From contig JAIUML010000036.1 in the NCBI GenBank assembly GCA_022565595.1, positions 1 to 34,644 on the forward strand: a stretch of DNA of 34,644 nucleotides, in the 5' to 3' direction. This document shows positions 1-34,644 of the stretch, piece by piece. The position numbers and the translations under genes are program-made. The notes below the pieces were generated by a model. It was not told the origin of the DNA. It saw nothing but the letters and a program-made list of their open reading frames with translations, and did no database searches. Origin of the DNA: Saccharospirillum sp. (GTDB lineage: Bacteria > Pseudomonadota > Gammaproteobacteria > Pseudomonadales > Natronospirillaceae). Each line of letters starts with the position of its first letter. The stretch's first letter is position 1.

Positions 1-50
1 CCGGCGACGACGTGGATGGGGCCTGGTTACGCTTATGTCATTCATTTTAA

Positions 51-76
51 GTGTCCACTAAGAAATAAGTGGACAC
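51..76. repeat. perfect 9-bp hairpin near window start
   Basis: GTGTCCACT at 51-59 and AGTGGACAC at 68-76 form a perfect inverted repeat around an 8-base A-rich loop. No U-tract follows, so it is not a convincing terminator. It could be a protein-binding site or the remnant of an element end; nothing else here identifies it. Confidence 0.5.
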
Positions 77-127
77 TATCCTGACGCTCGGGACTTTCGG
101 CTCAAGATGGGATTACCGGACGCTTAC

Positions 128-328
128 GACCTACTCTCACGAGAGCCGAAGCGTCGGACCGACCGTTGCGCCGGCCGGGTCCTCGTCAAGCTTTTAATAC
201 CAACCCCGGGCCAAATTTGGTTCCGGGGTTTTTTTATGCCTGTGGCTTCGGTTCGGGAGACGATGATCTACTCTCACATGGGGAAATAGACAGTGGCGCG
301 AAGCGCCCGCCTCACCATGTGATAGTAG
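128..328. other. inverted fragments resembling the 3' end of 5S rRNA
   Basis: Three short stretches resemble the conserved CCATGTGAGAGTAGG segment near the 3' end of bacterial 5S rRNA. On the minus strand they lie at 128-140 (GTGAGAGTAGGTC) and at 268-281 (CCATGTGAGAGTAG). On the plus strand one lies at 315-328 (CCATGTGATAGTAG). The last two form a 14-base inverted repeat with one mismatch. None is part of a complete 5S gene, because the 5' half is absent. The resemblance was judged by eye and the fragments are short, so origin from 5S is plausible but not proven. Confidence 0.45.
202..235 (+). terminator. rho-independent terminator of an upstream transcript
   Basis: AACCCCGG (202-209) pairs with CCGGGGTT (223-230). 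The interior CCAAATTTGG (211-220) is itself palindromic, and seven T residues (229-235) follow. This is a strong intrinsic terminator reading on the plus strand. No plus-strand gene lies between position 1 and the terminator, so the transcript starts left of the window. The nearby 5S-like fragments make an rRNA operon one possibility, which cannot be confirmed here. Confidence 0.75.
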
Positions 329-349
329 GGCGAATGCCGGTCGCGCAGC

Positions 350-442
350 GAGCCAACGCATGCGTTGGCAGGTATTCGCGACAGGCCATGGATGGCCTGG
401 CTGGCACAACAACAGGGAAGTCCTTCCGAGCGATCAACTCGG
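350..442. repeat. string of short hairpins
   Basis: Consecutive small inverted repeats fill this non-coding stretch: GCCAACGCATGCGTTGGC (350-367, perfect palindrome), CAGGCCAT-gg-ATGGCCTG (382-399), GGAAG-tc-CTTCC (416-427) and CCGAG-cgatcaa-CTCGG (426-442). No reading frame here looks like a gene. The spacing and size resemble the hairpins of repeat modules X and Y immediately downstream, so this may be further, more degraded material of the same kind. Confidence 0.5.
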
Positions 443-494
443 TCATCGTAGCGACAGAACCCGCCCCCGGCGCTCGCCATAGCGGCTGGTCTCT

Positions 495-542
495 CACTGG
501 AGCGTCGATATCCTCATCGACGTAGTCGGCGTAAGCCGACCC
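495..542 (-). repeat. repeat element X, copy 1 (two-hairpin module)
   Basis: Read on the minus strand, this 48-base unit is hairpin 1 (GTCGGC-ttac-GCCGAC, plus-strand 525-540), a 2-base link, hairpin 2 (CGTCGATGAGGATATCGACG, plus-strand 503-522) and the tail CTCCAGTG. It matches copy 2 at 27259-27306 in about 43 of 48 positions and is related to copy 3 at 32726-32770. It lies in the sense orientation downstream of ogt, whose stop is at 635. Confidence 0.8.
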
Positions 543-555
543 TTGTAGCCAAACC

Positions 556-592
556 AGCGGGCTGACGCCCGCCGCGTCGATTGCAAATCGAC
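556..592 (-). repeat. repeat module Y, copy 1 (two-hairpin module)
   Basis: This module contains hairpin GCGGGC-tgac-GCCCGC (557-572) and hairpin GTCGATTGCAAATCGAC (576-592). The same pair of hairpins recurs at 32794-32831. Read on the minus strand here it precedes element X by 13 bases, whereas at 32.7 kb it follows X. The second hairpin has exactly the 5-bp stem and TTGCAAA loop of a tRNA-Cys(GCA) anticodon arm, but no complete tRNA surrounds it. Confidence 0.7.
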
Positions 593-634
593 ACACCAGA
601 GTTCAACTACTCCATTTATACCCCCTGAGCAACA

Positions 635-1108
635 TCAAGCAGCCAGGGCCCGCTTTTCCAGATCCAATATCCATGCCTTACGTTCTGTTCCCCAGGAATA
701 CCCGGCGAGTTGCCCATTTTGACCGATCACCCGGTGACATGGGATGGCAATGGCGATGGGGTTACGGCCTATGGCCTGGGCAACGGCGCTGACGGCTTTT
801 GGAGTTCCCAGTTGGGCGGCGATGTCTGCATAGCTGCAGGTCTTGCCAAATTCCAGTCGTTCCAGTGCCAGCCAGACTTTCTGCTGGAAAGGTGTACCCA
901 TTGGGCCTAATGGCAGTTGCAGGTAATGGCGCTCCCCCTTGAAGTACTGGCGGTATTGCCGGCCGGCGGTTTGCAGCAGTGGCATATTGTGATCGGCCAA
1001 TGGTTCGTCTGTAAAGGCAGCTTTGGCTATGCGGCGCTTGAAGGCTTCGATCTTGAAATGGCCAATAGGGGTGTCTATGACGATAGTGCCTGAATCTTCG
1101 GTTTTCAT
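635..1108 (-). CDS. ogt: methylated-DNA--[protein]-cysteine S-methyltransferase
   Basis: A 157-residue suicide DNA-repair enzyme. It transfers the methyl group from O6-methylguanine (and O4-methylthymine) to its own cysteine. The C-terminal half carries the family signature: a helix-turn-helix segment around residues 90-115 (SYADIAAQLGTPKAVSAVAQ) and the active-site motif IPCHRVIG with the acceptor Cys124. The length fits Ogt/MGMT rather than the longer Ada. It is divergent from guaC with about 98 bp between start codons. Its 3' side runs into repeat modules Y and X. It is one of three direct-reversal DNA-repair enzymes in the first 8 kb, together with the two photolyases. Function is secure; the exact symbol (ogt versus mgt) is conventional. 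Confidence 0.95.
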   Translation of the reverse strand: MKTEDSGTIVIDTPIGHFKIEAFKRRIAKAAFTDEPLADHNMPLLQTAGRQYRQYFKGERHYLQLPLGPMGTPFQQKVWLALERLEFGKTCSYADIAAQLGTPKAVSAVAQAIGRNPIAIAIPCHRVIGQNGQLAGYSWGTERKAWILDLEKRALAA

Positions 1109-1121
1109 CAGGTTCCTCGCT

Positions 1122-1137
1122 TTGACTGAATGGTCAA
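1122..1137. promoter_or_regulatory. candidate operator between ogt and guaC
   Basis: TTGAC and GTCAA flank a 6-base centre, giving an imperfect palindrome 14 bases upstream of the ogt start and 70 bases upstream of guaC. The size suits a dimeric regulator, and a TetR-type site is one possibility. A second weak inverted repeat (GCTGG...CCAGC, about 1144-1164) follows. I see no PurR-like box. Function is inferred from symmetry and position only. Confidence 0.3.
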
Positions 1138-1206
1138 TTTTTGCTGGTGATTCGCTCGCCAGCTGCTATGCTTTGCGCCCGGTTCCTCAATATACCGGAT
1201 TCAATT

Positions 1207-2244
1207 ATGCACGTTGAAAATGACATCAAGCTGGGGTTCAAGGACGTCATGATCCGCCCCAAGCGATCTACCTTGAAAAGTCGCTCTCAAGTCTCCCTGG
1301 AGCGAACCTACCACTTCCGCAATGCGGACCGCAGTTGGACGGGGGTTCCCATTATCGCAGCCAATATGGATACGGTGGGAACCTTCGAAGCCGCACAAGT
1401 GCTGGGCCAGGCGGGCTTATTGACCGCCATCCATAAGCATTATAGTACAGATGAGTGGCAGCGCTTCCTGAGTGCCGCCAGTGATGCCTTGTGCAATAAC
1501 GTCATGGTCAGTACTGGCACATCAGACAATGATTTCAATCGCTTAGCCGAGATTCTGGCGTTAGATGAGCGTCTGGTGTTCATTTGTGTTGACGTTGCCA
1601 ATGGCTATTCCGAGCATTTTGTTCACTTTGTGCAACGGGTTCGTAAGGCTCACCCGAAGCATATTATTGTGGCCGGTAATGTGGTGACCGGAGAGATGAC
1701 AGAAGAGTTGTTGCTGGCAGGTGCTGATGTTATCAAAGTTGGTATCGGCCCGGGTTCGGTCTGTACCACTCGGGTGAAGACTGGCGTAGGTTACCCTCAG
1801 GTTAGCGCCGTCATTGAATGCTCGGATGCGGCTCATGGCCTGAATGGGCATGTCATTTCAGATGGCGGCTGTACCTGCCCGGGGGATGTCTCCAAGGCTT
1901 TTGGTGCGGGTGCCGACTTTGTCATGCTCGGCGGTATGATGGCCGGTCATGATGAAAGCGGCGGCGAGCTGGTCGAGCAGGATGGCAAGAAATACAAACT
2001 CTTTTATGGCATGAGTTCGGATACTGCCATGCAGAAGTATCAGGGAGGAGTAGCCGAGTATCGCGCGAGCGAGGGCAAGACGGTGAAAGTCCCTTACCGA
2101 GGTGCGTTGCAAACAACATTGCAGGACATTCTCGGTGGGGTCCGCTCCACCTGCACCTATGTTGGTGCCGCCAAACTCAAGGAGCTGAGCAAGCGAACGA
2201 CCTTCATAAGGGTGCAGGAACAGGAAAATCGAACCTACTCCTGA
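1207..2244 (+). CDS. guaC: GMP reductase
   Basis: A 345-residue enzyme that reductively deaminates GMP to IMP with NADPH, feeding guanine nucleotides back to the purine branch point. The N-terminus ([19 protein letters not shown], then [15 protein letters not shown]) closely follows the E. coli GuaC pattern. The IMPDH/GMPR catalytic loop GPGSVCTTR supplies the active-site cysteine, and DGGCTCPGD and LGGMMAGH are the phosphate-binding segments. The start is placed at [10 protein letters not shown] because the family begins there. An upstream in-frame ATG at 1141 would add 22 residues unlike the family. There is no clear Shine-Dalgarno sequence. The 3' end overlaps the convergent MerR-type gene by 10 bases. 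Confidence 0.96.
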
Positions 2245-3089
2245 AGGCGGCTGCTTGCAGGAATATCATCCAGGTCTTGCAGCAGATTTTCAGCAGCCAG
2301 TACGGATTGCAGGGCACTCAACACTTGCCGCTGAGCGTCCTTTACTGACTCGTAGACCCCCTGATGCAATTCTGCGTCTTCAGGGGTGTTAACGACGCAT
2401 TCCAGACTGTACTGGGCAAAACTGGTGAGCTCTCGAAGTATGCCAGCCAGGTGATTGGGGCACTCGCAGTCAAGATCTGGCTGTATGTTTGACAAATGAG
2501 TCAGTTCCTCCAGGCTGTAACCAAGGGTTGCGCCAGTCTTGTTGCGTATGGTTTGCAGTAACCAGCCCGCTGTTGGTCGACCTCGATTCAATTGAACTCC
2601 AAGCGACTCCAGTTTCGCCAACTGCTTTCTGTTGGCGAAGTCGTACCAGAGGAAGGTGGGGCTGTCGCTGTCAGGAAGGAGATCGATCAAATCTTCGGTG
2701 ACGGTTGGGCATTCAAGCACCTTGAAGTCCATTCCTGAGGGCGGTGCTTCTGGCGCAATAAGCTCGAGGAGGTCTGCCTGGGGTGTCTGGGCGGCCATGG
2801 CGCTGTAAGAGGGCCCATACCAGCCTACAACCAAAGGGTTATGCCGTGACTCGGCTTGTTGTCTGAGTTTGGCCAGTGGCCAGTCTGCCAGGACAGGCAA
2901 ACTGTATCCGTGCTGTCGCAGTTTCTGTATCAGTTCGATGCGTTCTACGTCACTGTCACTGTAGCGCCTTTGGCCACCCAGGCTGTTATAGGTCGGCCCT
3001 ATGTCATAGCGCCGGTGCCATTGCCTGAGGGCGTGAACGCTTAAACCGGTACAGATGGCAACGTCTCCAATGCGTTTACCCGTCATCAT
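2235..3089 (-). CDS. MerR-family transcriptional regulator, light/photolyase-cluster type
   Basis: A 284-residue protein with an N-terminal MerR winged helix-turn-helix (about residues 4-75). It includes [17 protein letters not shown] and [14 protein letters not shown], the form seen in LitR/CarH-like regulators rather than in metal-sensing MerR proteins. The remaining roughly 200 residues should be the sensor or effector part. I do not see the DxHxxG-type cobalamin-binding motif of LitR/CarH, so a B12 photoreceptor is not supported. The last 70 residues look helical. It is divergent from the sigma-factor gene, which suggests it controls that gene and itself from the shared region. It overlaps the 3' end of guaC by 10 bases. 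A GGAG lies about 7 bases before the start. The DNA-binding assignment is firm; the signal is unknown. Confidence 0.85.
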
Positions 3090-3220
3090 GTGCTTGCTCC
3101 GCGCGGTGTGGCTGAATGTCCAGGGGTTGTCGAGGATTAATCGATAAAAACGGTCTTTTTAATCTGAAACCGATACAAGATACGAAACAAAGTGCAGAAC
3201 GTATCACCTCGGAGTAAGAC
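3090..3220. promoter_or_regulatory. divergent control region, merR-type gene / sigma-factor gene
   Basis: 131 bp separate the two divergent starts. The region contains the palindrome GATTAATC near 3135 and an inverted repeat GATACG (3179-3184) / CGTATC (3200-3205) with a 15-base spacer, 15 bases before the sigma-factor start codon. GGAG at 3211-3214 is the ribosome-binding site for the sigma gene. A weak minus-strand promoter for the MerR gene may lie across TTTCAG-17 bases-TATCGA. The MerR-type protein is the obvious candidate to bind here; this is inference. Confidence 0.4.
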
Positions 3221-4270
3221 ATGAATGCTCATAATCCAGCCTGGTTTGTTGCAGCCGATGAATCCGAATACTCCAGTTACGCTCAATGGAGCCGTCGACA
3301 CCCACTTCTGACCGCAGATGAAGAGCGTCACTGGCTGATACAGCATCAGGATGCGACTCGGGCGTTGCTGTTACTGACGGCTGTAGTCGGTAAGCCATGG
3401 TGGCAGGAGCGGCACCCTAATCTGGACTGGAAGCAGACCGATTGGGTCACTGAAGTCTGGCAAAAGCGGCCCAGCTACGGTGAGCTTGAAGCGGCTCTAG
3501 GCTGGTATCGTGCGCATCACAAGGGCGTCAGTATGGCATCCGAATTATGGAGGCGTCTGAACGAGGCTCGTGAAGTATTATTGGGGTCCAATATCCGCTT
3601 GGTCTTCAGTGTGTCGCATCAATATAACGGGCAGGGGCTTGAGGTCACTGATCTGGTCCAGGAGGGCTTGCTGGGGCTGATGCGGTCTCTGGAGAAGTTC
3701 GATGTCAATCAGGGAACCCGTTTCTCTACGTACAGTCACTACTGGATTCAGCAATTTATTCGGTTGGCGATCAAGAATCAGTCCAACTTGATTCGTAAAC
3801 CGACCAATGTCATCGATGACATGAGGCGGTTTCAGCGCCAACTGGTGGGCATCCGTCAGACCCAGACCGCGCCGTTGTCAACTGCGAAGATTGCAGAAAA
3901 ATTGGCCATGCCAGAGGACAAGGTTCAGCATTTCCTGGAAATCGGACAGACACCCTTGTCGCTTGATGCCAGGCTGACTGAAGACGGTAAAGATAGCTGG
4001 GCCGAGATGCTGGAAGACCCGACCGCCAGTATTCAGGAACAAACTCAGCAATTGGAGTTGAGTGAGCAGGTGCAATCCAGCCTGGCCTATTTGAGCAGGC
4101 GAGAGCGAGTCATCATTGCCATGCGCTACGGTATTGGTCATGGTCGAGAGTTTGGCTATCGGGAAATTGCGGAGCAGTTGTCCATCAGCCGAGAACGAGT
4201 TCGACAGATTGAAAAAGAAGCGTTGTTGAAATTAAGGGATCAGTGGCCTGAACTGGACGCTGTGGATTGA
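3221..4270 (+). CDS. RNA polymerase sigma factor, sigma-70 family (group 2-like)
   Basis: A 349-residue sigma factor with regions 2, 3 and 4. Region 2 spans about residues 117-195 (LGSNIRLVFSVSHQY, then DLVQEGLLGLMRSLEKFD and RFSTYSHYWIQQFIR). Region 3 spans about 205-250. Region 4 spans about 285-340 with the helix-turn-helix REIAEQLSISRERVRQIEKEAL. The N-terminus has a short region 1.2-like segment (RRHPLLTADEER) followed by roughly 65 unusual residues before region 2. It is too large and complete for an ECF sigma. It lies between a MerR-type regulator and two photolyases, which suggests an alternative sigma for a light or UV response; such neighbourhoods are known around LitR-type regulators. 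Its stop codon directly abuts the stop of the convergent photolyase. RpoS or RpoH identity is unlikely given this context. Confidence 0.88.
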   Translation: MNAHNPAWFVAADESEYSSYAQWSRRHPLLTADEERHWLIQHQDATRALLLLTAVVGKPWWQERHPNLDWKQTDWVTEVWQKRPSYGELEAALGWYRAHHKGVSMASELWRRLNEAREVLLGSNIRLVFSVSHQYNGQGLEVTDLVQEGLLGLMRSLEKFDVNQGTRFSTYSHYWIQQFIRLAIKNQSNLIRKPTNVIDDMRRFQRQLVGIRQTQTAPLSTAKIAEKLAMPEDKVQHFLEIGQTPLSLDARLTEDGKDSWAEMLEDPTASIQEQTQQLELSEQVQSSLAYLSRRERVIIAMRYGIGHGREFGYREIAEQLSISRERVRQIEKEALLKLRDQWPELDAVD

Positions 4271-5752
4271 TCAGAACAGCGAGAGATTCGGATCCTGTTC
4301 CGGCTGTTTCCATTGACCGCGGCGGCGACTGCCATGCTTCGCAATTATGGTACTTTGTTGTTGCCACCAGGTGGCGTCACGGTGTTGATCCAGAAAGTCT
4401 TTTAACCGACGACGTGCCAATTTGGCATAGCGAGAAGGGTCGCCAAGGTCGGTCGCATAGTTTGACAAACCAGAAGCGAGCCAGGGTCGATGTCGGTAGG
4501 GTGCTGGCAAGTGAGCGAGTTCGGGTACCCACTGGGCAATGAATGTGCCTTCCGGATCGAGCCGCTCGGATTGTTTAACAGGGTCATAGATGCGGTAGGG
4601 GTTGATGCCGGTTAACCCCGCCTGCATCTGTATCTGGGGGTAATGAATGCCAGGCTCGTAGTCGACGAACCAGCGAGCCAAATGCAATGCGACAGGCTGC
4701 CAGGGGAGCCAGAGATGATAGGTCGCTGCTGAGACCAGCATGGCTCTCATTCGGAAATTCAACCAACCCTCTGTTGCCAGCATGCGCATGCAAGCGTCGA
4801 CCATTGGCCAGCCGGTCTGGCCCTTTTGCCAGCGCTCCAGATGTTCTGGCTGCCAACCGGTTTCTCTTAGTGCTTCCATGGCTGGGTGCAAGGAGTGTTT
4901 CTCCTGCAAGGGAGCGTCTTCGAGCTTTTGAATAAAGTGACAATGCCAATAGAGACGACTCAAGAAGGCCTTTGCGTGGCGTTCAGTCTCGCTGGGTTGA
5001 TCGCTTAAAGCGCGCCGTGTGTCTTGCACAACCTGCCTCAGTGACAGTGTCCCCCAGGCGAGGTGTGGGCTCAGACGACTGCCGGTAGTCGCTGCCCGCT
5101 GGGGAAAAGAGATGTCCTTTTGATAGCGCCGAACGCCAATATTGAGAAACTGCTGCAACGCTTGCTGGCCACGTTGTTGTCCTCCACGCTGACGGCCAGG
5201 ACAGGGTGTTTGATCGAAGCCAAAGTGCTGCAACAATACTTCTTTGCGCAATGGTTGCCATTCAACATCGGCAGCGCCGGGTAATGCTTTAACCCGGGGT
5301 TGTATCGCCCAGGCTTCCCATGACGGAAGCCAGTGATCGCGGTTATCGAGACAACGAACCACACCAAATTGCGGAAACTCCAACCACAGTATCGATTGCT
5401 GTCGGCACCACAAACGAATGGACTGGTCTCTTTGATAACTCCACAGATTGCCGGTCTCTTCATGGCTCAATAGTCGTACCATCGGAAACTGTCGATGCAG
5501 ATTTTGTAGCACCACCTTGGCAGGGCCAATGGCAATGTTCAGCGTCAGACCGAGCTGGGCCAGCTCTCGCTTCAATTGTAACAGGCTGTCGACGACAAAG
5601 CCCCACTGACGAAGAGAGGTGTCCGGCTGTTGCCATTGTTCGGGATCGATAATATAGAGGCAAAGTACCGAGTGGCCAGAAGCAGTTGCGGCAGCAAGGG
5701 CTTGATGGTCAACGGTGCGCAGATCACGCTTGAACCAGATCAGGTCGATCAC
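4271..5752 (-). CDS. phr: deoxyribodipyrimidine photolyase / cryptochrome-family protein, divergent type
   Basis: A 493-residue flavoprotein predicted to split UV-induced pyrimidine dimers with blue light. The N-terminal Rossmann antenna domain starts [11 protein letters not shown]. The C-terminal FAD-binding helical domain includes [13 protein letters not shown] (about 225-237) and [13 protein letters not shown] (313-325). The usual segment that reads roughly NNGGWQWAAStG in class I CPD photolyases is replaced by [15 protein letters not shown] (365-379), followed by [13 protein letters not shown] recall this variant from cyanobacterial and marine photolyase-like proteins. The start is GTG, 2 bases after the stop of the Fe-S photolyase gene, so the two are cotranscribed and probably translationally coupled. 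CPD repair is likely but not certain; a ssDNA or signalling role is possible. Confidence 0.88.
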
Positions 5753-5754
5753 AG

Positions 5755-7278
5755 TCAGAGCTCAGAAAGGCGCGCGATCAACTGTTCTCCTTGCTGCCAT
5801 AGCGCTTCTCGTTCCGCATCGGATTTTTTATCCAGGTTGCGATACATCAATCCCATGCGACCATTGCTTCGAAAGCGTTCCTGGTGTCGGATCAGAAAGT
5901 GCCAGTAGAGCCCATTGAATGGGCAAGCCTTTGGGCCGGTTGTCTGTTTGACGTCGTACCAGCATTGCTGGCAGTAGTTCGACATGCGGTGAATATATTG
6001 GCCAGATGCAGCATAGGGTTTGGTGGTCATGCGGCCACCATCGGCATGCAGAGCCATACCGATGGTGTTGGGGCGCTCGACCCATTGATAGGCATCGATA
6101 TAGACACTCAAATACCATTGGCTGACGGCTTCCGGGTCCAGCCCAGCGATCAGTGCAAAGTTTCCCGTGACCATCAAACGTTGAATATGATGCGCATAGG
6201 CCCATTGCCGTGTTTGGGCAACGGCCTGGCTGACACATTTCATTCGGGTCTCGGCATCCCAGTAATAGTGGGGCAGTGGCGACTGGTGGTTAAGGCTGTT
6301 GTTGGGTTCGTGCATTCGGTAGAGCCAGTACAAGCCGCGCACAAACTCGCGCCAGCCGATAACCTGACGAATGAAACCTTCCACAGCATTCAATGGCGCT
6401 TGGTTACGATAATACAGATCGGCTGCGTGTTCACAGACTTCTCGCGGGTCCAGCAGCCCCATATTCAGTGCGGCTGAGAGCCGAGTATGGAACAACCAGG
6501 GTTCATCCTTTGCCATCGCATCCTGGTAATCGCCGAAAGCGTGTAGATGAGACATGGCATGGCGTAATGCTGCGAGAGCCTGATCTCGGGTTACAGGCCA
6601 GATTCCAGGACGCACATCACCCCAACCGTCGCTAAAATGCTGCTCGATTAACGCTGAAAGATTCCGGTCAATCGAGTCAGCCTCGAACGTCAGTGGTTCT
6701 GGGGGTGTCGGTTCGCCTTTCCAGCGCTGGCGGTTATCGGCATCGAAATTCCATTGGCCGCCTTCGGGCTGGTTCTCTTCCGTCATCAGCAAGCCAGTAC
6801 GCTGGCGCATCCAACGGTAGAAGTACTCCATTCGCAGCTGCTTCTTGCCGTCTGCCCAGTCGGCAAACTCGTCAAGAGAGACCAGAAAACGTCGATCCTC
6901 GAGAATGTCGACCGGGCATTCAAGCCTCTCGGACCAGAGCGCCATGTCAGCCAGCAAACGGTACTCTCCAGGTTCGGTAACGATCAGCCGGCGTGGCTGG
7001 AACTGTATCAATGCTTCCTGGATAACGCTGAACAGACTAGAAGCAGCACCCGCCTGATCCAGGGTAACGTAGTGGACTTGCCAACCCGCGTCGCGCAGTG
7101 CCTCAGCGAAGTGCCGCATGGCACTCAAGACCGTAAAAATCTTTTGGCGGTGGTGCGGAACGTAGTGGGTTTCTTCCTGGACTTCGGCCATGACGATGAC
7201 GTCACGGCGTCGGTTCAGACGTCGCAGGGTAGGTAAGGTGCGGGTGAGTTGGTCTCCCAATATGAGTCCCATCTCCAT
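5755..7278 (-). CDS. Fe-S cluster photolyase (FeS-BCP / prokaryotic (6-4) photolyase, PhrB-like)
   Basis: 507 residues. The N-terminus LILGDQLT and [17 protein letters not shown] is typical of the bacterial cryptochrome/photolyase group carrying a 4Fe-4S cluster. Four cysteines at 348 (RMKC), 436 and 439 (YCQQC) and 452 (KACP) sit almost exactly where the cluster ligands of Agrobacterium PhrB lie (350, 438, 441, 454). [10 protein letters not shown]-like ([13 protein letters not shown], 367-379) and [21 protein letters not shown] (388-408) match the FAD/substrate region. The family repairs (6-4) photoproducts using FAD and a lumazine antenna. ATG at 7278 is preceded by GAGG. It is the first photolyase gene in the unit and is followed after 2 bases by the second photolyase, so the operon probably covers both main UV lesions. 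Confidence 0.93.
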
Positions 7279-7333
7279 GGGTGTGACCTCGACGCTCGAA
7301 TGGTTAACTCGAAGCTACGCGCCAGTGTGGGTT

Positions 7334-7813
7334 TCAGATCAGACGGTATTGCCAGCGTTGCAACCAATGTTGGCGATCACTGAGCAGGTCGCCAGTGTGA
7401 ACAAAACCGTTGTGAGAGAGGACAGTGCGCGAAGCGAGGTTGCCAGGTTCGGTCAGCGCCAGTATCCAGCGCACCGGCTCTTGCTGTGCTTGAGCGCACA
7501 GCCAACGCACCAACGCAGAGGCATACCCCTTGCGCCGATGTTCAGGAACGACTCGATAACCGATTTCAACACAGCCCTTGATGGGTGCGCCCTTGAAGCC
7601 GCCAGCGGCAACGCACTGACCATTAACCCAGACACCCGCGGGTCGATACCAGCGGGCATCAGCAGGGGTCTGCCGCATGCATTCGATGAGTTCATCCAGC
7701 AATCCGGGCTGACCAAAAAGAGCACGGCATTGTTCCGGCAGGTTGCTCAGGCACTGCAGTTGGTGGTCACTCAACCAGTCTATATTGAATGACTCGCAGG
7801 CCCGGGCAGACAT
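7334..7813 (-). CDS. GNAT-family N-acetyltransferase
   Basis: 159 residues. The acetyl-CoA-binding core is visible as VEIGYRVVPEHRRKGYASALVRWL (about 82-105), where the R-R-K-G-Y-A segment is the motif A pyrophosphate loop. It is followed by LALTEPGNLASRTVLSHNGF, the motif B region with the conserved asparagine and NGF. The substrate cannot be read from sequence. It begins 11 bases after the stop of the ATP-grasp gene and ends 55 bases before the Fe-S photolyase start, so it probably belongs to the same transcript. Pairing with an amide-bond-forming ligase suggests a shared small-molecule or peptide substrate, but this is inference. Confidence 0.88.
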   Translation of the reverse strand: MSARACESFNIDWLSDHQLQCLSNLPEQCRALFGQPGLLDELIECMRQTPADARWYRPAGVWVNGQCVAAGGFKGAPIKGCVEIGYRVVPEHRRKGYASALVRWLCAQAQQEPVRWILALTEPGNLASRTVLSHNGFVHTGDLLSDRQHWLQRWQYRLI

Positions 7814-7824
7814 GGTATCAAGCG

Positions 7825-8877
7825 TCAGTCGTTGTCGAGCAGATCACGAGAGCGCAGGTCGGACAGGCGCTTCATCAGATGCTCCAGTTCGGCGTGTTTC
7901 TCGCGACGTTCGCTGACTCGGTCTTCGAGGAAGTCGACGACCTGCTTTTGCAGCTTGACCTTGCTCAGACGGTTGATATTGGTAATGCCACCGGGGTTAC
8001 AGACATTGACTTCCAGCAGTCGCTCACCAATCAGATCAAGGCCGACAAAATCCAGCCCATCGGTCACCAGTTTGGGGCCGATTTTCCGACAGACGCGTTT
8101 CTGTTCTTCGGTTAACTTCCAGCTATGGGCGCTGCCACCGGCCTGTATATTGGCGCGCACATCGCCATCGGCAGGCTTGCGATGATAAGCACCAATGGCC
8201 TTGCCGTTGAGCATCATGACGCGTACATCGCCTTCTTCGGCGCCGTCGATGTACTCCTGCAGAATGACATAGTTGTTGCGCTCCCGGTCGATGTAAAAAT
8301 CGAGCAGACTCTTGATACTCGATTGAGCCGACTTTTCCAGCACGATAACGCCATGGCCACCACTGCCATCGAGCGGCTTGAGAATCCATTTTTCGCGTTT
8401 ACTCTCACGAATGACGCGCAACAGATAGTCCTTGTTCTTGGACACATGGGTCTCAGGCAGGAAGCTGTTGCCGGGGTCATGAAAGGTGGTCGTATAGAGT
8501 TTGTTGCTGGCCTTGCGCACGCCGTCGACATCGTTGATGACCAGAGTCTCGTTCTTGACGGCATCGAGAAAGCTGAGAATGGTCGGATCGATAGGTGGAT
8601 CCTTGCGGATCATGATGCAGTCGAAAGCATGCAACGGCAGCATTTTCTCGTCAAACTTGATCTTCTTGTACAAAGTGGCAACGGCCTCTGGCACCTTGTC
8701 CATGGGCTGGATGACCCTGGAGAAGCCATTGACGACGTTGTTGCGCACGGTCAAATTCTGCGGGTACAGCAGGGCGACTTTGTGCCGGCGCATCAGGCAT
8801 TCCTGGATCATCACCAGGGTGGAGCTCTTGCCTGGCTCAATGTCTTCCCAGGCGTTGATCAAGAAAGCGATATACAT
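7825..8877 (-). CDS. ATP-grasp ligase, glutathione synthetase (GshB)-like
   Basis: 350 residues. The arrangement follows GshB: IMIRKDPPID, then LVINDVDGVRKASNKLYTT, WILKPLDGSGGHGV (ATP-grasp glycine loop), DVRVMMLNGKAIGAYHRKP, then GLDFVGLDLIGERLLEVNVCNPGG (metal ligands). It should form a peptide-type amide bond via an acyl phosphate; glutathione synthesis or a related ligation is possible. The C-terminus adds a charged helical tail (about 310-350). The start MYIAFLINAWED at 8877 matches the family; the frame is open further upstream only through palindromic repeat DNA. It is the first gene of the unit running into the GNAT and photolyases. Whether it is the housekeeping gshB or a paralogue cannot be decided from this window. 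Confidence 0.85.
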   Translation of the reverse strand: MYIAFLINAWEDIEPGKSSTLVMIQECLMRRHKVALLYPQNLTVRNNVVNGFSRVIQPMDKVPEAVATLYKKIKFDEKMLPLHAFDCIMIRKDPPIDPTILSFLDAVKNETLVINDVDGVRKASNKLYTTTFHDPGNSFLPETHVSKNKDYLLRVIRESKREKWILKPLDGSGGHGVIVLEKSAQSSIKSLLDFYIDRERNNYVILQEYIDGAEEGDVRVMMLNGKAIGAYHRKPADGDVRANIQAGGSAHSWKLTEEQKRVCRKIGPKLVTDGLDFVGLDLIGERLLEVNVCNPGGITNINRLSKVKLQKQVVDFLEDRVSERREKHAELEHLMKRLSDLRSRDLLDND

Positions 8878-8944
8878 GCGGTAACCTTGTCTAATTATCC
8901 TGTCCAGACTAAACCCTGAGGGGCATCTGGGCAAGCGGGCGGCT

Positions 8945-8973
8945 AGTGTAGTAGTGCTCTCTTTGATCGCCAA
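8945..8973 (-). promoter_or_regulatory. candidate promoter for the ATP-grasp/GNAT/photolyase unit
   Basis: On the minus strand TTGGCG (8973-8968), a 17-base spacer and TACACT (8950-8945) form a reasonable sigma-70 promoter about 70 bases upstream of the ATP-grasp start codon. Moderately weak hexamers, no other evidence. Confidence 0.35.
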
Positions 8974-9011
8974 GTATTGTTTGCTTAACCGTGTTGAGTG
9001 GCAGTCGCCCG

Positions 9012-9140
9012 CCCAGGGGGCCGGGTAGGCCTCTTGCGGGTCGCCGCAAGTACGATCCCTGTAGGCTCGACTGCAGCCTCCGAAGCGTCGGACCGCCATG
9101 GCTGCAGACGTGCCGCCAGAGGCCTACCCGGCCCCCTGGG
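9012..9140. repeat. large palindromic element A
   Basis: A 129-base non-coding palindrome. The 23-base outer arms 9012-9034 and 9118-9140 are perfectly complementary (CCCAGGGGGCCGGGTAGGCC then TCT, and its complement). Inside are hairpins TTGCGG-gtcg-CCGCAA (9034-9049), TCCGA-agcg-TCGGA (9079-9092) and an enclosing TGCAGCC...GGCTGCA. It shares the core GGCTCGACTGCAGCCT and CCATGGCTGCAGAC with element B, which carries it inverted. It also shares CCGAAGCGTCGGACCG (9080-9095) with positions 146-161. No transposase is present, so if mobile it is non-autonomous. Confidence 0.8.
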
Positions 9141-9326
9141 CTCAATTTTCCGACAAGTCAAAACAGGAAGCCCCACTATGTCTTTCAATTGAAAGGCGGT
9201 CACTAGCTATTAGATTTTAAGGTCTTCAACGGGATGTGTTGGAATGACTTGAGGATTAATCACTAGAACTATCACAACGTTTGCCGTTTAAGTTGTGTCA
9301 GTGCAGTCGAAAGGTCGAGCGAGTGG

Positions 9327-9424
9327 CACCGGGTGCCCCTATGTCGGGCGTCTGCAGCCATGGAAGGCTGCAGTCGAGCCCCCATGGACGGGTTTACGGC
9401 GTCCCGTCATAGGGGTACCCGGTG
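9327..9424. repeat. large palindromic element B
   Basis: A 98-base element bounded by 17-base arms CACCGGGTGCCCCTATG (9327-9343) and CATAGGGGTACCCGGTG (9408-9424), with one mismatch. Inside are hairpins CTGCAGCC-atggaa-GGCTGCAG (9352-9373) and GACGGG...CCCGTC (9387-9408). Its core (9350-9380) is the reverse complement of the core of element A but lacks a 16-base insert. It lies about 40 bases beyond the stop of the flotillin-like gene and may fold in that mRNA's 3' end. There is no U-tract. The spacer between elements A and B (9141-9326) shows nothing recognisable. Confidence 0.8.
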
Positions 9425-9465
9425 GTAATCGCGGGTTTTGACACAACAGCTTATTAAGCCTCTGG

Positions 9466-11079
9466 TCAGTCGTTTTCTTTGTGGTCCCCGCGAACTGAAC
9501 TCAGACTACCATCCACACTCAACCCCAGTTCTTCGCCGATCTTCTTGAGTGCTGGAAGCTGCACGGCCATGCCGAGGATGCTGTCCAGGGCCTGGTTGAC
9601 GACGGGTTTTTCGCCTGCCCGGTTGCCCTCTACGCCCAGAGGCTGACCGAGGCCGGTGATCTGGTGGATCTTGATGGAGTCGATCTTCTCGGCCGGGCGT
9701 ACCATCTCGGCGACGATGCCCGGCAGTGCCTTGAGGCGGGCCTCTTCGGTTTTCATGGCGATCATGGCATCGGTCATCAGGTTTTCGGCCTCTACCATGG
9801 CTTTGCGGCCAGCGGCTTCGGCCAGCATCTCGGCCTGACGTGCCTTGGCTTCGAGCGTGCGCGCCTCGGTGGCGGCATTGGCTTCGGCGACTCGGGTCTT
9901 GGCGCGTTCAGTGGCCGCGGCGAGCTCCGATTGGGCCGCCTTGCGCACGCGAATGCCGGCGGACTCGGCTTCCTGCTCGGCGAGCAGTTCAGCGATGCGC
10001 TTGCGACGCTCGGCTTCTGCCACCGCCTTGGCCGTGGCAACTTTCTCGTTGGCGGCGATGACCAGAGCCTGGGCTTCTTCCAGTTTGGCCTGGGACTCAC
10101 GCTCTTCGCGGGTCTTGTCGTGCTCCTGGATTTCCCGGTCTTTCTCGAGCAATGCCAGTGCCAGATCACGTCTCAGTTCGGCTTCCTGGAGTAGACGATC
10201 GCGTTCTATGGTGGCTTCGCGGATGGCACGCTCCATCTCGATGCGGCTGGCGGCGACGGAGCGTTCGCTGTCGGCTTTGCGTGCCGCGACTTCAGCCATC
10301 TGTGCGGCCTTGAGTACTTCGATCTGTTGGGTCTGGTTGATGCGCGCCTGTTCTTCTTCCAGTTCCAGGTCCAGCTTGCGCTTGGCCAGGGTCAGGGCCG
10401 ATTGGCGCACCGCCATCTCAGCGTCGGCGTCGATGTCGGCGCGCTCTTTCTTGGAGCGGGCGATCAATTCGGACAGCTTGCGCATACCGGCGGCGTTGAA
10501 GGCGTTGTTTTCGTCCAGGGCGTCGAACGGCGTCTGGTCCATATCGGTCAGGGAGACGCTTTCGAGGGCAAGGCCGTTGCCGGAGAGTGAGGGTTCGAGC
10601 GCTTCTTTTACCTGACGAACGAAATCGCCCCGTTTTTCGTGCAGTTCGTCCATGGTGACGCGTGCCGCGACGGAGCGCAGGGCGTCGACCAGCTTGCCTT
10701 CGATCAAGTCGGTCAGCTTGGCTGCGTCAAAGGTTCGGTTGCCCAGAGTCTGGGCCGCACGCGAGACACCTTCTTCACTGTCGATGACGGAAACGTAGAA
10801 TTCAACGCCGACGTCCACCCGCAGTTTGTCCTGAGTTATCAGGGAACTGTTGCCGGTGCGTTTGACCTCCAGTCGCAGGGTCTGCATGTTCACGCGGGCG
10901 ACGTTGTTGAAGTAGGGAATGGCGAGGACACCACCGTCCAGCGCGACCCTGCGGCCGCCCAGACCGGTGCGCACCAGGCTCACTTCGCGGGTGCCGCGCT
11001 CATAGAATTTTGCCAAGATGATGATGACAATGGCCAGTACAATCAGGCCGAGAATCACCCAGGTAATGGTGTTAGCCAT
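9466..11079 (-). CDS. flotillin-like SPFH/band 7 membrane protein (YqiK-like)
   Basis: 537 residues. One N-terminal transmembrane helix (about residues 5-25) is followed by an SPFH domain (about 30-200, e.g. TGLGGRRVALDGGVLAIPYFN). Next comes a long coiled coil rich in Ala, Glu, Arg and Lys (about 210-450), then a short C-terminal segment with EKIDSIKIHQITGLG. This is the flotillin layout. Such proteins oligomerise at the inner membrane, where they influence membrane fluidity and organisation. GGAG lies before the ATG. The gene starts 69 bases after the stop of the SDR gene on the same strand, so it may be last in the transporter/dehydrogenase operon or have its own promoter. Its usual YqiJ-type membrane partner is not adjacent. 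Confidence 0.9.
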   Translation of the reverse strand: MANTITWVILGLIVLAIVIIILAKFYERGTREVSLVRTGLGGRRVALDGGVLAIPYFNNVARVNMQTLRLEVKRTGNSSLITQDKLRVDVGVEFYVSVIDSEEGVSRAAQTLGNRTFDAAKLTDLIEGKLVDALRSVAARVTMDELHEKRGDFVRQVKEALEPSLSGNGLALESVSLTDMDQTPFDALDENNAFNAAGMRKLSELIARSKKERADIDADAEMAVRQSALTLAKRKLDLELEEEQARINQTQQIEVLKAAQMAEVAARKADSERSVAASRIEMERAIREATIERDRLLQEAELRRDLALALLEKDREIQEHDKTREERESQAKLEEAQALVIAANEKVATAKAVAEAERRKRIAELLAEQEAESAGIRVRKAAQSELAAATERAKTRVAEANAATEARTLEAKARQAEMLAEAAGRKAMVEAENLMTDAMIAMKTEEARLKALPGIVAEMVRPAEKIDSIKIHQITGLGQPLGVEGNRAGEKPVVNQALDSILGMAVQLPALKKIGEELGLSVDGSLSSVRGDHKEND

Positions 11080-11148
11080 GCCGCTTCTCCCACAAGATGC
11101 TTGTTGATTTCATTGTTGTTGGTGCCTGTGATTCGAGTAATTGCATAA

Positions 11149-11952
11149 TCAGAGCCCGTTTTGTTCTGCCAGGATGTGCGACTGCATGCCGCCATCGCAG
11201 GCAATGTTGGTGCCGCGCAACCAGCCGGAGCCATCGGACAGCAAAAAGGCGACGACCGGGGCAATGTCTTCCGGCCGGCCGGGTCGGTCCATCACCGCCA
11301 TATCTTCTTCTGCGCGGGCACCCAGGGTTTCGATGAAGTCTGCCAGGATGGGGGTATCGACCGGGCCCGGGCTGACGCTGTTCATGCGAATGCCACGGTC
11401 GCGCCAGGTCCAGCGGTTTTTCAGGGTCCAGGCGATCAGCGCTTCCTTGGAGAAGAAGTAGCTGCGTCCGCCTTGCCCGCCCACCTGGTAGCGCTCGACA
11501 AAGTCTTCGACCTCGTCAAAGCCCAGGTTTTCCGCTGCCTTGATGGCATCGACTGACTCAGGCCAGCCAATGCCCGCCAGAGAGGCCAGATTGACGATGG
11601 CAGCATGGCGGTTCATTTTCGGGACCAATAAACGGGTCAGGTATTTCAGCCCGACCAGGTTGACTTTGAGCACCAGCTCAGCGGGTGCCGTTGGTGGCAA
11701 GCCAGCAATGTTGGCGAGGCCATCGATACCGTCCGGCAGAGCTTTTGACAGCGCCAGAATGTAATTGCTGTCTGACAGGTCTGCCCGGTAAAACTCATCA
11801 ACATGGTCTTCGGTCAAGGTGCGATCGACACCGAGCACATAGCCCCCCTGCGCCTTGATGACCCGAGCGGTTTCTCGACCTATGCCCGAGGCACAGCCGG
11901 TAACGACGATGGTTTTGCCGGTCAGCGGTGCCTGTGGTTGGGTAGTGTTCAT
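11149..11952 (-). CDS. SDR-family oxidoreductase, coniferyl-alcohol dehydrogenase-like
   Basis: 267 residues of the classical short-chain dehydrogenase/reductase type. The NAD(P)-binding motif TGCASGIG is at 18-25, NIAG at 81-84, the catalytic Ser near 124 (NLASLAG), Tyr165 and Lys169 (YFFSK), and the late motif NSVSPGPVDTPIL. Its overall pattern, with a long insertion before the catalytic Tyr, resembles bacterial coniferyl-alcohol dehydrogenase and 3-alpha-hydroxysteroid dehydrogenase-like proteins. It would oxidise an (aromatic) alcohol to the aldehyde. It starts 10 bases after the stop of the aldehyde dehydrogenase with a strong GAGGAGG ribosome-binding site. The order fits a two-step alcohol to aldehyde to acid pathway; the true substrate is inferred. 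Confidence 0.88.
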   Translation of the reverse strand: MNTTQPQAPLTGKTIVVTGCASGIGRETARVIKAQGGYVLGVDRTLTEDHVDEFYRADLSDSNYILALSKALPDGIDGLANIAGLPPTAPAELVLKVNLVGLKYLTRLLVPKMNRHAAIVNLASLAGIGWPESVDAIKAAENLGFDEVEDFVERYQVGGQGGRSYFFSKEALIAWTLKNRWTWRDRGIRMNSVSPGPVDTPILADFIETLGARAEEDMAVMDRPGRPEDIAPVVAFLLSDGSGWLRGTNIACDGGMQSHILAEQNGL

Positions 11953-11962
11953 TCAGGCCTCC

Positions 11963-13417
11963 TCAGAATACCGGTGGGAAGGGGCGGTGGCCCCGATCCA
12001 GGGTGATCCAGCGGGTTTGAGAGAAGGTCTCTGCCGACCAGCGACCGCCGTGGTTGCCCAGCCCCGAGGCCTTGGTGCCACCAAAAGGCACATGGGGTTC
12101 ATCGTTGATCGAGGAGCAATTCACGTGGCAGGAGCCGGTTTCCAGCCGCCGTGCCATTTGCAGAGCACGCTCCTCGTTGGCGGTGATGATGCCGGAGGAC
12201 AAACCGTATTCGGTGTCGTTGGCAATGGCGACAGCTTCTGCATCGGTGCGGAAGGCGATAACCGGTACCACCGGGCCGAAGGTTTCGTCCTGGTAGACTT
12301 TCATCTCTGGTGTGACATTGGCCAGAATGGTTGGCTCGACAAATCGGCCGTGCACACCACCCCCTAGCAACACCTTGGCGCCTTTGGCAATGGCATCCTG
12401 AATCTGGTCTTTCACTCGAATGGCCTGACGGTCGTTGATCAGCGGGCCGATAACGTTGTTCGGATCGGCGGTATCACCCATTTTCAGTTTGGCAGCCCGC
12501 TCGACGAATTTGGGCACGAACTCGTCGTAGAGTCGCTCATGAACCAGAACTTTCTCTACCGACATGCAGATCTGCCCCTGGTGCATAAAGCTGCCAAAGT
12601 TGGCGGCGGACAGGGCGCGTTCCATATCGGCGTCTTCGCAGATGATCAGCGAATCCTTGCCGCCCAACTCAACGCAGGCTTTTTTAAGGTGAGCACCGGC
12701 CTTGGCGGCTATAAAGCGGCCGACCGGAGTGGAGCCGGTGAAGGATATGCCCTTGACTGCCGGGTTTTCGATCAGTTCGTCACCGACGGCTGCGACTGAC
12801 TCGCGTGAGCAGGTGATGACGTTGAGCACGCCTGGAGGCACCCCGGCTTCTTCAAACAGCTCGGCAAACATCAGGCCGCCGACATAGGGGGTATCTTCCG
12901 AAGGTTTCAATACAATGGTGTTGCCGATAGCGCAGGGGAAAGACAAGCCACGAGACGTCAGAATCAATGGCATATTCCAGGGGCTGATGACATTGACCAC
13001 ACCCATGGGCTGGCGCATGGCCAGACTGACTTTGCCATGCTCGGAAGGCAGGACTTCGCCAATGGACTGATAGTTCACGGCCGCCGCTGCGCGAAAAACG
13101 CCCGCAGTATAGCCCACTTCAAACATGCCCTTGCCAAACCAGCCACCGCCCTCGGCCTGAATGGCCTTGACGATGTCCGGGCGGCGTTTTTCAAACAGCT
13201 CAGCCACTTTCAGCATATAAGCTGAGCGTTCGGTAAAGGGCAGGTCTGACCAGGCGGGAAAGGCGGCCTGGGCTGCCTTGATTGCGGCGCGAGTCTCGGC
13301 GACTCCGGAATCCGGTGCTTTACCCCAGATCTCCCCGTTAGAGGGATTGATATCATCAAAGGTTCTTTCGGTCGGGACCCATTGTCCGCCGATGTAGTTG
13401 CCTTTAAACGGATGCAT
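11963..13417 (-). CDS. NAD(P)-dependent aldehyde dehydrogenase, aromatic-aldehyde type
   Basis: 484 residues, the normal length for the ALDH superfamily. Visible landmarks are the Asn in SPWNMP (Asn148), FTGST cofactor loop (226-230), the general base Glu250 in VELGGK and the catalytic nucleophile Cys284 in GQICMS. ETFGPVVPV and PFGGTKASG follow near the C-terminus. The sequence style is close to vanillin/benzaldehyde/coniferyl-aldehyde dehydrogenases. It begins 3 bases after the stop of the LivF-like ATPase, which ties it to the transporter operon, and is followed directly by the alcohol dehydrogenase-like SDR. It probably oxidises the imported compound's aldehyde to the carboxylic acid; the aromatic nature of the substrate is inferred. 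Confidence 0.92.
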   Translation of the reverse strand: MHPFKGNYIGGQWVPTERTFDDINPSNGEIWGKAPDSGVAETRAAIKAAQAAFPAWSDLPFTERSAYMLKVAELFEKRRPDIVKAIQAEGGGWFGKGMFEVGYTAGVFRAAAAVNYQSIGEVLPSEHGKVSLAMRQPMGVVNVISPWNMPLILTSRGLSFPCAIGNTIVLKPSEDTPYVGGLMFAELFEEAGVPPGVLNVITCSRESVAAVGDELIENPAVKGISFTGSTPVGRFIAAKAGAHLKKACVELGGKDSLIICEDADMERALSAANFGSFMHQGQICMSVEKVLVHERLYDEFVPKFVERAAKLKMGDTADPNNVIGPLINDRQAIRVKDQIQDAIAKGAKVLLGGGVHGRFVEPTILANVTPEMKVYQDETFGPVVPVIAFRTDAEAVAIANDTEYGLSSGIITANEERALQMARRLETGSCHVNCSSINDEPHVPFGGTKASGLGNHGGRWSAETFSQTRWITLDRGHRPFPPVF

Positions 13418-13420
13418 GGC

Positions 13421-14650
13421 TTACCCCTTGTTTTTATTGACGAGCGTCATTTGTGATCGACCCGGTTCGGACTGGGTGCGTTTGTAGACTTCAATGACCG
13501 GCAGATCCGGATCAGTATTGGAAGTCGATGAGTTCGGCGACTTGCCAGTGGTCGGCTTGTCTTTGGTGGCTTTCACTGACGAGTCACTGGAAGGACGACT
13601 CGAGGCCCGCGCCGCCTGTTCGAACTGCGCCAACAGTCCGTCCAGACTTTGCTGGTTATCTCCACGACCACTCGATACCGAGTGTGAGCCTTGCCCCAGT
13701 TCACCCTTGAGCCAGGCACTGCGCTGCCGTACTTGCGCTTGTTGTATCCAGTCCTGGATGTCGCCACCGGCCAGTTGTCGAGTGGGCGCCGGCTGGCGCT
13801 TGTCGAGATCTGCGGTGCGGAAGTTGGCCAAAGCGTCCTTGGCGATTTGTTGGGCGACTGTTTTGGGCGGCTCCGAGGGTGATGCCGTTGTACCCGCTGC
13901 ATGATGAGTGTGCGGCGCTTCAGAGCTGGCGGCACCGCCCAGATAAGCCTTGACCACGGCCGGGTCCTTGAGCAGGTTGGACGCACTGTCTTCCGCGGTG
14001 ATCTCGCCGTTTTCCAACAGGTAGCCACGGTCGGCAATGCCCAGGCTCTGTTTTGCATTCTGTTCAACCAACAGAATGCCCAAACCCGTATCACGCACGG
14101 ACTTCAGCGTTTTAAACACCTCGCTGGCCAGCAGTGGCGAAAGGCCTAGCGAAGGTTCATCCAACATCAGCACATCGGGTGCCGACATCATGGCGCGGCC
14201 AATAGCGACCATCTGTTGCTCGCCACCACTCATGGTGCGGGCAATCTGTTTGCGTCGTTCTACCAGTTTCGGAAACAGCTGATAGACGGTGTCCAGCAGT
14301 TGCTGTTCCTTGTCGCGTGCACGTCTGGAGTAGGCGCCCAGCATCAGGTTCTCTTCGACACTGAGATCACCAAAAATACCGCGACCTTCAGGCACCAGTG
14401 CCAGGCCAGCCTCGACAATGTGATGGGCACGGGCGTTGCCGAGGGCATGACCGTGCATACTGACGGTGCCCGAGTTGCGCGGGACCAGACCGGAAATGCT
14501 TTGCAACAGGGTGCTTTTACCGGCCCCGTTGGCACCGAGAATCACGACGATCTCCCCTGGCTTGACCGACAGTGATACCTGATTCAGTGCCTGATGTTTG
14601 CCGTAAAAAACGGTAACGCCATTGACGTTCAATCCGCTGTGGTCACTCAT
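13421..14650 (-). CDS. HAAT-family ABC transporter ATPase (LivF-like) with long C-terminal extension
   Basis: 409 residues from the chosen start. The first roughly 238 residues are a normal LivF-type nucleotide-binding domain: Walker A GANGAGKS (39-46), signature MSGGEQQ (140-146), Walker B LMLDEP (161-166), then the switch histidine position as in LivF. The following about 170 residues are unusual for the family. They are Ser/Pro/Thr/Gln-rich, with two short stretches that could be helical (GGDIQDWIQQAQVRQRSAW and QSLDGLLAQFEQAARA), and are otherwise probably disordered. ATG at 14650 has GGGGA five bases upstream and overlaps the end of the LivG-like gene by 8 bases; an ATG at 14656 is possible. 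The extension may bind a partner or regulate import. Confidence 0.92.
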   Translation of the reverse strand: MSDHSGLNVNGVTVFYGKHQALNQVSLSVKPGEIVVILGANGAGKSTLLQSISGLVPRNSGTVSMHGHALGNARAHHIVEAGLALVPEGRGIFGDLSVEENLMLGAYSRRARDKEQQLLDTVYQLFPKLVERRKQIARTMSGGEQQMVAIGRAMMSAPDVLMLDEPSLGLSPLLASEVFKTLKSVRDTGLGILLVEQNAKQSLGIADRGYLLENGEITAEDSASNLLKDPAVVKAYLGGAASSEAPHTHHAAGTTASPSEPPKTVAQQIAKDALANFRTADLDKRQPAPTRQLAGGDIQDWIQQAQVRQRSAWLKGELGQGSHSVSSGRGDNQQSLDGLLAQFEQAARASSRPSSDSSVKATKDKPTTGKSPNSSTSNTDPDLPVIEVYKRTQSEPGRSQMTLVNKNKG

Positions 14651-15401
14651 AATCATCCCCCAGATAGGCTTTGATCACGGCTTTGTCGGAGAGCACTTCT
14701 GCCGGCGTGCCTTCAGCGATTTTGATGCCGCTGCTCATCACCACGCAACGGTCGCAGAGGCTGCGAATGGCATCCATGACGTGTTCAACCAGAATGATGG
14801 TGCGGCCTTCGTCGCGCAGGCTGGCAATGAGTTCAATGCCGGTTTGCAGCTCTGTGGGGTTGAGCCCGGCCAGCCACTCGTCGAGCAGAATGAGTTTGGG
14901 GTCGGCCGCCAGAGCGCGCGCCAGTTCCAACCGCTTCTGATCGATATAGGTCAGTGCAGAAGTCGGTTTGTTGGCCGCCGCTGCCAGACCAACCCGTTCC
15001 AGTTGGCGCATGGCGTAGACTTCCAGGCCTTTACCCCAGAGTTTTCGATGGCCAAAAACAGCGCCAGCCATCACGTTTTCCAGAACGGAGAGCCCGGCCA
15101 GGACCCGCACCAATTGAAAGGTACGGGCAACGCCACTTTGTGCAATCTTGCGCTCGGGCATGTCGGAGAGCAGATTGTCGCCCATCATGATGTAGCCATC
15201 ACTGACCTTCAGCGCGCCAGAGATGAGGTTCATCATGGTGGTCTTGCCGGAGCCGTTGGGGCCAATCAGCCCGATGACTTCGTGTTCGCGAACATCGAAA
15301 CTCACCTGGTTGACTGCGACCAGGCCGCCGAAGCGTTTGGTCGCTTCGCGCACTTCCAGTACCGTTGGTTTATCCATGGTTTTGAGTGCGACCTTATCCA
15401 T
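14643..15401 (-). CDS. HAAT-family ABC transporter ATPase (LivG-like)
   Basis: 252 residues. Walker A is GPNGSGKT and Walker B LILLDE. The family's long Q-loop region (GVARTFQLVRVLAGLSVLENVM) and VEHVMDAIRSLCDR near the switch histidine are present. Two canonical positions differ: the ABC signature reads LTYIDQ instead of an LSGGQ/LAYGQ form, and Walker B is followed by W (DEW) rather than P. I recall degenerate signatures in some LivG subgroups, so the protein may still be active as a heterodimer with the LivF-like subunit, whose signature is intact. The start codon overlaps the end of the permease gene by 8 bases, consistent with translational coupling. Confidence 0.93.
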   Translation of the reverse strand: MDKVALKTMDKPTVLEVREATKRFGGLVAVNQVSFDVREHEVIGLIGPNGSGKTTMMNLISGALKVSDGYIMMGDNLLSDMPERKIAQSGVARTFQLVRVLAGLSVLENVMAGAVFGHRKLWGKGLEVYAMRQLERVGLAAAANKPTSALTYIDQKRLELARALAADPKLILLDEWLAGLNPTELQTGIELIASLRDEGRTIILVEHVMDAIRSLCDRCVVMSSGIKIAEGTPAEVLSDKAVIKAYLGDDYE

Positions 15402-16338
15402 GTTTCTCGCCTCCTGCCGCTTTCAATTTGTGGTACCAGCCCTCGACCACACCGGCAACACCATTGGGGATGTAGTACACCACCACGAGAAAGGCGATAC
15501 CCATCAACAGAATGGTTTGAGCCGGGAAGTTGGAGGCGATGAACTCCCACACCAGTGCAAAAGGAATAGCGCCCATCAGCGGCCCCCAAAGGCGATGGAT
15601 GCCGCCCAGCAAAGCCATGATGGCGACCAGAAAAGACAACTGCGGATTGAACGCCATGGCTGGCTCGATATAGACGAAACGTGGTGCCATGACCACACCG
15701 ACTACGGCAGCAAAAGCCCCGGAAACCATAAACAACAGGACTTTGGAGCGGGCGGTATGGATGCCACTGTGTCGAGCAACGAGTTCATCTGCACCGATGA
15801 TGCGAATGGCAAAACCCAGCCGTGATCGGCCAATCCACCAGCCAACCAGGTACACCAGAAGACCCAGCGCCAGTAATTGCCAATAGATTTGCGCTTCGGT
15901 GATGTCGGTGAAGACATAGTGCCCTCGGGTGCCGCCGAAATTGTTCTGGTACCAGACGAAAACCTGGCGCGTCATCTCGGCCAGACCCAGGGTAAAGATG
16001 ACGAAGTAGACACCGGACAAGCGCAGAGTGGCGAAGCCCACCACCGCCGCAAAGACGGCCCCGATGACTGCAGCGATCAACAGAATAACCGGATACGGCA
16101 GCACATCCAGCCAGGTGGCCATGGTGTAGGCGCCGACACCATAAAACGCGGCCGTAGCCAGTGAGATGTAATGAGTCGGCCCGGAAAAGATCGCCCATGA
16201 GGTCGCCAGTACAGTGAACATGGCAATGGGTATGGCCAACGAAAGGAGGTTGGCGCTGTTGGGCAGTGAGGGCAAAAAGGCCAGTATGATAAAGGCAACC
16301 GGCACCAATATCAGACCGATGATTTCTTTGCGTGTCAT
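15394..16338 (-). CDS. HAAT-family ABC transporter permease (LivM-like)
   Basis: 314 residues, highly hydrophobic with about eight to ten membrane segments. It carries LivM-type landmarks: SWAIFSGPTHYISLATAAFYGVGAYT near residues 47-72 and the cytoplasmic loop GRSRLGFAIRIIGADELVARHSGI (coupling region), followed by GGIHRLWGPLMGA. It forms half of the inner-membrane pore for the substrate delivered by the periplasmic protein. It overlaps the LivH-like gene by 4 bases (ATGA) and the LivG-like gene by 8 bases, so the transporter genes are tightly coupled. Confidence 0.93.
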   Translation of the reverse strand: MTRKEIIGLILVPVAFIILAFLPSLPNSANLLSLAIPIAMFTVLATSWAIFSGPTHYISLATAAFYGVGAYTMATWLDVLPYPVILLIAAVIGAVFAAVVGFATLRLSGVYFVIFTLGLAEMTRQVFVWYQNNFGGTRGHYVFTDITEAQIYWQLLALGLLVYLVGWWIGRSRLGFAIRIIGADELVARHSGIHTARSKVLLFMVSGAFAAVVGVVMAPRFVYIEPAMAFNPQLSFLVAIMALLGGIHRLWGPLMGAIPFALVWEFIASNFPAQTILLMGIAFLVVVYYIPNGVAGVVEGWYHKLKAAGGEKHG

Positions 16339-17201
16339 GTTGTGCGTCTCCCGAACAGCCCCTGGGGACGGAAAAGTAATATCAGCAGAAAGAGGAAGTA
16401 GGCTGAGGCCAGGGTCAGTCCCGGATCAATCAGTCTGGCGACGATGGTTTCGGTCAACCCCAATACCAGGGCCGCTACAATGGCGCCGCGTATGTCCCCG
16501 ACACCGCCCATGATGACGATGATCAAGGCTTTCATGGTGAAGACCACGCCCACCGAGGCATCGAAGGTCAAAAAGGTGCTCAATAACACACCACCGGTCG
16601 CTGCAATGGCACCGCCAAGCGCAAAGGCAAAGGCGGACACCTTGTTGACATCGATAGCCACCAGGCTGGCTGCTTTGGGATCAACAGAGACCGCACGCAA
16701 GGACAGGCCAGAACGAGTGTAGTTAAGCCAGTACCAGAGCAGGCCGCAGATCACCACAGCAATGCAGAACGCCAATACCCGGTTCTGGCCATAGCGACTG
16801 CCAAAGAGTTCGACCGGTCGTGACATAAAGGAGTAGTTGAAGAACTGACCGCCAAAGACGATCAGAAAAATGCCGACCAGAGTAAAGCTGAGGCCGAAGG
16901 TCACCAGAATGGAATCGACTTCAAGTTGCCCTCTGGTTTTTGCGCGTCTTACCAAAGGTTGCAACAGAAAGCGGTAGATCAACCAGTTGACGATAAAGGC
17001 ACCGGGCACCACGAACAGCAGCGACCAGTAAGGGTTCAGGCTTTGAGCGGTGTAGACCCAGAACGCCGCGAAAGCCCCTGCGACCAGCATTTCACCGACC
17101 GCCAGGTTCATGATTCGGGCGACGCCATATTGCAAGGACAAACCCACTGCAATGATGGCATAGACACCCCCGAGGAAAATCCCCGTGATCAGAATTTGCA
17201 T
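16335..17201 (-). CDS. HAAT-family ABC transporter permease (LivH-like)
   Basis: 288 residues, an integral membrane protein with about eight predicted helices. GGVYAIIAVGLSLQYGVARIMNLAVGEMLVAGAF at the N-terminus is the LivH signature stretch, and the coupling loop TRSGLSLRAVSVDPKAASLVAIDVNKV lies near residues 186-212, followed by GGVGDIRGAIVAA. It pairs with the LivM-like permease. The upstream neighbour is the substrate-binding protein, 77 bases away, with a stable hairpin between them. No obvious Shine-Dalgarno sequence precedes the ATG. Confidence 0.93.
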   Translation of the reverse strand: MQILITGIFLGGVYAIIAVGLSLQYGVARIMNLAVGEMLVAGAFAAFWVYTAQSLNPYWSLLFVVPGAFIVNWLIYRFLLQPLVRRAKTRGQLEVDSILVTFGLSFTLVGIFLIVFGGQFFNYSFMSRPVELFGSRYGQNRVLAFCIAVVICGLLWYWLNYTRSGLSLRAVSVDPKAASLVAIDVNKVSAFAFALGGAIAATGGVLLSTFLTFDASVGVVFTMKALIIVIMGGVGDIRGAIVAALVLGLTETIVARLIDPGLTLASAYFLFLLILLFRPQGLFGRRTT

Positions 17202-17228
17202 AATGACAGTACCCGGATCAAGCGTGAG

Positions 17229-17249
17229 GCCCCGACATTGAGTCGGGGC
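17229..17249 (-). repeat. intercistronic hairpin between substrate-binding and permease genes
   Basis: GCCCCGAC and GTCGGGGC form a perfect 8-bp stem with a 5-base loop, with no following U-tract. In binding-protein-dependent transport operons, such hairpins after the binding-protein gene commonly protect its mRNA and lower downstream expression. That role is inferred here from position. Confidence 0.6.
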
Positions 17250-17278
17250 GGAATCAGAGTTGTAGCTCCTTCGGGCTG

Positions 17279-18487
17279 CTACTGACCCATGATGGGCGTT
17301 GCTGCACCCGGCATGCCTTCAGTAGAACCGATGCCGTAAAAGCGCCCGTTTTGCCATTGGCCAACGGTCCAGTAGTTCTTGATGTGCTGATCTTCAAAGC
17401 GCCATTCGCCCATGACGGTATCGAAGGTATTGTTCTTGATGTACTCGGTTACCGCTGCTCGGTCGAGTGAACCTACCCCCTCGATAGCCTGCTCCAGAAC
17501 TTCGAAGCTGGCATAGGTATATGCGCTGGCCCAGAAGTCTGGAGAGCTGCCAGTGACTTCAATGTGCTTGCGCTCATACTCGAGGAAGCTCGGGTCGTCC
17601 GGATTCACACCACCAACACCAAAGTTACCGTTGATGCTGTCACCAAAACGATTCACGTAAGCCGGGAAGTTGGTGGCAACGGCGGTGTAAAAGGCATCCA
17701 CTTCCATGCCCTGAACCTGTGCTTGCTCAGTCAATGCAAAGGTATCGGGTGGGTAGGAGAAGGCAACGAAGATGTCGGGGTTGGCGGCCATGGCCGAGTT
17801 GATTATGGGGGAGACATCCTGAATGGTTGGCGGGTAGCTGGTGGTGTAGACCAGTTCGAACCCTTCGGCCTCAAAAATGCCGCGAGCGGCGTTGGCCAGT
17901 TCGATACCAAAGGCATCGGCCACGTTGACCAGAGCAACCCGGTTACCCACTTGGCCTTGCTCGCGCAATTCCGCCATCAGGCGGGCAACCCCCTGAGCGA
18001 TTGGAGTGGTTTGCCCAAGAGTAAAGAAGACACCGTCGTATCGATTGACCATGGTGGGTACCTGGTCAGTAATGGCGCTGACATTGATCATCGGATAACC
18101 GAGCCGATCGAATATCGGAGCGGATGCCAGAGCCAGGCCTGTGCTATAAGGCGCCAGAATAAAGTCTGCTCGGTCGTTGTTGGCAAGGCGCTGCACTGAG
18201 CGAATGGTCTCGGATGGGTCGGTACGGTCATCGTACTCGATGATTTCAATGCGATGCCGGTTGCCGTCGCTGAGCAATAAGCCGCCGCGAGCATTCACTT
18301 CGTGTTGCCAGAGCTCAACGTTGGGCCAGAAGGTGACGGCAGCGCCACCTGCCAGGGGCCCGGTTTTTGGTGCTACAGCACCAATGCGGATGGTGTTTTC
18401 CTGTGCCAGAGCACTGGCACCACCGAGAGCCAGGCCAGTTGCCAGAGCAGCAATGCCCAGAGTCTTGGTCAAGAACGTGCGATTCAT
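17279..18487 (-). CDS. periplasmic substrate-binding protein of the HAAT transporter
   Basis: 402 residues with a Sec signal peptide: basic MNRTFLTK, hydrophobic core and ASALA|Q cleavage near residues 28/29. The mature part is a type I periplasmic-binding fold (Peripla_BP_6): IRIGAVAPKTGPLAGGAA at the start, DDRTDPSETIRSVQRLANNDRADFILAPYSTGLALA in the first lobe, and VALVNVADAFGIELANAARGIFEAEGFE in the second. It captures the substrate and delivers it to the two permeases. The liv-like name does not imply branched-chain amino acids; the linked alcohol and aldehyde dehydrogenases suggest an aromatic compound. It is the first gene of the operon, with GAGG 8 bases before ATG. Confidence 0.92.
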   Translation of the reverse strand: MNRTFLTKTLGIAALATGLALGGASALAQENTIRIGAVAPKTGPLAGGAAVTFWPNVELWQHEVNARGGLLLSDGNRHRIEIIEYDDRTDPSETIRSVQRLANNDRADFILAPYSTGLALASAPIFDRLGYPMINVSAITDQVPTMVNRYDGVFFTLGQTTPIAQGVARLMAELREQGQVGNRVALVNVADAFGIELANAARGIFEAEGFELVYTTSYPPTIQDVSPIINSAMAANPDIFVAFSYPPDTFALTEQAQVQGMEVDAFYTAVATNFPAYVNRFGDSINGNFGVGGVNPDDPSFLEYERKHIEVTGSSPDFWASAYTYASFEVLEQAIEGVGSLDRAAVTEYIKNNTFDTVMGEWRFEDQHIKNYWTVGQWQNGRFYGIGSTEGMPGAATPIMGQ

Positions 18488-18883
18488 AGAGGCTACCTCA
18501 TTGTTTTTATGACGTGACAGGTATTCCTGCGCAGTTCGTTCTAATGGGTATCAACTCAGCAAGGATTTGCCTTCCGGGGCAATGTCTGTCGGTTCAATGA
18601 TCAGAATCGTCGAGGCATACAGCGTCCATTGTTGTTGTTCCGGCTGTGATGCGACCTGCGAGTGGCTATAGTTAAGTGCCACAGAGGGAGGATGTAAACG
18701 AGTTGGGGTTGTACTTTTACGAAGAATAATTGTGTTATTTCGATAGGTTCACTCTATCAAAACAATCGACAGCATCAATTGTGTCGATATTTTCTGAAAA
18801 AAGGCGTGAAGTTCCAGAAAATATCGACTAAAAAGTACCAGAAACTCCAGCATTCATTGCTTGCTCGCCGTTGGAACGCTGGG
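18488..18883. promoter_or_regulatory. 396-bp intergenic region upstream of the aromatic-transport operon
   Basis: No gene is apparent. This region must hold the promoter of the minus-strand operon starting at 18487. TTTACA-18 bases-TAACTA on the minus strand is only a weak candidate, and no good sigma-54 site was found. Besides the large inverted repeat at 18783-18828, a small one, GATAG-gttcact-CTATC, lies at about 18742-18758. CGACA...TGTCG partly overlaps the left arm of the large repeat. The stretch nearest the substrate-binding gene shows nothing clear. Confidence 0.4.
18783..18828. repeat. 14-bp perfect inverted repeat, AT-rich
   Basis: GTCGATATTTTCTG (18783-18796) and CAGAAAATATCGAC (18815-18828) are perfectly complementary across an 18-base loop. 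It lies about 55 bases beyond the stop of the ynjF-like gene and about 300 bases upstream of the substrate-binding gene, both on the minus strand. It could be the 3' hairpin of the ynj operon (without a good U-tract) or an operator for the aromatic-transport operon. Confidence 0.6.
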
Positions 18884-19498
18884 TTACTTCTGCTGGGACA
18901 AAGTATGGTAGCCGCCGACCACTCGAGTCATTGTCGTGAGTGCGCAGAGTGCGAAGAAGACCCAAGCCAGCGGCGCAAAGATGCCCGGAAATAGGCACAT
19001 CAACATCAGAAAAGCGATGGTCTCGGTGCCCTCGGTAATGCCCCCGAGGTAGTAAAAGCCCTTGCCCGGATAGTTCATTTTCTGAAGACCGCGTCGTTCC
19101 GCCATAATGGCAAAAGCCAGAAAACTGCAGCCGGTGCCCATAAAACCGAGCAACAGGAACGCCGCAGCGAGGGCGTTGTTACCGGCGTCTGCCAGGGCAA
19201 AGCCGGCAATCACCGTTGCATAAAAAACAAAATCGAGGGCGATGTCGAGATAGGCCCCGGCATCGGTTGCCCCCTGGAGTCGTGCCAGTTCACCGTCTAT
19301 GCCATCGGCCAGGCGGTTAAGCACTATGGCAATGAATGCCCAACTGTAGAGTTCCAGGGCGAGCAGAGGCAGGCTCGTCATACCCACCAGAAAACCAGCC
19401 AGGGTGATCTGGTTGGCGCTGAGCCCTAGTCGGTTGCAAATTGCTGCACTCCGCTTGAGCAGGGGTTTGACGGCAGTCAGGGTCCATCGGTCCAGCAT
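18884..19498 (-). CDS. ynjF: CDP-alcohol phosphatidyltransferase family protein
   Basis: 204 residues, an integral membrane protein with about six helices. The complete family motif is present: D65, D68-G69, A72-R73, G81, D85 and D89 (DGIDGELARLQGATDAGAYLDIALD region). These acidic residues bind the metal ions and the CDP group. The enzyme should transfer a phosphatidyl or similar group from a CDP-activated donor to an alcohol; acceptor and product are unknown. It starts 6 bases after the stop of ynjD. E. coli YnjF has the same family membership and sits in the same gene cluster, which supports the symbol. Confidence 0.85.
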   Translation of the reverse strand: MLDRWTLTAVKPLLKRSAAICNRLGLSANQITLAGFLVGMTSLPLLALELYSWAFIAIVLNRLADGIDGELARLQGATDAGAYLDIALDFVFYATVIAGFALADAGNNALAAAFLLLGFMGTGCSFLAFAIMAERRGLQKMNYPGKGFYYLGGITEGTETIAFLMLMCLFPGIFAPLAWVFFALCALTTMTRVVGGYHTLSQQK

Positions 19499-19504
19499 GG
19501 TCAG

Positions 19505-20179
19505 TCAGCTCCGGATAGGGGGTGGTGTCTTGGCTTCCAGGGTCGATGGGTGTGGCTGTAGTTCAACCCGTTTGGCAACATCAGGGCAGTCGTTCGGGTC
19601 GTGAGTGACCAGCAGGGCGGGTATCTTCAGTTCCATGATGCGCCCAAAAACCCATCGACGAAACTGATCGCGCAATGCCAAATCCAGTTTGGCAAAGGGT
19701 TCGTCCAGCAGAATCAAATCCGGTTCGCTCAGCAGGGTACGGACCAGGCTGATGCGAGCCCTCTGGCCACCGGAGAGGGTGGCGACGTCTCTGTCTTCAA
19801 AGCCGGACAGTTCGGCGCTGTCCAGAGCCTGGCTTACGCGCTGCTGCCTTTGCTTTCGTGAGAGCCCGGCTGGCAAAGCAAACAGCAGATTCTGCGCGAC
19901 GTTCAAATGCGGGAACAACAGGTCATCCTGAAAGAGTATGCCCACTCGCCTCTGCTGAACCTTTAGACCGAGCAAACTGCGCCCGCCCAGTTGAATGTCA
20001 CCGGTAGTATGAAAATCCGGCCCAAGGGTGCCACTGATGGCAGCCAGAAGCGTGGACTTGCCTGCGCCGCTTGGGCCCATGATGGTGCCAACCTCGCCGG
20101 CTGACAGGTCGAGACTGATGGGGCTGAACAAGGGTTTCTGCCCGATGGTAATGACAAGGTTGGTCAAGCAGAATGCCAT
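19505..20179 (-). CDS. ynjD: ABC transporter ATP-binding protein, YnjD-like
   Basis: 224 residues, a single nucleotide-binding domain. Walker A GPSGAGKS lies at 35-42, Q-loop ILFQDDLLFPHLNV at 81-94, signature LSGGQ at 135-139, Walker B LILLDEP at 155-161 and the switch histidine in LLVTHDPND. It energises the importer formed with the fused permease 9 bases upstream and the periplasmic protein beyond it. Gene order and similarity match E. coli ynjB-C-D, whose substrate is not established to my knowledge. A thiamine (ThiQ-like) function is a more distant alternative. Confidence 0.88.
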   Translation of the reverse strand: MAFCLTNLVITIGQKPLFSPISLDLSAGEVGTIMGPSGAGKSTLLAAISGTLGPDFHTTGDIQLGGRSLLGLKVQQRRVGILFQDDLLFPHLNVAQNLLFALPAGLSRKQRQQRVSQALDSAELSGFEDRDVATLSGGQRARISLVRTLLSEPDLILLDEPFAKLDLALRDQFRRWVFGRIMELKIPALLVTHDPNDCPDVAKRVELQPHPSTLEAKTPPPIRS

Positions 20180-20188
20180 ATGACTCCT

Positions 20189-21937
20189 TCATTGATAATG
20201 AGAAAGTTCCTGGTGTTTACGGTAGCGCCAGGCCGGTAATAAAAGTGCCAACAGAAATACCAGCAGTGGCAACAGTTGCTGCATCAATGCATAAACAGCG
20301 GTGATGCGGCGGTCACTGCCGCTGGCGAGGCTGACTGCCTCGGTCGTTATGGTGGCAAAGCGACCTCCGCCAATAAAGAGGGTGGGTAAATATTGCGCAA
20401 CGGACACGGCAAAGCCAGTGGCCAGGCTGTAACCGATCGGTCGCCAAAGCATGGCGAGCTTGACGCGCCACCAGGTTTTCCAGGGGCTCTGGCTCAGGCT
20501 CAAGCCAAGCCAGGTGTAACGTTCATCAAAGGCACGGTAAGGCCCGCTGAGCGTCAGAAAGCAGTAGGGCAGAACAAAGATGAGGTGAGACCAGACCAGC
20601 ACCCACCAGCGGCCGTCGAGCCCGAGCCAGATCAGGCTGACCTGCACTCCGAATAGAAAGGCAAGCTGAGGTATCAGCAACGGCAGGTACAATAGCCAGA
20701 GGAGTCTCTGGCTATTGAAACCGGGTTTCTGTGCTCTCAGTCTGACCTCGTTTTCCAGAGCGCCAAGCACAAGAACCAGCGCAACAAGGGCACTGACCAT
20801 GCCGGTACTGAAGGTCAGCCAGAGTGCTTCAGACATTCGGCCCAGTCCGCGTTGCCAGGCGAGCAGTGACCATTCAGTTGGCCAGGGTGCCGGAAAGCGC
20901 CATTGGCCAGTGAACGACCAGAGCACCAGCGTCAGCAAGGCACTCAGATAGGTGAACAAGCCCAACGCCAGGCTGACACCACCAGCCAATCGCAGCAATC
21001 CACTATTCGACCAGCGCTGGCCATTCAACAACCACGGCAACAACAGACGAGAAAGCCGAGACAGAAGCCAGACCAGGGCCAGACAAAGCAGGGTGACCAG
21101 CAACAGCAGGCTGGCGCCGGCGGCCCCTGGCAGTCGCAGCAATAAATCCGGTGCGTTGAACAGGCGGTTGACCATAACGGCGAGGGTCGGTGGCGCCGTT
21201 GGGCCGGCCAGCAGCGCTACATCGACCACCGACAAGCCATAGGCAATAACCGCAAAAAACGGCAGCATCAGGCGCTTGAACAGAGGCGGGGCAATGAGTA
21301 ACAGCCAGATTCTGGTGCGACCGTAGCCCAGGCTGGTGCCCAGCCAGAGAGTTTGCCGCACCTTGAGCGCGGGCAGTGATGCCAACGCCATGAACAGCAG
21401 GAAGGGCGTCTCTTTCAAGGTCAGCACCGCCATTAAACTGATGCCCCAGGGGTCCTGGTAGGTGAGCCAGTTCAGTGGGCGCGCTGGCCAACCGGTCAGG
21501 CTCTCCGACAGCCGAAACAACCAGCCACTGGGCGTGATCAGAAAGCCGACACCAATGGCGAAGGCGGCATGAGGCACCGACAGAATGGGTGCCAGCAATC
21601 GCTCCAGACGCTGAAAAGCGCGCGACGGATAAAAAGCCGCCAGAATCAAGAAGGTGATGACCAGTGCCAGAATCGAAGCGCCAAGGCCGGTGACCAGACT
21701 GTGTTGCAAGGCCGTGCCAAAGCCGGGGTAGGCCAACAGATCCAGCCAGGGCTGAGTGCTGAACTGGTGCTGACCCAGGGCTGGAAACCAGCCAAAGGCC
21801 GGTAACCAGGTGCCCAGCAAGCCGACCAGAATCGGGGTCAGGAATACCAGCAATGCCAGCCGTGGGAACCAGGCCAGCCAATGCCCACTCAATTGGCGTA
21901 ACGCTCTTGCCAGGCGCGTTCCAGTGCCGCTACCCAA
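20189..21937 (-). CDS. ynjC: ABC transporter permease, two fused membrane domains, YnjC-like
   Basis: 582 residues if the TTG at 21937 is used. Roughly twelve membrane helices are arranged as two halves, each with an EAA-type cytoplasmic coupling loop (ASLPALKVRQTLWLGTSLGYGRTRIW and the later FDERYTWLGLSLSQSPWKTWWRVKL). This is the fused ThiP/YnjC layout. The start is uncertain: the TTG at 21937 overlaps ynjB by 49 bases, while a TTG at 21892 would overlap it by only 4 bases (TTGA) and begins just before LAWFPRLALLVF. No ATG start is available near the expected N-terminus. It forms the pore for the YnjB-delivered substrate. Confidence 0.88.
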   Translation of the reverse strand: MGSGTGTRLARALRQLSGHWLAWFPRLALLVFLTPILVGLLGTWLPAFGWFPALGQHQFSTQPWLDLLAYPGFGTALQHSLVTGLGASILALVITFLILAAFYPSRAFQRLERLLAPILSVPHAAFAIGVGFLITPSGWLFRLSESLTGWPARPLNWLTYQDPWGISLMAVLTLKETPFLLFMALASLPALKVRQTLWLGTSLGYGRTRIWLLLIAPPLFKRLMLPFFAVIAYGLSVVDVALLAGPTAPPTLAVMVNRLFNAPDLLLRLPGAAGASLLLLVTLLCLALVWLLSRLSRLLLPWLLNGQRWSNSGLLRLAGGVSLALGLFTYLSALLTLVLWSFTGQWRFPAPWPTEWSLLAWQRGLGRMSEALWLTFSTGMVSALVALVLVLGALENEVRLRAQKPGFNSQRLLWLLYLPLLIPQLAFLFGVQVSLIWLGLDGRWWVLVWSHLIFVLPYCFLTLSGPYRAFDERYTWLGLSLSQSPWKTWWRVKLAMLWRPIGYSLATGFAVSVAQYLPTLFIGGGRFATITTEAVSLASGSDRRITAVYALMQQLLPLLVFLLALLLPAWRYRKHQELSHYQ

Positions 21938-23079
21938 CTGGCATGAGGCTCACGCAATACGGTACCGAGTTCAGCATCGCTGAGCGTCGCTGCTCCGCGC
22001 GGTAAAGCTTCGAACAAAGCGCGCTGGCTTTGTGTCAGTTTGTCCATGGCCAACACGGTTGGATCTCCCCAGACATCGACATCGGCCTTGCGCGCCTGAG
22101 CTTCGGGCGACATCAGAAAGTTGGCCACCACCATGGCACCTTCCGTCTGGCTGCTGTTGTAGGGGATGGCCACAAAGTGGGTATTGCCAATGGTGCCACC
22201 CTCATGCACGTAAGTGCGGACCGACTCCGGCAGTTCGCCGATGGCAATGGCATTGCTGGCATCATTGGGGTTGAAACTGAGCGACAGGCTGATTTCGCCA
22301 TCATTCAGCAGGAGCTTCATCTCAGGAGCGCCGCTGGTGAAGGTGCGGCCCTGACGCCACATCAAGGGGTGCAGTTCGTCGAGAAATGCCCACAAAGGCG
22401 CAGTCAGGGATTCAAAATCACTTTCGGCAACCTCCTCGTAAAAGGGGGCAGGGTCGTCGGCCAGTTCCAGCATGGCCTGCTTCAAGAAGGTGGTGCCATA
22501 GAAGGATGGTGGTGCCGGATAGGTCACAGCGCCAGGGCTATTGCGGGCAAAGTTCAGCAGCTCGGTCATGCTCTGTGGCGGGGTCTCTACCAGTGCCGAG
22601 TCGTACATGAATACCAGTTGCGCCATACCCCAGGGGGCTTCCATGTTATCGACGGCTGTGGTGAAGTCGAACAGGGTGGTCGGCTTGTTTTCGGTGTCGA
22701 CCAGAGCGTAATTGGGCAAGACCTGGGTGAAGGGCCCGAAGAGCAGGTCGTTACTCTTCATGGCGGCGAAGTTCTCTCCATTGATCCAGACCAGGTCAAC
22801 GCTGCCACCTTCGGCTCGGCCAGCCGTTTTCTCGGCCAGAACCTGGCTGACGACATCGCCGGTGTTGGTCACCTTGACGTGGCGCAAGCTCACACCATAG
22901 CGTTCTGCCACTTCGTCGGCGGCCCACTGCAGATAGTCGTTGATCACTTCACTGCCACCCCAGGCGTGAAAGTTGATGGTTTGTCCTCTGGCCTCAGCTT
23001 CTATTTGAGGCCAGTTCAGGTCGGCAAAAGCGGGGTTCAAGGCGAGGGCTGTCAGCGCAGTGAGCAGCGTTCTTTTCAT
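21889..23079 (-). CDS. ynjB: periplasmic substrate-binding protein, YnjB-like
   Basis: 396 residues with a short signal peptide, MKRTLLTALTALALNPAFA|D, cleaved near 19/20. The mature protein is an extracellular solute-binding protein of the type 2 fold: INFHAWGGSEVINDYLQWAADEV, SVDLVWINGENFAAM, EAPWGMAQLVFMYDSA, TYPAPPSFYGTTF. It matches the YnjB pattern and is followed by the cognate permease and ATPase. The ligand is unknown. AGGAAG precedes the ATG. Confidence 0.88.
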   Translation of the reverse strand: MKRTLLTALTALALNPAFADLNWPQIEAEARGQTINFHAWGGSEVINDYLQWAADEVAERYGVSLRHVKVTNTGDVVSQVLAEKTAGRAEGGSVDLVWINGENFAAMKSNDLLFGPFTQVLPNYALVDTENKPTTLFDFTTAVDNMEAPWGMAQLVFMYDSALVETPPQSMTELLNFARNSPGAVTYPAPPSFYGTTFLKQAMLELADDPAPFYEEVAESDFESLTAPLWAFLDELHPLMWRQGRTFTSGAPEMKLLLNDGEISLSLSFNPNDASNAIAIGELPESVRTYVHEGGTIGNTHFVAIPYNSSQTEGAMVVANFLMSPEAQARKADVDVWGDPTVLAMDKLTQSQRALFEALPRGAATLSDAELGTVLREPHASWVAALERAWQERYAN

Positions 23080-23106
23080 CTGTTTCTTCCTTTCTGATAG
23101 GTAACG

Positions 23107-23134
23107 TTTTTACTAACCTCGACCCACTATTCAA
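23107..23134 (-). promoter_or_regulatory. candidate promoter of the ynjBCDF operon
   Basis: On the minus strand TTGAAT (23134-23129), a 16-base spacer and TAAAAA (23112-23107) lie about 30 bases upstream of the ynjB start. Weak -10; offered as a candidate only. Confidence 0.3.
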
Positions 23135-23345
23135 GCTGAAACGTGAAGATTTCAGAGCAGTCCGTTTTGCTCCTGTTGAGTAGTGGCGGGGCTACTGTCC
23201 AATAATACGGGATTACGACTGACCTTGACGCAAAAAGTTCCGGGCCTGTCACTGCTGGTACGCGATATCAACGCTCATGGATGGCTTGACACTTCAGCGC
23301 AGAGCGGTAAGCCTTGAGGTTTCTTGAACCTGGATGGAGTTCAGT

Positions 23346-26174
23346 GTGACCCTACCTCCCTTATTGGAGCGCGACGCTCAAACCATTACCGATCTGCCGA
23401 GCTGGGATTCTCTGGCCGAAGTTGATCAGGGGCGATTACTGAAAGCGGCCTTGTGCAGCCCCTGGTTGGCGGAGTGGTTGCAACAGCAAGAGGACTGGTC
23501 GGCAATCACCAGGGCCGTTGAGGCTACTGATCACGATTTCGAGTCCACTCTGGCTGAGTCGGCAGCGCAATGGCGACCTGGACAGGATGAAGAAGTTATG
23601 GCCGATTTACGTCGCTGGCGCAACTTTGAAATCGCTCGCCTGATCATTCGTGATGCCAACCACTTGGCTACCGTCCAGCAGACATCCCGCACGGTATCGG
23701 ACCTGGCTGATACGGCCATTCGCCAGGCACTGGACTATGCGCACCGGGCATGTGTCGGCAAATGGGGCGAGCCGTCCGACGGCAAATTCGGACAGCAGTC
23801 ACAGCAACTGGTGGTGATTGCCATGGGCAAGCACGGTGCGCGCGAGTTGAACCTGTCCTCCGATATTGATCTGATTTTTGCCTTTCCCAGTGCGGGAGAG
23901 ACCACAAAGGGTCGCAGTCATGAGGAATTTTTCACCCAGGTCGGCCGAACGCTGATCAGGTTGCTCGACACACGCACGGCTGACGGCTTTGTGTTTCGGG
24001 TCGACATGAGGTTGCGGCCCTGGGGCCAGAGTGGCGCACTGGTGAGCAATTTTTCGGCCATGCATCACTATTACACCCATCAGGGCCGAGAATGGGAGCG
24101 TTTTGCCATGGTCAAGGCCCGGGCAGTGACAGGAGCAAAGGCGGCTCGCCGCGCGCTTGAAGGCGACCTGCGCCACTTCGTTTATCGCCGCTACGTTGAC
24201 TTTCATGCTCTGGGTGCCTTGAGACGCATGAAGAGCATGATTCAGAAGGAAGTTCGACGCCAGCAGTTGGAAAACAATATCAAGTTGGGTCAGGGCGGTA
24301 TTCGGGAAGTAGAGTTCATTACCCAGGCCTTTCAATTGATCCGAGGTGGGCAGGATTTTGCTCTCCAGGAGCGCGGCACCTGGCCGGTGCTGACGATTCT
24401 GCGCGATCAGGACTACCTGCCCGCAGCGGTGGTGACAGAACTGGACGAGGCCTATTGTTTTTTGCGCGACCTCGAACATCGCATTCAGGCACTGCGTGAC
24501 GAGCAAACCCAGCGCTTGCCGGGCGACGATGTCGATCTTGCTCGCCTGGCCTGGTCCATGGCTTGTGATGACAGTGACCACTTGCTTATGCAACTGAAGC
24601 ACCATCGGGAGCGTGTGCATTACCACTTCAGCCAGGTTATTGCCGAGGAAGGAGAGGATGGCCAGGGTGTGGATGAAGGCCTGGCAGCATTCTGGTTCAG
24701 GCCGGAACAGCGGCCAGATTTATTACCCGAGTCTGCTGCCGAAGCCATACAGGCCTTCGCACAGGACCCTGCTGTGCAGCGCCTGAGTGGCCAGGCCCGC
24801 GACAATCTGGATCGGTTCATGCCCATGCTGTTGACTGAACTTGCCAGAATCAACCGGTTGGAGACCGGTTTTGACAGCATCCGTCCCATTCTGGAGAGCA
24901 TTGTAAGGCGATCAGTCTATTTTGTGTTGCTGGCTGAGAACCCGGGTGCATTGCGGCAGTTGTGTCGCCTGGCCCCGGTCTGCCCCTGGATTGCTGATGC
25001 TTTGTTGCAAAAGCCCTATTTGCTGGATGAGCTGACCGATCCGGACAGCCTTTACCGTCTACCGAACAAGGCAGAGCTGGTTGATGAACTGCATCAGGCG
25101 CTGGTGCGTGTGCCGGAGGACGATCTGGAGCAGCAGATGGAAGTGTTGCGCCACTTTCGCCATGGCCGGGTGCTAAGGGCGGCCGCTTGTGAAGTGACCG
25201 AAACCTTGCCACTGATGAAAATTTCAGATTACCTGGCCTGGGTTGGTGAAGTGGTAGTGGATCAGGCTCTGGCGCTGGTCTGGCAGCAGATGGTGGCCAA
25301 ACACGGCCGACCCAGCCGGGAGGACGGAGAATGGTGTGAACTCGACTTCGGTGTGGTTGCCTATGGCAAAATGGGCGGGCTGGAGTTGTCCTACGAATCA
25401 GACCTCGACCTCGTCTTCCTGCACAAGGCCGCCCCCCAGGGTGAAACCGAAGGGCCGAAGGTCATCGACAATGTGGTGTTCATGGCGCGGCTCGGCCAGA
25501 AGCTGATTCATATGCTCAGCACACGCACGCCCTCCGGCATGTTGTACGAAGTGGATACTCGTCTGAGGCCTTCCGGTAACTCCGGTTTGTTGGTCAGTTC
25601 GCTCAACGCCTTTGCCAAATACCAGCAGAAGGATGCCTGGACCTGGGAGCATCAGGCACTGGTGAGAGCGCGCTTCATCGCCGGTGATCCAGAGGTGAAG
25701 CAAGCCTTCGAGGCGATGAGGTCGGAGATCCTGTGCCGAGAGCGAGACCCGCAAAGGCTGCGCCAGGAGGTGCTGGAAATGCGCCAGAAGATGCGCGACA
25801 ACCTGTCCAGTAAAGGTACCAATCCAGACGGTGAACCCCTATTTGATATCAAGCAGGATCCAGGTGGTATCGTCGATGTCGAATTTATGGTGCAATACGG
25901 CATTCTGACAGGGGCACATCGTTACCCAGAGCTGACTCGGTGGTCTGACAACATCCGTTGTCTGAATGCCCTGCAGCAGGCTGGTTGGCTAACACAGGCA
26001 CAAACTGAACAATTGCTCGATGCCTATCTGGATTTACGTCAACATGTGCATCAGCAGACGCTGGCGCTGAACAGTGTCAAGCTGTCTGGTGAAGCCCAGT
26101 TGGCGCCTTTGGCAGCGACACGAGAGGCCGTTCAACAGTGTTGGCAAAGCTTGTTGGCAAACCCTGCTCAGTAG
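23346..26174 (+). CDS. glnE: bifunctional glutamine synthetase adenylyltransferase/adenylyl-removing enzyme
   Basis: 942 residues from the GTG start. GlnE attaches AMP to, and phosphorolytically removes it from, a tyrosine of glutamine synthetase in response to PII signals. Two homologous nucleotidyltransferase domains are visible. The N-terminal de-adenylylating one is near residue 160 (MGKHGARELNLSSDIDLIFAF). The C-terminal adenylylating one is near 672 (YGKMGGLELSYESDLDLVFLH). Each carries the Gx(D)xD metal motif, with RLRPWGQSG and RLRPSGNSG following. Length is full for the family. GTG at 23346 is preferred because GGAG sits 6 bases upstream; ATG at 23334 lacks a site at normal spacing. 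glnE next to ilvE is also the Pseudomonas order. Confidence 0.95.
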   Translation: MTLPPLLERDAQTITDLPSWDSLAEVDQGRLLKAALCSPWLAEWLQQQEDWSAITRAVEATDHDFESTLAESAAQWRPGQDEEVMADLRRWRNFEIARLIIRDANHLATVQQTSRTVSDLADTAIRQALDYAHRACVGKWGEPSDGKFGQQSQQLVVIAMGKHGARELNLSSDIDLIFAFPSAGETTKGRSHEEFFTQVGRTLIRLLDTRTADGFVFRVDMRLRPWGQSGALVSNFSAMHHYYTHQGREWERFAMVKARAVTGAKAARRALEGDLRHFVYRRYVDFHALGALRRMKSMIQKEVRRQQLENNIKLGQGGIREVEFITQAFQLIRGGQDFALQERGTWPVLTILRDQDYLPAAVVTELDEAYCFLRDLEHRIQALRDEQTQRLPGDDVDLARLAWSMACDDSDHLLMQLKHHRERVHYHFSQVIAEEGEDGQGVDEGLAAFWFRPEQRPDLLPESAAEAIQAFAQDPAVQRLSGQARDNLDRFMPMLLTELARINRLETGFDSIRPILESIVRRSVYFVLLAENPGALRQLCRLAPVCPWIADALLQKPYLLDELTDPDSLYRLPNKAELVDELHQALVRVPEDDLEQQMEVLRHFRHGRVLRAAACEVTETLPLMKISDYLAWVGEVVVDQALALVWQQMVAKHGRPSREDGEWCELDFGVVAYGKMGGLELSYESDLDLVFLHKAAPQGETEGPKVIDNVVFMARLGQKLIHMLSTRTPSGMLYEVDTRLRPSGNSGLLVSSLNAFAKYQQKDAWTWEHQALVRARFIAGDPEVKQAFEAMRSEILCRERDPQRLRQEVLEMRQKMRDNLSSKGTNPDGEPLFDIKQDPGGIVDVEFMVQYGILTGAHRYPELTRWSDNIRCLNALQQAGWLTQAQTEQLLDAYLDLRQHVHQQTLALNSVKLSGEAQLAPLAATREAVQQCWQSLLANPAQ

Positions 26175-26250
26175 TAACCAATGACCAAAACAATCCGAGC
26201 CCATCCAGACCCCGCACGGCTGTTTGGGCCATGACCAGTGAGATACAGAG

Positions 26251-27249
26251 ATGGCTGCATTTGGTACTGTTTTTATGCCGGAAATGGCTCTGGCGCGTTT
26301 TGACAACAATGAGTGGAGCGCCACCGAGGTGGTGACCTCCAGCGAGTTGACCTTGCATCCCGGTGCCCATGTATTCCATTACGCCAGTACCTGCTTTGAA
26401 GGCCTCAAGGCATTTCGTCATGCCGATGGCTCTATCAATATCTTCCGTATCGATGCCAATGTTGAGCGTATGGCACAGAGCAGCACATTGCTGCATTTGC
26501 CAGCCATCGATAAGGTGCAACTGAAGCAGATGATTATCGACATCGTTGCCCGCTTCGCGGATCAGGTACCCGAAGCGCCGGGTTCGATGTATATCCGTCC
26601 TACTCATATCGGTACCGAGCCGGCCATTGGCAAGGCAGCCGCGCCTACCATCAGTTCCTTGTTGTATGTATTGCTGTCGCCAGTTGGTGACTACTTCACT
26701 GGTGGTGTCAGTGGCCTTACCCTCCTGCTGGAAGAGAACGGCGCGCGTTGTGCGGCCCATATGGGTATGGTCAAAAGTGGCGGGAACTACGCCAGCGCCC
26801 TCGGCCCGATTCTGGCCGCGAAAGAGGCTCACAACGCCGATCAGGTGCTTTTTTGCCCGGGTGGCGACGTTCAGGAAACCGGTGCGGCCAACTTCATCTT
26901 GATTGACGGCAAGGAGCTCATCACCAAGGCGCTGGATCGGTCTTTCCTGCATGGAATAACCCGGGATTCACTGCTTACCATTGCGCGTGACATGGGCATG
27001 ACCGTTTCCGAGCGTGACCTGACCGTTGCCGAATTGCTGGAGCGTTCCGCCAAACCCGGCACAGAAGCGGCACTGTCTGGCACAGCAGCCGTGTTGACTC
27101 CGGTGGGTACTCTGGTGCACAAAGGTGAGCGGTATCAGGTGGGTTCAGGCGAACCGGGTGAAACAACGATGAAGCTGCGCAAGGCATTGAACCAGATTCA
27201 ATGGGGCGAAGCCGCTGATCCCCATGGCTGGCTGACAAAGGTTCGTTGA
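26251..27249 (+). CDS. ilvE: branched-chain amino-acid aminotransferase
   Basis: 332 residues, fold type IV PLP enzyme catalysing the last step of leucine, isoleucine and valine synthesis, or the first step of their breakdown. The PLP lysine is Lys175 in VKSGGNYASAL. The substrate and cofactor regions are FHYASTCFEGLKAFR (about 42-56), SMYIRPTHIGTE, CPGGDVQETGAANFILI and LSGTAAVLTPVG. Length and motifs place it with the longer, eukaryote-like BCAT group rather than E. coli IlvE. It is followed within 10 bases by repeat element X and a short T-rich terminator-like site. Confidence 0.94.
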   Translation: MAAFGTVFMPEMALARFDNNEWSATEVVTSSELTLHPGAHVFHYASTCFEGLKAFRHADGSINIFRIDANVERMAQSSTLLHLPAIDKVQLKQMIIDIVARFADQVPEAPGSMYIRPTHIGTEPAIGKAAAPTISSLLYVLLSPVGDYFTGGVSGLTLLLEENGARCAAHMGMVKSGGNYASALGPILAAKEAHNADQVLFCPGGDVQETGAANFILIDGKELITKALDRSFLHGITRDSLLTIARDMGMTVSERDLTVAELLERSAKPGTEAALSGTAAVLTPVGTLVHKGERYQVGSGEPGETTMKLRKALNQIQWGEAADPHGWLTKVR

Positions 27250-27258
27250 TGACAGCTC

Positions 27259-27306
27259 GGGTCGGCTGCCGCCGACAGCGTCGATGATGATATCGACGCT
27301 CCAGTG
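27259..27306 (+). repeat. repeat element X, copy 2
   Basis: Hairpin 1 GTCGGC-tgcc-GCCGAC (27261-27276), a 2-base link, hairpin 2 CGTCGATGATGATATCGACG (27279-27298) and the tail CTCCAGTG. It begins 10 bases after the ilvE stop codon, in ilvE sense orientation, and runs into a T-tract. Close to identical to copy 1 (495-542). Confidence 0.85.
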
Positions 27307-27321
27307 GCAGTCACTTTTTTT
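27303..27321 (+). terminator. possible ilvE terminator built on element X
   Basis: The end of element X (AGTG, 27303-27306) can pair with CACT (27312-27315), which is followed by a run of seven T (27315-27321). The stem is short, but the preceding two strong hairpins plus the T-tract may terminate ilvE transcription before the convergent yhbY. Confidence 0.4.
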
Positions 27322-27342
27322 ACCAAATCCCTACTTTTGCCA

Positions 27343-27654
27343 TCATTGTTTGAATCGAACAAGGTTCGACAATTTTGGGTTGGGCGTTTTAACGCGTCGC
27401 AGAATCAAGGCGACACGACCGATTGACTGCACCAGGGTGGCCCCGGTTTGAGCACAAACGGCGGCTATGGCCGCACTTTTTGCGTCACGGTCAGCAATAT
27501 TTACCTTAATTTTAATCAGCTCGTGATCGTTCAAAGCGCGCTCAATTTCGGCCAGAACGTTCTCTGTCAGGCCTTTATCGGCGATGATGACCAGGGGATT
27601 CAACTCGTGTCCGATGGCACGATAGTGTTTTTTCTGGTCCGGACTCAGTGGCAT
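27343..27654 (-). CDS. yhbY: ribosome-assembly RNA-binding protein YhbY (CRM domain)
   Basis: 103 residues, a single CRM (KH-like) RNA-binding domain. LNPLVIIADKGLTENVLAEIERALNDHELIKIKV contains the conserved glycine-containing loop, and GATLVQSIGRVALILRR is the C-terminal half. YhbY associates with pre-50S ribosomal subunits. It is divergent from rlmE, another 50S maturation gene, as in E. coli and Pseudomonas. Confidence 0.94.
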   Translation of the reverse strand: MPLSPDQKKHYRAIGHELNPLVIIADKGLTENVLAEIERALNDHELIKIKVNIADRDAKSAAIAAVCAQTGATLVQSIGRVALILRRVKTPNPKLSNLVRFKQ

Positions 27655-27743
27655 AATAGGTGGTTCCCATCAGTGGTGGCTTGCAAAGCGCCCTATTGTA
27701 CTTTAGAACTCCCTCCGCAGACACAGACTTCCGAGGTAAAAGG

Positions 27744-28364
27744 GTGGCCCGATCGAAAAGCAGCCATAACTGGTTGCGCGAACATTTTGACGACCCCTAT
27801 GTGCTGAAAGCCCAGCAGGACGGGCTTCGTAGCCGTGCCAGCTACAAGTTGATCGAGTTGATTGAGAAAGACAATTTGATCCGAACCGGTATGACTGTGG
27901 TAGATCTAGGGTCGGCTCCTGGCGGTTGGTCACAGGTTGCTGCCAAGGCTGTTGGTGATCAGGGTAAGGTGTTTGCCAGCGACATCCTCGCTATGGACCC
28001 CGTTCCTGGCGTAGAATTCGTGCAGGGAGACTTCACTGAAGAGCGTGTCTTTGAGACGTTAATGACGCTGATTGGTGACCGACCGGTGGATGTTGTAATT
28101 TCCGATATGGCCCCAAACATGAGTGGGGTGGCGGCAGTGGACCAGCCAGCGGCAATGTATCTGGTTGAGCTGGCGTTCGATATGGCGACAACGATCTTGA
28201 AGCCAAACGGCGCTTTTGTCGCCAAGGTATTTCACGGCGAAGGTTTCGACGAATACGTCAAGACTGTACGCCAACAGTTCAACCGCGTGGTGATGCGCAA
28301 ACCCAAGTCATCGCGCGCGCGCTCCCGAGAAACCTACATGGTGGCTTTGGGGTATCGCGCTTAA
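27744..28364 (+). CDS. rlmE: 23S rRNA (uridine-2'-O-)-methyltransferase
   Basis: 206 residues (RlmE/FtsJ/RrmJ). It methylates the 2'-OH of U2552 in the 23S rRNA A-loop during late 50S assembly. The SAM motif is [13 protein letters not shown]. The K-D-K-E catalytic set is visible as Lys in RASYKLIEL, Asp in [10 protein letters not shown], Lys in VAKVFHGEG and Glu in SRETYMV. The start is GTG at 27744, with GAGG seven bases upstream; this matches the family N-terminus ([17 protein letters not shown]). An upstream in-frame GTG at 27660 would add 28 atypical residues. It is followed by ftsH after 44 bases, the usual order. Confidence 0.95.
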
Positions 28365-28408
28365 GCGAAACGCAGCGACGCTGCCAACGAAGGTGTAAGT
28401 GAACCCAT

Positions 28409-30373
28409 ATGGCTAAAAATCTCGTTCTCTGGCTGATTATCGCAGCAGTATTGCTGGCGGTATTCAATAACTTCGACGTAGCGCCGACAGCTCAGGAAAT
28501 GAGCTACTCCCGTTTTGTCCAGCAGGTACAACAGGACCAGGTACGGTCCGTGACCTACCAGGGGCTGACAATCAAGGGGGAGCGTCGCGATGGCACGCGT
28601 TTCGAAACAGTCAGACCACCCTATGTGGACGACTCCGACCTCATCGATCAGATGATTCGTCATAATGTCGACGTGGTATCCAGACAGCCCGAACAGCAAA
28701 GCATCTGGACGCAATTGTTGGTCGCGGCCTTCCCGATTCTGATTATTCTCGCCGTATTCATGTTCTTCATGAGACAAATGCAGGGCGGGGCCGGTGGCGG
28801 CAAGGGCCCGATGAGCTTTGGCAAAAGCAAAGCCAAAATGCTCAGCGAGGACCAGATCAAGACAACCTTCGCCGATGTTGCCGGCGTGGAAGAAGCGAAA
28901 GAAGACGTGCAAGAACTGGTCGAATTCCTTCGTGATCCCGGCAAATATCAGCGCCTGGGTGGCCGGATCCCTCGTGGTGTCCTGATGGTGGGCTCGCCCG
29001 GTACGGGTAAAACCCTGCTGGCCAAGGCGATTGCTGGTGAAGCCAAGGTGCCTTTCTTCTCGATTTCTGGTTCAGATTTCGTGGAAATGTTTGTCGGTGT
29101 TGGTGCGTCTCGCGTCCGTGACATGTTTGATCAGGCCAAAAAGCAGGCACCCTGCATCATCTTTATTGACGAAATTGATGCCGTCGGTCGTTCGCGTGGC
29201 GTTGGCATAGGCGGCGGTAACGACGAACGCGAACAGACTCTGAACCAGTTGCTGGTTGAGATGGATGGCTTCGAAGTCAATGATGGCATCATCGTGATTG
29301 CGGCCACCAACAGACCAGACGTGCTCGACCCTGCCTTGCTGCGTCCGGGCCGTTTCGACCGTCAGGTCGTGGTTGCCTTGCCAGACGTCCGTGGTCGTGA
29401 GCAAATATTGAAAGTGCACATGCGCAAGGTCCCGATTGGTGATGATGTCGATGCGTCCATCATTGCGCGCGGCACGCCAGGGTTCTCCGGTGCGGATCTC
29501 GCCAACCTGGTGAACGAGGCGGCATTATTTTCAGCGCGGTTGAACAAGCGTCTGGTATCGATGGAAGAGTTTGATCGGGCGAAAGACAAGATCATGATGG
29601 GCGCCGAGCGCAAATCCATGGTCATGTCCGAGAAAGAAAAGATCAATACCGCCTATCACGAATCCGGTCACGCCATTATCGGCCGGCTGGTGCCCGAGCA
29701 TGACCCGGTCTACAAGGTCAGCATCATACCCCGAGGCCGCGCTCTTGGCGTGACCATGTATCTGCCAGAAGAAGATCGCTACTCCATCAGCAAGCGTCAA
29801 TTGGAGAGCCAGATCTGCAGTCTCTACGGTGGCCGTATTGCTGAGGAGATGACCAACGGCAAGGATGGTGTGACAACCGGGGCTTCAAACGATATCGAGC
29901 GGGCGACTCAATTGGCGCGAAATATGGTGACCAAGTGGGGCTTGAGTGAGCTGGGTGCCCAGCAGTTTGAAGAAGAGCAGCAGGGCTATTTGGGCAGCCA
30001 ATCCAAGTCTCATTCCATGTCGGGTGAAACCGCCAAGGCGGTGGACAACGAGGTCAAGAAAATTCTCGACCGCTGTTATGAAACGGCTTTTGAGCTGCTC
30101 GAAGCCAACCGCGACAAGCTGGAAGCCATGAAAGATGCCTTGATGGAATATGAAACCATTGATGCAAGCCAGATTGAAGACATCATGAATGGCAGGAAGC
30201 CTAAACCGCCAGCGGGCTGGAACGATCCTGACTCCAAAGGTGGTGATTCCGAAACCAAGGGTGACAACCCCGAAGCCAAGGCCCCAGAAGAAGAAGGGGA
30301 AGATGGCGAGAAAGCGCAAAGAAAGCCAACGGACGAAGACTCCGAGTTGGGCCGCGACGGCCAGACTGAGTAA
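28409..30373 (+). CDS. ftsH: ATP-dependent zinc metalloprotease FtsH
   Basis: 654 residues, the membrane-anchored AAA+ protease that degrades LpxC, sigma-32 and damaged membrane proteins in E. coli. Two membrane helices (about 3-20 and 101-121) flank a periplasmic segment. The AAA domain has Walker A GSPGTGKT (195-202), Walker B IIFIDE (250-255) and the second region of homology [16 protein letters not shown] (300-315). The zinc site is HESGH (417-421). The last about 50 residues are strongly acidic and probably disordered. A clear terminator follows at 30394, before folP. Confidence 0.97.
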
Positions 30374-30393
30374 ATTTGCAGTAGAGTAAAAGC

Positions 30394-30418
30394 AACGGCG
30401 CTGCGGCGCCGTTTTTTT
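30394..30418 (+). terminator. rho-independent terminator after ftsH
   Basis: AACGGCGC (30394-30401), loop TGCG, GCGCCGTT (30406-30413) and a run of seven T (30412-30418). Strong intrinsic terminator for rlmE-ftsH. Some readthrough or a separate promoter must serve folP and glmM. Confidence 0.85.
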
Positions 30419-30502
30419 ATGCCCAGCACGGGCGGTATCCTGAAAATGGATAGTAGAAAAACAGCTTCAGCCAAACTCCGACCTGAAGGTAGCGACAAAC
30501 CC

Positions 30503-31330
30503 ATGTTGATATGCGGCAAACGAACCCTCGACCTGTCCGTTACCCATGTAATGGGTGTGTTGAATGTCACGCCAGACAGTTTCTCGGATGGTGGCGAATT
30601 CGCTCAATTTTCCACCGCCCTGGATCATGCTCAGGCGATGGTCGCCGCTGGGGCATCCATCATAGATGTCGGCGGAGAGAGCACCAGACCGGGCGCTGAG
30701 CCCGTCTCAGTGCAACAGGAGCTGGATCGGGTGGTCCCGATGATTGAGGCCTTGTCGAGCCGGGTGGATGCGGTTCTGTCCGTCGATACCAGTACGCCGG
30801 AAGTCATGCGCGAGGCCGCCGCCGCCGGTGCCCACCTGCTGAATGACGTGAGAGCTCTGTCTCGCCCTGGTGCACTGGATGCCGCCGTTGAGGTCGGGTT
30901 GCCCATTTGTTTGATGCACATGAAAGGCCAGCCCGGTACCATGCAGCACAACCCCGTATACGGAGATGTCGTGGCAGAGGTCAAGGAGTATCTGGCGCAA
31001 CGAATAGAAGCCTGCGAGCGAGCGGGTATGAATCGTCAACAACTTCTGATTGACCCTGGATTTGGTTTTGGCAAGACGCTGAGTCACAATCTGGCGCTGT
31101 TGCGGCGGCTGGATGAGTTTCTTGAGCTGGGGTGCCCGGTAATGTCGGGTCTGTCGCGCAAAAGCATGATTGGCGATATTCTGGCGAAACCGGTGAAGGA
31201 GCGGCTTTTTGGCAGCATCAGCACGGCCGTCATTGCCGCCATGAAAGGCGCAGCGATCGTCAGAGTGCATGACGTGGCAGAAACCGTCGACGCCATTCGA
31301 GTTGTCAACGCAGTGAAGCAGGCCACCTGA
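30503..31330 (+). CDS. folP: dihydropteroate synthase
   Basis: 275 residues from the chosen start. It condenses p-aminobenzoate with 6-hydroxymethyl-dihydropterin pyrophosphate in folate synthesis and is the sulfonamide target. The landmarks are HVMGVLNVTPDSFSDGG, DVGGESTRPGAEPV, SVDTSTPEVMREA, LLIDPGFGFGKTLSHN and GLSRKSMIGD. The start is uncertain. ATG at 30503 gives a family-like N-terminus (MLICGKRTLDL) with GAAGG 13 bases upstream. ATG at 30446 would add 19 residues. ATG at 30419 lies immediately after the ftsH terminator T-tract and is unlikely. The neighbour glmM follows after 27 bases. Confidence 0.94.
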   Translation: MLICGKRTLDLSVTHVMGVLNVTPDSFSDGGEFAQFSTALDHAQAMVAAGASIIDVGGESTRPGAEPVSVQQELDRVVPMIEALSSRVDAVLSVDTSTPEVMREAAAAGAHLLNDVRALSRPGALDAAVEVGLPICLMHMKGQPGTMQHNPVYGDVVAEVKEYLAQRIEACERAGMNRQQLLIDPGFGFGKTLSHNLALLRRLDEFLELGCPVMSGLSRKSMIGDILAKPVKERLFGSISTAVIAAMKGAAIVRVHDVAETVDAIRVVNAVKQAT

Positions 31331-31357
31331 GGTGGCGTACAGAACGGAGAAGCGTAA

Positions 31358-32704
31358 GTGACTAAGGAAAAACAGTATTTTGGTACGGATGGTATCAGAG
31401 GATTCGTCGGCGAAGGCGTGATCAACCCGGAATTTGTACTGAAGTTGGGTTGGGCTGCCGGACGCTTCTTCGCCTCCGAAGGGCGGGGCAAAATCCTGAT
31501 TGGCAAGGATACCCGAATTTCGGGGTATATGTTCGAGGCAGTTCTGGAGGCAGGTCTGTCCGCGGCCGGCTGCGATTGCCTATTGGTGGGCCCCATGCCG
31601 ACTCCCGCTATTGCTTATCTGACACGGGCTTTTCATGCCGATGCGGGCATCGTGATATCGGCCTCCCACAACCCCTATTTTGATAATGGCATCAAGTTCT
31701 TTTCCAGCGAAGGCACCAAATTGCCGGATGCCATAGAGTTGGCCATAGAAGCGGAACTGGCAAAACCCATTCGCACTGTCAGCAGTGATGAGTTGGGCAA
31801 GGCCTGGCGAATAAGCGATGCGGGAGGGCGTTATGTCGAATTCTGCAAAAGTACAGCAGGCTATGCCGATCTGGAAGGCTTGCACATCGTAGTGGATTGC
31901 GCCAACGGTGCCACATACGACGTGGCGCCCAAGGTCTTCCGTGAGCTTGGAGCCGAGGTTACGACCATCGGTGTTACGCCAGACGGCTTGAACATCAATG
32001 AGAATGTTGGTTCAACCCATCCCTCCGCTTTGCAAAAAGCGGTGCTGGATCATGAAGCCGACCTCGGTATTGCCTTTGATGGTGATGGCGACCGGCTGCT
32101 GATGGTTGATTCTGCCGGTGAACTGGTTGATGGCGACGAGTTGCTTTACATCCTGGCCATGTATCTGCATCGCAAAGGGCGTCTGGGTGGTGGTGTGGTC
32201 GGTACCCTGATGACCAATCTCGGGCTCGAAAATGCGCTCAAAAAAGAGGGTATCGCTCTGGTCAGGGCCAAGGTTGGTGATCGCTACGTGCTCGAGCAAT
32301 TGCAGCAGCATCAGTGGGTATTGGGTGGCGAAAATTCAGGCCACATTGTTTGTCAGTACGTCACGACCACGGGCGATGGCATTGTCTCGGCACTGCAGGT
32401 GCTGTTGGCGCTCAAGGACGCCGACCAGACGCTCCAGGAAGCCAAGTCAGGCATGCGTAAATATCCGCAAGTGATGATTAACGTACGGCTGGCGAAAAAA
32501 CAGAATCTGACCGCTCTACCTGAAGTGGCTGAGGCGGTTGCCCAGGCGGAAGCCATCCTGGGTGAGAAAGGCCGGGTGTTGCTGAGGCCTTCAGGCACCG
32601 AGCCGGTGGTGCGTGTCATGGTTGAGGGTGAGGACATCACCCTGGTGAAGCGTACCTGTCAGGAATTGGCAAAGGCAGTCGAAGCAGCGGTAGAGACAGC
32701 CTGA
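31358..32704 (+). CDS. glmM: phosphoglucosamine mutase
   Basis: 448 residues. It interconverts glucosamine-6-phosphate and glucosamine-1-phosphate for UDP-GlcNAc, hence for peptidoglycan and LPS. The N-terminus is [15 protein letters not shown]. The phosphorylated serine is Ser103 in [15 protein letters not shown], the metal loop DGDGDR is near 241-246, the sugar-binding loop GGENSGH near 325 and the phosphate loop [11 protein letters not shown] near 410. The start is GTG, with GGAG eight bases upstream. It is followed within 22 bases by repeat element X. Confidence 0.96.
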
Positions 32705-32725
32705 ATAGCAAGTTCGTTTGAATCA

Positions 32726-32770
32726 GGTTGACTGACGTCAACCACGTCGATGATGATATCGACGCTCCAA
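32726..32770 (+). repeat. repeat element X, copy 3 (compensatory stem changes)
   Basis: Hairpin 1 GGTTGAC-tgac-GTCAACC (32726-32743), a 1-base link and hairpin 2 CGTCGATGATGATATCGACG (32745-32764), then CTCCAA. Hairpin 2 is identical to copy 2. Hairpin 1 differs in primary sequence, but two stem pairs changed on both sides (C-G to T-A and G-C to A-T), so pairing is kept. It begins 22 bases after the glmM stop, in sense orientation. Confidence 0.8.
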
Positions 32771-32793
32771 TAGGGGTGTAAGCATCACGAACG

Positions 32794-32831
32794 GTCGATT
32801 TGCAATAGACTCAGCGGGCGAAAAGTCCGCT
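32794..32831 (+). repeat. repeat module Y, copy 2
   Basis: GTCGATTTGCAATAGAC (32794-32810), three bases, then GCGGGC-gaaaa-GTCCGC and T (32814-32831). This matches the minus-strand reading of copy 1 (592-556) in both hairpins, with one change in the first and a different loop in the second. Here it follows element X by 23 bases. Confidence 0.7.
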
Positions 32832-32879
32832 TGATTGCATTAAGCGTTTGTTTCTCAACAAAGTTTTTTGAAATCCGGC

Positions 32880-32908
32880 TTGCCGGGTAGGGGGAAAGGC
32901 AGTAAACT
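32880..32908 (+). promoter_or_regulatory. candidate tpiA promoter
   Basis: TTGCCG (32880-32885), a 17-base spacer and TAAACT (32903-32908) lie about 27 bases before the tpiA start. A near-perfect ribosome-binding site (TAAGGAGGT, 32920-32928 region) follows. The -35 overlaps a small CCGG-cttg-CCGG inverted repeat. Confidence 0.55.
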
Positions 32909-32934
32909 CTGCGCCCGATTTAAGGAGGTCTGAC

Positions 32935-33690
32935 ATGCGTCGCAAACTGGTAGCCGCCAACTGGAAAATGAATGGCAGCAAGGCAGAAATCAGCGCCTTG
33001 GCCAATGCCTTTGTCCAGGGGATTGAGGTCGCTTCGGTCGATGTTGCAGTCTTTCCTCCAGCGCTCTACGTTGAGCAGTTGGCTGGTATTCTGGCAGGCA
33101 CCGGTATTGAATTCGGTGTGCAAAATGTCAGTGCCGCCGAGAAAGGCGCTTTCACCGGCGAAATCTCGATGAGTATGGTGAAAGAGTTCGGATGCCATTA
33201 TGTGCTGGTCGGGCATTCCGAACGCCGTGAGCTGTTCGGTGAGACCGATGCGCAGGTCGCTGAAAAAGTGGCTGCTACGCTAGAGGCTGACCTGGTACCT
33301 GTGTTGTGTGTTGGTGAAACGCTCGCACAGCGTGAGGCTGGCGTAACCGAGCAGGTAGTTGCCGAGCAGGTGGTCGCCGTGCTTGAGCGAGTAGGCATTG
33401 AGTCCTTCACTCGGGTAGTGGTGGCTTACGAGCCAGTCTGGGCTATCGGTACTGGCAAGACAGCGAGCCCGGAGCAAGCGCAGGAAGTACATGCTTATAT
33501 TCGTTCATTGCTGGCGCAGCGCGATGCCAATGTAGCGCAGCAATGTCGCCTGCTGTACGGAGGCAGTGTTAAAGCCTCCAGTGCGGCAGAGTTGTTCGCA
33601 CAGGAAGACATAGACGGCGGTCTCGTAGGCGGTGCCTCTTTGATTGCTGATGAATTTACTGCCATTTGCCAAGCGGCAAAAGGGGCTTAA
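32935..33690 (+). CDS. tpiA: triosephosphate isomerase
   Basis: 251 residues, TIM barrel enzyme interconverting dihydroxyacetone phosphate and glyceraldehyde-3-phosphate. The catalytic residues are Asn9/Lys11 in AANWKMNG, His94 in VGHSERRE and Glu166 in AYEPVWAIGTGK. The phosphate-binding end, YGGSVKASSAAELF and GGLVGGASL, is present. It sits between glmM and secG as in Pseudomonas; in E. coli this position lacks tpiA. Strong AAGGAGGT ribosome-binding site. secG starts 3 bases after its stop. Confidence 0.97.
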   Translation: MRRKLVAANWKMNGSKAEISALANAFVQGIEVASVDVAVFPPALYVEQLAGILAGTGIEFGVQNVSAAEKGAFTGEISMSMVKEFGCHYVLVGHSERRELFGETDAQVAEKVAATLEADLVPVLCVGETLAQREAGVTEQVVAEQVVAVLERVGIESFTRVVVAYEPVWAIGTGKTASPEQAQEVHAYIRSLLAQRDANVAQQCRLLYGGSVKASSAAELFAQEDIDGGLVGGASLIADEFTAICQAAKGA

Positions 33691-33693
33691 GGT

Positions 33694-34044
33694 ATGATGT
33701 TAGAGAATCTGGTACTGGTGGTGCATGTGCTTTTGGCCATTGGTATGGTGGGCTTCGTGCTGATTCAGCGCGGCAAAGGTGCTGAAACAGGTGCATCCTT
33801 TGGTGGTGGAGCCTCGCAAACAGTTTTTGGCAGCGGCGGTAGTGGTAACTTTTTAACTCGTACCACGGCTGTGCTGGCAACCTGTTTCTTTCTGACCAGC
33901 TTTGGTTTGGCCTATCTTGCCAAGCAAAAGGCGGACGGAGTGGATGATCTTGGTATTGATATCCCGGCGGTTGAACAAGTTCAACCGAGAAGTGACGTAC
34001 CTGCAGGGTCTGACTCTCAGGTGCTGGATATTCCTACCGAGTAA
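33694..34044 (+). CDS. secG: preprotein translocase subunit SecG
   Basis: 116 residues, the small accessory subunit of the SecYEG channel. Two membrane helices (about residues 3-22 and 53-72) are separated by the conserved cytoplasmic stretch LIQRGKGAETGASFGGGASQTVFGSGGSGNFLTR. The acidic C-terminal tail is typical. Either of two adjacent ATG codons (33694 or 33697) may be used. tRNA-Leu begins 6 bases after the stop and is probably cotranscribed. Confidence 0.95.
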   Translation: MMLENLVLVVHVLLAIGMVGFVLIQRGKGAETGASFGGGASQTVFGSGGSGNFLTRTTAVLATCFFLTSFGLAYLAKQKADGVDDLGIDIPAVEQVQPRSDVPAGSDSQVLDIPTE

Positions 34045-34050
34045 GCGTTT

Positions 34051-34137
34051 GCCGACGTGGTGGAATTGGTAGACACGCCATCTTGAGGGGGTGGTGGGCT
34101 TATGCCCGTGCTAGTTCGAGTCTAGTCGTCGGCACCA
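34051..34137 (+). tRNA. leuU: tRNA-Leu (anticodon GAG)
   Basis: 87 bases, class II tRNA with a long variable arm. The acceptor stem GCCGACG pairs with CGTCGGC, followed by A and the encoded CCA (34135-34137). The anticodon GAG is at 34085-34087 and the T loop is GTTCGAGTC. The position after secG matches leuU of E. coli. A terminator follows directly. Confidence 0.96.
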
Positions 34138-34141
34138 TTAC

Positions 34142-34167
34142 AAGGCCTGTTTTTCAGGCCTTTTTTT
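34142..34167 (+). terminator. rho-independent terminator after secG/tRNA-Leu
   Basis: AAGGCCTG (34142-34149), loop of five T, CAGGCCTT (34155-34162) and a T run to 34167. Strong stem, ending the tpiA-secG-tRNA-Leu transcript. Confidence 0.9.
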
Positions 34168-34221
34168 ATTCTGATCGCAAGCGTGATGGTTTATCGCTTT
34201 TGGTCACTGTGGGGACACACC

Positions 34222-34250
34222 TTGAAAACCTGACGGTTGATCCCTATAAT
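34222..34250 (+). promoter_or_regulatory. strong sigma-70 promoter for the initiator tRNA (and probably rimP-nusA)
   Basis: TTGAAA (34222-34227), exactly 17 bases, then the consensus TATAAT (34245-34250). The discriminator GCCGCCGCC is GC-rich, as at stable-RNA promoters under ppGpp control. The -10 is part of a perfect inverted repeat: TATAATGCC (34245-34253) and GGCATTATA (34265-34273). Confidence 0.8.
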
Positions 34251-34321
34251 GCCGCCGCCTGAGGGGCATTATACTGGTGTTACCGTTGGTTTTTTCAGGT
34301 AAGAGTTTGTAGCAAGATGAA

Positions 34322-34414
<93 letters not shown>

Positions 34415-34452
34415 TTCGAGAGTGGGCTTGTGTTAGAAGAGTAGGAGTTTGT

Positions 34453-34529
<77 letters not shown>

Positions 34530-34644
34530 TATTTAGAGAAGGATGCCCGAAAGTTTTGTAACAGGGCGTCCCAGCGGCGTGGCCCAGCCCGCACATCCGT
34601 GTGCGGTCGTAAAAATCAGCCCGGAAGCAGTGCTTCCTTGGAGA
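34530..34644. other. leader region downstream of tRNA-fMet with three hairpins
   Basis: No gene begins before the window ends; rimP is expected next. Inverted repeats are GATGCCC (34542-34548) / GGGCGTC (34564-34570), CCGCACA-tccg-TGTGCGG (34589-34606) and GGAAGCA-g-TGCTTCC (34623-34637). No T-tract follows any of them within the window. Confidence 0.45.

What the first reader, a model, noticed from the sequence alone, without database searches (positions are those of the whole stretch)
495..542. Element X: a two-hairpin interspersed repeat found three times, always downstream of a stop codon in sense orientation
Copies at 495-542 (minus), 27259-27306 (plus) and 32726-32770 (plus) follow ogt, ilvE and glmM, with the same strand as the gene each time. 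They start about 10 bases (ilvE), 22 bases (glmM) and 93 bases (ogt, with module Y between) after the stop. Hairpin 2, CGTCGATGATGATATCGACG, is nearly invariant. Three independent genes sharing a structured 3' element suggests an mRNA 3'-end function (stability, termination, protein or sRNA binding) or a REP-like element with strong insertion preference.
Basis: partly seen in the sequence, partly recalled or inferred. Interest (0 to 1): 0.72.

Follow-up and report, generated by a model that had tools for sequence, protein, structure and literature searches.

The report
REP-like repeat hosting retro-intron insertions
Element X is one copy of a family of roughly 140 short, foldable DNA repeats scattered just after genes in one bacterium (probably a Saccharospirillum), and a self-splicing mobile intron uses these repeats as its main landing sites.

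Summary
They belong to a large family: 120 matches to the 20-mer in a 4.77 Mb genome (reversed control 1) and 137 model hits of at least 25 bits. Units form inverted doublets of 93-132 bp, as in REPINs. "Module Y" is a rarer sister unit. A T run rarely follows, so X is no intrinsic terminator. No transposase flanked by X was found.

Unexpected: 9 of 11 copies of a group II intron (IIC-like by its target) begin right behind an X or Y hairpin A, at CTC^CA, the conserved outer edge of X.

Verdict: a new REP/REPIN-like family, found in numbers only in this species in my samples, and the main landing pad of a group II intron.

The parts
498..543 (+). X unit, copy 1 (repeat orientation: TGGAG head, hairpin A 503-522, hairpin B 525-540)
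   Evidence: R1 hit 68.2 bits
554..598 (-). Y unit ('module Y'), inverted partner of copy 1; together a tail-to-tail doublet at about 498-600
   Evidence: R1 hit 42.4 bits; GTCGATTTGCAATCGAC at 576-592
27258..27303 (-). X unit, copy 2 (hairpin B 27261-27276, hairpin A 27279-27298, CTCCA 27299-27303)
   Evidence: R1 hit 68.9 bits; single unit between convergent genes
32724..32769 (-). X unit, copy 3 (hairpin B 32727-32742, hairpin A 32745-32764, CTCCA 32765-32769)
   Evidence: R1 hit 68.5 bits
32794..32810 (+). Y-type hairpin beside copy 3, 1 mismatch
27301..27302 (+). predicted intron site CTC^CA, empty in this copy; the other X copies of the window carry the same motif
   Evidence: inference from 9 occupied sites elsewhere in the genome

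Best explanation
X is a small non-autonomous repeat of the REP/REPIN kind. The unit that spreads is probably the tail-to-tail doublet: in single-stranded DNA its ends (TGGAG...CTCCA) pair into one long stem carrying hairpins B1 and B2, and many single units are remnants. Copies survive mainly in the short spaces behind genes, where they do least harm. The enzyme that spread them was not found in this assembly. Independently, a group II intron, IIC-like by its target, has adopted X as its main target: its RNP recognises hairpin A as a DNA stem-loop and reverse-splices at CTC^CA just 3' of it. Shown: copy number, structure, compensating changes, doublets, position, exact intron junctions. Inferred: ssDNA mobility, doublets as the replicating unit, class IIC, and the RNP mechanism (carried over from the E. 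rectale IIC structure paper).
For: Copies: 120 against 1 in the reversed control; 137 model hits of at least 25 bits. Tail-to-tail pairs with a gap under 60 nt: 33, against about 0.06 at random. 25 doublets with intact ends, 93-132 bp. The one doublet folded as ssDNA has its ends paired, z -7.45. Units in doublets score higher than the rest (64 and 65 units, median 63.9 and 51.3 bits, p 0.0009). Covariation score 0.31 against 0.12 in shuffles. Convergent 25, divergent 4 of 62 clusters. Intron: 9 of 11 5' junctions behind hairpin A (8 X, 1 Y), 10 of 11 5' exons end ACTC, 8 of 10 3' exons begin CA. Domain V matches RF00029 in one locus, just over its cut-off (40.6 against 40); the ORF end matches GIIM (26.6 bits, cut-off 23). 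Occupied X sites are ACTC in 7 of 8; of 92 free sites 34 are ACTC, 54 GCTC, 4 CCTC (p 0.019 for ACTC against GCTC).
Against: No X-flanked transposase: the only Y1_Tnp gene found (C10, L031) has its own 28-bp inverted repeats and no X in its locus. No target-site duplication, which fits single-strand insertion but proves nothing. Only half of the unoccupied units (64 of 129) are in doublets. No empty site in a close strain was available. The intron body is not assembled, so class IIC and pairing to CTC are inferred: a GAGT at intron nt 171 could pair with ACTC, but the one related intron found (L273) has GAGC at that motif beside an exon ending CCTA. The two intron sites outside X/Y follow palindromes seen by eye, but the best folds of their 45-nt flanks choose other pairings. 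The doublet-against-rest score is partly circular, because the model was built from strong copies.
Confidence: 0.8

Rival explanations
1. X is a functional mRNA 3'-end element (stabiliser, or protein or sRNA binding site) selected behind stop codons.
For: Median 20 nt from the nearest stop; nearest gene end a stop in 53 of 62; hairpin B kept by compensating changes, loop GNNA in 63 of the 67 units with a readable 4-nt B loop, of 103 looked at.
Against: No X behind ilvE in 3 Saccharospirillum relatives. The 5 other genus members sampled have 0 hits (four) or 1 weak hit. Flanking proteins are mostly unrelated to each other.
Confidence: 0.12
2. X is a miniature inverted-repeat element (MITE) cut down from a DDE-type insertion sequence with TGGAG ends.
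For: Doublets have inverted ends TGGAG...CTCCA and a fairly fixed length.
Against: No target-site duplication. No gene family recurs beside X beyond 4 of 154 flanking proteins, and the one of those four that was scanned is a LysR regulator. The conserved part is a hairpin, not a plain terminal repeat.
Confidence: 0.1
3. X doublets are spread by a RAYT (Y1 HUH transposase) in the classical REP manner, by a gene now lost, diverged or acting from elsewhere. This would complete the best explanation rather than replace it.
For: REPIN-like doublets; an ssDNA-stable fold; one REP_Tyr_transpos-like gene exists.
Against: That gene is below the family cut-off (66 against 80 bits) and is flanked by its own inverted repeats. 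A GTAG or GTGG tag stands before hairpin B in only 37 of 97 units.
Confidence: 0.4
4. X is a transcription terminator family.
For: Hairpins behind stops.
Against: A T run follows hairpin B in only 7 of 94 and hairpin A in 1 of 94.
Confidence: 0.03

Closest known systems
REPINs (REP doublets forming hairpins), Pseudomonas fluorescens SBW25 (PMC3116915, abstract start and passages seen)
   Same: Short inverted doublets between genes that score as better conserved than single units and fold as one hairpin in ssDNA; three collapsed 30-bp forms, a kind of remnant that paper mentions.
   Different: X units are 46 nt with two hairpins and a TGGAG end; no RAYT flanked by the repeat was found here.
GTAG- and CGTC-tagged REPs (PMC3733652, abstract and passages seen; tag definition GT[A/G]G also in PMC3686654, passages seen)
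   Same: Palindromic, mostly behind genes, between convergent or co-directional genes, dimers common; the CGTC group also lacks a dedicated transposase.
   Different: Neither tag is met: GT[AG]G stands between the two hairpins in only 37 of 97, and X's CGTC lies inside the stem rather than as an unpaired end.
REP-targeting insertion sequences such as ISPpu9, ISPpu10, ISPsy8 and ISPa11 (PMC1525189: abstract, Results section and a table passage seen)
   Same: A mobile element enters one fixed position of a REP.
   Different: Here it is a group II intron, not a DNA transposon. That paper's table lists a P. putida group II intron associated with REPs in 2 of 9 cases, and its Results section does not discuss it.
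Group IIC introns (PMC10190682, passages seen)
   Same: Target is a DNA stem-loop followed by short IBS1/IBS3 pairing.
   Different: The targets here are mostly one dispersed REP-like family (9 of 11) rather than terminators or attC sites (these usual targets are recalled).

Membership tests
REP (GTAG type) | 5' terminal GT[A/G]G tag next to a palindrome | tested here: not met
   GTAG 30 + GTGG 7 of 97 units with an exact hairpin A; the conserved end is TGGAG in 112 of 136
REP (general) | high copy number, between genes, palindromic | tested here: met
   120 matches; 79 of 85 clusters clear of called ORFs; two paired helices
REP (CGTC type) | unpaired CGTC end, 8-9 bp stem, 4-5 nt loop, CCA tail | tested here: not met
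   CGTC is in the 7-bp stem, loop 6 nt; only the CCA tail fits
REPIN | inverted doublets far above chance that fold as one hairpin and are better conserved than singlets | tested here: met
   33 tail-to-tail pairs holding 64 of 129 unoccupied units, higher scores; one doublet folded
REPIN/RAYT system | RAYT gene flanked by the same REP | tested here: not met
   single Y1_Tnp gene, own 28-bp inverted repeats, no X in its 3.3-kb locus
REPIN | demonstrated mobility (excision or polymorphic sites) | not testable with these tools
   no second strain or reads
Group II intron | catalytic domain V, maturase domain, constant 5' and 3' ends | tested here: met
   RF00029 40.6 bits in L103 (cut-off 40; three other loci with a 3' end did not reach it), GIIM 26.6 bits, constant ends in 11 and 10 copies
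Group IIC intron | insertion just 3' of a DNA hairpin | tested here: met
   hairpin A in 9 of 11; the other 2 follow palindromes of 7-8 bp seen by eye, while the best folds of their flanks pair otherwise
Group IIC intron | class C RNA fold and maturase clade | tested here: inconclusive
   intron body not assembled; only 178 nt of the 5' end and 121 aa of the ORF
Intrinsic terminator | hairpin followed by a T run | tested here: not met
   7 of 94 and 1 of 94

The most novel reading that the evidence does not exclude
The repeat and the intron are coupled. The outer edge to which X is conserved (TGGAG, read the other way CTCCA) is exactly the intron's exon-recognition site, and in my samples both occur in numbers only in this species. 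The intron may have evolved to live on a REP family as a safe haven, or its RNP and reverse transcriptase may even help spread the repeat.
Probability: 0.12. Interest if true: 0.8.

Novelty: new variant of a known kind. Interest (0 to 1): 0.5.

Why it matters
Dispersed hairpin repeats are known targets of DNA transposons. Here a retroelement intron seems to have specialised on such a family, which gives it many nearly harmless sites behind genes. The family also adds a REP-like repeat with two hairpins, one nearly fixed in sequence and one kept mainly by base pairing, and with no flanking transposase found. It is a natural test of what is needed to spread such repeats and of how group IIC-type introns choose structured DNA.

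Tried and rejected
Transcription terminator: rejected. Known RNA family: at gathering scores the window has only a tRNA, and nothing at E 0.1 in 1-640. attC-type integron site: considered from recall only, not tested. Parent transposon: all-against-all of 154 flanking proteins gave groups of at most 4. Target-site duplication: none over 25 doublets. Viral contigs: 0 for a degenerate 25-mer. Plasmids: no match for one doublet. The phage collection was not searched. Genome contigs: 0 for the 25-mer, own genome possibly left out. Wider spread: of 369 class genomes incl. the own, 8 have a hit and only the own more than one; that search scored 16 candidates a genome, so it is weak. Of the three intron-like matches outside the genome, L271 and L272 were dropped: beyond the searched start they do not continue as the intron does and look like coding sequence (MoxR-type ATPase by recall); L273 does continue. 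EBS1 = GAGT: suggestive here, unsupported in L273. Rows dropped: of 145 model hits, 3 below 17 bits were not carried into and 5 more below 25 bits were dropped; 17 clusters at contig edges and 6 overlapping ORF calls (two of these ORFs score well) were left out of the 62. The gap-type p-values use gaps from the same loci as background and are biased; the 25 against 4 comparison is not.

Full report
What was checked. The three copies exist at the stated places, and their core is far beyond chance in the window. The window is contig C36 of a 4.77 Mb, 66-contig genome. The best named matches to the 946-aa gene at 23334-26174 (glnE by recall) are Saccharospirillum salsuginis (70%) and Saccharospirillum sp. 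M30B14 (67%) and MSK14-1 (66%); the own genome may be left out of that collection. I therefore take the host to be a Saccharospirillum.

How many copies. The 20-mer hairpin gives 120 matches at up to 3 mismatches, against 1 for the reversed pattern. A covariance model R1, built from 42 copies, gives 145 hits at E up to 1; only 150 of 4371 candidates were scored, so this may be a floor. I used 137 hits of at least 25 bits, in 85 clusters: 45 single units and 40 with two to four.

The unit is TGGAG (112 of 136), hairpin A (7 bp, 6-nt loop), 2 nt, hairpin B. Of hairpin A's seven pairs only the outermost often changes on both sides (37 of 130 rows); the rest are nearly fixed. All six pairs of hairpin B change on both sides in at least one row, with 96.1% of cells paired. 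That alignment was fitted to the model and leans towards the structure; the free MAFFT alignment of 42 copies gives the same picture (95.1% paired, covariation 0.292 against 0.107 in shuffles). In 67 of 103 units with a readable A, hairpin B has a 4-nt loop at one mismatch or fewer, and 63 of these 67 loops are GNNA; from recall, such loops are unusually stable in DNA.

Doublets. Tail-to-tail inverted pairs with a gap under 60 nt number 33, against about 0.06 expected at random. Twenty-five have intact TGGAG...CTCCA ends and span 93-132 bp, with no target-site duplication. The one doublet I folded as DNA pairs its two ends into a long stem with hairpins inside (z -7.45). Units in doublets (64) score higher than the other unoccupied units (65); the model was built from strong copies, so this is partly circular. 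Three 30-bp collapsed forms exist in the held loci. Y has 12 genome copies at up to 2 mismatches in its 17-mer, control 0; comparing coordinates, 9 of 12 lie within about 35 bp of an X.

Place and strand. Of 62 clusters with genes called on both sides and no ORF overlap, 25 lie between convergent, 33 between co-directional and 4 between divergent genes. Convergent and divergent junctions are about equal in number in any genome, so 25 against 4 is a strong bias (about 1e-4 by my own binomial arithmetic). The nearest gene end is a stop in 53 of 62, and the median distance to the nearest stop is 20 nt over 68 clusters. The 'always sense' pattern of three copies is therefore best read as small-sample chance. 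Genes were called with a simple codon-usage script.

The intron. Nine contig ends carry one sequence joined at the same point of X or Y copies. It starts GTGTGCCCGG; its 3' end holds a domain V that Rfam calls a group II intron in one locus, just over the cut-off; the ORF piece on C40 has the maturase domain GIIM. All 11 5' junctions found end in CTC. Nine follow hairpin A (8 X, 1 Y). The other two follow palindromes of 7-8 bp seen by eye, although the best folds of their 45-nt flanks pair otherwise. With X covering about 0.13% of the genome, 9 of 11 is not chance (binomial 7e-25 for random insertion; an intron that seeks hairpins departs from random insertion anyway). Eight of 10 3' ends continue with CA, two with CC. 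Occupied X sites are ACTC in 7 of 8; free ones ACTC 34, GCTC 54, CCTC 4 (p 0.019 for ACTC against GCTC). The intron start is found in 1 of 22 family genomes, the own. In 369 class genomes three others matched; two were dropped as coding look-alikes, and one real relative (L273) sits behind an ordinary hairpin ending CCTA. Class IIC rests on the hairpin-3' habit and on recalled sequence likeness, not on a full fold.

Spread. In 28 genomes (own and relatives) X occurs in numbers only in the own (137). G004 has one weak hit. G016, of another genus, has nine hits, all on two small contigs that are 100% identical over long stretches to the own contig C40, whose scanned genes are ordinary metabolic and regulatory ones; contamination of one assembly is the likeliest reason.

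The missing enzyme. PF01797 at E up to 0.001 and the REP_Tyr_transpos model at E up to 10 both find one gene (C10, L031), below the latter's cut-off, with 28-bp inverted repeats of its own at 96% identity and no X hit in its locus. Di Nocera et al. (PMC3733652, abstract and passages) describe transposases flanked by such repeats, and REP families (CGTC) with no dedicated transposase, so an orphan family is not unprecedented.

Literature. Tobes and Pareja (PMC1525189: abstract, Results section, table passage) show DNA transposons entering REPs at fixed positions and list a P. putida group II intron with REPs in 2 of 9 cases. My searches for group II introns with REPs, group IIC targets and Saccharospirillum repeats (no paper) listed none whose title or shown abstract describes a group II intron specialised on a REP family; the library holds open-licence papers only, and I opened 5 papers. 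The E. rectale IIC structure paper (PMC10190682, passages) supports recognition of a DNA stem-loop followed by a short IBS1.

Judgement. X is ordinary in kind (REP/REPIN-like) but a new family with an unusual two-hairpin unit. The intron's use of it as the main landing pad is the surprising part.

Noticed in passing
window 337-599: The X-Y doublet of copy 1 is part of a longer segment repeated at 94% over 265 nt at the end of contig C12, and its last 123 nt at 91% at the starts of C13 and C31. Rfam finds no RNA there at E 0.1.
   Followed up: partly
window 1-128: Shared at 96% with the end region of contig C63; may be the end of an insertion sequence.
   Followed up: no
window 34321-34362 and 34446-34487: A 42-nt exact repeat at the start of tRNA-Met (34453-34529): an apparent partial tRNA copy upstream; a similar 214-nt stretch (88%) lies next to another X on contig C4.
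   Followed up: no
window 9011-9039 and 9113-9141: 29-nt arms, 97% complementary, around the 5' end of the minus-strand ORF at 7825-9099, plus another inverted pair 9056-9079/9365-9388.
   Followed up: no
L031 1393-2198: A lone Y1 transposase gene with 28-bp inverted repeats, just behind a fragment that looks like the end of an Rhs-type gene (Rhs by eye).
   Followed up: partly
L160, L161: Two contigs of another genus (G016) are 100% identical over long stretches to the own contig C40: contamination, or a very recent transfer.
   Followed up: partly
ends of contigs C7, C14, C22, C29, C30, C32, C33, C58, C60: Assembly breaks fall inside the intron inserted in X or Y copies.
   Followed up: yes
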